A stretch of DNA of 64,000 nt from Trichococcus pasteurii. Lineage in GTDB: Bacteria; Bacillota; Bacilli; Lactobacillales; Aerococcaceae. Where the stretch lies: NCBI RefSeq assembly GCF_900112935.1, contig NZ_FONM01000005.1, forward strand, positions 1 to 64,000, given 5' to 3'. Below are positions 1 to 64,000 of this stretch, one piece after another. Within the stretch, counting starts at the first letter, position 1. Every line of letters begins with the position of its first letter. The translations under genes and the position numbers were made by a program. Below the pieces are notes generated by a model. The model saw nothing but the letters and a program-made list of their open reading frames with translations, did no database searches and was not told where the DNA came from.

Positions 1-291
1 CGTCTTACTCCGCAAACCATATTTTTTTCCAATTTCAATCATGCTGCCCAGGCCGTTCAGATAGTCCGTGACGGCTGCCAACTTTAACTCCTTGGAGTAA
101 TGACTGTTCTTCTTTACCGGTAAAAGGGCCGATGGACCGCCGTTCTCATAAAGTCTAATCCAACTGCGAATGGTCTCTTGAGATACTCCTGCATTTTGTG
201 CTGCTCTTGATATGCCAATTTCATTTCTCACATATTGCTCGACAATGTTGACTCTGTTTTCGACAGATAATTTCATAACTCTTTTAGACAT
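1..291 (-). mobile_element. IS3-family transposase orfA, partial (runs off left edge)
   Basis: Reading the minus strand from the ATG at 291 gives about 97 residues beginning MSKRVMKLSVENRVNIVEQ, with a helix-turn-helix segment (ISRAAQNAGVSQETIRSWIRLYENGG). This is typical of the OrfA DNA-binding subunit of IS3/IS150-type elements, which directs transposase to the element ends. The gene continues beyond base 1, so the catalytic OrfB is not visible. The element end should lie between about 292 and 350, only tens of bases from the 3' end of the LTA synthase gene. I could not fix the terminal inverted repeat without the other end. The family is inferred from the HTH pattern and is fairly sure. 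Confidence 0.8.
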
Positions 292-372
292 AGAAAAAAC
301 CCCCATATAAGACTTGAAATAATTCAATGTCCTATATAGAGGTAGCATATCATATTCCGACAGCTCTTTTGG

Positions 373-2553
373 TTATTCAACTGGTTCTGTCTGTCCTTCT
401 GCTGGGGCTTCCTCAGCAACGGGTTGTTCTTCCGTAACGGTTGCTTCAGGAGCAGCGGCTTGGTTAGCCGGGAACTCAGGAGCATCCGTCTGATAAAGCG
501 GAACGCTTGATACGCCGTTGTTCGTGTAGTACAAGGAAGTATTCAGATCGCCCAATTCCGCGATGTCCTCTTCCAGTTCGGCTGGAGAATCCACATAGCT
601 GTGCAAGCTCTTGTCCACCGGCACGAATCCATCCGGCGTATAGAAGCGAAGCAAGTCGCCGTTGATGATCTGATCGGAGATGGCCAGCTGCAGTTCAGCT
701 TGCGCTCGGATCTCAGCAACCTTTTGGATCACTTCTTCGGTCTGATAAGCAAGCGTACCTGTTTGGGTATGATAAACAGTGTTTCCTAAAATGGTGTATT
801 CGCTCGTCACGATGCTGCCGTTACGGAAAGTAACGATTCCCTCGTGTTGTGCCGACATCAGATCTTGTCCAAGTTGGACATAGGCTGAAGTATCGACACC
901 GAGAAGGTGCATCACGGTAGGCAAGATATCAATCTGGCCGCCATAGACATTACTGATCTGTCCAGTACCGGAACCGGGATTATGGATGATGAAAGGAACA
1001 CGCTGCATCATGGTGTCATCATAGGCACCCCACAAATCCGCATTCGCTCCGATGAGCGGCGCTAAGGTCTCGTTGCGTGAGCTGGAGATTCCGAAGTGGT
1101 CGCCATACAATACGAAAATCGTATTATCGTAAAGGCCTGCATCCTTCATATATTGGAAGAATTCAGCCAAGGCCTCGTCGGCATAATGAACAGTATTGAA
1201 ATAACCGTCAATCGTTTCATCGCCGGTATCCAGAGCGAAGGTGTTGTTCATCTCGTCTTCAGGGAACGGGAAGTGGTTGGAAACGGTTATGAACTTCGCA
1301 TAGAATGGCTGCGGCAATTGTTCCAAGTATTGAGCCGATTCCTGGAAGAACAATTTATCCTTCAAACCGTACTCCACTGAGTTTTCATCCGTCAGCGTGT
1401 AACTGCTGTCGGCATCAAAGAAATAATCATAGTCAAAAGATTTGTAAACATTATCGCGATCCCAGAAAGAACCGACATTTCCATGGAAAACGGCTGACGT
1501 GTAGCCAAAGGTTTCGCTCAAGATGGCCGGTGCCGATTGGAACGTGTTATCCGCACCGATCTGTGTGAAGGCCGAACCTTGAGGCAATCCGAACAGTGAA
1601 TTGTCCAGCATCAGTTCTGCGTCACTTGTTTTTCCTTGGCCAGTCTGGTGGAAGATGTTGCTGTAACTGTAGGAATCACTGCTGTGATACAGGCTGTTCA
1701 GGAATGGCGTCACTTCTGCTGTCATGCCTGTTTCATCAGTCAGCGACAAATCGATCAGGAACTGTTGCATACTTTCCAGATGGATGTAGACGACGTTTTT
1801 GCCTTCCGCTTGGCCGAAGTATGTTTCGTTTGGTTCGGCGTAATGTTCACCCAAGTAATCAAGAACGGTAGCCATATCCGAGCTGTCCGCGCTTGCGCGC
1901 ACTTGGTTGGCTTGGGCTGTCTTGATGCCGTCATAAAGCGTGAAGACATTGATGCCCAAGTATTTGACGATATAGTTGCGGTCAAAAGTTCTTGTCAGCA
2001 ACTGCGGGCGGCTGATCTCAGCCAAGCCCAGGTTAGCGGCGAAGAGAGCAATCGAGGCGGCAACTGTCGCAAATGCCCATCTTTTCTTGAAGATGCGTTC
2101 ATCGCGGTTTTTGCTGACGAATTTCTTATAGACGTAGACGAGCACGAAAGCATCGATCCAATAGAACAGGTCGATCGGCTGCATCATGGCGATGACGCCG
2201 GAACCCAGGTTTTTGGTTGCATTGGCAGAACCGAAAATGGTCTTGATCGTCAAGAAATCCGTGAATTCGCGGTAATAGACGATGTTTGAGAACAACAGGA
2301 TCGAATTCAGCATATACAGAGCAATCAAGCTCCGGTAACCTTTTTTAGGATTCTTCACAAAAAGGGAAATCCCCAGAATCAATAAAGTAGTGGCAATCGG
2401 GTTGATAAAAAGAATCAGCTGCTGGAACCAGCCATCTACGCCTAAAGAGAACGCTGTGTGGTAAGCGAAATAGGTCTTCAGCCAGAAAAGGACGACGGCG
2501 AACAGGAAAAATCCGAAGCGCGTCTGCAACTGTTCAGTTAATTTTTGTTTCAA
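373..2553 (-). CDS. ltaS: LtaS-type lipoteichoic acid synthase (membrane sulfatase-fold phosphoglycerol transferase)
   Basis: 726 residues. Five hydrophobic segments occupy about residues 13-33, 44-66, 73-95, 118-142 and 160-180, followed by an extracellular sulfatase-fold domain. Visible catalytic elements are E260 (YIHLESMQ), the nucleophilic threonine T309 (TGQGKTSDAE), W364-D365 (FWDRDNVY) and D485-H486 (LYGDHFG). They match the spacing of Staphylococcus LtaS. The family polymerises glycerol phosphate from phosphatidylglycerol onto a glycolipid anchor outside the membrane. The C-terminus carries a Pro/Glu/Ala-rich tail of about 40 residues that I regard as a non-catalytic extension. The gene is monocistronic, and its 3' end lies next to an IS end. 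I see no clear intrinsic terminator of its own. Confidence 0.93.
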   Translation of the reverse strand: MKQKLTEQLQTRFGFFLFAVVLFWLKTYFAYHTAFSLGVDGWFQQLILFINPIATTLLILGISLFVKNPKKGYRSLIALYMLNSILLFSNIVYYREFTDFLTIKTIFGSANATKNLGSGVIAMMQPIDLFYWIDAFVLVYVYKKFVSKNRDERIFKKRWAFATVAASIALFAANLGLAEISRPQLLTRTFDRNYIVKYLGINVFTLYDGIKTAQANQVRASADSSDMATVLDYLGEHYAEPNETYFGQAEGKNVVYIHLESMQQFLIDLSLTDETGMTAEVTPFLNSLYHSSDSYSYSNIFHQTGQGKTSDAELMLDNSLFGLPQGSAFTQIGADNTFQSAPAILSETFGYTSAVFHGNVGSFWDRDNVYKSFDYDYFFDADSSYTLTDENSVEYGLKDKLFFQESAQYLEQLPQPFYAKFITVSNHFPFPEDEMNNTFALDTGDETIDGYFNTVHYADEALAEFFQYMKDAGLYDNTIFVLYGDHFGISSSRNETLAPLIGANADLWGAYDDTMMQRVPFIIHNPGSGTGQISNVYGGQIDILPTVMHLLGVDTSAYVQLGQDLMSAQHEGIVTFRNGSIVTSEYTILGNTVYHTQTGTLAYQTEEVIQKVAEIRAQAELQLAISDQIINGDLLRFYTPDGFVPVDKSLHSYVDSPAELEEDIAELGDLNTSLYYTNNGVSSVPLYQTDAPEFPANQAAAPEATVTEEQPVAEEAPAEGQTEPVE

Positions 2554-2813
2554 AAAAGAGACCTCCTATGATATCGTTGGAACACATGTAAATTTCATGT
2601 GAATTTTCAGGGTAATGTGTGTTGTTTGTGAATTTTATGTAAAATGAGCTAGTGTCATTATATTCTGAATGCTTTTGATAGTCAATCGAAGCCCCGTAAA
2701 GTTTTTCCTAAGTTTTTCTCAAGAACGGTTGCTTTTTTAAGGATTTTTCGAGAAAATGGGTCTTTCAATGTATCTGTTTAAAGGAACAAAACTGACAAAG
2801 GTGAGCATAGATT

Positions 2814-3467
2814 ATGATATTTTTACAAAGGCCTTATGAGTGGGTGGCTGCTTCGCTGGAATCATCCGTCAATCATTTTCCGCTAATACAATTAGTTTTC
2901 AACAGCGTGGACAAGACCATTTTGTATTATTTGATTTGGCTGGTCCTGCGGGCGGCCTATCTGCTGCACAGACACCGCAAGACGGGCAAAAAAATCCCCA
3001 TATATAAGGAAGGCTTGTTGCATGCTCTGTTTATCTACATCGTGCTGCTGCTTCAACTGACGGTTTTCCGCAACGAGGAGACATTCTGGACCGTCGAGTA
3101 CCACAAAATCGATTGGACGGCGATCCATTGGCTGCCGTTGGTGGATACGGTCAAACTCTTTTATGGTGATTCCGGTTTTTCGGCCTGGTATAATTCATGG
3201 GGGAACGTCGTCTGGTTTATGCCGTTGGGTTTCGTGGGTCCGTACCTGTTCAGGAAAAAATGCAGTTTCCTCAAAGTGACGGCGGTCGGCTTTCTTTTTT
3301 CTGCCATGATCGAGTTCCTCCAGCTCATCTTTCAGACGGGCGTGACGCATATCGATGATGTCTTCTTCAATACGTTGGGTGCAGCAATCGGCTACGGCAT
3401 CTGGGTATCTTCAAAAAAAAAAAGCAGTGCAGAACGGACAATTGACTATAAAGGAAGAAAACAATGA
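2814..3467 (+). CDS. VanZ-like family membrane protein
   Basis: 217 residues with four or five hydrophobic stretches. It has the VanZ-type signature region (TVFRNEETFW, then NVVWFMPLGFVGPYLF and a final FLQLIFQTGVTHIDDVFFNTLGAAIGY). VanZ-like proteins are polytopic membrane proteins; VanZ itself gives low-level teicoplanin resistance by an unknown mechanism. The start at 2814 has an AAGGTGA ribosome binding site 9 bases upstream. The stop overlaps the next start (ATGA at 3464-3467), so it is translationally coupled to the rRNA methyltransferase. It is divergent from ltaS across a 260-bp gap. Substrate and role are unknown. Confidence 0.85.
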   Translation: MIFLQRPYEWVAASLESSVNHFPLIQLVFNSVDKTILYYLIWLVLRAAYLLHRHRKTGKKIPIYKEGLLHALFIYIVLLLQLTVFRNEETFWTVEYHKIDWTAIHWLPLVDTVKLFYGDSGFSAWYNSWGNVVWFMPLGFVGPYLFRKKCSFLKVTAVGFLFSAMIEFLQLIFQTGVTHIDDVFFNTLGAAIGYGIWVSSKKKSSAERTIDYKGRKQ

Positions 3468-4648
3468 AAAAAATAATCATTACGCAAATAAGCGAAAAAA
3501 AAATTAAGGCAGGGAATCCCTTGCTGCAAATGGAAGATTTTCCAAACGTGCTCAGCTTCGATGAGGGCGAGATCGTCGAGCTGGTTGATTCCCGCCAAGC
3601 GTTCGTCGCAAGAGCCTATTTGGCCAAACAGAACAAGGGCGTCGGTTGGGTATTTTCGTTGGATAGCGCGGATAGTTTCAATGAGGCTTTCTTCAAAAAT
3701 AAGTTCGAAAAAGCCAAACGCAAGCGTACGGATTTGCAAGCGGACCCGGAAACGACTACCTATCGGCTTTTCAATGCGGAGGGGGACGGTATCCCTGGTG
3801 TCACCATCGACCATTATGATGGCTTTGCGGTGATTTCCTGGTACAGTGAGGGGATTTTCCGCTACCAAGCCGCCATCACTGCTGCCTTTCAAGCAATCTT
3901 TCCGGAAACGAAGGGGATCTATGAAAAATTCCGTTACCAACGGAATGATGGCCTGATCAGCCGCTTTGTCTCGGGCGAAGAAGCCCCGACGCCGCTGATC
4001 GTGAAGGAGAACGGCATCAACTATGCGACGTATCTGGACGATGGGCTGATGACGGGCATTTTCCTGGATCAGCGCGAGGTACGCGGCGCTCTGACGGAAC
4101 GTTATGCGGCAGGCAAACGGGTGCTGAACACTTTCAGCTACACAGGCGCTTTTTCGGTGGCGGCTGCCATGGGCGGGGCGATCGAAACGACGAGTGTCGA
4201 TGTGGCGAACCGCTCGTTGGAACGGACCAAAGAACAATTTGCCGTCAACAATCTGGATGACGAGGATCAGAAAATTTATGTCATGGATGTCTTCGATTTC
4301 ATCCGTTACGCTATCCGCAAGGAATTGCAGTATGACGTGACCATCATCGACCCGCCGAGCTTTGCCCGCACCAAAAAGCGCACCTTCTCGGTAACGAAAG
4401 ATTATACGCAATTGTTGGAGGAACTGATCCAGATCACCGCACCGGATGGTACGCTGATCGTGTCTTCCAACGCCGCCAACTACAAGGAAAAGAATTTCAA
4501 ACAGGATATCGCCCAAGCCTTCAAGAACAGCCACTGCGATTACCGCATTCTGGAAACATTCCATCTGCCGAGCGATTTTTCCGTTCCGGCAGGCAGCAAG
4601 ACCAGCGATTACCTGAAAGTCTTCATCATCAAGAAACTGGCGAGATAG
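3464..4648 (+). CDS. Class I SAM-dependent 23S rRNA methyltransferase, RlmI/YwbD type
   Basis: 394 residues. The N-terminal about 75 residues form a PUA-like RNA-binding module. A central EEHEE-type region (YEKFRYQRNDGLISRF) is followed by a Rossmann methyltransferase domain. The SAM-binding motif is VLNTFSYTGAFSVAAA near residue 225, and the catalytic-loop motif IIDPPSFAR lies near residue 295. RlmI-family enzymes make 5-methylcytosine in 23S rRNA, although for Gram-positive YwbD relatives the exact site is less certain. The gene overlaps the VanZ-like stop by 4 bases. It converges on the FAD oxidoreductase gene. A 413-codon antisense frame across it is a shadow. Confidence 0.85.
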   Translation: MKKIIITQISEKKIKAGNPLLQMEDFPNVLSFDEGEIVELVDSRQAFVARAYLAKQNKGVGWVFSLDSADSFNEAFFKNKFEKAKRKRTDLQADPETTTYRLFNAEGDGIPGVTIDHYDGFAVISWYSEGIFRYQAAITAAFQAIFPETKGIYEKFRYQRNDGLISRFVSGEEAPTPLIVKENGINYATYLDDGLMTGIFLDQREVRGALTERYAAGKRVLNTFSYTGAFSVAAAMGGAIETTSVDVANRSLERTKEQFAVNNLDDEDQKIYVMDVFDFIRYAIRKELQYDVTIIDPPSFARTKKRTFSVTKDYTQLLEELIQITAPDGTLIVSSNAANYKEKNFKQDIAQAFKNSHCDYRILETFHLPSDFSVPAGSKTSDYLKVFIIKKLAR

Positions 4649-4692
4649 GCCGAAGTGACCGGGAATATCCGGATCCCTTCGCCCCACAGCGC

Positions 4693-4746
4693 ATCATAAA
4701 TAAAAAAAAAGAAAACGGAGCTGCCTCGAAAATGAGGTGGCTCCGT
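4693..4746 (-). terminator. Intrinsic terminator of the FAD oxidoreductase gene
   Basis: Hairpin CGGAGC..CCTC / GAGG..GCTCCG at 4716-4745. The A-rich tract at 4701-4715 becomes a U-tract on the minus strand. It lies between convergent genes and serves the minus-strand gene ending at 4768. Confidence 0.75.
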
Positions 4747-4767
4747 ACTCGTTGCTGATGAATGCTG

Positions 4768-6033
4768 TTATTCGTGCAGATCTGCAGCGGCATGCTGCCC
4801 GGCAGTGTGCCCTGTAACAAAGGCGCCGGTGATGTTGTAGCCGCCTGTGTAGCCGTTGTAGTCGATCAGTTCGCCGCAGAAATAAAGACCCCGCGTCAAT
4901 TTGCTTTCCATCGTCTTCGGATTGATTTCCTTCGTGGAGACGCCCCCGCCGGTGACAAAGGCTTTGTCCAAAGGATGCGTACCGTTCACTTCGAAGGAGA
5001 AATTTTTGCAGAAGTCGGCGAAAGCTTTGATTTCTTTCGGAGTCAATTCCTTCAATGACTTCTGCGGATCGATAGCAGCCTGGCTGCAACCGAACAACAG
5101 GTAGCGTTCCGGCATCAGATCTTTCCAACCGTTTTTGACGCTCTTTTCAGGCTGAGCCTTGATGAGCTTCTGCAACTGTTGTTCGACGGCACCCAATGAG
5201 AGTTCCGGCAGGACATCCAATGACATCGTGACGGTCTCGGTTTTATCGCGCTTCATTGTTTGGTGGACAAACATCGAACACCGCAAAGCAGCGGGTCCAG
5301 ATACGCCGAAGTGGGTGAAGATCATGTCCATCTGGTGGGACACGACTGTTTTGCCTTTTTTATTTTTAATGCTGAGGGCAACATTGCGCAAGGAAAGTCC
5401 CTTCAGTTCGCTTGAACGGATGAAGTCCGCGTCGGAAGTAATCGGTGCTTCGGTCGGGTAAAGTTCCGTGATGGTGTGACCAGCTGCTTTGGCGAACTTA
5501 TAGCCATCGCCTTTGGAGCCTGTGCGCGGAAGAGCCTTTCCTCCAGTTGCCAGAATGATCCGATCGGCCGGGAGGATTTCGCCATCCTCCAAAAGGACAC
5601 CGGTCACCTGTCCGTTTTCGATCAGGATGCGTTCCACTTTGATGTTGGTCCGAATCTGGACCTGCAGCCGCTTCAGTTCCTCGATGAATGCTTCGAGTAT
5701 AGTCCGGGCTTTGTCTGTGACAGGGAACATCCGGCCGTGATCCTCTTCCTTCAGGGCGACTCCGCGTTCGATAAAGAAGGTCATAATGTCATATTGACTG
5801 AATTGGGTAAAGCTGCTGTGCAGGAATTTTCCGTTTCCGGGAATGTGCCGGATGATTTCCTCTTCGGGACGATTGTTGGTGACGTTGCAGCGTCCGCCGC
5901 CTGTCAAAAGCAATTTTTTCCCGAGACTTGGATTTTGTTCGAGGAGCGTCACTTCGGCTCCTGCTTCGGCAGCGGTGCAAGCCGCCATCAGACCGCTCGA
6001 ACCTCCACCGACAATAATGATGCGTGTTTTCAT
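4768..6033 (-). CDS. NAD(P)/FAD-dependent oxidoreductase, HI0933/BaiN-like family
   Basis: 421 residues. The N-terminus has the dinucleotide-binding GGGSSGLMAACTAAEAG motif, then LLLTGGGRCNVTNN, the family hallmark. The C-terminal half has FVTGGGVSTKEINPKTMESK and GLYFCGELIDYNGYTGGYN, which complete the FAD site. The family (YtfP in Bacillus) is an uncharacterised flavoprotein group. Some gut clostridial members (BaiN) have been linked to bile-acid reduction, but function cannot be assigned here. The gene is monocistronic, and its start has a GGAGA sequence about 12 bases upstream. It is divergent from the nitroreductase gene across a 354-bp gap that contains a long inverted repeat. Confidence 0.88.
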   Translation of the reverse strand: MKTRIIIVGGGSSGLMAACTAAEAGAEVTLLEQNPSLGKKLLLTGGGRCNVTNNRPEEEIIRHIPGNGKFLHSSFTQFSQYDIMTFFIERGVALKEEDHGRMFPVTDKARTILEAFIEELKRLQVQIRTNIKVERILIENGQVTGVLLEDGEILPADRIILATGGKALPRTGSKGDGYKFAKAAGHTITELYPTEAPITSDADFIRSSELKGLSLRNVALSIKNKKGKTVVSHQMDMIFTHFGVSGPAALRCSMFVHQTMKRDKTETVTMSLDVLPELSLGAVEQQLQKLIKAQPEKSVKNGWKDLMPERYLLFGCSQAAIDPQKSLKELTPKEIKAFADFCKNFSFEVNGTHPLDKAFVTGGGVSTKEINPKTMESKLTRGLYFCGELIDYNGYTGGYNITGAFVTGHTAGQHAAADLHE

Positions 6034-6234
6034 ATTATTTAATTTCTCCGATCTTTTGCTGCACTTACTTTATCACAGATATGTCCATCTGAAAACGGCT
6101 TTCTTCCCGGAATGATCACGAAAAAACAGGCTTTCCTTCATTAAATATTCAAAAATCGCGGCTATACTGTATTCATACCCAAAGATAATCGTTTCTTTTT
6201 CCTCTTCTGTACCCGCAGAAGAACTTCCCCTCTT

Positions 6235-6318
6235 GAACGGAAATGGGGCTTTGATTGCTGAACAGCTAAGCAGCGATCATGCAGAATGATTTTTTTCTGC
6301 AGCCCTGGATTTCCGTTC
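6235..6318. repeat. 84-nt imperfect inverted repeat upstream of the nitroreductase gene
   Basis: A perfect 10-bp inverted repeat GAACGGAAAT (6235-6244) / ATTTCCGTTC (6309-6318) encloses further pairing GGGCT/AGCCC. Two nested small hairpins lie inside, GCTG..CAGC and GCAGAA..TTCTGC. The right arm abuts the likely -35 region of the promoter at 6316-6344. It occupies most of the 6034-6387 gap; I see no gene there. Confidence 0.6.
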
Positions 6319-6344
6319 TATTTTTGTGTCCGAAAGGGTATAAT
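6316..6344 (+). promoter_or_regulatory. Promoter of the nitroreductase gene
   Basis: A -10 element TATAAT lies at 6339-6344, 44 bases before the ATG. A weak -35 (TTCTAT, 6316-6321) is 17 bases upstream and overlaps the right arm of the 84-nt inverted repeat. Confidence 0.6.
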
Positions 6345-6387
6345 AGCCGTAGAGTACAGTTATTTTTGAAGAAGTGAGGGGAATGAA

Positions 6388-6915
6388 ATGGATTTTACGA
6401 AAGTCATGTATACGAGACAAACAACACGCAGCTTCCAGAAGTTCGCGCTGTCCCAAGGGCAAGTGGAACTGATGCTGCAAGCCGGGCAAAATGCACCGAT
6501 CAGCCGCGGCCGTTTTGAGGATTACCATATCACGGTCATAAAAAATCCGGAAATATTGGCAGCGATTACATCTGCGGCCCAGGAAGTTACGGGCAATGCG
6601 GACAAAGATCCATTGTACGGAGCACCTGCATTTTTCGTTGTTTCCGCCAAGGAGCCAGCCAAACCAGGCAGCATCGCCAGTGCGGCCGCAATCGTAGAAA
6701 ATATGCACCTACAGGCAACCGCAGAACTGTTGGGCAGTTGTTTCGTGATGGGACTCATGATGAACGGCACGTTGGATGTTGAGGAAATCCGCGAAAAAAT
6801 GCAGATTCCCGAAGGATTCACTCCTGTCACCGGAATGTTGGCGGGCTATCCGCACGGTTATCTGCATGACAGACTGCGCACTTTGGAAAAAATTGGCAGC
6901 AATATCGTCGAATAG
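6388..6915 (+). CDS. Nitroreductase-family flavoprotein
   Basis: 175 residues, the usual length of small FMN-dependent nitroreductases. The N-terminus (MYTRQTTRSFQKFALS) matches the RRSxRxF-type FMN-binding start of the family. A middle helix AAAIVENMHLQATAELLGSCFV and the end VTGMLAGYPHGY are family-typical. Such enzymes use NAD(P)H to reduce quinones, nitro compounds or enoates in the cytosol; the substrate is not predictable. It has its own promoter and a terminator just downstream, so it is monocistronic. Confidence 0.85.
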   Translation: MDFTKVMYTRQTTRSFQKFALSQGQVELMLQAGQNAPISRGRFEDYHITVIKNPEILAAITSAAQEVTGNADKDPLYGAPAFFVVSAKEPAKPGSIASAAAIVENMHLQATAELLGSCFVMGLMMNGTLDVEEIREKMQIPEGFTPVTGMLAGYPHGYLHDRLRTLEKIGSNIVE

Positions 6916-6927
6916 CACGGTTTAGGC

Positions 6928-6978
6928 ACTGAAAAACGACCTAAGGAGAAACGTTCAGGTTTCCCGGGTCGTTTTTTG
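6928..6978 (+). terminator. Intrinsic terminator after the nitroreductase gene
   Basis: AAAACGACC (from 6932) pairs with GGGTCGTTTT (to 6976). The hairpin is followed by a T-run, 15 bases after the stop. Confidence 0.75.
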
Positions 6979-7037
6979 CATACCCGTCTCCGGAACAATT
7001 CAAAATACAAATCAATCAAGAAATGAAGGGATGCATT

Positions 7038-7739
7038 ATGGCGTATATTTCCTTAAAGAATGTCAGCAAATTCTATCAGATGGGCGAGACACGGATCACT
7101 GCCAACGACAAAATCAGCTTCGATATCAACGAAGGAGAGTTTGTAGTGATACTGGGGCCCAGCGGAGCCGGCAAATCCACCGTTCTGAATATACTCGGGG
7201 GGATGGATGATGCCGATGAAGGGCACATCAGCATCGATGGCGTGGATATCTCCCAGTTCACTTCAAAAGCCTTGACGACTTACAGAAGGCGGGATGTCGG
7301 TTTCGTTTTCCAATTCTATAACCTTGTGCCTAACCTGACCGCAAAGGAGAACGTGGAGCTTGCCTCGCAGATATCGCCGCATGCCCGCGATGCTGCTGAG
7401 GTCATGCGGGCGGTAGGCTTGAGCGAGCGCATGGACAACTTTCCGGCCCAGCTCTCCGGAGGCGAACAGCAACGCGTCGCCATCGCCCGTGCCTTGGCGA
7501 AGCAGCCCAAACTGCTGCTTTGCGATGAGCCGACAGGGGCACTGGATTACGAAACGGGCAAACAAGTGCTCAAATTGCTGCAGGATACGTGCCTCGATAC
7601 CGGAACGACCGTCATCGTCATTACGCACAATCAAGCCATCGCAGCCATGGCAAACCGGATTATCGAAATCAACAATGCCAAAGTAAGGGCGGTCCATGAA
7701 AATCCCAATCCTAAACCAGTATCAGAAATCGAATGGTAG
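7038..7739 (+). CDS. ABC transporter ATP-binding protein, MacB/LolD type
   Basis: 233 residues from the ATG at 7038, chosen because GAAGGG lies 7 bases upstream; an earlier in-frame ATG at 7023 has no good ribosome binding site. Walker A is GPSGAGKST, the Q-loop is [10 protein letters not shown], the signature is [16 protein letters not shown], Walker B is [12 protein letters not shown] and the switch histidine is in VITHN. The LSGGEQQ and EPTGALD forms are typical of ATPases that partner FtsX/MacB-type permeases. The stop TAG is inside the ribosome binding site of the giant permease gene, so the two form one operon and probably one complex. Substrate unknown. Confidence 0.93.
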
Positions 7740-7748
7740 GAGGTGGAG

Positions 7749-10700
7749 ATGATGAAGAAGAAGGCGCTATGGAAAGACATTTGGATAGAGATAGGCAAAA
7801 GTAAGGCACGCTTCCTCGCGTTATTGGCCATCATCACTTTGGGAGTAGCCTTCTTTGCCGGCATCAAGGCAGCGGGTCCGGATATGCTGGATACCGCCAA
7901 TCAATATTATGAAGAAAACAACCTGTATGATCTGAAGGTATTGTCCACTTACGGATTGGAAGACGCGGATATCGCCATCTTGGCGGAAACGCCCGATTTG
8001 ACCGTCCATCCGATGCGGACAGTGGACATCGAAATGGAAGGCAGTGATTTCCTCGTAAAAGTCTTCCCGTTGCAAAGCGGTGCGGATCCGGTCAATGAAT
8101 ATGCGGTAGCCGAAGGCAGATTGCCGGAAACAAGCGGCGAAATTGCCTTGGATGCGAAACAGAATCTGAGCGATACTTATCAGATTGGGGATACCATCAC
8201 TTTCCGTCATGAGTCCGATGAAGACCTTACTGATGAAGAAAAAGAAAATCGCATTTCCTTGAAAGATCAGGAATACACGGTCGTCGGCTTCGTTGATTCG
8301 CCGATGTACATTGAGAAGATGATGCGCGGCTCTACCAATGTCGGAAAGGGCAGTCTGGATGCTTTCGTTGTCGTGCCCGCTTCGGACATACTCGGCAGCA
8401 TCTACACGGAGGCCTATCTGACGATCGCTCCCGAAGCTGCAGAAACCGGCTATACAGACAGCTACGATGACCAAGTGGACAGCCTGGCCGATGAAGTGGA
8501 GCTTGCCTTGAACGGGAGACCTTTGGAGCGCATCAATGAAATCCGGGCGGAAGGGCAGCGGAAGATCAAAGATGCGGAAGATGAACTGCAGGAAGGGAAG
8601 GACAAGCTTGCGGAAGCCGTGCAGGAACTTCAGGATGCGCGGAAACAATTGGATGAGGGGACAGCGGCTTACGAAGAAAATCGCCAGTTGTTTCTGGATG
8701 AAATCGCAGAAGCCGAGAACACCTTAACGGCCAGTCAAGCTGAAATCGACGCGGGCATGGCCGAGTACCGAGCAGGCCTGGCGACCTATCTGGAAAACAA
8801 AGCGCTCTACGATGAAGCGAAAGCTGCTTGGGAGGCGCAGAAAGAATCCTTGCAAGGGCAGACCGGGTCGGAGGCTTCATTGGATGTGCTGCTGGCGAGC
8901 CTGCCCGATACACCGGAAGGCCGCGAAATCGCTGATCTGGCGCAAAGTTTGCTCGATGGGCAAGGCGAGGTTGAAGCGACCCAAGCCTCACTGGAAGACA
9001 AAGGAGCGGAGTTGCAGGAACGGGCAGCGGCTTTGGCGGCAAAGGGCGAACTGCTTTTGGCGGAACAGACGAGTCTGGAGGCGGATGCGGCAGACTATCA
9101 GAACGAACTGGCCATTTTCACCGCTGACATAACAGACTTCCAAACGGAAAAAGCAGTCAAGCAAACGGAATTCTCCGCAAGGCAAGCCGCTATCGATGCC
9201 GAAAGGGAAGCCCTGGCAGCTTTGGATCCGGAGACGGATCCGAGCGTGGCAGAGCGCTTAGCGGCAATGGCTGATCAGCAGGCAACTTTGGATGCGGAAC
9301 AGGCCGCCCTGACGCAGGCCGAAGCGGACTTGGCTATCCGCCAAAATGAGCTGGAGCAAGAGGGTGCCTCCTTATCGAGCCGGCAAGAAGCCTTAACCGC
9401 CGCAGCCGCGGCTTTCCAGACGGAACGGGCCAGTGAAGAGGCCGCTCTTCTGGAAGAACAGCGTCTCTTGGAGGAAGCCGGCACCGAACTGGCTGCCAAA
9501 GGTGGAGCATTGCTGGAGCAACAACAACTGCTGGAAGAAAAAATTGCGGCATTCATGGCCGATGCCGAAGACCAGATCGCAGCCGCAGATGCTCAGTTCG
9601 CCGAACAAGGGACAGCATTGGAGAACGGCAGATTGGAATTGGCCTCGGCATTGGCCCAACTGGAGGACGGGCAGGCACAGATCAATAACGGCTGGGCCGA
9701 GTTGGAAAGCCAACGCGCGAGCGGTGAACAGGCCCTTGCTGAAGCCTGGCAGGAAATCCAGCAGGGCGAAGCAGACTATCAAGATGGCTTGGCCAATTAC
9801 ACAGCTGAACGCGCTGATGCGGAAACAGAGATTGCCGATGGGGAAAGGCAGGTCGAGGAAGCGAAACAAGCTTTGGCCGATCTGATCGACCCTGTCTACT
9901 ATGTGACGGATCGGTCCGGTAATCCTGGGTATCAGGAATACCGTGACAATGCCGACCGCATCTCGGCAATCGCAGAGATTTTCCCGGTGTTTTTCTTCCT
10001 GATCGCAGCCTTGGTGAGCTTCACGACGATGGCCCGGATGGTGGATGAACAGCGCCAGCAGATGGGGACGTTGAAAGGTCTCGGTTACAGTGATTTCGAT
10101 ATTGCCAAAAAATATTTGATTTATGCAGCGATCGCCTGCATCGTGGGGACATCGCTCGGTTTGGTGGCCGGTTATAATATTTTCCCTGGGGTCATCTTTG
10201 ATGCCTACGGGTCCATGTACAGTCTGCCTTCCGTAAAGATTACCTATTACTTGTCCTATGCCCTGATTTCCATAGCTATCGCGCTGCTTTGCACCATCGG
10301 GCCGGCAGCATGGGCTGCACACACCTCGCTCCGGGAAAATCCGGCAGCGATGATGCGTCCGAAAGCGCCGAAGAACGGCAAGCGTGTGCTTTTGGAACGA
10401 CTGACGTTCGTTTGGGATCGCCTGAGTTTCAATGCGAAGATCACGGTACGGAACTTGCTGCGCTACAAAGCGCGCAATATGATGACGATACTGGGTGTAG
10501 CCGGCTGTACCGCCCTGATATTGACCGGATACGGCATCAAAAATTCCATCTCCGGATTGGCGGACACACAGTTCAACGATGTGATGCGGTACAACGCCAT
10601 CACGGCGATGCGTCCGGAAGCGAGCGAGGAAGAAGTCGCTTCCTATGATGAACTGATCGCTGCGACGCCTGAAATAACGGACCATCTCAAAGTGGTCCAA

Positions 10701-11567
10701 GAGAGCTATAAACTGGATAAAAAAGGTGTGAACCTGCAGAACGTCACGGTCTTCGCGCCGCTTGAAACCAAAAATCTGTCGGATTTTGTCAGTCTGCGTG
10801 ACCGCGCAACTCAGGAACCGATCGCATTGACGGATGAGGGAGCCGTCATTTCCGAAAAATTGGCGAATTTGGCAGGCGTCGGACCGGGGGACAGCATCGA
10901 AATCCGGAATGACGAAATGCAGACCTATCAGGTTCCGATCCGGGCTGTCACCGAGAACTACGTCAACCATTACATTTACTTAACGCCAACCCTTTACGAA
11001 GATATTTTCATCCAAGCCGCGGAACCGACAACGGATCTTTTGCTGTTTGATGAACCGGAAAGTTGGGAACGGAGCTTTGGATCCGAAGCGATGGGAGAAA
11101 AGGCAGTCGCATTGGTGACATTCATCAACTCCGTCGACCGCAGCTTCGCTGAAACTTTAGGGAGCCTGGATATCGTCACCTTGGTATTGATCGTGTCGGC
11201 AGCGGCATTGGCTTTCGTTGTCCTGTACAGCCTGACGAACATCAACGTTTCGGAGCGGATCAGAGAATTGTCAACCATCAAAGTTTTAGGGTTCTATGAT
11301 GTGGAAGTGAGCATGTACATCTACAGAGAATCCTTAATATTGACCTTGCTGGGAATTTTGTCCGGCTTTGTTCTCGGAAAAATTTTAAGTACAGTCGTTC
11401 TTAAAATGGTGGAGATCGACTTTATGATGTTCCCGCCGACCATCATGCCGATCAGCTACCTGTATTCAGGCTTGCTGTCGTTGTTGTTCTCAAGCGTCGT
11501 CATGCTGATCATGCACCGTAAACTGAAACAAGTGGACATGATCGAAGCGCTGAAGTCAGTCGAATGA
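7749..11567 (+). CDS. FtsX-type ABC transporter permease with very long extracytoplasmic coiled coil
   Basis: About 1,272 residues from the ATG at 7749 (TAGGAGG 5 bases upstream). Order of parts: one membrane segment near residues 18-42, a MacB-like periplasmic-type domain to about 260, and a Glu/Gln/Ala-rich coiled coil from about 260 to 712. Then comes a first FtsX domain (membrane segments from about 742), a second soluble domain, and a C-terminal FtsX domain with three membrane segments ending MIEALKSVE. FtsX/MacB permeases act as mechanotransmitters rather than classical pores. The coil is long enough to reach far into or through the cell wall, as in Pip/YhgE-like proteins. It is encoded with the ATPase just upstream. 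Confidence 0.9.
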   Translation: MMKKKALWKDIWIEIGKSKARFLALLAIITLGVAFFAGIKAAGPDMLDTANQYYEENNLYDLKVLSTYGLEDADIAILAETPDLTVHPMRTVDIEMEGSDFLVKVFPLQSGADPVNEYAVAEGRLPETSGEIALDAKQNLSDTYQIGDTITFRHESDEDLTDEEKENRISLKDQEYTVVGFVDSPMYIEKMMRGSTNVGKGSLDAFVVVPASDILGSIYTEAYLTIAPEAAETGYTDSYDDQVDSLADEVELALNGRPLERINEIRAEGQRKIKDAEDELQEGKDKLAEAVQELQDARKQLDEGTAAYEENRQLFLDEIAEAENTLTASQAEIDAGMAEYRAGLATYLENKALYDEAKAAWEAQKESLQGQTGSEASLDVLLASLPDTPEGREIADLAQSLLDGQGEVEATQASLEDKGAELQERAAALAAKGELLLAEQTSLEADAADYQNELAIFTADITDFQTEKAVKQTEFSARQAAIDAEREALAALDPETDPSVAERLAAMADQQATLDAEQAALTQAEADLAIRQNELEQEGASLSSRQEALTAAAAAFQTERASEEAALLEEQRLLEEAGTELAAKGGALLEQQQLLEEKIAAFMADAEDQIAAADAQFAEQGTALENGRLELASALAQLEDGQAQINNGWAELESQRASGEQALAEAWQEIQQGEADYQDGLANYTAERADAETEIADGERQVEEAKQALADLIDPVYYVTDRSGNPGYQEYRDNADRISAIAEIFPVFFFLIAALVSFTTMARMVDEQRQQMGTLKGLGYSDFDIAKKYLIYAAIACIVGTSLGLVAGYNIFPGVIFDAYGSMYSLPSVKITYYLSYALISIAIALLCTIGPAAWAAHTSLRENPAAMMRPKAPKNGKRVLLERLTFVWDRLSFNAKITVRNLLRYKARNMMTILGVAGCTALILTGYGIKNSISGLADTQFNDVMRYNAITAMRPEASEEEVASYDELIAATPEITDHLKVVQESYKLDKKGVNLQNVTVFAPLETKNLSDFVSLRDRATQEPIALTDEGAVISEKLANLAGVGPGDSIEIRNDEMQTYQVPIRAVTENYVNHYIYLTPTLYEDIFIQAAEPTTDLLLFDEPESWERSFGSEAMGEKAVALVTFINSVDRSFAETLGSLDIVTLVLIVSAAALAFVVLYSLTNINVSERIRELSTIKVLGFYDVEVSMYIYRESLILTLLGILSGFVLGKILSTVVLKMVEIDFMMFPPTIMPISYLYSGLLSLLFSSVVMLIMHRKLKQVDMIEALKSVE

Positions 11568-11578
11568 GGAAAGAATAG

Positions 11579-11624
11579 AAAAAACGCGCAAGCGGCCATT
11601 CATTGGTGGCTTGCGCGTTTTTGT
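11579..11624. terminator. Strong bidirectional intrinsic terminator
   Basis: A 14-bp stem AAAAACGCGCAAGC / GCTTGCGCGTTTTT has A and T tracts on its two sides. It sits between the convergent permease and FUSC-like genes and can serve both strands. Confidence 0.9.
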
Positions 11625-11635
11625 TCTGCAGATAC

Positions 11636-12142
11636 TCAGTTTTCGGCTGGTGATTGAGGTGAACCAGGCAACAGGTAGTTAACCCCGATGGCGATTGAAG
11701 TGCCGATGACTGTGTCCAGTACCCTTTGGATGGCGTAGGTGATCTTTTCGGTATCGTCTATATTGTAGAAAACGACAAGGAAGGTCGCGGTAGCGCCGAC
11801 GATAGCCGTTGACATGTCCAGGATGTTGCAGACCGTGATCAGGATGATGATGGCGATGATTGTACCGAAGAAATCCACAGAAAAATCCAGTCCAAGAAAA
11901 TCTTTGACAGCGATCAATGTGACTCCCAAGATACCGGCGACAGTATTGCCTCCGACACGGCGGATTCCATGATGCAGTGATTGCGAGCAATCTTCACGCA
12001 AAGCAAAGACTGAAGCCAATCCAGCCAGCATAGGAGAACCTCGGTCCAACAATTTGAACAGCAAAACGCATAATCCAACGGCAACGCCGGATTTGGTCGT
12101 ACGCATGCCTACGCGGAACTTCTCCTTATCCAAATGCAACAT
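11636..12142 (-). CDS. Aromatic acid exporter family (FUSC/DUF939-like) membrane protein
   Basis: 168 residues from the ATG at 12142 (MLHLDKEKFRVGMRTTKSG). GAGAGGAAG lies upstream, at a rather long spacing of 13 bases. An upstream TTG would add 14 residues and is less likely. The segment GMRTTKSGVAVGLCVLLFKLL followed by RGSPMLAGLASVFALREDCSQSLHHGIRRVGGNTVAGILG is typical of the short N-terminal membrane domain of the ArAE/DUF939 family. It has four predicted membrane helices. It lacks the C-terminal cytoplasmic domain found in longer relatives. The transported substrate is unknown. Confidence 0.8.
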   Translation of the reverse strand: MLHLDKEKFRVGMRTTKSGVAVGLCVLLFKLLDRGSPMLAGLASVFALREDCSQSLHHGIRRVGGNTVAGILGVTLIAVKDFLGLDFSVDFFGTIIAIIILITVCNILDMSTAIVGATATFLVVFYNIDDTEKITYAIQRVLDTVIGTSIAIGVNYLLPGSPQSPAEN

Positions 12143-12421
12143 AGTAAGTACGGCACTTCCTCTCGAAATGAAATAATATCTCAATCATAAGCATTTTTGA
12201 ACTTTTATCAAGTCATTTTCGCATTATTGTGCAAATAATACAGCTGCATTTGCTGTGTTGTTCAGAGTGGCTTTCCGGAAAATGAGAAAAAAGAGCGGCT
12301 ATATCTGTACGAAAAATGACTTAGCCAGGCCAGTCAATTTATTGAATTTGTTGCAACGCCGCCTTTTTAGGTGGAGCAAAAAAAGAACATTCGCTTTTTG
12401 CCAGAAAATGAGAAAATTGGG

Positions 12422-12450
12422 TTGCTTAAATTGTCAGAATATTCTATACT
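12422..12450 (+). promoter_or_regulatory. livJ promoter with an overlapping CodY-like box
   Basis: TTGCTT (12422-12427) and TATACT (12445-12450) are separated by exactly 17 bases. The 15-mer at 12429-12443 matches the CodY consensus AATTTTCWGAAAATT at 13 of 15 positions and lies wholly within the spacer. CodY is known to repress amino-acid uptake genes when branched-chain amino acids and GTP are plentiful. Regulation here is inferred. The rest of the 12143-12543 gap holds A-rich sequence and no gene. Confidence 0.75.
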
Positions 12451-12543
12451 AATGACATTAAATTTTAAGGAGAAGGATGAGGGCCTTTTCTTTGGATTTG
12501 CAACGAATTATTAACATATAGTGAGATGGGGAGGATTATTTAG

Positions 12544-13692
12544 ATGAAAAAGAAATTATTGATGGGCTTAGCATCTGTATTCTTACTTGCAGCATGCGGC
12601 AATGGAGCGACGACAGAAGAGAGCGATACAATCAAATTGGGTGGTAACTTCGAATTTTCAGGTGCTGGCGGTGCTTATGGTTCGATGATGGACGAAGCGA
12701 TCAAATTGGCTGTCGCAGAACAAAATGCAGCTGATGGTGTTTTAGGCAAACAAATTGAATACATTTCCTACGACAATAAAACAGAACCAGCTGAATCAAC
12801 TTCCGTTGCAACTCGTTTAGCGACTGAAGACAAAGTTGTCGCAATCTTAGGACCTGCAACGACTGGTGCGGCAAATGCACAATCTCCAGCAGTAACAAGA
12901 GCGAAAGTGCCAGCAATCTTGCCGGCAGCAACCGGTGATGCGGTAACGATGGATGGCGAATCCGTATTGGAATATGTATTCCGCGTATGCTTCCAGGATT
13001 CATTCCAAGGGAAAGCACTTGCTGACTTTGCACAAAATGATTTAGGCGCAACGAAAGCAGTCATCTTGGTTGATAATTCTACAGACTATGCAATCGGCTT
13101 GGCCGATGCATTTAAAGAAACGTTTGACGGTGAAATCGTAGCTGAAGAAAATTTCACTGCCGGCGATACCGACTTCAAAGCGATCCTTACAAACATCGCG
13201 AAAATGGATTATGATGTCATCTTCTTGCCTGGTTACTATGAAGAAGGCGGATTGATCATCAAACAAGCACGCGAAATGGGAATCACGCAACCGATCCTTG
13301 GACCGGATGGCTTCGCTAACTCAACATTGGTTGAATTGGCCGGTGCCGACAATGTGGATAACGTCTACTACGCAGGACACTTCACACCAATGAATGAAGA
13401 TCCAAAAGTGCAAGATTTCTTGGCAGCCTTCGAAGCTGAATACGGTAAACCTGCCGATTCATTCGCAGCTTTGGCCTATGATGCTGCGAAACTAGTCTTC
13501 GATGCAATCGAAACATCTGGAAGCACAGATCCTCAAGATATCACAGATGCTATAGCAGAAACAAAAGACTTTGAAGGCGTAACAGGAACATTCTCAATTG
13601 ATGAAAATCACAACCCTGTCAAACCGACATTCGTTATCGAATTACAAGATGGCGTGGAAGTTGGCAATACTAAGGTTGAACCGGCTAAATAA
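12544..13692 (+). CDS. livJ: Branched-chain amino acid ABC transporter, substrate-binding lipoprotein
   Basis: 382 residues. A lipoprotein signal MKKKLLMGLASVFLLAACGN with lipobox LAAC places it on the outer face of the membrane. The rest is a periplasmic-binding-protein fold type I of the LivJ family (KLGGNFEFSGAGGAYG, GPATTGAANAQSPAV, DFKAILTNIAKMDYDVIFLPGY, SFAALAYDAAKLVFDAIE). It delivers Leu/Ile/Val to LivHM. The ribosome binding site GGGAGGA lies 8 bases upstream. It is transcribed from its own CodY-boxed promoter. A hairpin behind it separates it from livHMGF, giving a way to make more binding protein than membrane components. Confidence 0.93.
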   Translation: MKKKLLMGLASVFLLAACGNGATTEESDTIKLGGNFEFSGAGGAYGSMMDEAIKLAVAEQNAADGVLGKQIEYISYDNKTEPAESTSVATRLATEDKVVAILGPATTGAANAQSPAVTRAKVPAILPAATGDAVTMDGESVLEYVFRVCFQDSFQGKALADFAQNDLGATKAVILVDNSTDYAIGLADAFKETFDGEIVAEENFTAGDTDFKAILTNIAKMDYDVIFLPGYYEEGGLIIKQAREMGITQPILGPDGFANSTLVELAGADNVDNVYYAGHFTPMNEDPKVQDFLAAFEAEYGKPADSFAALAYDAAKLVFDAIETSGSTDPQDITDAIAETKDFEGVTGTFSIDENHNPVKPTFVIELQDGVEVGNTKVEPAK

Positions 13693-13754
13693 TCCGGTCC
13701 CCTAGCAGTGTCGATTTGAAGCCTGGCTATTAAAGTAAAGATTCTAAAGTAACA

Positions 13755-13794
13755 AAGAGGTGCTGGCAGAACTTGCTGAGCACCTTTCTTTTTG
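13755..13794 (+). terminator. Terminator or attenuator between livJ and livH
   Basis: AGGTGCT (13758-13764) pairs with AGCACCT (13779-13785), followed by TTCTTTTT. It lies 60 bases after livJ and before a second promoter. Confidence 0.7.
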
Positions 13795-13826
13795 AAAAAA
13801 AAGAATAGGGACGCGGCAGTTAAAGG

Positions 13827-13854
13827 TTGTTCTTTATTCAAAAAAAGTTAAAAT
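13827..13854 (+). promoter_or_regulatory. Candidate promoter of livHMGF
   Basis: TTGTTC (13827-13832) and TAAAAT (13849-13854) with a 16-bp spacer, about 73 bases before livH. A downstream AGAAAATTTTCT palindrome (about 13886-13897) could be a further regulator site. It matches the CodY consensus only partially. Confidence 0.5.
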
Positions 13855-13926
13855 AGAGTGTACAACGGATACAGTAGAATAAAAGAAAATTTTCTAGTTT
13901 AATATAGAAGAAAAGAGAGGTGTAAA

Positions 13927-14805
13927 ATGGACAATTTAGTTCAACAACTGATAAACGGTATTTCCTTGGGAAGTATCTATGCGTTGATCGCATTGGGATA
14001 CACGATGGTATACGGTGTCATCAAATTGATTAACTTTGCTCATGGTGAAATTTACATGGTGGGCGCTTATGTGGGGTATACATTGATTCAAAATGTCGGC
14101 TTAGGCTTATTCCCGGCTATTCTGATTTCGATGGTATTCTGTGCCATTTTAGGAGTAGTAATCGAAAAAGTGGCATACAAACCCTTGCGCGGGGCAACAA
14201 GGGTAGCTACGCTGATTACAGCCATCGGGGTATCTTATTTATTGCAAAACGTCATGATTTATATTATGGGGCCTGAAGTGAAGGCCTTCCCGACAGCACT
14301 TAAAGTTCAAAACTGGACATTCGGGGGAGTGACCATCAACTCCCAACAAATCTTGATTTTCCTGACAACCGTCGTATTGATGGTCGGACTTCAAATGATC
14401 GTCAAATATACAAAAATGGGGAAAGCGATGCGTGCGGTCAGCACGGACCCGGAAGCTGCCCAATTGATGGGTATCAATGTGGACAACATCATTTCTTTTA
14501 CCTTTGTTTTAGGTTCCACTTTGGCAGGAGCGGCAGGCGTATTGGTCGGTATCTACTACAATTCCATTTCGCCGTTGATGGGTGTCACACCTGGTCTGAA
14601 AGCGTTCGTTGCCGCTGTATTCGGCGGTATCGGCATCATACCGGGAGCCTTGGTCGGCGGTTACGCTATCGGGATCATTGAGACGCTCGTGAGTGCTTAC
14701 GGCGGTTCGATGTTCAAGGATGCGGTCGTTTACCTGATCCTGATCATCATCTTGATCGTCAAGCCATCCGGTATCTTCGGCAAAAATACTAAAGAGAAAG
14801 TGTAG
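13927..14805 (+). CDS. livH: Branched-chain amino acid ABC transporter permease LivH
   Basis: 292 residues with about eight membrane segments. The N-terminus QQLINGISLGSIYALIALGYTMVYGVIKLINFAHGEIYM and the loop AMRAVSTDPEAAQLMGINVD (the EAA-type contact with the ATPases) are hallmarks of LivH. The C-terminus has FVAAVFGGIGIIPGALVGGYAIG. It forms the inner-membrane channel with LivM. The ribosome binding site is AGAGAGG. It is followed by livM 9 bases downstream. Confidence 0.93.
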   Translation: MDNLVQQLINGISLGSIYALIALGYTMVYGVIKLINFAHGEIYMVGAYVGYTLIQNVGLGLFPAILISMVFCAILGVVIEKVAYKPLRGATRVATLITAIGVSYLLQNVMIYIMGPEVKAFPTALKVQNWTFGGVTINSQQILIFLTTVVLMVGLQMIVKYTKMGKAMRAVSTDPEAAQLMGINVDNIISFTFVLGSTLAGAAGVLVGIYYNSISPLMGVTPGLKAFVAAVFGGIGIIPGALVGGYAIGIIETLVSAYGGSMFKDAVVYLILIIILIVKPSGIFGKNTKEKV

Positions 14806-14814
14806 GTGATAGCA

Positions 14815-15801
14815 ATGAAACAATTTAACAAAAATAATCTCGGTTGGCTCATTCTTATCGCCCTGGTGGCTGCTGTTTTATATGCGGGCATTATGACCAA
14901 CATCATTTCTCCGTTCTATCAAATCACCTTGGTGACGATTTTGCTCAACATCATCCTAGCGATCGGCTTGAATCTGGTCATCGGCTTCTCCGGGCAATTC
15001 TCGTTGGGGCATGCCGGTTTTATGGCAATCGGGGCATACAGCGGAGCGGTTATCGGTGACCAAGTTGAAGGCTTTCCTGGTTTCCTGTTAGGCTTGCTTG
15101 TGGGCATGATCATTTCGGTCATCGTGGCTTTGATTGTCGGTATCCCGACCTTGCGTTTGAAAGGCGACTACCTGGCTATCGCAACCTTGGGTATCGCTGA
15201 AATTATCCGTATCCTGATCCTAAACATGGGCGACTTGACGAATGGCGCCAGAGGTATCAGCGGCATTTCATTCCCGTTCGCATCCAATCTGAGCTTTATC
15301 ATGGTCCTGGTTGCTTTAGTGATCATCACCACCATCATCACGGTCAACTACATCAAGAGCAGTCCGGGACGCGCAACTATCGCGATCCGCGAGGACGAAA
15401 TTGCTGCAGAATCCATGGGTGTGAACACAACAATGTATAAAGTGATTGCCTTCATGATTGGTGCGGCTACAGCTAGCATCGCTGGTTCTTTATACGGTAC
15501 CTACTTCAGCGTAATCAATCCCAGCGATTTCACCTTCCAAAAATCGATCGATGTTTTGATCATAGTTGTATTTGGCGGAATCGGCAGTGTCACGGGTACC
15601 GTTGTGGCCGCTGTCGTTTTGGGTGTGCTGAACACGTACCTGCAATCTTTCGGGGAATTACGGATGATTTTCTATGCAGTAGCCCTTATCGCCATCATGG
15701 TGTTCCGTCCAGGCGGATTGTTGGGCAATAAAGAATTTACAATATCAGGACTTTTGAATCGCAAAGCGAAGAAAGCTTCCGCTAAGAAGGAGGTTCAATA
15801 A
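14815..15801 (+). CDS. livM: Branched-chain amino acid ABC transporter permease LivM
   Basis: 328 residues from the ATG at 14815 (TAGGTGA upstream); an in-frame GTG at 14806 also exists. It has the LivM-typical ILAIGLNLVIGFSGQFSLGHAGFMAIGAY segment, LRLKGDYLAIATLGIAEIIRIL, the ATPase-contact loop AIREDEIAAESMGVN and GGIGSVTGTVVAA. There are about nine hydrophobic segments. It pairs with LivH. The C-terminal tail is Lys-rich and cytoplasmic. The stop is 2 bases before livG. Confidence 0.93.
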   Translation: MKQFNKNNLGWLILIALVAAVLYAGIMTNIISPFYQITLVTILLNIILAIGLNLVIGFSGQFSLGHAGFMAIGAYSGAVIGDQVEGFPGFLLGLLVGMIISVIVALIVGIPTLRLKGDYLAIATLGIAEIIRILILNMGDLTNGARGISGISFPFASNLSFIMVLVALVIITTIITVNYIKSSPGRATIAIREDEIAAESMGVNTTMYKVIAFMIGAATASIAGSLYGTYFSVINPSDFTFQKSIDVLIIVVFGGIGSVTGTVVAAVVLGVLNTYLQSFGELRMIFYAVALIAIMVFRPGGLLGNKEFTISGLLNRKAKKASAKKEVQ

Positions 15802-15803
15802 CA

Positions 15804-16577
15804 ATGAGTCTATTAGAAGTAAAAGAACTTACCAAAAACTTCGGCGGTTTGGCCGCTGTGTCCAACGTCGATTTCGTCATCGAAGAGAATGAACTTATCG
15901 GTTTGATCGGGCCCAATGGTGCTGGAAAAACGACCTTTTTCAACTTGCTGACCGGTGTTTATGTGCCGACCGAAGGAACCATCGAATTTGAAAAGGATGG
16001 GAAAAAAATCTTGCTGAACGACAAGGCGCCTTACAAGATAACTGATTTGGGCTTGGCGCGTACCTTCCAAAACATCCGTCTGTTCAAAGAGTTGACGGTA
16101 ATGGATAACGTATTGATTGCGATGCACAGCAAAAAAGGCTCGAATACCTTCCATAGCCTGTTCCGGACACCGACTTTTTACCGCGTGGAGGAAAAAATGC
16201 GCGAAAAAGCTTTGGAATTGTTGGCCATTTTCGAATTGGAAAAGAAATATGATGTACTTGCGAAAAATCTTCCTTACGGTGAGCAACGTCGTTTGGAAAT
16301 CGTCCGCGCTTTAGCGACGAATCCGAAGATCCTGTTCCTGGATGAGCCTGCAGCCGGTATGAATCCGCAAGAGACTGCCGAATTGACCGCTTTGATCCGC
16401 AAAATTCAGAAAGATTTCAAAATCACTGTCGTTTTGATTGAGCATGATATGTCCCTGGTCATGAATGTCTGCGAAAGAATTTATGTATTGGAATATGGCC
16501 GTCTGCTTGCCAAAGGAACGCCGGAAGAAATCCAAAAAAATCCAGCCGTAATCAAGGCTTATCTAGGAGGCGACTAA
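15804..16577 (+). CDS. livG: Branched-chain amino acid ABC transporter ATPase LivG
   Basis: 257 residues. Walker A is GPNGAGKTT, the Q-loop region is LARTFQNIRLF, the signature is LPYGEQRRLEIVRALA (the variant typical of LivG), Walker B is ILFLDEPAAGMNP and the H-loop is LIEHDM. It hydrolyses ATP to drive import together with LivF. It follows livM directly and precedes livF by one base. AAGGAGG lies inside the livM end as its ribosome binding site. Confidence 0.94.
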   Translation: MSLLEVKELTKNFGGLAAVSNVDFVIEENELIGLIGPNGAGKTTFFNLLTGVYVPTEGTIEFEKDGKKILLNDKAPYKITDLGLARTFQNIRLFKELTVMDNVLIAMHSKKGSNTFHSLFRTPTFYRVEEKMREKALELLAIFELEKKYDVLAKNLPYGEQRRLEIVRALATNPKILFLDEPAAGMNPQETAELTALIRKIQKDFKITVVLIEHDMSLVMNVCERIYVLEYGRLLAKGTPEEIQKNPAVIKAYLGGD

Positions 16578-16578
16578 C

Positions 16579-17283
16579 GTGCTGAAAGTAAAAAATCTAT
16601 CTGTGCATTATGGCATGATTCAAGCCATCAAAGATATCAGCTTTGAAGTGAATGAAGGCGAAATCGTGACTTTGATCGGGGCCAATGGAGCAGGGAAGTC
16701 CACCATTTTGCGTACGATTTCCGGATTGGTGAAACCATCTTCGGGCGAAATCGAATATTTGGGGAAACCTATCCATAATGTGGCGACCAGAAAAATTGTT
16801 GAACAAGGGATTGCCCAAGTTCCGGAAGGCCGCCATGTCTTCAAAGGTTTGACGGTACAGGAAAACCTTGATCTGGGAAGTTTCACACGCAAAGACAAGC
16901 AGAACCTTGCCGGTGATCTGGAAGCGGTATTCGAACGTTTCCCGATTCTGCGTGAACGAAAGAATCAGGATGCAGCCACTTTGTCCGGCGGGGAACAACA
17001 GATGCTGGCGATGGGCCGCGCTTTGATGACGAAGCCGAAGCTGTTGCTTCTGGATGAGCCTTCGATGGGATTGGCGCCTATTTTCATCAAGGAAATCTTC
17101 CATATCATCCAGGATATCCAGAAACAAGGCACAACGATCCTCTTGATCGAACAAAACGCTAACGTTGCGCTGCAGATCGCGAATCGCGGTTATGTATTGG
17201 AGACGGGAAATATCGTATTGACCGGAACCGGGGAAGAATTATTAGCAAGTGACGAAGTTCAGAAAGCTTACTTAGGAGGCTAA
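16579..17283 (+). CDS. livF: Branched-chain amino acid ABC transporter ATPase LivF
   Basis: 234 residues. Walker A is GANGAGKST, the Q-loop is IAQVPEGRHVF (the LivF form), the signature is LSGGEQQMLAMGRALM, Walker B is LLLLDEPSMGLAP and the H-loop is LIEQN. It starts with GTG, preceded by GGAGG in the end of livG. It is the second ATPase of the importer. The CBS-ACT gene starts 3 bases after its stop. Confidence 0.94.
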   Translation: MLKVKNLSVHYGMIQAIKDISFEVNEGEIVTLIGANGAGKSTILRTISGLVKPSSGEIEYLGKPIHNVATRKIVEQGIAQVPEGRHVFKGLTVQENLDLGSFTRKDKQNLAGDLEAVFERFPILRERKNQDAATLSGGEQQMLAMGRALMTKPKLLLLDEPSMGLAPIFIKEIFHIIQDIQKQGTTILLIEQNANVALQIANRGYVLETGNIVLTGTGEELLASDEVQKAYLGG

Positions 17284-17286
17284 AAA

Positions 17287-17940
17287 ATGGATGTACAAAG
17301 CTATATGTCAACGGATTTAGTAACGATTCAACCTTCAACAAAAATCATCGAAGCTTTGGATCTGATGAAAGAGCACAAGATCCACCGTCTGCCGGTCGTA
17401 CAAGGCGAGACAATCGTAGGATTGATCACAGAGGGCATCATCGAACGCAATACGCCTTCCAGCATGACCAGCCTGGATATGCATGAAGTCAACTATCTGT
17501 TGAACAAAACGACAGTGGCCGACATCATGGAAAAACGCGTCGTGACAATCAACAAGGAAGCTCTTTTGGAAGAAGCGGCCGTAATGATGCGTGAGAATGG
17601 CATCAGTGTACTGCCGGTCGTCGAGACAGGCAACCGACTGATCGGCATCATCACCGAAAAGGATATCTTCTCCGCCTTCATCGATGTGCTGGGCTACTAC
17701 ACACCCGGCGTCCGTGTCGTCGTCAATATCCATGAAGACAAAAAAGGCGTCCTCGAAGACCTGACGGATATCTTCTCCGATGAGAACATCAATATCCAAC
17801 AGATTGCGACTTACCGCAAAATGGGCTATGTCCAAGTCGTCATCCAACTGGAAAGCAAAGACATCGACGGCATCCGCGCCAGACTGGAAGAACACGGCTA
17901 CGAAATCGGGTCGATCATCTACAAGCCCGAGAGAGTATAG
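17287..17940 (+). CDS. CBS-pair and ACT domain protein (AcuB-like), last gene of the liv operon
   Basis: 217 residues. Two CBS motifs occupy about residues 1-135 (MSTDLVTIQPSTKIIEALDLM and ADIMEKRVVTINKEALLEEAAVMM, each ending in the typical G-I-I/L-T-E). An ACT-like domain follows at about 140-217 (GVRVVVNIHEDKKGVLEDL). CBS pairs bind adenine nucleotides and ACT domains often bind amino acids. The gene lies 3 bases behind livF with GGAGG overlapping the livF end, so it is surely in the operon. A role as a nutrient- or energy-sensing regulator of the importer is inference. AcuB in Bacillus is linked to acetoin use, but that context is absent here. Confidence 0.85.
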   Translation: MDVQSYMSTDLVTIQPSTKIIEALDLMKEHKIHRLPVVQGETIVGLITEGIIERNTPSSMTSLDMHEVNYLLNKTTVADIMEKRVVTINKEALLEEAAVMMRENGISVLPVVETGNRLIGIITEKDIFSAFIDVLGYYTPGVRVVVNIHEDKKGVLEDLTDIFSDENINIQQIATYRKMGYVQVVIQLESKDIDGIRARLEEHGYEIGSIIYKPERV

Positions 17941-17948
17941 GATGTGAT

Positions 17949-18047
17949 GATTCGCGTTTAGATACCCGTACGTTGGAGCAAACGACTACCGTTCACCTCT
18001 TTTGTGGACGATAGTCGTTTGCGAAACGTTAGTGGTATCTGCGAATC
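17949..18047 (+). ncRNA. 99-nt extended hairpin element of unknown role
   Basis: Outer arms GATTCGC (17949-17955) plus AGATACC (17960-17966) pair with GGTATCT and GCGAATC (18034-18047), leaving a 4-base GTTT bulge. Inner arms GCAAACGACTA (17978-17988) and TAGTCGTTTGC (18012-18022) are perfect. The tip GTTCAC/GTGGAC pairs with one G-U and leaves a 7-base loop. It has no T-run of its own; a normal terminator follows 65 bases later. It could be a processed 3' UTR structure, a small RNA or a MITE remnant. Confidence 0.55.
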
Positions 18048-18111
18048 AGAACTCAACTACGAGGATACGAGTAACCTTGTTCAGTAACCGACATCATGCA
18101 ATTGAATAGAC

Positions 18112-18149
18112 CGCTCACTCCAACCAAAACGGAGTGAGCGTTTTTTTTT
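18112..18149 (+). terminator. Intrinsic terminator of the liv-CBS operon
   Basis: A perfect 10-bp stem CGCTCACTCC / GGAGTGAGCG with a 9-base loop, followed by nine Ts. Confidence 0.93.
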
Positions 18150-18218
18150 CAGGCAAATCATTTCTTTTATCACGTAATAAGTGTATAATTAGAGCATGAT
18201 AGATTGGAGGTTACATAA

Positions 18219-18755
18219 ATGAATAATGCACTTATAACAATTGTCTTGTATACGATCAAAGAGCAATATGTCAGTGAAAAAGCTTTTTATGCCAATCAAC
18301 TAGGGATCTCGCCGCAGAGCTGGGATCGCTGGAAAAAAGGAGAGCATGGTTTAAAACCCGAGAACATGCAGATCATTTCCAAATTGTTTACAGATTATGA
18401 ATGGATGCTTGTCCAGAAAGTTTGCCGCAATGCCGAAATTCTTCCCGAGGTGGCAGAGAACCCTGTAAGAGAATATCAATTCCTGAAGTATCAAGTCGCC
18501 AAAAAATGGATAGCGACGGATTTGGCCGATTTCAAATGGTACACCACCGATGAGACCGTCCATGATTCAGAAATCCATAGACCGGCAATCACCACACTCC
18601 GGCTCGAGTGCAACTATGATTTCTGGAGCTACAAAGATATCATCGATCTGCGTTTGCCTAGCATCATCCGTCATCAGATCGACTCGAAAAAGATCAATCT
18701 GCTTGAATGGTTCAATGAAAATACACCTGATACCATCACAAAAATTACTGAATAA
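18219..18755 (+). CDS. Uncharacterised protein with N-terminal HTH-like segment
   Basis: 178 residues. Residues 16-60 (AFYANQLGISPQSWDRWKKGEHGLKPENMQIISKLF) resemble a Cro/C1-type helix-turn-helix. The remainder (residues 75-178) is acidic, Trp/Tyr-containing and not recognised. It may be a regulator, but the HTH is only seen by pattern and no target is apparent. It is monocistronic, with a TTGGAGG ribosome binding site and its own terminator. Confidence 0.7.
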   Translation: MNNALITIVLYTIKEQYVSEKAFYANQLGISPQSWDRWKKGEHGLKPENMQIISKLFTDYEWMLVQKVCRNAEILPEVAENPVREYQFLKYQVAKKWIATDLADFKWYTTDETVHDSEIHRPAITTLRLECNYDFWSYKDIIDLRLPSIIRHQIDSKKINLLEWFNENTPDTITKITE

Positions 18756-18769
18756 TAGAATATAAACTG

Positions 18770-18800
18770 GAAAGCCGAGATGATATTATCTTGGCTTTTC
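18770..18800 (+). terminator. Intrinsic terminator
   Basis: AAAGCCGAGAT pairs with ATCTTGGCTTT around a 6-base loop, 15 bases after the preceding stop. Confidence 0.75.
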
Positions 18801-18900
18801 GTGTGTTTCAGCGTTAAGACTTACTTTTTGGCTGTGGATTGACGGCCAGTTGTGCTAAAATAGGCATAGCAAAAAATTACAGACCAGAAGAGGTAAGAAG

Positions 18901-19752
18901 ATGGAAATGAAAAAAAAATACTCCCATACACCTGAGCGGTACGCACAAAGACTGCGTTTCCTTGCGGGACTCTTGCTGGCGATGCTCTTTTTCACAGGAT
19001 GCACAACCGATGACGATGAACAGTCAAACAGTCAGCAGGATTCGACAACAAGCGCTCATTCCGAAGCATCACAATCCTCTTCCGAAGCTGCAGCTGACGA
19101 AGCCGAGTCCAAGGTGATCGTGACACCTGCAGCGTCATCAGCTGATTGGAATTTGGTATTGGTGAACAGAGAAAATCAACTTGCTGGAGAAATCGCGATG
19201 GAGTTCTATCTGACCGAGAGCGGTTATCCGATCGACAGAAGGATACAAGAACCTTATTTGCAACTGTTGGAAGCCGGTAAAGCTGCCGGAATGGATTTCA
19301 CGATGATTTCAGGTTACCGCTCCATCGAGCAACAGCAAGCCAACTATGACGTCAACTATCAAAATTATCTAGCCTCCGGTTTGTCGGAAGAAGAGGCGCG
19401 CACGAAAACAGAAGAATATATCGCCTTGCCTAATGCCAGTGAACACACAACCGGACTCGCAGTGGACATCACGTCGACTGCCTTAGCCAACCAAGAAGGC
19501 AACTCGGGTCTATTACCGGATCTGGAGAATTATCCTGAGGGGCTGTGGCTGAAAGAAAATGCACCCAAATTCGGTTTCGTCTTGCGCTATCCAAAAGCGA
19601 AAGAAGCCATCACCGGCATCAATTTTGAACCTTGGCATTTTCGGTATGTAGGCGTCGAAAACGCCATGTACATGGCGGAACAGAATCTGACGTTGGAAGA
19701 ATACATAGCAATCCTGAAGCAAAACGAAGCGCTCGGGAACAGCGAACAATAG
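18901..19752 (+). CDS. D-alanyl-D-alanine carboxypeptidase lipoprotein, VanY/M15B family
   Basis: 283 residues. It begins with a basic stretch and a hydrophobic segment ending in the lipobox FTGC near residue 34, then a Ser/Glu-rich linker of about 40 residues. The catalytic domain carries MISGYRS, the zinc-binding SEHTTGLAVDI (SxHxxGxAxD) and the second zinc motif EPWHFRY. These fit the VanY/DacB metallopeptidases that trim the terminal D-Ala from peptidoglycan stems outside the membrane. It lies 37 bases upstream of a glucosaminidase gene, forming a cell-wall hydrolase pair. Confidence 0.9.
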   Translation: MEMKKKYSHTPERYAQRLRFLAGLLLAMLFFTGCTTDDDEQSNSQQDSTTSAHSEASQSSSEAAADEAESKVIVTPAASSADWNLVLVNRENQLAGEIAMEFYLTESGYPIDRRIQEPYLQLLEAGKAAGMDFTMISGYRSIEQQQANYDVNYQNYLASGLSEEEARTKTEEYIALPNASEHTTGLAVDITSTALANQEGNSGLLPDLENYPEGLWLKENAPKFGFVLRYPKAKEAITGINFEPWHFRYVGVENAMYMAEQNLTLEEYIAILKQNEALGNSEQ

Positions 19753-19789
19753 CAGTCAAAGCAGCTCAACAAAACAGACGGAGGAACAT

Positions 19790-20410
19790 ATGGCACGAAA
19801 AAGAAAGCGGACTCGAAAACAACCGCAATCTGCACCCGCTAAAGCCGTCAAGATATTATTTTTCTTGCTGATCAGTTTTATGGCCAGTCTGTCGCTGATC
19901 GGTGATTTTTCTCCGATTGTGCCGGAAATCCCGGAGTACGGCAATAATCAGGGGACGGACTTCATCAGCAATATCGCCCCTGCCGCACAGCAGATGCAAG
20001 CGAATTACGGTGTCCACGCCAGCATCAGCATCGCTCAAGCGATCCTCGAATCGGATTGGGGGGAGAGCGAATTGTCCGCTGTCTACAACAATCTTTACGG
20101 CATGAAGGGCGATAACCCGGAAAACACGGTCCTCTTGACTACCAGTGAATACTACAACGGCGAGTGGGTCACCATCCAAGCGAACTTCAGGGTATACGGC
20201 AGCTGGGCAGAATCGGTCCAGGACCATGCACTGCTTTTCGTCAACGGTACGACTTGGGATCCGAATCAATACGCTCCTGTTCTGCAGGCAACCACATACC
20301 AAGAAGCGGCCCAAGCTCTCCAGGATTGCGGTTATGCGACCGATCCGGATTATGCCGCAAAATTGATAGCGGTCATCGAACAGAACGCACTTTATGAATA
20401 TGATAATTGA
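19790..20410 (+). CDS. GH73 endo-beta-N-acetylglucosaminidase, membrane-anchored
   Basis: 206 residues. A very basic N-terminus (MARKRKRTRKQ) precedes one membrane anchor at residues 22-42. The GH73 domain has ISIAQAILESDWGESELS (catalytic Glu in AILESDWG), NNLYGMKG, YNGEWVTIQANFRVYGSWAESVQDHA and the closing YATDPDYAAKLIAVIE. The enzyme cleaves glycan strands in the wall. It has no SH3 or LysM wall-binding domain, so it probably acts near the membrane. It is co-transcribed with the upstream VanY-like gene (GGAGGA ribosome binding site) and ends at a terminator. Confidence 0.9.
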   Translation: MARKRKRTRKQPQSAPAKAVKILFFLLISFMASLSLIGDFSPIVPEIPEYGNNQGTDFISNIAPAAQQMQANYGVHASISIAQAILESDWGESELSAVYNNLYGMKGDNPENTVLLTTSEYYNGEWVTIQANFRVYGSWAESVQDHALLFVNGTTWDPNQYAPVLQATTYQEAAQALQDCGYATDPDYAAKLIAVIEQNALYEYDN

Positions 20411-20424
20411 AAGATGCAAACACA

Positions 20425-20479
20425 AACGCGCGGACAGGCTGGCCCTTTTAGTAGGGCGGCCGTTGTCTGCGCGTTTTTC
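20425..20479 (+). terminator. Intrinsic terminator after the wall-hydrolase pair
   Basis: AACGCGCGGACA pairs with TGTCTGCGCGTT (11 of 12), with further GCCC/GGGC pairing inside, then TTTTT. Confidence 0.85.
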
Positions 20480-20624
20480 TGCCTATGCACCCCCAGTTCT
20501 GACCAAAATTCGACAAACGGACAGTTTTTGCATGGCGACATCCGTCGAATATAGTGATAAAATGATTTGGTAAAGACTTTTTTAACAAATTCTAATGAAA
20601 AATCCAAGAGAGTAGTGTGATCAC

Positions 20625-21755
20625 ATGCCGAATCAAATTTTACCCGGGAAAACAATCGGTATTATTGGCGGAGGACATGTCGCCCGTATGATTGCTTTGG
20701 AAGCCAAAAAAATGGGCTACCAAATAGGCATCTTGGACGCCGATTCTGCCTGTCCGGCTGGGCAAATAGCTGATTGGCAGATAACCAAGAAATATACGGA
20801 TTTCGATGCGCTCACGGACCTCGCCGCTAAATCGGACGTCCTGACTTTTGAATCCGAAGCCGTGGATACGATGTTGCTGACGCAAATCAATCCTTATATC
20901 GCCATACCGCAGGATCCGGACAGCCTTTCGATCACCCAGGACCGGTTGATCGAAAAAGCGTTTCTGGAATCCTTGAACATCAACGTAACGCCTTACGCGA
21001 CGATAACCGCCATCGAAGACATGGAAGAAGCCGTCAAAAGCATCGGCTTTCCGTGTGTGCTGAAGCCGATCCGTGTTGAAGCGGCTACGCCGGTGCAGCA
21101 TCTTTTGTACAGTGAAGAGGACTTTGGAAGGGCGTCAGCCTTGCTCAAAAAAGGAACGTGCATTTTGGAGGCTTGGATCCCCTTCGAGATGGAGTTGGCC
21201 ATTACGGTCGCACAGGACGCGAATAATGTGTTCACGTCATTCCCTGTCACGGAAACAGTCTACCGGGAGCAAAAACTGGTGAAGACCATCACCCCTGCAC
21301 GCGTAGGAGGAAATATCCAGAAAGAAATGGAGCACATCGGCAAGCTGGCTGCGAAGGCCATGAATCTGACCGGAATTTTGACGATCGAGACATTCATGAC
21401 TTCATCGGGTTCCCTCTATGTGAACCGTTTGGTCGTCCGCCCGCACCATTCGTGCAATTATTCGCTGGATGGCTGCAGCATCTCTCAATATGAAGTCCTG
21501 GTCCGCTGCATCTGTGGGTTGCCCATTCCGGAAATCCAGCTGTACGATACAAGCGTGACTTTCAATATCATGGAAGAAAAACTTGATGAAGCGTTGATTC
21601 TCTTGCTGACCAAACCGGATTGGCATTTCCATTTTTATGGAAAAAAAGAACACCGCGCGAAACGGAAAATGGGGCATGTCACATTATTGGGTGACAGCCC
21701 GGATATCCTCATCAACGAATTGGAAGAACATGGCTTATTAGAATCGACAGAGTAA
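20625..21755 (+). CDS. PurK-like ATP-grasp protein with degenerate active site
   Basis: 376 residues with the whole N5-CAIR synthetase (PurK) architecture: an N-terminal Rossmann-like part (IGIIGGGHVARMIALEAKKMG), a central ATP-grasp and a C-terminal lobe. Key places deviate. TFEFENV is TFESEAV near residue 75. The Gly-rich ATP loop normally GYDGKGQ is IRVEAATPVQ near residue 147. The metal-binding NEIAPRPHNSGH is NRLVVRPHHSCNYS near residue 266, losing the conserved Glu. There is no purE next to it; a GntR gene follows. It may be a paralogue with a different acid or amine substrate, or inactive as PurK. The fold assignment is secure; the function is not. Confidence 0.8.
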   Translation: MPNQILPGKTIGIIGGGHVARMIALEAKKMGYQIGILDADSACPAGQIADWQITKKYTDFDALTDLAAKSDVLTFESEAVDTMLLTQINPYIAIPQDPDSLSITQDRLIEKAFLESLNINVTPYATITAIEDMEEAVKSIGFPCVLKPIRVEAATPVQHLLYSEEDFGRASALLKKGTCILEAWIPFEMELAITVAQDANNVFTSFPVTETVYREQKLVKTITPARVGGNIQKEMEHIGKLAAKAMNLTGILTIETFMTSSGSLYVNRLVVRPHHSCNYSLDGCSISQYEVLVRCICGLPIPEIQLYDTSVTFNIMEEKLDEALILLLTKPDWHFHFYGKKEHRAKRKMGHVTLLGDSPDILINELEEHGLLESTE

Positions 21756-21796
21756 CGGAAGCTGGTGGCCGCTCTCTGATGTGAAGGAAGGGTTTA

Positions 21797-22456
21797 ATGA
21801 TGGAGGATAGACTATTCAATAAAGCATATGACTACATAAAAGATAAAATCGACAGCAATTGCTGGCCGCCGGGAACCAAAATTACCGAACAGCTCATTTC
21901 GGAAGCTTTGTTCATGAGCCGGACACCGATCCGTACAGCGCTGCTTCTGTTGGAGGAAGAAGGCCTGGTGAAATCCATTCCCTATAAAGGCTATATCGTA
22001 GCTGAAAAAAAGATCTCCAATGAAGGCTTATTGGAGCGCTTGGAACTTATCGCAGGGCTCGTCATGAATTACCTGCAGTATCTGAAGGAAAACGACATCG
22101 CCTTGGACTATGAGGAATTTGAAAAGATACTCGAAAGACAAGTGGAATACCTGAGTTACCGGGATGCGACCGGCTATTTCACGAATGAATACAGACTCTT
22201 TGAGATGTTTATCGCTGAAAGCGATAATCAATTCCTGAAAAAAGTGATCTTGACGACCGCTCGAGACATCCACGGCACTTATTCCGACAACAGTGACTTG
22301 ATGGATGAAGAACGCTATCAAAGCGAAGCGCAATTATTAGCTCTCTATCAGGAAGTAAGCCTCTGCATCCGCGACAAAGATTACGACAAGATGGGGGAAT
22401 ACATCCTCTTCTTCTTCGAAACGTTGAAAGACTCCAACGATAGCTTGGCTCAGTAA
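21797..22456 (+). CDS. GntR-family transcriptional regulator (FadR/FCD-like)
   Basis: 219 residues. The winged-helix N-terminus (AYDYIKDKIDSNCWPPGTKITEQLISEALFMSRTPIRTALLLLEEEGLV) is classic GntR. The C-terminal about 140 residues are all-helical and resemble an FCD-type effector domain, though without a clear metal-binding His set. It lies 41 bases after the PurK-like gene with an AAGGAAGG ribosome binding site and is probably co-transcribed. Its targets are not apparent; the PurK-like gene is the natural candidate. Confidence 0.88.
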   Translation: MMEDRLFNKAYDYIKDKIDSNCWPPGTKITEQLISEALFMSRTPIRTALLLLEEEGLVKSIPYKGYIVAEKKISNEGLLERLELIAGLVMNYLQYLKENDIALDYEEFEKILERQVEYLSYRDATGYFTNEYRLFEMFIAESDNQFLKKVILTTARDIHGTYSDNSDLMDEERYQSEAQLLALYQEVSLCIRDKDYDKMGEYILFFFETLKDSNDSLAQ

Positions 22457-22516
22457 GGGCGATTTATCCTTTCCGAAGGGCTAACCCTTGAAGCTAGCCA
22501 TCATTTTTGTAAAAAG

Positions 22517-22564
22517 AAGTCCTGCCGCTGAATCAACCAAATGATTCAGCGGCAGGACTTTTAT
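22517..22564. terminator. Bidirectional terminator between the GntR gene and a small membrane protein gene
   Basis: A perfect stem of about 19 bp (AAGTCCTGCCGCTGAATCA and its complement) closes a short loop, with A-rich sequence on the left and TTTT on the right. Confidence 0.88.
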
Positions 22565-22603
22565 GTTGGATGGCTCAGTAGCCATATAGAAGCAAATGGA
22601 GGA

Positions 22604-22834
22604 TCAGTCCCGCCTTGATGCACGGGGGGAGATGACGCCGCCACTGGTGCTGACAGGCGTGGCGTAGACTTTATTGCTTTCCGGATCCGACACCAGCAAC
22701 TGTTGTTCCCGAGAATCACGGATACCTTGTGCCACTTCCCTGGAAAGGGCCTGAGAATAGGGGATCTGGAACGACCAAATCATTAAGATGACAAACAAAC
22801 TTACCAGATAAAACGCCAACCCTTTTTTTGTCAT
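22604..22834 (-). CDS. Small single-pass membrane protein, unknown function
   Basis: 76 residues from the ATG at 22834, with AAGGGGTGG 5 bases upstream; an in-frame GTG at 22843 lies inside that ribosome binding site and is rejected. One membrane segment occupies residues 5-25 (GLAFYLVSLFVILMIWSFQI). A short polar tail with VYATPVSTSGG follows. I do not recognise the family. The clear ribosome binding site and a shared bidirectional terminator support a real gene. Confidence 0.65.
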   Translation of the reverse strand: MTKKGLAFYLVSLFVILMIWSFQIPYSQALSREVAQGIRDSREQQLLVSDPESNKVYATPVSTSGGVISPRASRRD

Positions 22835-23172
22835 GAAATCCACCCCTTAGGCTAATATCAAACAGGTTTCTATCGGTATGCTGACTACTGTCTTCATTGT
22901 AACCCCTGACATCAGGAAAAGGAAGTTATTTTGCCGTAAACAAACGAAAAGCATGGCATAATAGGGGGAAAAGAAACTGGATCGCTTATAGGGGAACACA
23001 GGGTAAAAACTATCTAAAATATCAGGGGATTCATTGATAGCCACGCTCTAAAATGATAGACTAAACCATGATGCAAATCAGAATCGATAAGGCCGCACCA
23101 TCGCCTTAGACCAATAAAAAAAGTACCCATACACACTCCGAAACAAAGGCAACAAAAGAAAGGATGGCAATT
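22835..23172. other. Intergenic stretch upstream of pcrA
   Basis: 338 bases between the divergent small membrane gene and pcrA. I see no gene, RNA or repeat; a CATAAT near 22954 is the only weak promoter-like match. Confidence 0.4.
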
Positions 23173-28622
<5,450 letters not shown>

Positions 28623-28760
28623 CAGAGAGCAGCATGTGCCTGTTTTCAGAAAATGACTGAAACATGCGAAAACTCCCACAAACCGATGATTTTTATGCTA
28701 AAATGAATAGGTATGTAAAAAAACGATGACTACACAAAACGACAGAAAGAAGGGTATTAC

Positions 28761-29066
28761 ATGGCAATCACTGAAGAGCAAGTGCGTCACGTAGCAAAAC
28801 TGGCCAAGCTGGAATTCGCTCCTCACGAAATTAAACACTTTACAGAACAATTGGGCGACATCATCGACATGGTGGAACAATTGGAAGCAGTCGATACAAC
28901 GGATGTACCCGTGACTTCCCATGGCTATGCATTGAAGAATGTCATGCGTGAGGATGTAGCGGAACCTGGTACGGATCGCGACCTCTTATTCAAAAACGTC
29001 AAGACAGCCGAAGACGGCATGATCCAAGTGCCGGCAATTTTAGATAACGAGGTGGAAGGCGCATGA
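28761..29066 (+). CDS. gatC: Asp-tRNA(Asn)/Glu-tRNA(Gln) amidotransferase subunit C
   Basis: 101 residues. It starts [18 protein letters not shown] and contains [20 protein letters not shown], both GatC hallmarks. GatC stabilises the GatA-GatB interface of the transamidosome. The ribosome binding site is AAGAAGGG. It overlaps gatA by the ATGA at 29063-29066. An extended -10 (TGCTAAAAT) about 60 bases upstream probably starts the operon. Confidence 0.96.
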
Positions 29067-30517
29067 GTATTTTCAATGAAACGCTAACGAGCCTGCATGA
29101 AGGTTTAGTCAACAAAGAATTCTCTTCCGTGGAATTGACTCAAGCAGCCTTCAAACGCATCGCTGAAACAGACGGAAAAGTCGAAGCATTCTTGGCTTTG
29201 AACGAAGAAGGCGCCTTGAAACAAGCGCAAGCAGCTGACGAAAAAGGCTATGCTGACGGCAATGTCCTGAACGGTATTCCTTTAGGGATCAAAGACAACA
29301 TCGTCACAGAAGGCGTGACAACAACAGCGGCTAGCCGTATGTTGGGCGACTTCATGCCGATCTATGACGCAACAGTCGTCACGAAATTGAAGGAAGCCGG
29401 CGCTGTAAACGTCGGAAAACTGAACATGGACGAATTTGCCATGGGCGGAAGTACGGAAAACTCCTACTACAAAAAAACCAAAAATGCTTGGGATCTGACC
29501 AAAGTTCCCGGCGGATCATCCGGTGGTTCCGCTGCGGCGGTTGCCAGCGGCGAAGTTGTCGCTTCCTTGGGTTCCGATACAGGCGGAAGTATCCGCCAAC
29601 CGGCTGCCTTCAACGGCATCGTCGGCATGAAACCGACATACGGCCGCGTATCCCGTTACGGCTTGATCGCATTTGCGTCCAGCCTTGACCAAATCGGCCC
29701 GATGACGCGCAACGTAACCGACAACGCTTTGTTGTTGGAAGCGATCAGCGGCTACGATAAGAGAGACTCCACCAGCTTAAACATGGAAGTGCCGAAATTC
29801 AGCGCGAACCTGAACGGAAAAGTTGCGGGCATGAAGATCGCCTTGCCGAAGGAATATTTCCAAGAGGGCGTATCCGTTGAAATCCAAGAGGCTGTAAGAA
29901 AAGCAGCTGCCCAATTCGAAGAAATGGGCGCTACCGTGGAAGAAGTCAGCATGCCGACTTTGGCTTACGGAATCCCTGCTTACTACATCATCGCTTCTTC
30001 GGAAGCATCTTCCAACCTGCAACGTTTCGACGGCGTGCGTTACGGCTACCGCGCAGACAATGTGAACTCATTGGAAGAATTGTACATCAAGAGCCGTTCC
30101 GAAGGTTTCGGGATGGAAGTGAAACGCCGCATCATGTTGGGATCCTTCTCATTGAGCGCCGGTTTCTACGATGCTTACTTCAAAAAAGCGGGTCAGGTCC
30201 GCACGCTGATCAAACGCGACTTCGCGAACATCTTCGCAGGCTACGATCTGATTCTGGGACCTACCACTACAACGACTGCCTTCGGAATCGGCGAAAAGAA
30301 CGACGATCCGTTGGCTATGTACATGGATGACTTGTTGACCGTAACAATCAACTTGGCGGGCGTTCCGGCCATTTCCGTTCCTGGCGGCTTCTCGGCTGAC
30401 GGCATGCCGATCGGTATCCAATTGATCGGTAACTACTTCGAAGAAGCAAAAATCTATCAAGCCGCGTTTGCATTGGAACAAGCGAACGATTATATTGACC
30501 AACACCCAAACCTGTAG
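29063..30517 (+). CDS. gatA: Asp-tRNA(Asn)/Glu-tRNA(Gln) amidotransferase subunit A
   Basis: 484 residues. Amidase-signature catalytic triad Lys ([10 protein letters not shown]), cis-Ser ([15 protein letters not shown]) and nucleophile Ser ([16 protein letters not shown]) are intact. GatA releases ammonia from glutamine and passes it to GatB to turn Glu-tRNA(Gln) or Asp-tRNA(Asn) into the cognate amide. It is in operon gatCAB, 12 bases before gatB. Confidence 0.97.
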
Positions 30518-30529
30518 GAGGAAAACATT

Positions 30530-31960
30530 ATGAATTATGAAACAGTCATCGGACTGGAAGTCCATGTGGAATTGAAAACTGAATCAAAAATGTTCTCCCC
30601 ATCTCCAGCACACTTTGGGGCAGAACCGAACACAAACACAAACGTCATCGACTGGGGCTACCCAGGCGTCTTGCCGGTCATCAACAAAGGCGCAGTCGAA
30701 TTCTGCATGAAGGCCGCTTTGGCTTTGAACTGCGAAATCTCGACAGAAACGCATTTTGACCGCAAAAACTACTTCTACCCGGACAATCCGAAAGCATACC
30801 AAATTTCGCAATTGGATAACCCGATCGGCCATGACGGCTGGGTTGAAATCGAAGTGGAAGGCGTCAAGAAAAAGATCCGCATCGAGCGCGTCCATCTTGA
30901 AGAAGATGCCGGCAAAAACATGCACGGATCGGACGGCTATTCCTATGTCGATTTGAACCGTCAAGGAACGCCATTGATCGAAATCGTATCGGAAGCGGAT
31001 ATGCGCTCTCCGGAAGAGGCTTATGCCTATCTGGATGCCGTACGCCAAATCATCATGTACACAGACGTATCCGATGTGAAGATGGAAGAAGGCTCCATGC
31101 GTTGCGATGCCAACATTTCCATCCGTCCATTCGGCCAAGAAAAATTCGGTACGAAGACGGAATTGAAGAACCTGAACTCCTTCAACTTCGTCCGCAGAGG
31201 TTTGGCTCATGAAGAAAAACGCCAAGCACAAGTATTGAATGCTGGCGGCGTCATCCAACAAGAAACACGCCGTTTCGATGAAACAACCGGCGAAACGATC
31301 CTGATGCGTGTCAAGGAAGGCGAAAGTGATTACCGCTACTTCCCGGAACCGGATCTGCCAGGGTTGACCATTTCCCAAGAATGGATCGACCGCGTAAAAG
31401 CATCCATCCCAGAAATGCCTGCAAAACGCCGTCAAAGATACATTTCTGAATACGATCTGCCTGAGTACGATGCAATGGTATTGACACTTTCGAAAGAAAT
31501 GTCCGACTTCTTCGAAGGCACCATCGCTGCCGGCGCCGATGCCAAATTGGCTTCCAACTGGTTGATGGGCGAAGTTTCCGCCTACCTGAACAGCGAAAAA
31601 GTGGAACTGGCCGACACGAAACTGACGCCAGCTAACCTTGCCGGCATGATCACGTTGATCGAAGACGGCACCATCAGCACGAAGATCGCCAAGAAAGTCT
31701 TCCGCCTGTTGGCAACAAAAGGCGGCGACGCCAAAGCAGTCGTTGAATCAGAAGGCCTGATCCAAATGAGCGATCCATCGCAACTATTGCCGATCATCAA
31801 CGCCGTTTTGGACAACAGCCAACAATCCGTTGACGACTTCAAAGCCGGAAAAGACCGCGCCAAAGGCTTCCTCGTAGGCCAAATCATGAAACAAACCAAA
31901 GGCCAAGCCAACCCAGGCATGGTCAACCAACTACTCGCGCAGGAGTTAGAAAAAAGATAG
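30530..31960 (+). CDS. gatB: Asp-tRNA(Asn)/Glu-tRNA(Gln) amidotransferase subunit B
   Basis: 476 residues of usual length. The N-terminal kinase-like domain ([45 protein letters not shown]) carries the metal and ATP sites. A C-terminal helical YqeY-like domain ([41 protein letters not shown]) binds the tRNA. Ribosome binding site AGGAGG. It is the last gene of gatCAB; no strong terminator follows at once, but several hairpins do. Confidence 0.97.
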
Positions 31961-32160
31961 AGCGAGATGAATCCCGCTCTAGGAATCGAGCACTAAGAGG
32001 ATATTACGAGAACGGCCGCTTTTTGGACGTGACGTAATGTCAGCTTAGGCACTCAAACGTCACAGTGCGACGTTTGAGGTCTTTGGCAATCTTTGTACCA
32101 AGAGAATTGATGCTCATTATTCTCGGGATTCAGAACGCGTTTGCGTTTGAACACATTCCA
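31961..32160 (+). other. Structured gap downstream of gatB
   Basis: No gene. It contains AGAGCG/CGCTCT just after the stop, a perfect 10-bp hairpin CTCAAACGTC/GACGTTTGAG at 32052-32078, and GAGAAT..ATTCTC at about 32101-32124. It leads to the terminator at 32160. This could be a long 3' UTR or a small RNA. Confidence 0.4.
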
Positions 32161-32191
32161 GCCAACTTCCTTCCGGAGGTTGGCTTTTTTT
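32160..32191 (+). terminator. Intrinsic terminator downstream of gatCAB
   Basis: GCCAACTTCC pairs with GGAGGTTGGC (one wobble) around TTCC, followed by seven or more Ts. Confidence 0.85.
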
Positions 32192-32194
32192 CAC

Positions 32195-32385
32195 TCACAA
32201 TCAAAATGAAGCTCGCCGGGAAATAGGCAAGAAATATGCTTCGAATTCCCGGCGAGACAGCGTTCACCGATAAATCAACAAGAAAAATGCCCAGTATTCC
32301 CGATGAGGCCATCCTCACCGGGAAATCGACATGCAAAATACCCGCAATTCCCGATGAAGCCAGTCTCGCCGGGAATTCGATCCTT
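32195..32385. repeat. 51-bp tandem repeat array (locus 1), four hairpin units
   Basis: The motif CTCGCCGGGAA-like right arm recurs at 32212, 32263, 32314 and 32365, exactly 51 bases apart. Each full unit has a left arm ATTCCCGRYGA, so TTCCCGATGAGG / CCTCACCGGGAA forms an inverted repeat (11 of 12 pairs in the third unit). The spacer has AAAAATGCCC. It is open in several frames because 51 is 17 codons, but I treat it as non-coding. Related arrays occur at 34190 and 47083. Confidence 0.75.
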
Positions 32386-32614
32386 TGTATCTGCTTAATT
32401 TTCTGCGAAAAGTTCCCGGTTCTGTGCAAAACACAATATAGGCTTTTTTCTGAATAAATTAACTCTCAAAAAAACTGCAACAAAGCTATCTATTTCCAGT
32501 TCAGCAATTAGTATTATTATGATTTTGGTGATATAATCATTAATTGAGTGGTTTGATAAGAAAAGATAAATTGTGACCCATATAACAGATGAGCCTAGAA
32601 AGATGAGGAAAAGA

Positions 32615-33646
32615 ATGAGAGCAAGAGTAATTTACAATCCTACTTCCGGAAGAGAAATGCTGAAAAAAAGCATGATTGACATCCTTCAAATATTGGAAGA
32701 AGCAGGCTATGAGGCCAGTGCTTATGCCACGACACCCGAACCACTTTCCGCAACAAAAGAAGCAGAACGTGCCGCTTTGGCCGGTTTTGATCTGATCGTT
32801 GCAGCAGGCGGAGACGGTACCGTAAACGAAGTCATCAACGGCATCGCCGGTTTGGACCACAGACCAACAGTCGGCATCATACCTGCGGGGACCACAAATG
32901 ACTATGCCCGTGCTTTGAAGATTCCACGCTCAAATCTATTGGATGCAGCCCGCGTCATCGCTGACGGAAATGTCATCCCGATGGACATCGGTCAATCAAA
33001 TGATACTTATTTCATTAACATCGCAGCAGGCGGCTATCTGACGGATCTGACCTATGACGTCCCGGCAAAACTCAAGACCATTTTCGGCTACCTTGCCTAT
33101 TTGGTGAAAGGCGCCGAAAAAATCCCACAACTCAAACCGATGCATATGCGTATCGAATATGAGGGCGGCGTTTACGACGGTATGGCATCCATGTTCTTCG
33201 TGGCCTTGACCAATTCAGTCGGCGGCTTTGAAACGATCGATCCGAATATCGTTTTGGGAGACGGCAAGTTCACGCTATTTGTCGTGAAGACAGCGAATAT
33301 CTTCGAAATCCTGCAACTGTTGGCCCAAGTGTTGAACGGGGGCAGACATCTGGAAAATTCGAATGTCCTTTACACACATACCAGCTTTGTGAAGGCAGAA
33401 TCCATGGACGGGTCCCGCTTGATGATCAACTTGGATGGTGAATACGGCGGTGATGCACCGACTTTGTTCACGAACCACCAGCAACACATCAAAATCATCG
33501 GCAATACATCCGATTACGCTGATCCGATCGAAAAAGTAGATGAAGACATTCTTGAAGGTGCCGGTACTGGCTTCATGAAGGAAGTTGAAACCTTGCACCC
33601 GGATGAAGTGAACGACAAACGTTTGCCTTACGATGGCAAGAATTAA
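32615..33646 (+). CDS. dgkB: Diacylglycerol kinase DgkB
   Basis: 343 residues from the ATG at 32615 (GAGGA upstream); a GTG at 32573 and an ATG at 32603 are in frame but have poorer sites. It starts MRARVIYNPTSGREM and has the lipid-kinase glycine motif AAGGDGTVNEVINGIAG and GIIPAGTTNDYARAL, as in B. subtilis DgkB. It phosphorylates diacylglycerol left over from lipoteichoic acid synthesis so the lipid can be recycled. That links it to the ltaS gene at the left end. It keeps the ancestral position near gatCAB. Confidence 0.93.
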   Translation: MRARVIYNPTSGREMLKKSMIDILQILEEAGYEASAYATTPEPLSATKEAERAALAGFDLIVAAGGDGTVNEVINGIAGLDHRPTVGIIPAGTTNDYARALKIPRSNLLDAARVIADGNVIPMDIGQSNDTYFINIAAGGYLTDLTYDVPAKLKTIFGYLAYLVKGAEKIPQLKPMHMRIEYEGGVYDGMASMFFVALTNSVGGFETIDPNIVLGDGKFTLFVVKTANIFEILQLLAQVLNGGRHLENSNVLYTHTSFVKAESMDGSRLMINLDGEYGGDAPTLFTNHQQHIKIIGNTSDYADPIEKVDEDILEGAGTGFMKEVETLHPDEVNDKRLPYDGKN

Positions 33647-33677
33647 GAATTAAGAATTAAAAATTGAAAATAAGAAG

Positions 33678-33725
33678 AATGCCCGGCCTCTCGGTGTTAT
33701 GATGAGAGGTATCGGGCATTTTTTG
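33678..33725 (+). terminator. Intrinsic terminator of dgkB
   Basis: AATGCCCG / CGGGCATT with inner CTCTC/GAGAG, followed by a T-run. An AAGAATTAAGAATTAA micro-repeat lies just before it. Confidence 0.8.
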
Positions 33726-33770
33726 CTATACTGGGAAAAAGAGACTTTAACGAAAAAGGGGACCTGCCGT

Positions 33771-34181
33771 ATGCCGAGAAAACAGAAGAAATTTTTGTCC
33801 TTATTATTTTTGAGCGGACTGCTGATGCTGCTCATGGCCTGCGGAAAAGAGGCGAATTCACCAATTGTGGCCATCGCAAATGAGACGGAATACGAAGAAG
33901 TGGTCGCGAAGGATGTGGCCTACCTCTATTTCGGCTACGATGATTGCCCCTACTGCAAGGAATTCCGTCCAATCCTGGAAGAGGAATTGGCGGAAACAGG
34001 GCAGACCGCTTATTACTACAATACGAAAAAGCGCGTCAACGATGCCAACTACAACGAAGTGCTGGATACCTACGACGTCGCGTTCGTGCCCGTCCTGATC
34101 AGACTGGAGGATGGCAAAGCAGTCGGGTCGGTCAATCTGGACACCGTTGCGGACCTGCCGGCATTATTGGCGGAAGAATAG
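33771..34181 (+). CDS. Thioredoxin-fold lipoprotein with CPYC motif
   Basis: 136 residues from the ATG at 33771. The signal LSLLFLSGLLMLLMACGK ends in lipobox LMAC. A thioredoxin-like domain follows with YLYFGYDDCPYCKEF (CxxC near residue 61) and the cis-Pro region AFVPVLIRLEDGK. It is probably an extracytoplasmic thiol-disulfide reductase or bacteriocin-accessory-like protein; the redox partner is not in view. It stands between dgkB and an array of 52-bp repeats, interrupting the usual dgkB-rlmCD neighbourhood. Confidence 0.85.
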   Translation: MPRKQKKFLSLLFLSGLLMLLMACGKEANSPIVAIANETEYEEVVAKDVAYLYFGYDDCPYCKEFRPILEEELAETGQTAYYYNTKKRVNDANYNEVLDTYDVAFVPVLIRLEDGKAVGSVNLDTVADLPALLAEE

Positions 34182-34189
34182 CAGGCGAA

Positions 34190-34390
34190 ATGTCCGGGGT
34201 TGTCCGATAACCACAAAGAATCGGACAACCAAGAAGCATGAATGCCCTAGGATGTCCAATAACTATGAAGAATCAGACAACTGAGAAGCAAAAATGCCCG
34301 AGAATGTCCGATAACGGCAAAGAATCGGGCACCCGGCAAGCGATTCAGCCAGGTCTTGTCCGATAATCGCAAAGAATGGGCTGCCCCCAA
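34190..34390. repeat. 52-bp tandem repeat array (locus 2), four hairpin units
   Basis: The core TGTCCRATAA starts at 34201, 34253, 34305 and 34357, exactly 52 bases apart. Each unit contains the inverted repeat GTTGTCCGAT / ATCGGACAAC (perfect in the first unit) around an 11-base loop. The spacer AAGCAAAAATGCCCGAG shares AAAAATGCCC with the array at 32195. It lies between a plus-strand lipoprotein gene and the end of a minus-strand VOC gene. Non-coding, since a 52-bp period breaks any frame. Confidence 0.8.
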
Positions 34391-34409
34391 CCGGAGCAGC
34401 CCATTCGTA

Positions 34410-34808
34410 TTATTTCCACACTAATTGCCAAGTGACGCCGAATTGGTCGGTCACCCAAGCTACCGCCCGCAATTCCCCGACGGCTTCAGGTCCCATCATC
34501 ACAACGCCATCTGCGGATAAGGAATCAAAGTAGTTGTCGAAGCTGGCTTCATCTTCGCAGTCCACGTAGAGGGAAACGGCCCAAGTCATATCCGGCAAAA
34601 AATCTTCCTCCATATCCATTGCCATGAAATCCTGGCCATTCAACACAAACTGCTCATTGATCACGCGGCCGCCTTCCCCGTGTTCATCCTCATCGATTTT
34701 GGTGAGGGAGGTCACGCTGGAATTCGGAAAAATGGAAACATAAAAGTGCATCGCTTCTTCTGCAGTCCCCGGTAACGTCAAAAAGGGAACAATCCGTTGT
34801 CCGCTCAT
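34410..34808 (-). CDS. VOC-superfamily protein, PhnB-like
   Basis: 132 residues. RIVPFLTLPGTAEEAMHFYVSIFPNSSV and the end MGPEAVGELRAVAWVTDQFGVTWQLVW match the PhnB-like (3-demethylubiquinone methyltransferase-type) branch of the glyoxalase/VOC fold. These are cytosolic and mostly of unknown substrate. GAGGATAA lies upstream of the start. It is monocistronic and runs toward the 52-bp repeat array. Confidence 0.85.
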   Translation of the reverse strand: MSGQRIVPFLTLPGTAEEAMHFYVSIFPNSSVTSLTKIDEDEHGEGGRVINEQFVLNGQDFMAMDMEEDFLPDMTWAVSLYVDCEDEASFDNYFDSLSADGVVMMGPEAVGELRAVAWVTDQFGVTWQLVWK

Positions 34809-35027
34809 TTTGTTATCCTCGCTTTCTTCCTGTACCCGTCAGTAACTGGTTTATACACTTCTATTATACTGAACGCGAGCGAAACTTCCTATCGATAAGA
34901 CGCGTCGCATCAGTCGATATTATGAGAATGTACTTATTTTTTCCAAACAAATGGGCTTGCTGTATCGGGTAGCCTTCTTTTTTGGTATAATGAATCCGAA
35001 TGAAAAATTATGAACTGAGGAGTACAC

Positions 35028-36410
35028 ATGAAAAAACAATATACGGTAGCACCGGTAATAAAAAATGAGAAGATGACTGTAACATTTGAGGACTTAACGT
35101 CAGAAGGTATGGGTGTCGCAAAAGTTGAGGGTTATCCATTATTTGTAGCGGATGGACTACCGGGCGAACGGGCCAACATCAAAGTGACCAAAGTCGGCAA
35201 ATCGTTTGGATTCGCCCGCATTGAGGAAAGACTGAGCAGTTCTCCTGACCGCATCCCGACACGCGATATTAAAGGAACACGCGTTGGTACGATGCCGTTG
35301 CAGAATCTGCGTTACTCTGCCCAATTGGCTTTCAAACAGAACAATGTTGAACAAGTGATGAAACGCATTGCCAAAATGCCTGAAGTCGAAGTCAAACCGA
35401 CAATCGGAATGGAAAATCCATGGGGATACCGCAACAAAGCACAGATCCCAGTGCGTCAAAAAGACGGCAAATTGGTTACCGGATTCTTCCGCACCAACAC
35501 ACATGAATTGATCCCGATGGAAAACTTCCAGATCCAGGATCCAAAAATCGATGAAGCCATCGTAAAAGTCCGTGACATTCTGCAAGAATTCAACGTGAAA
35601 GCATACGACGAGAAAAAACATACCGGAAATATCCGTCACATCATGATCCGCCGCGGTTATTACACAGGCGAAATGATGGTTGTCTTGGTGACGCGTACGG
35701 CGAAACTGTTCCCGCAAAGCAAAATCATTCCGGCTATTTTGGAAGCTTTACCGGAAGTGGTCAGCATCGTCCAAAACGTGAACCCGAAGCAAAACAATGT
35801 CATCCTAGGTGACGAAACGATCGTATTGCACGGTGAAGATGTCTACCACGACAAATTGATGGGCCATACATTCGCTATCTCTTCCCGTTCATTCTATCAA
35901 GTGAACCCGATTCAAACGGAAAAACTTTATAAATTGGCGATCGAAGCTGCACAATTGACAGGCGAAGAAACCGTCATCGATGCCTATTGCGGAATCGGAA
36001 CGATCTCCCTGTCATTGGCTGAAAAAGCGAAACACGTTTATGCGATGGAAGTTGTTCCTGATGCCGTGAAGATGGCTGAAATGAATGCTGAAGCAAACAA
36101 CATCGACAACATCACCTTCGAAGTCGGTGCTGCTGAAGAAGTGATGCCGAAATGGGCTGCTGAAGGCGTCAAAGCGGATGTCTTGGTTGTCGATCCTCCA
36201 CGCAAAGGCTTGGAACCGGCCTTCATCGAAGCTGCTTTGGAAATCGCTCCTGAGCGCATCGTCTACGTCAGCTGCAACCCAGCTACAATGGCACGCGACC
36301 TGAAACTGTTCCACGAAGGTGGCTACAGCGTAGGCAGCATCCAACCAGTGGATCTGTTCCCGCAAACACTACATGTAGAATCTGTCGTTGCGTTGACACG
36401 CAACAAATAA
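35028..36410 (+). CDS. rlmCD: 23S rRNA (uracil-5-)-methyltransferase, RlmCD/RumA family
   Basis: 460 residues. An N-terminal TRAM domain (residues about 10-70) is followed by the RumA core. FFRTNTHELIPMENFQIQ, SFYQVNPIQTEKLY, the SAM motif VIDAYCGIGTISLSLA, VVDPPRKGLEPAFIE and the catalytic cysteine in VYVSCNPATMARDL are all present. The family makes 5-methyluridine in 23S rRNA; in Gram-positives a single enzyme (RlmCD) can modify two sites. The N-terminal iron-sulfur cysteines of E. coli RumA are not evident. It has its own promoter (TATAAT near 34986) and a terminator. A degraded copy of its 3' end lies 125 bases downstream. Confidence 0.94.
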   Translation: MKKQYTVAPVIKNEKMTVTFEDLTSEGMGVAKVEGYPLFVADGLPGERANIKVTKVGKSFGFARIEERLSSSPDRIPTRDIKGTRVGTMPLQNLRYSAQLAFKQNNVEQVMKRIAKMPEVEVKPTIGMENPWGYRNKAQIPVRQKDGKLVTGFFRTNTHELIPMENFQIQDPKIDEAIVKVRDILQEFNVKAYDEKKHTGNIRHIMIRRGYYTGEMMVVLVTRTAKLFPQSKIIPAILEALPEVVSIVQNVNPKQNNVILGDETIVLHGEDVYHDKLMGHTFAISSRSFYQVNPIQTEKLYKLAIEAAQLTGEETVIDAYCGIGTISLSLAEKAKHVYAMEVVPDAVKMAEMNAEANNIDNITFEVGAAEEVMPKWAAEGVKADVLVVDPPRKGLEPAFIEAALEIAPERIVYVSCNPATMARDLKLFHEGGYSVGSIQPVDLFPQTLHVESVVALTRNK

Positions 36411-36424
36411 ATAGAATAAAGTAG

Positions 36425-36472
36425 AAAGCCGGAAGGACCGTCATGTAAAGTGACTGTCCTTGCGGCTTTTTA
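36425..36472 (+). terminator. Intrinsic terminator of rlmCD
   Basis: AAAGCCGGAAGGACCGTCA pairs with TGACTGTCCTTGCGGCTTTT with two mismatches, followed by a short T-run. Confidence 0.88.
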
Positions 36473-36535
36473 TGAGTCCAAAAAGAAGTCGCGCTTAGCG
36501 ATAGCCTTCCAAAGGGGCTATAATGATTGTGAAGG

Positions 36536-36690
36536 ACCAAACTCGTTTATCAAAGCGGCTTTGAGAATAGCCCCAGCATCGTCCAACCCAGCTACGTTGG
36601 CACGCGACCGCAGTTATTCCACGAAGGCGGCTACAGCTTATGCAGCGCCGACGGACTTGTTCCCGCAGACACTGCAGGTATGGAAATAGT
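36536..36690 (+). pseudogene. Degenerate copy of the 3' end of rlmCD
   Basis: The reading FIKAALRIAPA, SSNPATLARD, STKAATAYAAPTDLFPQTLQVWK parallels the functional gene's FIEAALEIAPE, SCNPATMARD and the PVDLFPQTLHVES end. The segment ERIVYV and the catalytic cysteine are lost, and codons near ARD are shifted. At DNA level GCACGCGACC, TTCCACGAAGG and CTTGTTCCCGCA are shared blocks. It has no start and lies between the rlmCD terminator and the YdeI-like gene. It is a relic of a duplication or of a second rumA-type gene. Confidence 0.8.
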
Positions 36691-36706
36691 ACGGGGAGGA
36701 GAATAA

Positions 36707-37276
36707 ATGGGACTTTCAAACACCTTTTATACAAGTGAAAGGAATAAGTGGAGGGAATGGCTTACTGAAAACTTCGAAAAAGAAAAGGAAATATGGCTCG
36801 TGTTTCCAAAAAAAGAGTCAGGAGAGAAAGGTCTTTCCTATAACGACTCAGTGGAAGAGGCACTCTGTTTCGGCTGGATTGACAGCACTGTTAAGAAATT
36901 AGATTCATTACATAGAGTTCAGCGGTTCTCTCCAAGAAGAAAGGGCAGTGGATACTCTAGAGCAAATATTGAAAGGCTGATTTGGCTTGAGACACAGGGG
37001 ATGATTCATCCTAAGGTCAGAGACACCATTCTTGAAGTAATCAGAGTACCCTACGAATTTCCTGCGGATATTCTTGAACTAATCAGGTGTGATAAAAAGG
37101 CTTGGGAGAACTATGAAAAATTTCCGGAAGCCTACAAAAGGATTCGGATTGCCTATATTGATGGAGCGAGGAAGCGTCCTATGGAGTTCAAAAAACGTCT
37201 GGATAACTTTATCAGGAAAACAAAGGAAAACAAACTTATTGGGTATGGAGGAATCGACAAATACTATAAAAAATAG
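36707..37276 (+). CDS. YdeI/OmpD-associated family protein
   Basis: 189 residues. The N-terminal domain (FYTSERNKWREWLTENFEKEKEIWLVFPKKES, then SYNDSVEEALCFGWIDSTVKKLD, RRKGSGYSRANIERLIWLE) is characteristic of the YdeI family. The C-terminal helical part (ENYEKFPEAYKRIRIAYIDGARKRPMEFKKRLDNFI) matches the usual second module. Family members have been linked to bacteriocin or peptide tolerance in some species, but the biochemistry is unknown. Ribosome binding site GGGGAGGA. AT-richer than the housekeeping block, suggesting transfer. Confidence 0.85.
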   Translation: MGLSNTFYTSERNKWREWLTENFEKEKEIWLVFPKKESGEKGLSYNDSVEEALCFGWIDSTVKKLDSLHRVQRFSPRRKGSGYSRANIERLIWLETQGMIHPKVRDTILEVIRVPYEFPADILELIRCDKKAWENYEKFPEAYKRIRIAYIDGARKRPMEFKKRLDNFIRKTKENKLIGYGGIDKYYKK

Positions 37277-37309
37277 TTATTATCTGGATTCATAAAGCAT
37301 CATGGTGAT

Positions 37310-37430
37310 GAAGAAACCTTGAATCAGGTATTTGTCATGGGATGTATCCGGCAATGCATTGTTGAGCGACCCGGACGGCATAACGGATATGAGTGCGGAA
37401 GAGGTGCTGGCTACTTTGTTCAGCGGATAA
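37310..37430 (+). pseudogene. Possible remnant of an unidentified gene 3' end
   Basis: Codons 37350-37430 read GNALLSDPDGITDMSAEEVLATLFSG and stop. This looks like the acidic C-terminus of a real protein but has no start or ribosome binding site. I cannot name the parent family. The rest of the 37277-37501 gap shows nothing. Confidence 0.35.
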
Positions 37431-37501
37431 ACTGAAATTGATTGAACCATATCCACCATCGATAATGCCCCAAGAGTAAATAAGCGAAGAGGGGTGACAA
37501 G

Positions 37502-38128
37502 TTGAATGCAGAGTTTTCGTTCAGGTTAATTTTCTGGACCCATCTGATATTGATCGTGATTTTCAATCGTATACTTCCGGCATTTCGAGCAAAAAAATCG
37601 GGAGCCAAACTATCACCTGATCACGAGGCGATTGAGAATGAAGGGAAGTTTTTGTTTGCATTCAGGGTCATCGCCGGGATACTGTTGGCTGTGGTGATTG
37701 TAATATATACATTTTTTCCAACATATAATATCTGGTTCCAGTTTTATTTGCCGAGCGGTTTAAGATGGGTTGGCGTCATCGTTTCTTCAATCAGCTTGAT
37801 TTTTTGGAGCTATTCGCAGGAAGTTTTGGACAAGAACTGGTCCGTGAATCTAAGGATACAGGAAGAGCATACACTGGTCACCTCTGGACCATACAGCGTG
37901 ATGCGGCATCCGATATATACCGCCATGATAATATGGTCAATAGGCCTTGCAGTCTATACGGCTAATGCGTTTTTTGTGGGCTTCACGGCACTGATGATCT
38001 TGTGGACTCCGCTAAGAATTTCGAAAGAAGAAACAATGTTGATAGGTTATTTCGGCGATGAATATAAAAAGTACATGGAATATACGGGGAAATATTTGCC
38101 CAAATTTAAGTATGATGGAAACAGATAG
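37502..38128 (+). CDS. Isoprenylcysteine carboxyl methyltransferase (ICMT)-like membrane methyltransferase
   Basis: 208 residues from a TTG start at 37502, chosen because GAGGGGTGA lies 4 bases upstream. It has four or five membrane helices. The C-terminal motif TSGPYSVMRHPIYTAMIIWSIGLAV followed by EETMLIGYFGDEYKKYMEYTGKYLPKF is the SAM-binding signature of ICMT and phospholipid methyltransferases. In bacteria the substrate is usually unknown. It is monocistronic. Confidence 0.85.
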   Translation: MNAEFSFRLIFWTHLILIVIFNRILPAFRAKKSGAKLSPDHEAIENEGKFLFAFRVIAGILLAVVIVIYTFFPTYNIWFQFYLPSGLRWVGVIVSSISLIFWSYSQEVLDKNWSVNLRIQEEHTLVTSGPYSVMRHPIYTAMIIWSIGLAVYTANAFFVGFTALMILWTPLRISKEETMLIGYFGDEYKKYMEYTGKYLPKFKYDGNR

Positions 38129-38254
38129 CCCATGACCCTTCGTGTAAATGTGGTATCCTATTAACTCATGGGACTGAAGAATCAATTGCGTGTACATTGC
38201 TTGCAAATAACTAAGAACAATGGGTAAATCCTTCAATAATACAGGAGGCACAAT

Positions 38255-38857
38255 ATGGGAAACACCGATAAATTTGACAGCATAGCGAACAGTTATGATA
38301 ATCCAGAACGACACCACATCGCAAAGGTTGCTTCAGACGCCATCAAAGAGTATTTGGGTGAAACCAAAAGTAAAAAGGCGATTGATTTTGGATGCGGAAC
38401 CGGCCTGGTCGGAATGAATATGTTGAGCGATTTTGAATCGCTGCTGTTTATGGATACTTCAGAGAACATGCTTGATATCGTAAAACGGAAAATTGCTGAT
38501 GCGGGTGCTTTGAATGCACGTACCTTGTGTTTTGATTTTGAAACGTCGAGCCAACCCGATTTCCGCGCTGACTATATTTTCATGGCACAGGTGCTGCTGC
38601 ACATTCAGGATTATGAGGCACTTCTGGCCAAACTCCACGCTGTTTTGAATGATGAAGGCCACTTGCTGATTGTCGATTTCAATAAGAATGATAAGGTCGT
38701 TTCAGATTTGGTCCATAACGGATTCGATCAAGAGCAGCTCAAAGAATCGATGCTGAAAATAGGCTACAAGGATATCCGAAGCAAAACCATCTACAGTGGA
38801 ACCAAACTATTCATGAACCAAGATGCTTCTTTATTTATTATGGATGCAAAAAAATAG
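38255..38857 (+). CDS. Class I SAM-dependent methyltransferase
   Basis: 200 residues. Motif I is AIDFGCGTGLVGMN near residue 43, the acidic end of strand 2 is LFMDTSENML, and motif post-II is FMAQVLLHIQDYEALLAKL. This is a small free-standing methyltransferase of the UbiE/Tam-like superfamily. The substrate is not predictable. ACAGGAGGCAC ribosome binding site; monocistronic. Confidence 0.85.
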   Translation: MGNTDKFDSIANSYDNPERHHIAKVASDAIKEYLGETKSKKAIDFGCGTGLVGMNMLSDFESLLFMDTSENMLDIVKRKIADAGALNARTLCFDFETSSQPDFRADYIFMAQVLLHIQDYEALLAKLHAVLNDEGHLLIVDFNKNDKVVSDLVHNGFDQEQLKESMLKIGYKDIRSKTIYSGTKLFMNQDASLFIMDAKK

Positions 38858-38966
38858 CGTATAATAAATTATTTAAATGCTACTGACGTTTGTATTGAAT
38901 CAAATCCGCTCCATTAACGCGTGAGTTTTCGAGAAATTTGATATACAAAGAATTAAAGCACAAAAT

Positions 38967-38996
38967 GAAGAGGCCAGTCCGAGCCTCTTCGTTTTC
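38967..38996 (+). terminator. Weak intrinsic terminator after the methyltransferase gene
   Basis: A perfect 8-bp stem GAAGAGGC / GCCTCTTC, followed by GTTTTC, 110 bases after the stop. Confidence 0.6.
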
Positions 38997-39073
38997 GATT
39001 TATCGTTCAGGGTTAGATGGATGAGGCTCTCATTTTGTATTTCTTGAACTGCTTCAGTAATGCTGTCAGAAGA

Positions 39074-39124
39074 AGGGGTGCCCCAAAACTACTTTTTTAA
39101 TAGTTTTGGGGCACCCCCTGTTTT
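39074..39124. terminator. Strong hairpin terminator
   Basis: A perfect 17-bp stem GGGGTGCCCCAAAACTA with its complement around a T-rich loop. It probably serves the minus-strand gene ending at 39245 or blocks reading from the left. Apart from these hairpins and the remnant at 39143, the 38858-39244 gap shows nothing firm. Confidence 0.75.
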
Positions 39125-39142
39125 GTATACATTTAACGCAAC

Positions 39143-39240
39143 AAATTATTTAAACCCAAAAAGAACAGGAAACAGGAATGCTACGATCCCAGTCCAGATG
39201 AAATAAACTAACAAATAACCTGTCTGCCATTTTTACATTG
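39143..39240 (-). pseudogene. Possible small hydrophobic gene remnant
   Basis: On the minus strand a frame reads KWQTGYLLVYFIWTGIVAF and continues as one membrane helix to FGFK and a stop. An ATG lies just before it, but an in-frame TAA follows immediately. It begins right after the SnoaL-like gene. Either a decayed small membrane protein or chance. Confidence 0.3.
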
Positions 39241-39244
39241 TCCT

Positions 39245-39619
39245 TCACTCCAGTATCTTCCAGAAAGAATCCTTGCGGATAATCTTTCCTCCAGCGAACT
39301 CGAGCAGATCAACTCCTCGCACTTCAAGCTGTTGCCCTGATTTAGTTGTACCGGTGAGAATCCACTCCGATACTCCCAAATCACCGCAGATCCAGTGCTG
39401 ATCGTTTCCATAATGCACATCCGGGATACCCTCGAATCGACTTGCCAAGCCTGCTCTAACCTCCGCTTTTCCGACATAGCGATTGCCGCGTGGTTTGGCT
39501 CCTCGGGGCATATAGAAGATGCAATCATCTGCAAAATAGCTCATGATGGCATCCAGGTCGTGACGATTGAATGCTTCCAGAAAGTCCTTCAATGTTTCAA
39601 CGGTTACTTGCTCAGACAT
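39245..39619 (-). CDS. SnoaL/NTF2-like family protein
   Basis: 124 residues from the ATG at 39619, with GGAGGTAATTTT upstream; an upstream start at 39640 lacks a site. VETLKDFLEAFNRHDLDAIMSYFADDCIFYMPRG is the typical SnoaL-like opening. RGVDLLEFAGGKIIRKDSFW is the typical end. The cone fold serves as hydrolase, isomerase or binding protein in this superfamily; the substrate is unknown. Minus-strand single gene. Confidence 0.85.
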   Translation of the reverse strand: MSEQVTVETLKDFLEAFNRHDLDAIMSYFADDCIFYMPRGAKPRGNRYVGKAEVRAGLASRFEGIPDVHYGNDQHWICGDLGVSEWILTGTTKSGQQLEVRGVDLLEFAGGKIIRKDSFWKILE

Positions 39620-39823
39620 AAAATTACCTCCATGTATCATACTTTATTCGGAAGAGCCGGAGAGCTTTCAATCTGTTTAAATTTTGTTATGTAACTGGAT
39701 GAAGACGTATAATAATAACCAGAGGGGACGGACAATTGTTTTGTGAATGCCCTAACTAAAGTATACGTTCAAGATTTCCATCAAGCAAATTACAGCTGTT
39801 AGACGCTAATTAAGGAGGAAAGT

Positions 39824-40255
39824 ATGAAAAACATGGAGTTCTCAATCGAAATACATGCCTCTAAAGATAAGGTTTGGGCAACGCTTTGGGATGATGCGAC
39901 ATTCCGTGACTGGGCAAGTCTTATTGATGAAGGAACCTACATGAAGGGCATCATGACAGAAGGAAATGAAATCCAGTTCCTGTCATCCCTAAATGGTTAC
40001 GGTGTTACCAGTCTGATAGCAAAACTTAGTCCGAATGAGTACGTATTATTCAGGCACAATGCGGACACAAAAGAAAGCGGGCAGCAGGAACGCGAAAAAG
40101 AGTGGACCGGAGGCACAGAGAGTTATTCCCTTTCTGAAAAAAATGGCGTGACCACATTAATTGTCAAAATCGACGTTCCCCAAGAACAAGAAGAGACATT
40201 CCGTATCAGGATTCCAGAAGCACTGGAGCGCATAAAAACGTTGGCGGAAAAATAG
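39824..40255 (+). CDS. SRPBCC (START/AHSA1-like) domain protein
   Basis: 143 residues. The start FSIEIHASKDKVWATLWDDATFRDWASLIDEGTYMKG and the C-terminal long helix (ETFRIRIPEALERIKTLAEK) fit the helix-grip ligand-binding fold. The ligand is unknown. GGAGGAAAG ribosome binding site 2-4 bases before the ATG. Monocistronic, 119 bases ahead of a GST-like gene. Confidence 0.85.
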   Translation: MKNMEFSIEIHASKDKVWATLWDDATFRDWASLIDEGTYMKGIMTEGNEIQFLSSLNGYGVTSLIAKLSPNEYVLFRHNADTKESGQQEREKEWTGGTESYSLSEKNGVTTLIVKIDVPQEQEETFRIRIPEALERIKTLAEK

Positions 40256-40373
40256 ATGAACCAAAGAAACCATAAGGTGACCAATAATTGCGATAGTTGG
40301 ATAAGCAAAAATTTGGGAACAGTGGCGCATGAGTAGTATGATGAAGCTACGAATAAATATTAAGAGGAGTGGT

Positions 40374-41165
40374 ATGATGACGGCATATGAATTACCAAAA
40401 GTGTGGGAGTGGGAAGAAGAGAATTCAAATAAAGTGGGCAACCGTCCAACAGCCGGCAGTCGTTTCGAGCAAAAATTACCAGTCGGAGAGGCTCCGTTCC
40501 AACTCTATTCATTGGGAACGCCGAATGGCATAAAAGTAACGATCATGTTCGAAGAACTGAAAGAATTGGGGGTTGAGGGCGCAGACTATGACTTGTACAC
40601 TATCAATATTGGGGAAGGTGACCAGTTCGGTTCGGATTTCGTCGAGATTAATCCGAACTCCAAAATTCCGGCGCTGGTTGACCAAAGTCTGAGTCCGCGT
40701 GTGGAAATTTTTGAATCGGGTTCCATTCTTCTTTACTTAGCCGAGAAATTTGACCAACTGATTCCAACTGATATCCATGGCCGGACCGAAACCCTTAATT
40801 GGTTGTTCTGGCAAATAGGGGCGGGGCCTTATGTTGGTGGAGGATTTGGACACTTTTTCGCATACGCTCCAGAGGCTATGCAATACCCGATTGATCGCTT
40901 CACGATGGAGACGAAACGGCAACTGGATTTGCTCGATAAAACCTTAGCGCAACGCCCTTATATAGCTGGTGATACCTATACCATCGCAGATATTGCCATA
41001 TGGTCTTGGTACGGTCGTTTAGCTTTAGGAAAACTATACAAAGGATCTTATGAATTCTTGAATCTGGATGAATACCCTCATCTATTGGAATGGTCCAAAC
41101 GTATTGCAGGTCGACCAGGTGTTCAAAGAGGTCTTGCAGTGGAGTATAAACCGCTTGGGGAGTAG
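40374..41165 (+). CDS. yghU: Glutathione S-transferase-like disulfide-bond oxidoreductase, YghU type
   Basis: 263 residues from the ATG at 40374 (AAGAGGAGTGG upstream). The N-terminal extension TAYELPKVWEWEEENSNKV followed by QLYSLGTPNGIKVTIMFEELKELG is diagnostic of YghU/Ure2p-like GSTs. The C-terminal helical domain has GDTYTIADIAIWSWYGRL. E. coli YghU reduces organic hydroperoxides and binds two glutathiones. Whether this organism makes glutathione cannot be told from the window. Confidence 0.9.
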   Translation: MMTAYELPKVWEWEEENSNKVGNRPTAGSRFEQKLPVGEAPFQLYSLGTPNGIKVTIMFEELKELGVEGADYDLYTINIGEGDQFGSDFVEINPNSKIPALVDQSLSPRVEIFESGSILLYLAEKFDQLIPTDIHGRTETLNWLFWQIGAGPYVGGGFGHFFAYAPEAMQYPIDRFTMETKRQLDLLDKTLAQRPYIAGDTYTIADIAIWSWYGRLALGKLYKGSYEFLNLDEYPHLLEWSKRIAGRPGVQRGLAVEYKPLGE

Positions 41166-41262
41166 TTCAGGGAAATAATGCACTGACAATAGGGTTGGTT
41201 GCTTATCTTTGATGCTGAAAAAAGCAGTCATCCATTCGAACTGTCTGAATGCCATGGCGGTA

Positions 41263-41291
41263 TTGACAATCAGTCTCAAAAAAATTATAAT
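41263..41291 (+). promoter_or_regulatory. Perfect sigma-A consensus promoter for the MATE transporter
   Basis: TTGACA (41263-41268), 17-bp spacer, TATAAT (41286-41291), a full match to consensus. Transcription should begin near 41298, leaving a leader of about 130 bases. Confidence 0.88.
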
Positions 41292-41297
41292 CAAAAG

Positions 41298-41426
41298 ACG
41301 TTAATCAAATAGACAATCCTCTCTCTGCCACCGGGTAGGGAGTCCAAGGTGTTCAGAAATACTCCGATAGGTCTTCGCAGGAGTATTTCCGGGACACCTT
41401 TTTTTTTGTCGGAAGGAGACTGCAAC
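41298..41426 (+). promoter_or_regulatory. Structured leader with intrinsic terminator before the MATE gene (candidate attenuator or riboswitch)
   Basis: First hairpin CTCTCTGCC / GGGTAGGGAG (about 41320-41342). Then a long terminator stem GGTGT..GAAATACTCC / GGAGTATTTC..ACACC (about 41349-41397), followed by nine Ts. The two stems are only a few bases apart, so an alternative fold could block termination. I do not recognise a named riboswitch class, and the T-box consensus is absent. Regulation by attenuation is inferred from a perfect promoter being followed by a terminator before the gene. Confidence 0.6.
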
Positions 41427-42755
41427 ATGGAAAAATCATTATTGAAGGACTTCTCAAAGTACGTCAGCCTGAATATTCTGGGGATGATCGGCGTATCGTT
41501 TTACATATTGGCCGACACCTACTATATCGCAAAAGCGTTGGGGGCCACCGGGATTGCGGCATTGAATTTCGCCATCCCGGTCTTCAGCATCATCCACGGT
41601 ATCGGTTTGATGATCGGCATCGGCGGGGCTGCCCGTTTCGGCATCCTGAAATCCCGGAACAAACACAAAGAAGCAGAAGCGGTTTTCGCAGGAGCGCTTA
41701 AGCTGGGCACTCTCGCAGGCTTGCTGTTCGCTGTGCTCGGATTGTTCGGTTCGAGGGCATTGTCAGCGGTTTTGGGTGCCGATGCGGTCACATTGCCCTT
41801 GACGCATGCCTATATGGCCACGATTATGGTGTTTGCGCCATTTTTCATCCTGAACAATACGGTCCTGGCTTTCGTCCGGAACGACAACAATCCCAGACTG
41901 GCCATGCTGGCGATGCTTGGCGGCAGTGTTTCGAATGTCATCCTGGACTACATTTTTCTGTTCCCTTTCAAAATGGGGATGTTCGGTGCCGCCTTTGCGA
42001 CAAGTCTTGCCCCGATCATCAGTTTGGGCATCCTCTCGATCCATTTCGCAAGAAAGGAATCCCGGCCTGCTATTTTGAAGCACAAACTGACGCGTCCGGC
42101 GATCAAGGACATCCTCAATCTGGGATCTTCCACTTTCGTTATGGAAGTGTCCTCAGCGGTCGTGCTGACGACCTTCAACCTGTTGATTTTGGGGCTTGAG
42201 GGAAACAAAGGGGTTGCCGCCTACGGGATCGTCGCGAACATTGCCTTTGTGGCGGTCGCGATCTTCACAGGGCTGGGGCAGGGCGTGCAGCCGCTCATCA
42301 GCAAATACTACGGATTGAAGGATCGCAAGACGGTCCGGCGCGTGAACCGCTATGCTTTGTTGACGGCGGGGTTCATCGCCGCTTTGATTTACCTGGGGAC
42401 CTTCTTTAACTCGGAAGCGCTGATCGGCCTGTTCAACAACGAAAATGATCCGGCGATACTCAAGTTGGCGGACAGCGGAATGAAGATCTATTTTCTTGGA
42501 TTTTTCTTTGTCGGAATCAACATCGTGACGGCAATGATCCTCAGCGCCACCGAAAAAGCACGCGCTGCCTTCGTCCTTTCGGTTCTGAGAGGACTGGCAG
42601 TAATTGTGCCGATGGCGATCGTATTGAGCAGCATTTGGGGAATGACGGGCATCTGGTCGGCGTTTGTGTTCTCCGAGCTGATCGTTGCCGGATTTGCGTT
42701 CTACTTAGCGACTGCGACGGAGAAGGGGGCCATAGCTTATGGAAATCCTGACTGA
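41427..42755 (+). CDS. MATE-family multidrug/metabolite efflux transporter
   Basis: 442 residues from the ATG at 41427 (GGAAGGAGA upstream); an earlier in-frame ATG at 41349 falls inside the leader terminator and is rejected. Twelve hydrophobic segments in two six-helix halves (VSLNILGMIGVSFYILADTYYIAKALGATG, later LNLGSSTFVMEVSSAVVLTTFNLLI). MATE carriers exchange cations for drugs or metabolites. The leader ahead of it suggests expression in response to a ligand or stalled translation. It overlaps the next gene by 17 bases. Confidence 0.92.
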   Translation: MEKSLLKDFSKYVSLNILGMIGVSFYILADTYYIAKALGATGIAALNFAIPVFSIIHGIGLMIGIGGAARFGILKSRNKHKEAEAVFAGALKLGTLAGLLFAVLGLFGSRALSAVLGADAVTLPLTHAYMATIMVFAPFFILNNTVLAFVRNDNNPRLAMLAMLGGSVSNVILDYIFLFPFKMGMFGAAFATSLAPIISLGILSIHFARKESRPAILKHKLTRPAIKDILNLGSSTFVMEVSSAVVLTTFNLLILGLEGNKGVAAYGIVANIAFVAVAIFTGLGQGVQPLISKYYGLKDRKTVRRVNRYALLTAGFIAALIYLGTFFNSEALIGLFNNENDPAILKLADSGMKIYFLGFFFVGINIVTAMILSATEKARAAFVLSVLRGLAVIVPMAIVLSSIWGMTGIWSAFVFSELIVAGFAFYLATATEKGAIAYGNPD

Positions 42756-43095
42756 AACAATCAAAGCGGAATCACTGAAATCCTTCCAATCAACGATCCG
42801 AAAATCCGAAAATGCGTTGAGCAGCATGACCGATAAAGGCGCCAATACGACATTGGTGGCGAAACGGCTCGAGGCACTCCGCATCGGCTTGGCTGTATTG
42901 GAACAAGTTTGGGAGGAAAAGCCCCATCCTTACACCCACGAGGAATTGGCGGAAGCCCGCATCCTGCTTGCGGGTTTGCTGCCCTCAATCGAAGGCATCT
43001 ACGCCAAGTCGAAGCCGGGCAGTCCGCAGAAAACCCTTCTGGAAAGAAGAATCAAGTCGCTGGAACTGGCACTTCAGGCGATGGATGATAGATAG
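42739..43095 (+). CDS. Small helical protein coupled to the MATE gene
   Basis: 118 residues, all-helical by composition (SLKSFQSTIRKSENALSSMTDKG, LVAKRLEALRIGLAVLEQVW, LLERRIKSLELALQAMDDR). I do not recognise a named family. It has no membrane segment or catalytic motif. It overlaps the MATE end by 17 bases, with AGGGG upstream, so it is translationally coupled and may modulate the transporter. Confidence 0.75.
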   Translation: MEILTETIKAESLKSFQSTIRKSENALSSMTDKGANTTLVAKRLEALRIGLAVLEQVWEEKPHPYTHEELAEARILLAGLLPSIEGIYAKSKPGSPQKTLLERRIKSLELALQAMDDR

Positions 43096-43100
43096 TACCG

Positions 43101-43141
43101 AAAGAAGCTGACCTTCGCGAATGTGAAGGTTGGCTTCTTAA
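43101..43141 (+). terminator. Intrinsic terminator of the MATE operon
   Basis: GAAGC..ACCTTC / GAAGGT..GCTTC with a short T-run, 9 bases after the stop. Confidence 0.65.
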
Positions 43142-43190
43142 TCTTTATAAAAATAAACATTTCGTGCTATAATCAGGGCGAGGTGATTGT

Positions 43191-44114
43191 ATGGCGATCC
43201 AGTATAATAAACTATTTAAACTTCTGGAGGAGCGAAACATCCTAAGAACGGAATTACAAAAGCGAATCGGTATATCTTCCGCAACGATGGCAAAGCTGAC
43301 GAAGAATGAGCCGGTTTCATTAAAAGTCATCGAGGACATCTGCAGATTTCTGCATTGCCAGCCCGGAGATATCTTGGAAATGGAACAGCAGTCGGAACGA
43401 CCGTTGTTAAAGCTTTTGAGGGAAGAGAAAGGAATGAAGTTGAAGGGCGGACTGTATCATCAGACCCAAATCAAACTTGCCTATAACTCCAATCGGATAG
43501 AAGGAAGCATCCTGTCGGAAGAGCAGACGCGCTATATTTACGAAACGAATACGATAGCGATGCCGAAGGAAGAAGCTACTCCTGTCGATGACATCATCGA
43601 AACAATCAATCATTTCCAATGTTTTGATTATATGATTGATGTGGCGGATCAGGAATTGACGGAGGATATGATCAAAGCCTTCCATAGTTTGATCAAATCG
43701 AATACTTCCGACAGCAGAAAGGAATGGTTCAAAGTTGGTGATTATAAAGCAAAACCGAATATGGTCGGCGACAACCGAACCGTTTCCCCAGCAAAAGTCA
43801 AGGGGGAGATGGCTAAGTTACTCGCAGATTATGCCTCCCTGGAAACCGTACAATTCGAGGATATCATTGCTTTTCATCATCAGTTCGAATCAATCCATCC
43901 GTTTCAGGACGGCAATGGCAGAGTTGGACGGATCATTCTGTTCAAGGAATGCTTGCGCTGGGGAATAGTGCCGTTTGTCATCGATGAACGCCATAAACTG
44001 TTTTATTACCGCGGCCTGAAGGAATTCGAAACAGCGAAAGGGTATCTGATGGATACGTGCTACTCAGCGCAGGATGAATACAAAAAGCTGGTTGATTATT
44101 TCATGGAAGACTAA
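43191..44114 (+). CDS. Fic-domain AMP-transferase fused to an N-terminal HTH
   Basis: 307 residues. Residues 1-65 form a Cro/C1-type HTH of the YozG type (NKLFKLLEERNILRTELQKRIGISSATMAKL). A Fic fold follows, with the inhibitory helix motif SNRIEG near residue 100 and the catalytic motif HPFQDGNGRVGR near residue 236. Fic enzymes transfer AMP from ATP to a protein hydroxyl. The S/TxxxE(G/N) motif in the same chain places it among self-inhibited (class II) members. No separate antitoxin gene flanks it. The HTH suggests that it regulates its own promoter or modifies a DNA-bound partner. Confidence 0.9.
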   Translation: MAIQYNKLFKLLEERNILRTELQKRIGISSATMAKLTKNEPVSLKVIEDICRFLHCQPGDILEMEQQSERPLLKLLREEKGMKLKGGLYHQTQIKLAYNSNRIEGSILSEEQTRYIYETNTIAMPKEEATPVDDIIETINHFQCFDYMIDVADQELTEDMIKAFHSLIKSNTSDSRKEWFKVGDYKAKPNMVGDNRTVSPAKVKGEMAKLLADYASLETVQFEDIIAFHHQFESIHPFQDGNGRVGRIILFKECLRWGIVPFVIDERHKLFYYRGLKEFETAKGYLMDTCYSAQDEYKKLVDYFMED

Positions 44115-44166
44115 GCTAAAGTGTCCAATCAAAGCTAGCAAAATACATTCAGACAGGAGAATGAAC

Positions 44167-44250
44167 ATGGGGAAAGTAATTTTGGGTCTGACCATTTCTT
44201 TGGATGGACTCCCTGCTGGCAGAACGCACATCAGTTATAAAATTATCTAA
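44167..44250 (+). pseudogene. RibD C-terminal/dihydrofolate reductase-like gene, internally deleted
   Basis: The ATG at 44167 has AGGAG 7 bases upstream and reads MGKVILGLTISLDG, the hallmark N-terminus of the RibD_C-like reductase family. It then jumps within a few codons to GRTHISYKII and a stop, which looks like the family's C-terminal strand. About 150 codons would be missing. Start and stop are kept, suggesting an internal deletion. Confidence 0.75.
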
Positions 44251-44309
44251 GGCCATTCTGTAGTTTCATAAGCTCTATTTCGAACCTCCAAATTATTTTT
44301 GAAAAACGT

Positions 44310-44340
44310 TTGACTTAATGTTCAGGTGAAGTCGTAGAAT
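44310..44340 (+). promoter_or_regulatory. MerR-style promoter (copy 1), no intact gene downstream
   Basis: TTGACT (44310-44315) and TAGAAT (44335-44340) separated by 19 bases, with an imperfect dyad GACTT..AAGTC across the spacer. Overlong spacers with a dyad are the mark of MerR-activated promoters. About 42 bases are almost identical to copy 2 at 50446. The next gene, pflB, begins 326 bases later and has its own promoter. Confidence 0.7.
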
Positions 44341-44493
44341 GTAAACAGTAAGTCGCTCCAGCTAAAAAACTGCACGTACCGATGAAAACCAAATGTACCT
44401 CTTAACGATAAAGTGGGGGAAATGTGCAATTGTTCTCGTATGCCTCATGGGAATACCGACAATACAAGCGTGAATCTCGTGAAAACGTCATCA

Positions 44494-44597
44494 GTTATAT
44501 AACAAGTGATACAGATTTCGATCTGGTTATATAACAGAAATATCCCTATTTAACGGGGTTTCCATCTTTTTTTTAAAAAATGAGTATAACTGTTATA
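44494..44597 (+). promoter_or_regulatory. Three TATAAC palindromes upstream of pflB
   Basis: GTTATATAAC at 44494-44503 and again at 44526-44535, exactly 32 bases (about three helical turns) apart, and TATAACTGTTATA at 44585-44597. The last abuts the likely -35 region of the pflB promoter. The regulator is unknown; spacing on one helix face suggests cooperative binding. Confidence 0.55.
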
Positions 44598-44622
44598 AAA
44601 ATCAGTCATGATGGTGTATAAT
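44594..44622 (+). promoter_or_regulatory. pflB: pflB promoter
   Basis: TATAAT at 44617-44622 with a poor -35 (TATAAA at 44594), 45 bases before the ATG. The weak -35 fits an activator-dependent promoter. Confidence 0.55.
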
Positions 44623-44666
44623 GTGAACATAAAAACAAACTTCTAAAAATATGGAGGAATTCGTTT

Positions 44667-46937
44667 ATGAATAATGCGTGGCGTGGTTTTAAAGGTTCTC
44701 AATGGCAAAACGGTATTGACGTCCAAGAATTCATCAAAGATAACTACACAGAATATGTTGGGGATGACAGTTTCCTGGAAGGACCTACGGAAGCGACAAA
44801 TGAATTGTGGCAAGAGATTGTAGAACTCAAAAAGCAAGAAATCGCTAATGGCGGGGTTTTGGATGCAGACACTTCTGTTATCAGTACAATAACTTCTCAT
44901 CCGGCTGGTTATATCAACAAAGATTTAGAAAAAATCGTTGGTTTACAGACAGAAAAACCATTGAAACGCGGGTTGAACGTTTATGGTGGTATCCGTATGG
45001 CAGAAACCGCATTAAAATCTTATGGTTATGAACTTGATCCTGAATTGGATGAATTTTTCACAGAACACCGTAAAACGCATAACCAAGGTGTCTTTGATGC
45101 TTACGATGATGACATTCGCATGGCTAGACGCAATAAGATCGTTACGGGATTACCTGACGCTTACGGTCGCGGACGAATCATTCCAGACTTCAGACGTATC
45201 GCATTGTATGGTGTTGATTATTTGAAAAAACAAAAACTAAACGATTGGAACGCCTTGCAGGCAAAAACGTATACAGAAGAAGACATTCGTTTGCGCGAAG
45301 AAGTTTCAACGCAATATCGTGCATTAGGCAAACTGATCGAATTAGGAAAAATTTATGGCTTCGATATCAGCAGACCGGCAGCAAATGCACAAGAAGCAGT
45401 ACAATGGGTTTACCTCGGGTTCTTGGCTATGGTTAAAGAAGACAATGGTGCTGCACAAGGTTTAGGGCGTATTGCAGAATTCCTGGACATCTATATCGAG
45501 CGTGATCTCCAAGAAGGCACTTTGACTGAAAAAGAAGCGCAAGAATTGATTGACCACTTGGTAATGAAAGTTCGTATCGTTCGTCAACTAAGAACGCCTG
45601 AATACGAAGCTTTGTTTGCAGGAGATCCAACTTGGGCAACATTGACATTTGCAGGTATGCTTGATGACAACAATTCATTGGTGACAAAAAATACATTCAG
45701 ATTCTTGCAAACACTCTATAATATGGGTAACGCACCAGAACCTAATATGACTTTGATGTGGAATGAAAAACTTCCTAAAGGATTCAAGGACTTCTGTGCA
45801 AAAGTAAGTATTGATACAAGTGCTATCCAATATGAAAATGACGATGTTATGCGTCACTATTATGGAAGTAATGACGTTTCGATCGCTTGCTGCGTAAGCC
45901 CGACAGCAGGAGATACGGGTAGTTCTATCCAATTCTTCGGTGCCAGAGCTTCCCTTCCTAAAATCCTGACTTATGCCGTTACTGGTGGTTACGATGAGAA
46001 AAACAGAAGTAAAGTTATCGATGGCCTGGAACCAATCACAGATGAATACCTCGACTATGACACTCTGATGGAAAAAATCGATGCTGTCATGGATTGGGTA
46101 GCGACAACTTATGTAAGAGCATTGAATATCATCCACTACATGCACGATAAATATGCATACGAAGCTGTTCAATTTGGTTTGCTGGATACAAAACTCCACA
46201 GAATGATGGCTACGGGTATTGCGGGTATCGGCTTGGCAACTGACTCAATGAGTGCCGTCAAATACGCTAAGGTCCGTGTCGTTCGTGACGAAGAAGGCTT
46301 CCCGATCGACTATGTTGTTGAAGGCGATCAGTTCCCGACATTCGGTAATAACGAAAAAGCAGCAGACGAAATTGCTGACATGCTGATCAAGAAATTTGTC
46401 GGCAAGTTGAAAGCTCAACCTACTTACCGCAATGCTGAAATTACAACTTCTATTTTGACAATTACTTCAAACATCGTTTACGGAAAAGCAACAGGTGCTC
46501 TATTCAGTGGACAAGATGCGAAGTACAAAGGCTACAGAGAGGCGTTCACTCCATTGTCTCCGGGAGCTAACCCAAGCTACAGCAGCCCTTACAAAGGTGC
46601 GCTGGCAGCATTGAAATCAGTAAGCACGATCGATTTTGAAGATGTCAAAGATGGATCTTCCTATACATGGGCAGTTCATCCGAAAGCATTAGGAAAAGAA
46701 CGTGATGTTCAAATAGAGAACTTAACGATGCTATTGGACGGATACTTTGGAAAAGACGGTGGACATCACTTAAACGTAAATGTATTTTCTAAAGAAGGAC
46801 TGGAAGAAATGCTGAGAAATCCAGAGAATTATCCGCAAGCTACCATTCGTGTATCAGGGTATGCGTTGGAATTATCAAAAGCAACGAAAGAACAAATTTC
46901 AGACTTGCTGGAACGCGTTATCCACGGTTCTTTCTAA
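44667..46937 (+). CDS. pflB: Pyruvate formate-lyase
   Basis: 756 residues, full length. The active-site cysteines C408-C409 stand in VSIACCVSPTAGD. The glycyl-radical glycine is G731 in IRVSGYALEL. The enzyme converts pyruvate plus CoA to acetyl-CoA plus formate in anaerobic mixed-acid fermentation. It needs the radical-SAM activase PflA, which is not encoded next to it here; a terminator follows directly. Codon use is A/T-richer than neighbours, as expected of a highly expressed gene. Strong TGGAGG ribosome binding site. Confidence 0.97.
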   Translation: MNNAWRGFKGSQWQNGIDVQEFIKDNYTEYVGDDSFLEGPTEATNELWQEIVELKKQEIANGGVLDADTSVISTITSHPAGYINKDLEKIVGLQTEKPLKRGLNVYGGIRMAETALKSYGYELDPELDEFFTEHRKTHNQGVFDAYDDDIRMARRNKIVTGLPDAYGRGRIIPDFRRIALYGVDYLKKQKLNDWNALQAKTYTEEDIRLREEVSTQYRALGKLIELGKIYGFDISRPAANAQEAVQWVYLGFLAMVKEDNGAAQGLGRIAEFLDIYIERDLQEGTLTEKEAQELIDHLVMKVRIVRQLRTPEYEALFAGDPTWATLTFAGMLDDNNSLVTKNTFRFLQTLYNMGNAPEPNMTLMWNEKLPKGFKDFCAKVSIDTSAIQYENDDVMRHYYGSNDVSIACCVSPTAGDTGSSIQFFGARASLPKILTYAVTGGYDEKNRSKVIDGLEPITDEYLDYDTLMEKIDAVMDWVATTYVRALNIIHYMHDKYAYEAVQFGLLDTKLHRMMATGIAGIGLATDSMSAVKYAKVRVVRDEEGFPIDYVVEGDQFPTFGNNEKAADEIADMLIKKFVGKLKAQPTYRNAEITTSILTITSNIVYGKATGALFSGQDAKYKGYREAFTPLSPGANPSYSSPYKGALAALKSVSTIDFEDVKDGSSYTWAVHPKALGKERDVQIENLTMLLDGYFGKDGGHHLNVNVFSKEGLEEMLRNPENYPQATIRVSGYALELSKATKEQISDLLERVIHGSF

Positions 46938-47002
46938 ATAAAATAAGAAACAAAGACTGACTTTGCGGCAAAATCATTAACTTAAGCAACGTGACATCTG
47001 TA

Positions 47003-47043
47003 AAAAAAGCGAGAATGCATTTATTGCATTCTTGCTTTTTTTT
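47003..47043 (+). terminator. Intrinsic terminator of pflB
   Basis: AAGCGAGAATGCA / TGCATTCTTGCTT around a 5-base loop, followed by eight Ts. Confidence 0.9.
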
Positions 47044-47079
47044 GACTGCGGGCGGGGCCAAATTGTTTAATGTTCCTCA

Positions 47080-47205
47080 GTTATTCGACAATCTCGGTCT
47101 GGCAAGATGTCGAATTGTCAAAAGTTTCATGACATTCGACAATCTCGGCTCAAACTGGTGTCAAATTGTCGGATCTACCTCACGTATTCGATAATTTTTG
47201 GCACC
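47080..47205. repeat. 51-52 bp tandem repeat (locus 3), two to three hairpin units
   Basis: ATTCGA recurs at 47083, 47134 and 47186, at 51 and 52 bases. The paired arms TTCGACAAT and ATTGTC recur together, with ATTGTC at 47114 and 47165. The inter-unit segment ATTGTCGGAT resembles the TTGTCCGAT arm of the array at 34190. It lies between the pflB terminator and the next operon. No gene otherwise in 46938-47353. Confidence 0.65.
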
Positions 47206-47353
47206 ACGCTGAGCAGTTCTTCTGAATTTTGCTCGCCAATCCCACTGCGGACTCTCAAAGTCGGGAAGACTTCGTCACTAGGGATGTTGGCAACAATATG
47301 CTAAAATAATGGTAAATAGTTGAATTCAAAATATGCAGAAAGAGATGATGTAT

Positions 47354-47812
47354 ATGGAAGAATTTGAAACGGAAAAAGAGCACAGACTCACGCTGGAACT
47401 TGTAAAAGAACTCTGGTCAAAAACCTACAATACCGATGGAAATCCTGATTGGTCACACATCTTACCTTACTATGACGATACTATTTACTTCAGAGATACC
47501 ATACAGGAGATCAGAGGTATTGCGGCATTCAAGGAAATGACGGACAGACTGACAGAACGCTCAAAAGATTTGAATATGAAATTGGTTAAAGTTGTGCAGC
47601 AGGGGGATGATATATTCATCGAATGGGAGATGACGATCAGCTATAAGAAATATCCCAGCTCCATCTTATACGGTCTTTCAAGATTAACCCTAAATGAGCA
47701 GGGCAGAATTATTGAGCAACGGGATTATTATGATCTGTGGGGAGATATATTTGACAACATCCCGTCATTCGGTAAAAGATACAGAAAATTCATGAAGAAA
47801 AAATTTGGGTGA
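47354..47812 (+). CDS. NTF2/SnoaL-like protein, first gene of a three-gene operon
   Basis: 152 residues from the ATG at 47354 (AAAGAG upstream); in-frame ATGs at 47333, 47345 and 47348 exist. LVKELWSKTYNTDGNPDWSHILPYYDDTIYFRDTIQEIRGIAAFKEM is typical of a nuclear-transport-factor-2-like cone fold. The ending DYYDLWGDIFDNIPSFGKRYRKFMKKKFG resembles members found beside FAD oxidoreductases. It lies 4 bases before the SDR gene. Probably an accessory or isomerase-like component of a lipid or polyketide-type pathway; inference from neighbours. Confidence 0.8.
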   Translation: MEEFETEKEHRLTLELVKELWSKTYNTDGNPDWSHILPYYDDTIYFRDTIQEIRGIAAFKEMTDRLTERSKDLNMKLVKVVQQGDDIFIEWEMTISYKKYPSSILYGLSRLTLNEQGRIIEQRDYYDLWGDIFDNIPSFGKRYRKFMKKKFG

Positions 47813-47816
47813 CGAT

Positions 47817-48779
47817 ATGAAAAATAATGGGATAAAATTCAGAAAATATTTTAAGGAATATCGTTTGTCCAATGTGTGGGCCATGATAAAAAACAACTCC
47901 AAAAGCCCATTGATTTGTTCGGATGATTGCAAGGACAAGCTGGTTGTCATAACAGGTGCCACTTCCGGAATCGGCTATGCCGTTGCCAATAAGTTCGCCT
48001 CAAAAGGTGCGGATCTGATCTGCATCAACAGAAACAAAGAGCGCTCAGAAGCTTTGAAGCACGAAATCGAGAGTGCGTACAAAGTAACGTGTGATTATAT
48101 TTTGGCTGATTTCAGCAGCATGGCTGATACACATCAAGCTGCCCGTCGTTTGCTGGAAATTGAGAAACCGATTGATATCATTATCCATAATGCCGGCATT
48201 TATCTTACAAAGCGACAAATCACTTCAACTGGAATCGAGAAAGTCTTTATGGTCAACTACCTTTCGTCTTTCATCATGAACTACATCTTAAAATATAAAC
48301 TAAAATCCCAGGGGAAATGTCGCATTGTATTGGTAAACTCAGAAGGGCACCGCTTTGCGGCTTGGGGGATGCGTTTTGATGATTTGGATTGGTCAAAAAG
48401 ACGTTATTCCGGTTTGAAAAGCTACGGTACGGCCAAACTCGCTGAACTCTTAGCGATGATAAAATTTGAAGAGTATTTCCGAGGGTCGGGCGTAACCATC
48501 AATGCGATGCATCCCGGAGCTGTAAAAACAGCCACAGGACAGGATAATGGTCCATTATACAAGTGGTTCAAGAAGAATGTATTGGACAAAACGTTAAACC
48601 CTGTTTCGGTTGCAGCAGAAGCGATGTACTGTTTAGGGGTTTCTGAAGATCTGGCAGCAATCAGTGGTGAATTTTTCAATCTGACAACGCTTGAAGAACC
48701 TGCTCCACCAGCTCTGGATGTTGAGAATGCAATAGTTCTGTGGGAAATAAGCTTGAAAATGGGGAATTTGAATGAATAA
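47817..48779 (+). CDS. Short-chain dehydrogenase/reductase
   Basis: 320 residues. An N-terminal extension of about 35 residues precedes the Rossmann motif VVITGATSGIGYAVANKFASKGADL. NNAG is HNAGIY and the catalytic dyad is unusual: the position expected to be YxxxK reads SYGTAKLAELL (Y and K kept), with Ser in VNSEGH. It uses NAD(P)H on an unknown carbonyl or alcohol. It starts 4 bases after the upstream gene and overlaps the FAD-oxidase gene by 8 bases. Confidence 0.9.
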   Translation: MKNNGIKFRKYFKEYRLSNVWAMIKNNSKSPLICSDDCKDKLVVITGATSGIGYAVANKFASKGADLICINRNKERSEALKHEIESAYKVTCDYILADFSSMADTHQAARRLLEIEKPIDIIIHNAGIYLTKRQITSTGIEKVFMVNYLSSFIMNYILKYKLKSQGKCRIVLVNSEGHRFAAWGMRFDDLDWSKRRYSGLKSYGTAKLAELLAMIKFEEYFRGSGVTINAMHPGAVKTATGQDNGPLYKWFKKNVLDKTLNPVSVAAEAMYCLGVSEDLAAISGEFFNLTTLEEPAPPALDVENAIVLWEISLKMGNLNE

Positions 48780-50376
48780 TGCGGAACAAAAAAGATATGA
48801 TGCCATAATTGTAGGTGGAGGACTTGCCGGGCTTACGTCTGCGGTGTTTCTTTCCCAAGCAGGCAAGAAAATTTTGCTTATCGAAAAAAATGCTGAATTT
48901 GGTGGATTGGTAAATTCATTTGAAAGGGATGGTTTTGTTTTTGATGCTGGAGCCAGAGCCATTTTAGGAGTCGTTTTAGCGATGCTGAAAGACTTGAATC
49001 TTGATATTGAGGTTGTCTCAAGCAAGGTTTCCCTGGGCGTTGAGGATAAAATCATCGGCATTGAAGGTCCGGAGTCTGTTGGCGAATACAGAGATTTGTT
49101 GGTGAGCCTCTACCCAGATAGCGTAGAGGATATCGATAAGTTCATAAAAGTCATGATCAGAATAATGAAGCTGATCGATATCATCTATGGCATCGATAAT
49201 CCATTATTTAAAGATATCAAGAGGGATAAGAAGTATTTTTTAAAAGAACTTTTGCCATGGTTACCGAAGTTCCTGTTCGCGATGAGCAGGATTGAAAGGC
49301 TTTCCAAACCTTGTGAGGAGGATCTCAAGGAGCTTATTAAAGATCCGTCCCTTATCGATATCATTTCACAACATTTTTTCAAAGGCACACCAACATTTTT
49401 TGCATTGAGTTATTTCACGTTGTACAGCAGCTATGTGTACCCAAAAGGGGGGACAGGCAAGCTTGCCGAAGCATTAGTGGAAAAAATACAAGCGTTCAAA
49501 GGTGACATACGCCCCAACACGGTTGTAAAAAAAATCTGTGCCGACCAACAGGTAATTGTCGATGAGAACAACAACGAATACTATTATGAAGACCTTGTCT
49601 GGGCTGCAGACCTAAAAACTTTTTACAATATTGTCAGTCTGGGTAACCTGGCCCCAAAAATAAGGGAAAAGTTTGAAACCACAAAGGCATTGATGGCAAA
49701 AGGCAGGCCTAGCGAATCTGTCTTCTCGCTCTACTTGGAAATTGATTTGCCGGTGTCCTATTTTAAGGAGTCCTTCAATGGGCATCTGTTTTACACACCA
49801 TCCAGAAAAGGGTTGGGCAACATCAATAAAAGTGAGCTCAAGGAAATGCTGGAAAAATGGGGAGAGACGGATAAAACCGAAGTTCTTTCCTGGCTGGATC
49901 GTTTCCTGGAATTCAACACTTATGAAATAGCCATCCCGGCTATGAGAGATTCTGACCTGGCCCCGGAAGGCAAAACGGGTTTGATAGTCAGCCTGCTTAT
50001 GGAGGCGGAATTGTTCTATAAAGTCGAAGAATCCGGCTGGTATGAGGAGTTCAGAAGGGAAATCGAAGATAAAATAATCAGTGTGCTTTCTGAAAGTTTA
50101 TGCCCTGAGTTAAAAGATAAAGTGGAGAAACAATTTTCCTTTACACCTTTAAGTGTTGAAAACCGAGTCGGGAGCACGGGTGGGGCAATCGTGGGCTGGT
50201 CTTTTGAAGCCCCGATCCCGGTTATTTATAAAATGCAGCAAGTGAACAAATCAGTACTTACGCCTATTCCGAACATTTATCAAGTAGGGCAATGGGCATA
50301 CAATCCAGCCGGAACACCCACCTGTATTATTACGGGTAAACTAGCCGCTGACAGGATAATTAAGAAAAACAAGTGA
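48772..50376 (+). CDS. Phytoene desaturase/retinol saturase-like FAD oxidoreductase
   Basis: 534 residues. The dinucleotide-binding motif DAIIVGGGLAGLTSAVFLSQAGKKILLIEKN opens the protein. GGLVNSFERDGFVFDAGARAI follows, and PKGGTGKLAEALVEKI is typical of CrtI/CrtN-like oxidases. The C-terminal FAD motif is IYQVGQWAYNPAGTPTCIITGKLAADRI. Such enzymes desaturate, saturate or isomerise polyprenoid or steroid-like substrates at the membrane. No crtM-type synthase is nearby, so a carotenoid role is not shown. It is coupled to the SDR and NTF2-like genes in one operon. Confidence 0.88.
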   Translation: MNNAEQKRYDAIIVGGGLAGLTSAVFLSQAGKKILLIEKNAEFGGLVNSFERDGFVFDAGARAILGVVLAMLKDLNLDIEVVSSKVSLGVEDKIIGIEGPESVGEYRDLLVSLYPDSVEDIDKFIKVMIRIMKLIDIIYGIDNPLFKDIKRDKKYFLKELLPWLPKFLFAMSRIERLSKPCEEDLKELIKDPSLIDIISQHFFKGTPTFFALSYFTLYSSYVYPKGGTGKLAEALVEKIQAFKGDIRPNTVVKKICADQQVIVDENNNEYYYEDLVWAADLKTFYNIVSLGNLAPKIREKFETTKALMAKGRPSESVFSLYLEIDLPVSYFKESFNGHLFYTPSRKGLGNINKSELKEMLEKWGETDKTEVLSWLDRFLEFNTYEIAIPAMRDSDLAPEGKTGLIVSLLMEAELFYKVEESGWYEEFRREIEDKIISVLSESLCPELKDKVEKQFSFTPLSVENRVGSTGGAIVGWSFEAPIPVIYKMQQVNKSVLTPIPNIYQVGQWAYNPAGTPTCIITGKLAADRIIKKNK

Positions 50377-50445
50377 GCATCCAATGATTCGACAGTTCTA
50401 AATCTCCTATTTTCGACCGCCATAAAATTATTCTCTGAAAAACAT

Positions 50446-50476
50446 TTGACTTAATGTTCAGGTGAAGTCGTAGAAT
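50446..50476 (+). promoter_or_regulatory. MerR-style promoter (copy 2) of the alpha/beta hydrolase gene
   Basis: TTGACT (50446-50451) and TAGAAT (50471-50476) with a 19-base spacer bearing the GACTT..AAGTC dyad. The block from about 50437 to 50476 matches copy 1 at 44301-44340 with one mismatch. Looser similarity continues upstream (CTATTTTCGACC versus CTATTTCGAACC). Confidence 0.75.
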
Positions 50477-50539
50477 CTACTTAAGCGCACTGCTTGGAGA
50501 TTAAACGAACAAAATCATGAATAATTTGGAGGAAATGAT

Positions 50540-51499
50540 ATGACAGAGAATACTTACAGAACTTTTGAACTCAGCGATAAGGTAACGGTTGAACAGGTCA
50601 CTTTTAAAAACCGCTACGGCATAACCGTTGCGGCGGATTTATACTTATCTAAGGACATCGATACATCCCAAAAATATCCTGCCCTTATCGTCGGTACACC
50701 ATACGGCGGCGTCAAGGAGCAAGGCGCAGGGATTTATGCGCAGAATATGGCGGAACGCGGATTTGTTGCGATTGCGTTCGATGAATCCTATAACGGTGAA
50801 AGCAGCGGCGCTCCAAGACACGTTTCGTCTCCGGACATCTTTGCCGAAGACTTCAGTGCAGCTGTGGATTACATTGGCACGCGTCCATTTGTGGACAGGG
50901 ACAAAATCGGTGTGATCGGCATCTGCGGCAGCGGCGGGTTTGCAGTGACAGCGGCGCAGGTCGACACGCGGATCAAAGCGGTTGCCACAGTAAGCATGTA
51001 CGATATGAGCCGGGTGATGCGCTACGGTTGGGCAGACAGCATGACGGATGAGCAACGCACACAGCTTTTTGACCAACTAGGTGAACAACGCTGGAAAGAT
51101 TTCCAGGGCGATGAACCGGAATTGACGCCTGCTTTCCCAAGCGAGCCTGTGGATTCTATCCCTGAAGGAATGGATCCGATCAGCAGTGAATTCTTCGGCT
51201 ATTATGCGATGAAACGCGGATTCCACCCGAACTCGATCGGCGCGTTCACGAAGACGAGCGCCATGGCTTTCATGAACTTCCCGTTGATGAACTACATCCA
51301 GACGATTTCTCCGAGACCGATCCTGTTCATCATCGGTGAGCATGCGCATTCGCGATATTTCAGCGAGGATGCCTATAAAATGGCGGCCGAACCGAAGGAA
51401 CTGGTTGAAGTTGCCGGTGCTGGCCACGTGGATCTGTACGACAGAACCGATCTGATTCCGTTCGATAAACTGGAGTCGTTCTTCACGGAAAATCTGTAA
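50540..51499 (+). CDS. Alpha/beta hydrolase, YcjY/dienelactone hydrolase-like
   Basis: 319 residues. VTFKNRYGITVAADLYLSKD, VGTPYGGVKEQGAGIYAQNMAERGFVAIAFDESYNGES, the nucleophile elbow GVIGICGSGGFAV, and the late acid/His regions (ILFIIGEHAHSRYFS, VEVAGAGHVDLYDR) are as in YcjY-type hydrolases. The nucleophile is the Ser of CGSGG, with a Cys two residues before. Substrate unknown. The MerR-style promoter suggests induction by a small electrophile, drug or aldehyde. Co-directional with a cyclophilin-like gene 51 bases downstream. Confidence 0.9.
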   Translation: MTENTYRTFELSDKVTVEQVTFKNRYGITVAADLYLSKDIDTSQKYPALIVGTPYGGVKEQGAGIYAQNMAERGFVAIAFDESYNGESSGAPRHVSSPDIFAEDFSAAVDYIGTRPFVDRDKIGVIGICGSGGFAVTAAQVDTRIKAVATVSMYDMSRVMRYGWADSMTDEQRTQLFDQLGEQRWKDFQGDEPELTPAFPSEPVDSIPEGMDPISSEFFGYYAMKRGFHPNSIGAFTKTSAMAFMNFPLMNYIQTISPRPILFIIGEHAHSRYFSEDAYKMAAEPKELVEVAGAGHVDLYDRTDLIPFDKLESFFTENL

Positions 51500-51550
51500 A
51501 ATTCGAATCGGACTTTTCTGAATCAAATCCACTTATAAGGGGATGATAAG

Positions 51551-51898
51551 ATGCCAAAGATGACGATCAAAATCGGGGACGCCAGTTACCTGATAACACT
51601 TTACGACAACGCAACTGGGCAAGCACTGATTGACAAACTGCCGATGACTCTAAAAATGGATGAACTGAATGGGAATGAAAAATTTCATTATCTTTCGGAG
51701 ACCTTGCCAACGGATTCCCAACGAGTCGGCAGAATCAAAGCCGGGGATGTGATGGTGTACGGTTCCGACTGTCTGGTGATTTTCTACAAAGATTTTTCGA
51801 CTTCTTACAGCTACACTCCGATCGGGCATATTGAAAATCCAGCCGGGCTTGTGCAAGCCCTCGGCCGCGGGAGTGTCGATGTCACATTCAGTAACTGA
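51551..51898 (+). CDS. Cyclophilin-like fold protein
   Basis: 115 residues. It starts KMTIKIGDASYLITLYDNATGQALIDKLPMTLKMDELNGNEKFHYLSE and ends YTPIGHIENPAGLVQALGRGSVDVTF, the pattern of the small cyclophilin-like domain proteins common next to oxidoreductases and hydrolases. It has no prolyl-isomerase catalytic arginine that I can see. AAGGGGATGA ribosome binding site. Probably co-transcribed with the hydrolase. Confidence 0.85.
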   Translation: MPKMTIKIGDASYLITLYDNATGQALIDKLPMTLKMDELNGNEKFHYLSETLPTDSQRVGRIKAGDVMVYGSDCLVIFYKDFSTSYSYTPIGHIENPAGLVQALGRGSVDVTFSN

Positions 51899-51971
51899 TA
51901 ACAGAATCAAGCGAGAGATGGGATGACCATTTCTCGCTTTTTTACAATAATAGATAAAATTTATATCGGTT

Positions 51972-52025
51972 CAAACGAAATAAAATTCAAATAATTGTTT
52001 TTATTTCGTTTGGACGAAATAAAAA
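51972..52025 (+). promoter_or_regulatory. Triple ACGAAATAAAA operator upstream of the DUF4143-type ATPase
   Basis: CAAACGAAATAAAA (51972-51985) is a perfect 14-bp inverted repeat of 51999-52012. A third box, ACGAAATAAAA, follows in direct orientation from 52014. It forms TTTCGTTTGGACGAAA (52005-52020) with the second. A -10 TATAAT lies near 52050. It looks like a cooperative repressor site. Confidence 0.65.
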
Positions 52026-52078
52026 CTAATGAAAAGCCGTTTTTTCTGCTATAATGAAATAAAAGAGGGTGATATATA

Positions 52079-53278
52079 ATGATTATAAGAGAGCACTATT
52101 TATCCAAGATTAGACCTTTTTACGAATCAGATTTGGTGAAAGTCCTCATAGGTATGCGTAGATCAGGGAAATCTGTCTTATTAAAGCAAATAATTTCGGA
52201 ATTGATGGCAAGAAATATTGATGAATCTCATATTGTGTATTTGAATTTCGAAGATTTAGAATATTCATTTATAGAAACCGCGCTGGATTTACACAAATAC
52301 ATCAAAGAAAAAATAAATGATACTGATAAATACTATTTATTTTTCGATGAAATTCAAAATGTAAAAGATTTTGAGAAAGCAATAAACTCATTTCGGGCAG
52401 CATTAAATTGCAGTATATTTATAACTGGCTCCAACGGGAAATTATTATCCGGAGAATTAGCGACGCACTTATCCGGAAGGTATGTGAGCTTTAAGATTAT
52501 GCCATTCTCATTCAGAGAGATGTGTACATTTAAAGGAATAACAAAAGATACTGTAACGGATGATGACTTTATGGAGTATTTGATTTATGGAGGTATGCCG
52601 CAAAGGTTTTTGATGCAGACAGAAGAAGAAACTCGAGTATACTTAAGAGATCTATATAATTCAATTGTATTAAGAGATATCATGCAACGAGGTAACATCA
52701 AAGATATAGATACCTTAAACAGAATAATTGAGTACATGGTACTGAATACATCACAAACATTTTCTGCAAAATCAATTTCCAATTATTTCGAAAGAATCAA
52801 CAAAAAAATATCAACCGATACTATTTACCAATACCTTGAACACATTACTTCATCGCTCATAATAAACAAAGCAATCCGATACGACATCCGTGGGAAAAAA
52901 ATTCTTACCAGATCTGATAAATATTATCTGACCGATTTAGGATTTGCTGCAATAAAAAATACCGGATTCAAAACTGAAATTGGTGCACTTATAGAAAATG
53001 TCATTTTCAATGAGTTCATTCACAGGGGTTATGATGTATATGTTGGTAAAACTCCTAAAGGAGAAGTTGATTTTATTGTAATGGATGGTAAAGACCGTGC
53101 TTATTATCAAGTGGCCTATCTTTTGGCTGATGAGAAAGTTATTCAACGAGAGTTTGGAGCATTTGATTCGGTGAATGACCATTTTCCAAAATATGTTTTA
53201 TCTTTTGATAAATTTGATTTTTCAAGGAATGGGATTAAACACATGAATATTATCAAATTTTTATTGGAGGATCAGTAA
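52079..53278 (+). CDS. AAA-type ATPase with DUF4143-like C-terminal domain
   Basis: 399 residues. Walker A is GMRRSGKSVLLKQI near residue 27, Walker B is YYLFFDEIQNVKDFEKAI near residue 85, and sensor 1 is IFITGSNGKLLSGELATHLSGRY. The C-terminal part (GALIENVIFNEFIHRGYDVYVGKTPKGEVDFIVMDGKDRAYYQVAYLLAD) is PD-(D/E)xK-nuclease-like, with E-V-D and a Gln in place of the usual Lys. Function of the family is unsettled. The gene is clearly more AT-rich than all neighbours and has its own operator, so it is probably transferred. Confidence 0.88.
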   Translation: MIIREHYLSKIRPFYESDLVKVLIGMRRSGKSVLLKQIISELMARNIDESHIVYLNFEDLEYSFIETALDLHKYIKEKINDTDKYYLFFDEIQNVKDFEKAINSFRAALNCSIFITGSNGKLLSGELATHLSGRYVSFKIMPFSFREMCTFKGITKDTVTDDDFMEYLIYGGMPQRFLMQTEEETRVYLRDLYNSIVLRDIMQRGNIKDIDTLNRIIEYMVLNTSQTFSAKSISNYFERINKKISTDTIYQYLEHITSSLIINKAIRYDIRGKKILTRSDKYYLTDLGFAAIKNTGFKTEIGALIENVIFNEFIHRGYDVYVGKTPKGEVDFIVMDGKDRAYYQVAYLLADEKVIQREFGAFDSVNDHFPKYVLSFDKFDFSRNGIKHMNIIKFLLEDQ

Positions 53279-53342
53279 AGTATCCTGATAATTTGATTTG
53301 ATTCATCAAGGCTAAAGTAATTTCTGAGAGGAAGTGAATGAA

Positions 53343-54419
53343 ATGCCTGACAAATTAATAAATCTGGGATTCACGGACAGGTTCGCGCAGGAAGCGACTC
53401 TTTATCCGGACCTGCATCCGGCAAGAGTCATCGCGCAATACAAGGAATTGTACCGGGTTGCGACCGCTGAATCGGAGATGCTGGCCGAAATATCCGGGAA
53501 AATGCGCCATGCTGCAGTCGATATGTCGGACTATCCGGCAGTCGGCGACTTTGTGATGATCGACCGGAATGAGGGGAGCCAGGACCATGCCATCATCCAC
53601 CACACACTGACAAGGAAAAGCGTGTTTATCCGGAAAGCAGCCGGAAAAGCGCATGATGTTCAGGTTGTGGCGGCGAACATCGACATTGTCTTCATCTGCA
53701 TGTCGCTCAACAATGATTTCAATCTGCGGAGATTGGAACGCTACCTTGCGATTGCGTGGGACAGCGGGGCAACACCGGTGATTGTGCTGACGAAAGCAGA
53801 TCTATGTGCGGATATCCCGGAAAAGTTGCATGAAATTGAGACGATTGCTTTCGGGGTTGATGTACTGGTCACGTCGAGCCTGAGCAAGGACGGATATACG
53901 GCCGTCCTGAAATACATCACACTGGGCCAGACCGTCGTCTTCATCGGCTCATCCGGTGTGGGAAAGTCAACCTTAATCAACCGGATCCTTGGGGAAGAAC
54001 TGATTGAAACGCGGGAAATCAGAAGAGATGACAAAGGCCGGCACGCAACCACAAACCGGGAACTGTTCCTCATTCCGACGGGCGGCTGCATCATCGATAC
54101 GCCGGGCATGCGCGAACTCGGTTTGGAAAGCGCCAACCTGGCGAGGACGTTTGTCGATATCGATGAATTGGCGGCACAATGTAAATTCAAGGATTGTCAG
54201 CACGAAAACGAGCCGGGCTGCATGGTCAAGAAGGCGATAGCGGAAGGCACACTGACCGAAGAACGGCTGCAGAGTTACCTGAAGCTCAAGAAGGAAGCCA
54301 AATACGAGGGCATGAATTCCAAACAGATCGAAAAAGAGAAAATCAGCACCATGTTTTCCGACTTTGGCGGCATCAAGAATGCTAAGAGGTACATCAAATC
54401 AAAAGATAAGGGCAAATAA
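53343..54419 (+). CDS. rsgA: RsgA-type circularly permuted GTPase
   Basis: 358 residues from the ATG at 53343 (GAGAGGAAG upstream). An N-terminal OB-like region is followed by the permuted GTPase motifs in order G4 (VLTKAD), G1 (GSSGVGKSTLIN, near residue 202), G3 (DTPGMREL). A C-terminal zinc site is CKFKDCQHENEPGCMV. RsgA assists 30S subunit maturation. The usual chromosomal rsgA sits beside prkC and rpe. Here it is alone among accessory genes, so this may be a second, paralogous copy. Confidence 0.9.
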   Translation: MPDKLINLGFTDRFAQEATLYPDLHPARVIAQYKELYRVATAESEMLAEISGKMRHAAVDMSDYPAVGDFVMIDRNEGSQDHAIIHHTLTRKSVFIRKAAGKAHDVQVVAANIDIVFICMSLNNDFNLRRLERYLAIAWDSGATPVIVLTKADLCADIPEKLHEIETIAFGVDVLVTSSLSKDGYTAVLKYITLGQTVVFIGSSGVGKSTLINRILGEELIETREIRRDDKGRHATTNRELFLIPTGGCIIDTPGMRELGLESANLARTFVDIDELAAQCKFKDCQHENEPGCMVKKAIAEGTLTEERLQSYLKLKKEAKYEGMNSKQIEKEKISTMFSDFGGIKNAKRYIKSKDKGK

Positions 54420-54439
54420 AAAAATTTGGAGGAATCAAA

Positions 54440-54760
54440 ATGAAATTAGGAATCATCATCGAAACAAAGGAATACGAAAAATCCTGGAACGCCATGAGGT
54501 TCGCCGTGACCGCGAAGAAGACCGGACATGAGGTGAAAGTTTTCCTGATGGGCGAAGCCGTCGAAATCGAAAACATGACCCACGAAAAATACGATGTGGC
54601 TACACAAGTACAAGCTTTTGCCGAGTTGGACGGAGAAATATTGGCTTGCGGTACCTGTCTGAAGTCACGCAACATGGAAGGTTCGGAGGTTTGCCCGATC
54701 AGCACCATGATCGATTGCGTCCAGATGGTCGAGTGGGCGGATAAGGTCGTTACTTTCTGA
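54440..54760 (+). CDS. DsrE-family protein
   Basis: 106 residues. KLGIIIETKEYEKSWNAMRFAVTAKKTGHEVKVFLMGEAVE is the DsrE/DsrF/TusD-like Rossmann start. Two cysteines in ACGTCLKSR could carry persulfide. In sulfur metabolisers such proteins relay sulfur; here no partners are seen. It follows rsgA by 20 bases with TTGGAGG and is probably co-transcribed. Confidence 0.87.
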   Translation: MKLGIIIETKEYEKSWNAMRFAVTAKKTGHEVKVFLMGEAVEIENMTHEKYDVATQVQAFAELDGEILACGTCLKSRNMEGSEVCPISTMIDCVQMVEWADKVVTF

Positions 54761-54810
54761 AAAACCACTGAAATTAATGAGCTCCTGCATATTATAGAAG
54801 GGAAATTGCT

Positions 54811-55406
54811 ATGGGGGAAAATCGGCTAGAAGCTTTCAGCGATGGTGTGTTGGCGATTATCATCACTATCATGGTCCTGGAATTGAAGATTCCGGAAGAG
54901 CAAGGGATAGAGTCACTTTTGTGATCTTTCCAACGTTTTTGAGCTACATACTGAGCTTTATTTATGTCGGGATTTATTGGAACAATCACCATCATCTGCT
55001 GCACACTCTTCAAAAGGTGACAGGTCCTGTTCTCTGGGCTAACCATCATCTGCTTTTTTGGTTGTCGTTGGTTCCTTTCGCATCTGGTTGGATGGGTGCA
55101 AACCATTCTGCAACGGTGCCCGCAGCACTTTATGGCATAGTGTTGCTGATGGCTTCGATTGCCTATAATGTGCTGCAAAAACTGATCATCAATACTGAAC
55201 AGGGCAGTTCGACGCTCAAGCAAGCCATCGGTAATGACACAAAGGGGAAAATATCCATGCTAGCCTACATGATCGCTGCCGGGTTAGCAATCATTCAACC
55301 TTGGATAGCCCAGGCACTGTACGTGATTTTGGCATTGCTCTGGTTGATCCCTGATAGGCGAATTGAGCGCATGTTGTACAGCACCGAAAAGGATGAAAGA
55401 TCATAA
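54811..55406 (+). pseudogene. TMEM175-family potassium channel-like protein, single-base frameshift
   Basis: The ATG at 54811 reads MGENRLEAFSDGVLAIIITIM, with the FSD signature of TMEM175/DUF1211 channels, to a TGA at about 54922. The frame then shifts by one and continues without interruption (IFPTFLSYILSFIYVGIYWNNHHHLLHTL and so on) to 55406. Restoring one base near 54917-54922 joins both parts into a protein of about 198 residues with the normal family layout. Either a recent mutation or a sequencing error. Confidence 0.85.
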
Positions 55407-55438
55407 AAATAATGAAGCAACGAAGGCAAATGTGACTT

Positions 55439-55487
55439 AAGGACGCAAGGACAATCTGAATTTCCGACTGTCCTTGCGTCCTTTTTA
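55439..55487 (+). terminator. Strong intrinsic terminator
   Basis: A perfect 15-bp stem AAGGACGCAAGGACA with its complement around a 15-base loop, followed by Ts. Confidence 0.9.
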
Positions 55488-55584
55488 CATACTTACCTTT
55501 TTGTGCGTAATTTACAGAATCTAAAATCATGCTAGACTGATGATAAGAACAGCACAAATCATTCATGTAAAGGGGAAAAAAAGT

Positions 55585-56190
55585 ATGAACATAGCCATGA
55601 GAGCAGAGAACTTTATCGCAGTGAATTCCTTTATCACCAACCTCGATTTTGACGGAACAGAAGTGCTTAGGGTCATAAAAGATCCGAAAATAAAAGCTTT
55701 TGATGAGCCGACCTATGCCAGAGTAATCGGCACCACCTTCAAGAACGGCACGATAGAAGTGAAGGTTTTGAGCCGTCTTTTGCCGGACGCGCCTGAATTC
55801 GCCAGAGGGTTCCTTGGTATTGCGTTCCGCATCGATGAAAACAACGAGCATTTTGAATCGCTATACATTCGCCCAACCAACGGCAGGAATGAAAACCAAC
55901 TGAGAAGGAACCGATCCACACAATATTTCTCATACCCCGACTACAAATTCGACCGATTCAGAGCCGAAAGTCCAGGCGAGTACGAATCCTACGCTGACAT
56001 GGATCTGGACGAATGGATCGATCTGAAAGTCAAAGTGGACGGCGAACATGCCGAACTTTACGTGAATAATTCGAAGCATCCCGTATTGGTGGTCAATGAC
56101 CTGAAACACGGACCGGACAAAGAAGGCGCCATCGGACTATGGGTTGAAGAAGGGACGGAAGGCTTTTTCAAGGACTTGAAGGTCTATTGA
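55585..56190 (+). CDS. Concanavalin A-like (LamG/family 16-type) beta-sandwich protein, tentative
   Basis: 201 residues from the ATG at 55585 (AAAGGGGA upstream). Beta-rich segments such as GTIEVKVLSRLLPDAPEFARGFLGIAFRIDENNEHFESLYIRPTNGR and WIDLKVKVDGEHAELYVNNSKHPVLVVNDLKHG resemble the domain seen in DUF1080 and LamG proteins, where it binds or cleaves sugars. No signal peptide, so probably cytosolic. Function unassigned. Confidence 0.7.
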   Translation: MNIAMRAENFIAVNSFITNLDFDGTEVLRVIKDPKIKAFDEPTYARVIGTTFKNGTIEVKVLSRLLPDAPEFARGFLGIAFRIDENNEHFESLYIRPTNGRNENQLRRNRSTQYFSYPDYKFDRFRAESPGEYESYADMDLDEWIDLKVKVDGEHAELYVNNSKHPVLVVNDLKHGPDKEGAIGLWVEEGTEGFFKDLKVY

Positions 56191-56478
56191 TTATTTCTCT
56201 TTGTGATTGTGTCCTTTCATCATCATCGGCATCATCAAAAACATCATAATCGGGCAGATGAACGGCGCGATGCTCAGCAGGATTCCTTGATAGCCGATCA
56301 GCGGCAAGACGACCAGCAACAACAGCGGCAAGCCGCAGCATAAAGCCAAGTGCAGGAAGTGTTTTTTGTGGCTGTGCTTAGATGCTCTTGCGTCGTTGTG
56401 GTCATGGGTTTTCGGCGGATAGACGGATTCTGTCGGGAGGTTCTTTTCTTCTGGGTCATTATTTTTGCAGCAATTCAT
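56191..56478 (-). CDS. Small His/Cys-rich membrane protein
   Basis: 95 residues. MNCCKNNDPEE and a His-rich stretch (THDHNDARASKHSHKKHFLHLALCCG) precede two membrane segments (LPLLLLVVLPLIGYQGILL; FICPIMMFLMMPMMM). The tail is GHNHKEK. The pattern suggests metal binding at the membrane, as in small proteins near copper or heavy-metal genes. No such genes are adjacent. Start preceded by GGAGATGACC. Confidence 0.7.
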   Translation of the reverse strand: MNCCKNNDPEEKNLPTESVYPPKTHDHNDARASKHSHKKHFLHLALCCGLPLLLLVVLPLIGYQGILLSIAPFICPIMMFLMMPMMMKGHNHKEK

Positions 56479-56605
56479 AAGGTCATCTCCTTGTTTACTT
56501 TAATTAATATAGTTATACATCTTCAATGTGTGGATGATATGGAGAAGTCGTTTTTTGGGAGTAATGTTGGATGTACATTTCAAGCGAGAAATGGAGGGAA
56601 ATCCT

Positions 56606-57445
56606 ATGTTGGGCGCAATTATCGGGGATATAGTAGGTTCCCGTTTCGAGTGGAATAATCACAAGGACAAGCATTTTGAACTATTCACGGAAGATTGCCG
56701 GCTGACAGACGACAGCATCATGACATTTGCTGTCGCCAAGGCTCTGATTGAAACGGAGAAGGTTATGGAATCCGTGGGTGAGGGGCAGGAAAGAAGCGCA
56801 GACTATTATGTCTTGCTAGAAACGCTGAGCATCCAATACATGCAGTCGTTCGGCCGTCGTTATCCCGATTGTGGATTCAGCCGGGCGTTTTTCCAATGGA
56901 TCGTCAGCGACGACCCCAAACCTTACAACAGTTTCGGCAACGGTGCGGCCATGCGAATCAGTCCGGTTGCGTATGCAGGCAGAACCGAAAAGGAGATACA
57001 GCGCCTATCCGAAACCGTCACTGGTGTGTCCCACAACCATGAAGAAGGCCTAAAGGGTGCGGAAGCTACGGCTACAGCCATCTACATGGCGCGTTCAGGT
57101 TCATCCAAAGACGAAATCAGAAAAAGGATTGGGGAAAACTACTATGATCTGGATTTCACTCTTGATGAAATCAGGGACTCCTACCGCTTTACAACGGATT
57201 GCCGAGCGACGGTTCCCCAAGCAATAGTGGCCTTCTTGGAATCCACTTCGTTCGAGGATGCCATCCGCAATGCGGTTTCGCTTGGCGGGGACAGCGATAC
57301 ACTGGCCGCCATTGCAGGTGCGATAGCGGAAGCCCATTATGGCATCCCCGAACAGATAAAAGAACGAGCATTGGGTTACTTCGATGCGGAACAGTTCTCG
57401 GTGTATGAGGAATGGGTTCGGTTCATAAAAGACATAAATCAGTAA
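56606..57445 (+). CDS. ADP-ribosylglycohydrolase family protein
   Basis: 279 residues from the ATG at 56606 (TGGAGGGAAA upstream); an in-frame ATG at 56528 lacks a site. MLGAIIGDIVGSRFEW, the Mg-binding LTDDSIMTFAVAKAL, FGNGAAMRISPVAYAGR, VSHNHEEGLKGAEATATAIYMAR and LGGDSDTLAAIAGAIAEAHYGIP are the family motifs in order. The enzyme removes ADP-ribose from proteins or nucleic acids, though many bacterial members have untested substrates. Monocistronic with a terminator. Confidence 0.92.
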   Translation: MLGAIIGDIVGSRFEWNNHKDKHFELFTEDCRLTDDSIMTFAVAKALIETEKVMESVGEGQERSADYYVLLETLSIQYMQSFGRRYPDCGFSRAFFQWIVSDDPKPYNSFGNGAAMRISPVAYAGRTEKEIQRLSETVTGVSHNHEEGLKGAEATATAIYMARSGSSKDEIRKRIGENYYDLDFTLDEIRDSYRFTTDCRATVPQAIVAFLESTSFEDAIRNAVSLGGDSDTLAAIAGAIAEAHYGIPEQIKERALGYFDAEQFSVYEEWVRFIKDINQ

Positions 57446-57453
57446 CCAAAAGG

Positions 57454-57493
57454 AAAGCCTATGGATCAATAGTTGATCTGCAGGCTTTCTTTG
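57454..57493 (+). terminator. Terminator after the ADP-ribosylglycohydrolase gene
   Basis: AAAGCCT..GATCA / TTGATC..AGGCTTT followed by CTTT. Its right half is the same as in the terminator at 59086. Confidence 0.85.
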
Positions 57494-57520
57494 TTGCGTC
57501 CACCTAATTCGATATTGGAA

Positions 57521-57561
57521 TTAACTATTTTTTCACAAAGTTTACAGAAAATATATATACT
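57521..57561 (+). promoter_or_regulatory. Alkaline phosphatase promoter with PhoP-like TTNACA boxes
   Basis: TTAACT (57521), TTCACA (57532) and TTTACA (57541), the first two 11 bases apart. A -10 TATACT (57556-57561) follows, but no good -35. PhoP/PhoB-type activators bind TT(A/C/T)ACA repeats in place of a -35. Assignment is inferred, since the third spacing is irregular. Confidence 0.55.
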
Positions 57562-57597
57562 GTTAACAAGAAAATGACATTCAAGGAGTACACTGAT

Positions 57598-57645
57598 ATG
57601 GAAAGTGAAAGAAACAAGCAAGCTATTTTTGGGTATGCGATATGA
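57598..57645 (+). CDS. 15-codon upstream ORF before alkaline phosphatase
   Basis: AAGGAG stands 9 bases before an ATG at 57598. The frame MESERNKQAIFGYAI ends in TGA at 57643, directly overlapping the GAGGAGG ribosome binding site of the phosphatase gene. It may couple translation to the main gene or be chance. Confidence 0.45.
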   Translation: MESERNKQAIFGYAI

Positions 57646-57659
57646 GGAGGAATTGGAAA

Positions 57660-59054
57660 ATGGTAAACAAAAGAATCAGAAGAACAATTACGGCAGCTTT
57701 GATGGCAGGGGTTATGAGTACAGCGACGGTTGTTCCGGTTATGGCTGCCTCAAACAACGATGCTAATTTGACCGGCAACGGCAAAGATGTCAAAAATGTC
57801 ATTCTGATGATTTCCGATGGCTGGGGATACAACCAAATTTTAGCGACGGATTACTATACCGAAGGGAAAGCAGGTACGCAAGTCTACGAAAACTTCCCGA
57901 CACAATTGGCTTTGAGCACTTATTCGCTGGGAGATCTGACGACGACGGACAACGCTGATGGCGTATACGATCCTGCTACCGTTTGGGAAAATTTCAACAC
58001 TTTGATGAACAACCCTACTGACTCTGCCGCTGCGGGTACAGCGATGTCAACTGGCGTTAAAACCTATGATGCCGCAATCGGTGTCGATGAACAACCAGAA
58101 GATTTGACGCATATGACACAAGATTTTGAAGCGCAGGGCAAGGCGACTGGCGTGGTCAGTTCCGTGGAATTCAGCCATGCTACGCCAGCAAGTTTCGTGG
58201 CGCACCATGAGAGCCGCAATGATTACAGCATTTTGGCGAACGAAATGATCAAGGATAGCGCGACCGACGTCATCATGGGTGCCGGAAATCCATTGTATAC
58301 CGATAATGGTGATAATGCAGCCGTACCGAACTACAGATATGTGGGTGGAGCAGACACTTGGAACGGTTTAGTTGACGGTTCATTGGATGTTTCCGATGCG
58401 GACGGCGACGGAATCGAGGATGCTTGGACGTTGATCCAAAGCAAAGCGGAGTTCGAAGCGCTTCAGACCGGCGAAACAGCAAGCCGTGTCATCGGCGTGC
58501 CGGAAGTCTATACGACCCTGCAGCAAGCCAGAGGAGGGGATTCCCAAGCCGACGCTTATGCCGTGGAGCAAAACAGCAACGTGCCTGGCCTTGATGTTAT
58601 GGCGACAGGCGCATTGAATGTTCTGGATAATGACGAAGACGGCTTCTTCCTGATGGTCGAAGGCGGCGCAATCGACTGGGCAGGGCATGCCAATCAGAGC
58701 GGACGCCTGATCGAAGAACAAGCAGCCTTCAATGATTCCGTAGAAGCAGTCTACGAATGGGTGGAAGAAAACAGCAATTGGGGCGAAACGCTGCTGATCG
58801 TTACCGGCGACCACGAGACCGGCTATCTGACCGGAACAGCAGGCGTGTATGATGAAGTGGTGAACAACGGAACAGGCGTGATGCCGACGATGGCATGGAA
58901 TTCCGGGAACCACACCAACCAATTGATTCCTTTCTTTGCGAAGGGTGCTGGGGCAGAAATCTTCAAGAAAGTTGCCGATGAAACGGATACTGTAAGGGGC
59001 GCTTACTTGGATAACACGGAAATTTCCGAAGTCATCCGCACCTTGATCGACTGA
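57660..59054 (+). CDS. phoA: Secreted alkaline phosphatase
   Basis: 464 residues from the ATG at 57660 (GAGGAGG upstream). A Sec signal peptide (VNKRIRRTITAALMAGVMSTATVVPVMAA) is cleaved about residue 31. Metal and active-site motifs: ILMISDGWGYN, the nucleophile Ser in TDSAAAGTAMSTGVKTYDAAIG near residue 121, VSSVEFSHATPASFVAHHESR, MVEGGAIDWAGHANQ, VTGDHETGYL and HTNQLIPFFAKG. It releases phosphate from phosphomonoesters outside the cell. It is monocistronic, with PhoP-like boxes upstream. Confidence 0.95.
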   Translation: MVNKRIRRTITAALMAGVMSTATVVPVMAASNNDANLTGNGKDVKNVILMISDGWGYNQILATDYYTEGKAGTQVYENFPTQLALSTYSLGDLTTTDNADGVYDPATVWENFNTLMNNPTDSAAAGTAMSTGVKTYDAAIGVDEQPEDLTHMTQDFEAQGKATGVVSSVEFSHATPASFVAHHESRNDYSILANEMIKDSATDVIMGAGNPLYTDNGDNAAVPNYRYVGGADTWNGLVDGSLDVSDADGDGIEDAWTLIQSKAEFEALQTGETASRVIGVPEVYTTLQQARGGDSQADAYAVEQNSNVPGLDVMATGALNVLDNDEDGFFLMVEGGAIDWAGHANQSGRLIEEQAAFNDSVEAVYEWVEENSNWGETLLIVTGDHETGYLTGTAGVYDEVVNNGTGVMPTMAWNSGNHTNQLIPFFAKGAGAEIFKKVADETDTVRGAYLDNTEISEVIRTLID

Positions 59055-59085
59055 TAAGACTAAGCTGAATAATTATGAAGGAACT

Positions 59086-59127
59086 AAAAGCCTGCGGATC
59101 ATTCAATTGATCTGCAGGCTTTTTTTG
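59086..59127 (+). terminator. Terminator of the alkaline phosphatase gene
   Basis: AAAAGCCTGCGGATCA / TGATCTGCAGGCTTTT with a short loop and seven Ts. It is nearly a copy of the terminator at 57454. Confidence 0.9.
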
Positions 59128-59234
59128 TCAAGGCAAAGAAGCGCTGTTGTTCATCAAAAAGGCAAAGAAGTGTTTGCAGGCAATCATCTGACTGACGGCC
59201 GATTGGGTATAGCCGAGTTTGTCCTCAGCTTACC

Positions 59235-59486
59235 GCAGAAGGCAAGGACTACGACTGCGTGACGCGCAGCTTCGCACCGAAACTGGGCGTGTGGGAAGAC
59301 CCGGTTTGCGGCTCCGGCCACTGCCATGTGATTCCGTTGTGGGCTGAAAAAATGCACAAGACCGAATTCCGCGCTTTCCAAGCCTCGCAACGCACGGGCG
59401 AATTGTATTGCCGCATGGGAAAGGACCGCGTTATGATTGCGGGAAAGACAGCATTGTATTCAGTTGCGGAGATTTTTCTGCCATAA
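59235..59486 (+). pseudogene. PhzF-family isomerase, 5'-truncated
   Basis: The frame reads YDCVTRSFAPKLGVWEDPVCGSGHCHVIPLWAEKM and ends in FLP plus stop. This is the C-terminal third of PhzF/YfhB-type epimerases (hallmark EDPVCGSGH). The N-terminal two thirds with the catalytic Glu are absent, and there is no start or ribosome binding site. Confidence 0.85.
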
Positions 59487-59619
59487 TTTATCTGGTTGAA
59501 TAGCTGAGGTGGTATAATAATCTTGTAAAGAGTGACCTTAGGTTTGATTTATAGGTCCATGTCGTATATGTAAAATCGTTGCCTTTCCTTCGTCCGGGAC
59601 CATAGGGAGAGTATTGGAT

Positions 59620-60360
59620 ATGAAATTTCATGAATTCGGGAATAGGAACCAAACAACAGTCATGCTTATCCATGGCCTTGGGACTACGTGGGATAAGAGT
59701 TTCGGTAAAATGATTCCTTTGCTGACGCCTCATTATTTTGTTGTCGCAGTCGGGCTCGATGGGCATAATCCAGAAGAGGAATCCAATTATATAAATGGGG
59801 AAAAAGAAGCAGAACAGGTTGAAAAATATATTCACAATCACCTTGATGGAAAGATAGACGTGATTTATGCATCATCTCTGGGCTGTATCACTGCACTTTT
59901 GACTGCCTATCGCCGGAAAGTGACAGTCAGGAATATTATCCTGGACGGTACAGCCGATATGTCGCTTGGCATATTCAATAAACCAGCGTCAAAAGTAGCC
60001 GGTTGGTTTGGTGAAAAAATCATAACGGGTAAGATGAATGGATTTCTGAAACTTGGAGGTATCACCCCTGAGATGCTTCAAACATTTCTATATCCCGGCA
60101 TCTCCAGAACGACCATGAAAAATGCTTTCTATGACGCGGCTTCCATGTTCGATCAGATCGATAAAATGGAGCCCTATCATGCAGTCCGGTTAGCGTGCTG
60201 GTATGGCAGCAAGGAAAAGTTGGCTGCGAGAGGTGCGAAAAAAATCAGAAAAACATTCCCGAACGGTAAGGATACCTTGTTCAAAGGCTTTGGGCATGGT
60301 GAAATACTGCTTCATCCCGAACAATTCTTCAAGGAAATGCAACTGTTTTTGAATGAGTGA
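59620..60360 (+). CDS. Alpha/beta hydrolase
   Basis: 246 residues from the ATG at 59620; a TTG at 59614 is also in frame. HG motif MLIHGLGTTWDKSFGKMIPLL, nucleophile elbow VIYASSLGCITALL (ASSLG instead of GxSxG) and catalytic His in FKGFGHGEILLHPEQF. Substrate unknown. GGGAGAG is 8 or more bases upstream. Another unrelated hydrolase follows 90 bases later; they may share a transcript. Confidence 0.87.
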   Translation: MKFHEFGNRNQTTVMLIHGLGTTWDKSFGKMIPLLTPHYFVVAVGLDGHNPEEESNYINGEKEAEQVEKYIHNHLDGKIDVIYASSLGCITALLTAYRRKVTVRNIILDGTADMSLGIFNKPASKVAGWFGEKIITGKMNGFLKLGGITPEMLQTFLYPGISRTTMKNAFYDAASMFDQIDKMEPYHAVRLACWYGSKEKLAARGAKKIRKTFPNGKDTLFKGFGHGEILLHPEQFFKEMQLFLNE

Positions 60361-60450
60361 ATTAAAAATTTTTCTTGAATGGCTTGATATTGAAATCCGA
60401 GGATGTATGAAATAAACTTGATTCAGAAATGAAGTTGGATGGTGTGAATA

Positions 60451-61230
60451 GTGAAAAAGAAACTCAGCTGTAAGAATGGATATAGCCGGATCTACGGAGA
60501 AATATACATTCCTGATAACGGGGAAGGGCCATTTCCAACAGTGATTTATGCACATGGGCTCGGCGATAACACGCAACCTTTTGACATAGAATGTCTTGTG
60601 AAGCAGGGGGTGGCAGTCTACTGTTTTGATTTTTGCGGGGGAGCCTATGCAAGCAGAAGTGAGGGAGAATCCATCGAGATGTCCCCGCTGACCGAGGCTG
60701 ATGATCTGAACGCAGTTATCGATACCTTAAGGAGACAGGATTTTGTGGATGGTGCGAATCTGTTTCTTTGCGGCATAAGCCAGGGCGGCTATGTCTCGAC
60801 AGTGGTTGCTTCGCAAAGACCGGATGATATTCGAGACCTGATTCTATTGTGCCCGGCTTTTGTCATCCAACAGCAGTTCAAAGAGCAGTTCAAGCGAAAA
60901 GAGAATATCCCGGCAATCTTACTGCTCAATAATATGACGATCGGCCGCAGATTCGGCGAGGATGTTTGGGAAATGGATATTTATGAACAGATGAAGGAAT
61001 ACCAGCGAAATGTGCTGATTTTTCACGGGGATGCCGATAAACTTGTGCCGCTTGCTTTTTCAGAGCGTGCTGCAACTTGCTTTTCTTCCGCCGAATTGAT
61101 CGTTCTGCGGGGAGCGGGACATATGCTTGCTTGGGGGGATGAAGATACCGTTGTTCCTATTACGATGCAATACATCAATAAACAAATCGTAAATCATGTT
61201 TTGGAACATGAAACAAGCAGGCACAGCTAG
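60451..61230 (+). CDS. Alpha/beta hydrolase (acyl hydrolase/peptidase-like)
   Basis: 259 residues from a GTG with a weak upstream GGATGG. YSRIYGEIYIPDNGEGPFPTVIYAHGLGD, VYCFDFCGGAYASRSEGES, nucleophile in LFLCGISQGGYVSTVVASQ (GISQG), Asp in LIFHGDADKLVPL and His in LRGAGHMLAW form a complete triad. It resembles the YtmA/S9-related small hydrolases. Substrate unknown. The acidic end is followed by the stub ORF at 61261. Confidence 0.87.
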   Translation: MKKKLSCKNGYSRIYGEIYIPDNGEGPFPTVIYAHGLGDNTQPFDIECLVKQGVAVYCFDFCGGAYASRSEGESIEMSPLTEADDLNAVIDTLRRQDFVDGANLFLCGISQGGYVSTVVASQRPDDIRDLILLCPAFVIQQQFKEQFKRKENIPAILLLNNMTIGRRFGEDVWEMDIYEQMKEYQRNVLIFHGDADKLVPLAFSERAATCFSSAELIVLRGAGHMLAWGDEDTVVPITMQYINKQIVNHVLEHETSRHS

Positions 61231-61260
61231 TTTTGATTCTATTTCTGGAGGAAAAGCCTG

Positions 61261-61281
61261 ATGCAACAGGCAACAGTTTAG
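61261..61281 (+). other. Six-codon ORF with a strong ribosome binding site
   Basis: GGAGGAAAAGCCTG precedes ATG CAA CAG GCA ACA GTT TAG. It may be a leftover gene start or a small upstream ORF of the membrane protein at 61322. Confidence 0.35.
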
Positions 61282-61321
61282 CGGATGTGGAACTTTTTTT
61301 GATGAACAGGAGGAACGTATC

Positions 61322-61603
61322 ATGAAAATGCAGTTTTGGTCCAAAATAAAAGCCGGACAGTGGGCAGCAGGTTTGACTTTGGCCTTTATCGTGCTGATGG
61401 CCATAAAAATGACGGCACTTGGAGCTACAATCAGGCTGCCGCTACCGACCCCCGCGCTTGCGTTGATGGGAGTGATCGGCTTTATCATGGGGCTGATAGC
61501 CATCATCAAATACAAGGACAGAGCCTTGCTGACGTTGTTGTCCATTCCGGTAGGGATAATCATCATCGCATGGACAATCGCTGAGATTGCTTTCCCGCAT
61601 TGA
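61322..61603 (+). CDS. Small membrane protein, unknown function
   Basis: 93 residues with three hydrophobic segments (WAAGLTLAFIVLMAIKMTALG; LALMGVIGFIMGLIAII; LLTLLSIPVGIIIIAWTIAEIAF). AGGAGG ribosome binding site 7 bases before the ATG. It resembles small DUF-type integral proteins but I do not recognise it. It is followed by a terminator. Confidence 0.75.
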   Translation: MKMQFWSKIKAGQWAAGLTLAFIVLMAIKMTALGATIRLPLPTPALALMGVIGFIMGLIAIIKYKDRALLTLLSIPVGIIIIAWTIAEIAFPH

Positions 61604-61632
61604 TGAATTGTTATCCGAAAATCCTATCGAAT

Positions 61633-61663
61633 AAAGGCGTCCTTAGTCAGGACGTCTTTTTAT
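61633..61663 (+). terminator. Intrinsic terminator
   Basis: AAAGGCGTCCT / AGGACGTCTTT with a 5-base loop and a T-run. Confidence 0.85.
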
Positions 61664-61806
61664 TTCCAGTTGCACTGCTTTACGAAGGGAAGATATACGG
61701 CAATCGCTAGTGGGCGGTATGGTATAATGATACCGAAAAATAGCGGTTACAAAAAAACATCTTCGGTCAATTTTCAGTCTGCTGAATCGAAATGAGGAGC
61801 AATATT

Positions 61807-62310
61807 ATGGAACCAATAAATGAATGCATAATGGAATATACTGCTCAGTTAAGCAAAGGGCAGATTCAGAAAGCCTACAAAGGGATCATGACTTTTATGT
61901 CAGAACTCCGCTCCTATCTGGAAAGCAAGTACCCAGATTATACTGCTGGCAATTTATATTTTGGCTACATGGATATGACGTATTTTGCTTTTACGCCTGT
62001 TGGTTTAAAAAATAAGAAGCTGAAAATTGCCGTAGTTTATTTGCATGAAAAAGGCGTGTTCGAAGTCTGGTTGGCTGGGAATAACAGAAAAATTCAGGCT
62101 GAGTATATCGCGTTGATGAGCAGTGAAAATATTGGCATATATAAATTGTCACAGGTTATTCCGGGAGTGGATTCCATTATAGAATCAACTCTGGTTGAAG
62201 AACCGGATTTTGACCATCCAGAGGCACTCAAGAGGCAGATTGAAAAGAAGACGATGGCATTCGTAAAGGATATCATTTCTGTTCTGGATAAACCTCAAGG
62301 AGTATTGTAA
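61807..62310 (+). CDS. DUF7000-like uncharacterised protein
   Basis: 167 residues from the ATG at 61807 (TGAGGAGC upstream). QIQKAYKGIMTFMSELRSYLESKYPDY, LYFGYMDMTYFAFTPVGLKNKKLKIAVVYLHEKGVFEVWLAG and VIPGVDSIIESTLVEEPDFDHPEALKRQIEKKTMAFVKDI resemble a family I recall as DUF7000, of unknown function. Cytosolic. It is followed 30 bases later by a membrane protein gene and probably co-transcribed. Confidence 0.75.
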   Translation: MEPINECIMEYTAQLSKGQIQKAYKGIMTFMSELRSYLESKYPDYTAGNLYFGYMDMTYFAFTPVGLKNKKLKIAVVYLHEKGVFEVWLAGNNRKIQAEYIALMSSENIGIYKLSQVIPGVDSIIESTLVEEPDFDHPEALKRQIEKKTMAFVKDIISVLDKPQGVL

Positions 62311-62340
62311 GCGGGTATAAGGAAAGGAGCTGGATGACAT

Positions 62341-62769
62341 ATGAGCAAAAAGTCTGGAATTATTAAGGAAGGAATACTTGTTACGATAGCGAGCTTACTT
62401 ATTTTGGCAGTTGCCTTTATGCTCTACTTTCTGATTTTCATGGTTTTTGAATCCTTTGCAAATCAGGATGGTTCCTATGGATTTGTGTCACCATTGCGCG
62501 TTGGATATGGGATTATTTGGCTTGGCCTGTGTTTGATTGTATACCGTACGACGGTATACGATTGGCTCAAAGCCGGCGTGCTGACTGCTTCACTTACCAC
62601 TTTTATGGTTGGTATTGGTGTGCAATTGTACGAAAGTCCCATTGTAGTGGGGTTGGTCCTGTTTTTGGTTGCTGCAACAAGTGCATTTCTGCTTCATAGA
62701 ACGAATCAGAAATGGTATCACTACTACGCTATTGCAATTTCCATCATTGCCGCATTATTTTATTTATAA
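62341..62769 (+). CDS. Four-helix integral membrane protein, unknown function
   Basis: 142 residues with four or five hydrophobic segments (ILVTIASLLILAVAFMLYFLIFMVFE; VGYGIIWLGLCLIVY; LTASLTTFMVGIGVQL; PIVVGLVLFLVAATSAFLL; YYAIAISIIAALFYL). AAAGGAGC ribosome binding site. Not recognised. Confidence 0.75.
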   Translation: MSKKSGIIKEGILVTIASLLILAVAFMLYFLIFMVFESFANQDGSYGFVSPLRVGYGIIWLGLCLIVYRTTVYDWLKAGVLTASLTTFMVGIGVQLYESPIVVGLVLFLVAATSAFLLHRTNQKWYHYYAIAISIIAALFYL

Positions 62770-62797
62770 CCCACTCAGCTAAGGGAGGAAAGATGAA

Positions 62798-63168
62798 ATG
62801 CCAAGTCCGTTAGACTTCAAAAAGGAATACAAGAATCTCTACCAACCCAAGGCGGTCCCTGTGATCGTCGACGTGCCGTTGAGGGATTGAAGAAAAAGAA
62901 ACCGTCGCTTGACCTCACCAAGGCAAGGTTGGCGGAGTTCACCGAAGGGCTTTGCGTTCAGATGATGCACATGGGTCCTTATGATACGGAAGCGGTGACG
63001 GTCAAGGCTATCGACGATTTTGCTGCGGCCAATGGATACGTCAATGCCATTTCGGAAGTAAGTCCGGATGGCACAATCCGCAGGCACCATGAAATTTACT
63101 TGAACGATCCGCGCAGAGTCGCTCCGGAAAAGATGAAGACAGTCGTCCGCCATCCGATCAGGAAATAA
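62798..63168 (+). pseudogene. GyrI-like (YdhM-type) small-molecule-binding protein, internally deleted
   Basis: The ATG at 62798 reads PSPLDFKKEYKNLYQPKAVPVIVDVP, the typical N-terminus of the family, then stops at TGA 62888. In another frame KKKKPSLDLTKARLAEFTEGLCVQMMHMGPYDTEAV continues, ending TIRRHHEIYLNDPRRVAPEKMKTVVRHPIRK, the typical C-terminus. About 90 central codons and the frame are missing. Strong GGGAGGAAAG ribosome binding site is retained. Confidence 0.85.
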
Positions 63169-63209
63169 AAATAGAAAACGTGGAGAAGTAATTTTCGGAA
63201 ATAAAACGC

Positions 63210-63240
63210 TTCCCTTAGAGTGCACTCCAAGGTGTATACT
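63210..63240 (+). promoter_or_regulatory. MerR-style promoter of the last SDR gene
   Basis: TTCCCT (63210-63215), 19-base spacer, TATACT (63235-63240). The spacer holds the near-perfect dyad CTTAGAGTGCACTCCAAG (63214-63231). This operator form is known from MerR regulators of aldehyde or electrophile response. No MerR gene is in view. Confidence 0.78.
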
Positions 63241-63325
63241 TTTGTTTGTAATACGGGTGGCGCCATTTTGAGTCTCTAAAAAGGCGCAGTGATAAAAATA
63301 AACGGCTTTGGAGAGGAAGGAAACA

Positions 63326-64000
63326 ATATGACAACATGGTTGATTACAGGCTGTTCCAGCGGCATCGGCAGAGGAATCGCAAAAGCAGTTTTAAAACATG
63401 GGGATAACGCAGTAGTGACTGCACGGAACATTTCCACGGTGACGGATATCGTCGAGAATTATCCCGACACTGCTATCGCGGTGCCTTTGGATATCACAAA
63501 TAAAGAAAGTATCGCTGGCGCCGTGAAAGCGGCAGCGGATAATTTTGGTGGGGTGGACATTCTGGTGAACAATGCAGGATACGGCTACCGCTCGTCCGTC
63601 GAAGAAGGCGAGGAAGAAAGTGTGAATCTGTTGTTCAATACGAACTTCTTCGGCCCGATTGAATTGATCAAGCAAGTCTTACCTTACATGCGGGCGCAGA
63701 AAAACGGCGCCATCCTCAATGTTTCCTCGATCGCTGCTGCCCGCTCAGGTGTCGGCTCCGGCTATTATGCAGCATCCAAGGCCGCTTTGGAATTGATGAC
63801 GGACGGACTGATGAAGGAAGTCGCACCGTTGGGGATCAAAGTGATGACCGTGGAACCTGGTGCTTTCCGGACCAAATTCTACGACACTTCCCTGAAAGGG
63901 ACCCAGAAGCAGATCGAAGATTATGCCGACACTGCTTGGAAAACCAGAAAAGAGAACATCGTCGACAACCAGGACCAGCCCGGTGATCCTGACAAAGCGG
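63326..64000 (+). CDS. Short-chain dehydrogenase/reductase, partial (runs off right edge)
   Basis: 225 codons to the window end from the ATG at 63326 (GAGAGGAAGG upstream). TTWLITGCSSGIGRGIAKAV is the NAD(P)-binding motif, LVNNAGYGYRSSVEEG follows, Ser is in ILNVSSIAAARSG and the catalytic dyad is YYAASKAALEL. The PGAFRTKFYD loop is typical of classical SDRs acting on hydrophobic carbonyls. Preceded by a MerR-style promoter, so probably inducible. The C-terminus is outside the window. Confidence 0.92.

Follow-up and report, generated by a model that had tools for sequence, protein, structure and literature searches.

The window, a 64,000 nt stretch of a 3.2 Mb Trichococcus genome (G000), includes gatC, gatA, and gatB, all scoring above the NCBIfam cut-offs. 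Behind them, starting a few bases beyond the gatCAB terminator and ahead of a diacylglycerol kinase gene, is a tandem array of palindromes (F1; Table 1) with a period of exactly 51 bp. Both its location downstream of gatCAB and the exact spacing of four right arms (at 32212, 32263, 32314, and 32365) had been proposed in an earlier sequence-only reading and are borne out. The same reading saw a palindrome in every unit, which holds in part: three units have both arms, the first of these with a damaged right arm, and the unit at 32212 is a right arm only. Changes in one arm, said to be often matched in the other, are not so in this array: those in the right arm of palindrome 1 and in the inner pairs of palindromes 2 and 3 are unmatched. 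Two further arrays that had been placed at 34190 and 47083 are real, the former with units of 52 bp (F2) and the latter with units of 51 and 52 bp (F3).

Table 1. Features of the window at and around its palindrome arrays.
Feature	Position	Strand	Basis or remark
gatB, gene upstream of the F1 array	30530-31960	+	NCBIfam
gatCAB intrinsic terminator	32160-32192	+	T-run forms the left border of the block variably present between species
Block of ~250 bp containing the whole F1 array	32193-32450	none	Flanked on both sides by GGCTTTTTT(T)C
F1 array, unit 51 bp	32202-32400	none	Approximate extent by lag scan (32210-32392 in another scan)
Lone right arm CTCGCCGGGAA, first, incomplete F1 unit	32212-32222	none	Read from sequence
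F1 palindrome 1, damaged right arm	32246-32273	none	Direct reading; weak model match 32244-32275, E 1.2e-5
F1 palindrome 2	32297-32324	none	Fold -16.2 kcal/mol, z -3.97 for 32292-32330
F1 palindrome 3 (right arm at 32365)	32348-32375	none	Fold z -2.21 for 32343-32385
Diacylglycerol kinase family gene, downstream of the F1 array	32573-33646	+	
F2 array, unit 52 bp	34178-34382	none	Palindromes 34200-34228, 34252-34280, 34304-34332, last at 34356
F3 array, TTCGACAAT.. arms, units 51 and 52 bp	47050-47204	none	Lag scan

The block that holds the F1 array is not a constant feature of the gatCAB site: in an alignment of 11 Trichococcus genomes (G010 excluded) it is present in 6 and absent in 5. Its presence is scattered across a poorly resolved dgkB tree, so that gain and loss look alike, and deletion between the two GGCTTTTTT(T)C copies explains its origin as well as insertion does. 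At the F2 place, at least a partial unit is kept in all nine relatives for which both flanks were found (11 searched). The last F2 unit (34356-34406) enters the stem of the downstream terminator, an arm of which takes the place of the unit's own right arm; this fusion is seen in the window and also in all nine of those relatives.

The gatCAB array is a member of a wider class of palindrome arrays, and not a single element. In the Trichococcus DNA sampled, the intergenic arrays with 50-52 bp units represent at least seven families of palindrome: F1, with arms TTCCCGGYGA..TCACCGGGAA and a 28 bp palindrome; F2, with arms TTGTCSGAT..ATCSGACAA, a 29 bp palindrome, and a 23 bp spacer; F3 (TTCGACAAT); F4, with arms CCCGCCAAA..TTTGGCGGG; F5 (AAAGATGAAT); F6 (GTCGACTGTT); and F7 (CTCCGGCGAG). 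Seventeen listed arrays fall into nine clusters when the similarity cut-off is one at which F5 and F6 are split. These cluster lists were drawn at typical periods; a count of periods among non-coding palindromic arrays, given below, is less selected. A covariance model of F2, searched with the stricter filters that were applied above 40 genomes, has matches in 12 of 13 Trichococcus genomes and in none of 47 others. The exception within the genus is T. palustris (G010), without a match to this model; elsewhere it matches 126 times in G006, some of these being the opposite strand of one unit, and 35 times in G009. The F1 model gives 35 matches in G000, 51 in G006, and 50 in G001, with one palindrome often matched on both of its strands. 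Viral contigs contain no exact match to the one degenerate F2 pattern searched.

Arrays with other palindromes are found in three other genera of the bacterial family, in units of 51-52 bp, of 40-41 bp (and 31 bp), or of 41-43 bp. In one of these genomes (G022), 15 listed arrays form 11 clusters, with a resemblance by eye between at least two of them; two of its loci carry four and three arrays in succession (L274:11485-12219 and L275:606-1230), mostly of different palindromes, with units of 40-41 bp. The idea that other genera lack such arrays is rejected: it is true only of 89 short loci (545,675 bases), which contain no array at 49-53 bp and one CRISPR-like array at 61 bp, and is overturned by the larger samples of G022, G023, and G045. 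Single 20-kb stretches of G024, G019, and G020 contain no non-coding array. In the open-licence literature, which leaves out most subscription journals, we found neither a paper on Trichococcus tandem repeats nor a description of its palindrome arrays.

The length of the units is more uniform than their sequence. That different arms recur at the same length and in the same layout was part of the earlier reading and proves correct: several unrelated palindromes occur, and each genome keeps to one typical unit length. When 694,645 bases of the window's own genome were scanned for lags, ten of the 33 resulting rows fell at 50-52 (four from two stretches chosen for F1 matches, and two from the window), as against one row over all lags from 30 to 150 in one order-3 Markov copy of the sample. 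In 20 stretches chosen for F2, 39 of 45 lag matches are at 52 and four at 51. Among non-coding palindromic arrays, those at 51-52 bp make up seven of nine in an evenly spread sample of G006, all six in 200 kb of G023, and two of three in 590,645 bases of the window's own genome, where two more at 52 failed the palindrome test or counted as coding. In four 100-kb orthologous regions, where array places are shared between genomes, seven of nine palindromic arrays are at 50-52 bp, and an eighth, at 103, is at about twice the unit. Nine of ten non-coding palindromic arrays in 200 kb of G022 are at 31 or 40-41 bp, and those in 140 kb of G045, as read by eye, are at 41, 42, and 43 bp, with lags of 23, 24, and 45 also present. 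By pattern search the step between neighboring F2 units is 52 bp in 155 of 155 cases; F2 units of 51 bp and other lengths do exist (L128:16299, L134:12793, and several model matches). Unrelated palindromes at nearly equal repeat length hint at a measuring or spacing rule.

What a family mainly keeps is its arm sequence: arms vary less than either the loop or the spacer. In 28 F2 arrays (187 units), letters in the minority within their own array make up 2.3% of arm, 10.3% of loop, and 9.6% of spacer positions, a spacer-to-arm ratio of 4.1 (bootstrap 3.1-5.7). Aligned by register alone, F2 units differ from the best unit at 5.4% of arm, 17.5% of loop, and 29.5% of spacer positions (186 units, 40 arrays), and F1 units at 10.6, 32.0, and 38.9% (16 units, 7 arrays); the spacer excess in these figures is inflated by flanks behind the last units, and the loop is the fairer control. 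An arm identity of 95% among 42 F2 units is likewise inflated, because the search pattern fixes 11 of the 18 arm letters. Such conservation could come from recent spread instead of selection. The spacer core that the F1 and F2 arrays of the window had been thought to share is there, but is no family feature: AAAAATGCCC occurs once in each array (at 32283 and 34290), with a third copy in a terminator at 33714, three copies where 0.32 are expected and a number that none of 100 shuffles reaches, while the resemblance of seven F1 spacers to 42 F2 spacers is no greater than that of shuffled ones (P 0.20-0.95). As a family trait, the shared spacer is therefore put down to chance.

Unit number changes at fixed places, by whole units. 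Two genomes with flanks 99% alike have seven and three units at the same place; elsewhere, five units correspond to one palindrome in a second genome, and two further genomes have an empty site. Of 35 F2 arrays, 31 have a 5′ flank unlike the spacer (of its last 15 positions, fewer than 11 alike) and 29 a 3′ flank unlike it (fewer than 18 of 23 positions), so that most arrays begin and end with a palindrome, the first spacer bases aside. Target-site duplication was considered as a source of the spacer and rejected, since just four of 35 arrays have a 5′ flank whose last 15 nt agree with the spacer at 11 positions or more. Protein coding by the F2 array was rejected too: its unit is 52 bp, which is not divisible by three, and the reading frame shifts from unit to unit.

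Nor are the arrays found in all kinds of gap. Sixty were found in the context set, of which four have no assigned gap; the remaining 56 are in tandem (32) or convergent (24) gaps and none is in a divergent one, as against 118 divergent among 514 gaps of at least 150 bp. Genes were called here by a simple ORF rule, an earlier version of which had divergent ORFs on either side of one array that lay within a called ORF; places in this sample are shared between genomes, and 20 of its stretches were chosen for holding F2. Sixteen arrays in assigned gaps of G022 and G023 likewise include no divergent case. A terminator-like T-run is found within -10 to 45 nt of the array edge in 32 of the 56 arrays, compared to 11.3% (sd 4.2) of placed intervals.

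At the RNA level, the repeats could be 3′ untranslated hairpins that stop, insulate, or stabilize transcripts. Several of the palindromes do fold stably (those at 34251-34281 and 32255-32305 do not), and palindromes work on both strands, as would suit convergent genes. Compensatory changes point the same way: pairing survives 18 of 22 double changes within 57 arrays, and 19 of 26 in a register-based count. There is thus some sign of a demand on pairing, doubly changed pairs staying paired more often than not. Against this, 201 of 281 changed cells within arrays break their pair, and the register-based count includes 95 one-sided breaks. Covariation of the arms across relatives does occur but is rare: cells changed on both sides and still paired number six of 270 in 27 distinct F1 units from the model search, three of them in one weak match and two in L162, and three of 378 F2 cells, in two pairs, are changed on both sides between units. 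The two inner F1 pairs are broken in 10 and 16 of the 27 units. None of ten pairs is doubly changed in 17 F1 units found by pattern, which left only two pairs free on both sides, and a swapped C-G pair is seen in 12 of 150 F2 pattern units. The proposal that structure rather than sequence is selected draws little support within families, where doubly changed pairs are rare; what different families have in common is layout and length alone. Many arrays, moreover, sit beyond the terminator of the upstream gene, and the window has no Rfam match at the gathering score. All told, a role as RNA hairpins seems improbable to us.

One F1 array, in G012 (L162:2539-2672), has matched changes in the outer arms of two of its three palindromes (TTACCGG..CCGGTAA and ATACCCGG..CCGGGTAT), a clear case of compensation. 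The one sub-threshold Rfam match, to Qrr (E 0.31, 20.3 of 50 bits, 32087-32193), is outside the F1 array.

Between the gatB stop and the terminator is a different repeat, a dispersed hairpin element (core 31988-32050, longer match 31958-32146). Its core is 63-67 nt and full copies are ~130 nt; 20 distinct cores were found, 16 of them with full flanks. In 12 cores counted, 12 of 20 pairs are doubly changed, in 45 cells compared to 16.2 in shuffles. Its model matches all 13 Trichococcus genomes (7-34 matches each) and two of 47 others, with one weak match each, and it too has no Rfam match at the gathering score. The evidence for conserved structure is much better for this element than for the F1 array.

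The sequence-only reading knew of no named element with this form. Named relatives in kind do exist, in STAR and REP/BIME repeats, though the arrays belong fully to neither. STAR elements of staphylococci are intergenic direct tandem repeats with spacers that are homogeneous at each locus and distinct between loci, and the Trichococcus arrays share this layout of a tandem motif and locus-specific, locally homogeneous spacers between genes. Also alike are a motif number that varies between strains, precise presence or absence at a site, and units of about 50 nt (PMC3532100). The STAR unit, of 54-58 bp, consists of a 14-bp motif, T(G/A/T)TGTTG(G/T)GGCCC(C/A), and a 40-44-bp spacer, and no function or mode of spread is described for it (PMC3532100). 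There the likeness ends: STAR has one motif and spacers of 40-44 bp, where the Trichococcus arrays have several unrelated palindromes (PMC3532100). None of 306 loci matches the STAR motif TNTGTTGNGGCCC.

REP/BIME sequences are short palindromes of extragenic DNA, present in many copies and lying 3′ of genes, in gaps of the tandem and convergent kinds; some are clustered (PMC3733652, PMC2817692). F2 (29 bp) and F1 (28 bp) fall within their range of 20-40 bp for a many-copy extragenic palindrome, but their consensus sequences lack the GTAG or CGTC tag, and in 30 Y1 transposase loci no Y1 gene is flanked by inverted copies of either. The direct orientation and nearly strict unit length of the Trichococcus arrays are further differences. 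Like CRISPR, the arrays have a palindromic repeat, a spacer of fixed length, and, in most cases, a repeat at either end; unlike CRISPR, their spacers are near-copies within an array (minority fraction 9.6%, 28 arrays), and units of 40-52 bp are short.

In a second account, the arrays are selfish REP-like repeats of no use to the host, which a Y1 transposase (IS200/RAYT-like) or another transposase would move as palindrome-spacer-palindrome units and which are simply purged from promoter regions. Dispersal, presence or absence at orthologous places, and the confinement of F2 to the genus would all follow, as would the location 3′ of genes, which is also the one described for REPs (PMC3733652). 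Y1_Tnp matches are found in 12 of 13 Trichococcus genomes, and three distinct array-bearing loci are among the 30 Y1 loci examined (47 matches listed): an F1 array at ~0.8 kb from a Y1 gene (L162/L171), an F3-like array at ~0.3 kb (L164), and an F6-like array at >1 kb (L160). The same 30 loci contain no F2 match, however, and F1 at one distinct place only, where it does not flank the gene. G009 lacks Y1 matches yet has its 35 F2 matches, and G010, conversely, has no F2 but six Y1 matches. With dnaA as origin, 19 of 35 F2 places in G006 are in the replication sense, so that F2 strand is independent of replication and an early impression of a bias has gone. With models run for F1 and F2 only, there is no clear link of the arrays to Y1 transposases, and we consider this account unlikely, if still a serious one. 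None of the 35 F2 places in G006 (grouped from matches) is in the 712 kb opposite dnaA (2.552 Mb through 0 to 0.339 Mb), about the expected terminus. An F1 place at 0.113 Mb lies inside this stretch, so F1 does not share the gap; in G001, F1 is found at 771 kb, near the expected terminus.

A mutational origin was also weighed: hairpin-templated slippage and quasi-palindrome correction might make and maintain palindromic repeats without selection. This would account for the many unrelated palindromes, the whole-unit changes, and some of the paired changes, but it would let palindromes drift, both arms together, and the F2 arms are alike across the genus. It predicts neither one unit length per genome nor a bias toward terminators and away from promoters, and is very unlikely.

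What we tentatively prefer, at somewhat less than an even chance, is that these are non-autonomous STAR/REP-like arrays, with putative DNA sites read by a sequence-specific factor and forming multi-site targets at the ends of transcription units. Each array has the form [palindrome-spacer]n-palindrome, non-coding and non-autonomous, in a gap between transcription units, and a genome holds several unrelated palindromes, nearly all at one unit length (50-52 bp in Trichococcus). The palindromes are kept, and the spacers drift almost without change of length and are homogenized within the array. Each palindrome would be a pair of DNA half-sites for a putative factor, one per family; the unit length could hold successive sites near the same helix face (51.5 bp being about five turns), and the array would thereby present a multi-site target. 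Unit number would shift by slippage or unequal recombination. The position of many arrays behind terminators, and so outside transcribed RNA, the conserved arms with loose inner pairs, and the near-fixed spacing make DNA protein sites a better fit than RNA hairpins; the best reading is that any action the arrays may have is exerted as DNA, at the boundaries of transcription units. Helical phasing, which this reading assumes, has against it that units of 41-43 bp in G045 and of 54-58 bp in STAR are not clean multiples of the helical repeat.

A more general possibility is a genome-specific “ruler,” by which tandem units are made or kept at one length whatever the palindrome, mostly near whole turns of DNA: ~51.5 bp in Trichococcus and G023, ~41 and 31 bp in G022, and 41-43 bp in G045. 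The progression 31, 41, 51.5 bp is suggestive of increments of whole helical turns, although the 43 bp of G045 fits poorly, and we regard such a ruler as rather doubtful. Behind it might stand machinery that, regardless of sequence, duplicates hairpins a fixed distance apart, or else a protein that packs DNA and depends on phased palindromes; either, if real, would be a system of a new kind. In practice, the arrays are likely to be variable-number markers for Trichococcus strains, and probably also false positives of CRISPR finders; STAR-like repeats are known from the literature to be miscalled as CRISPR (PMC5294841). The same layout with unrelated palindromes, at a length that seems to be that of the genome, turns a vague question about function into a testable one: what sets the length?
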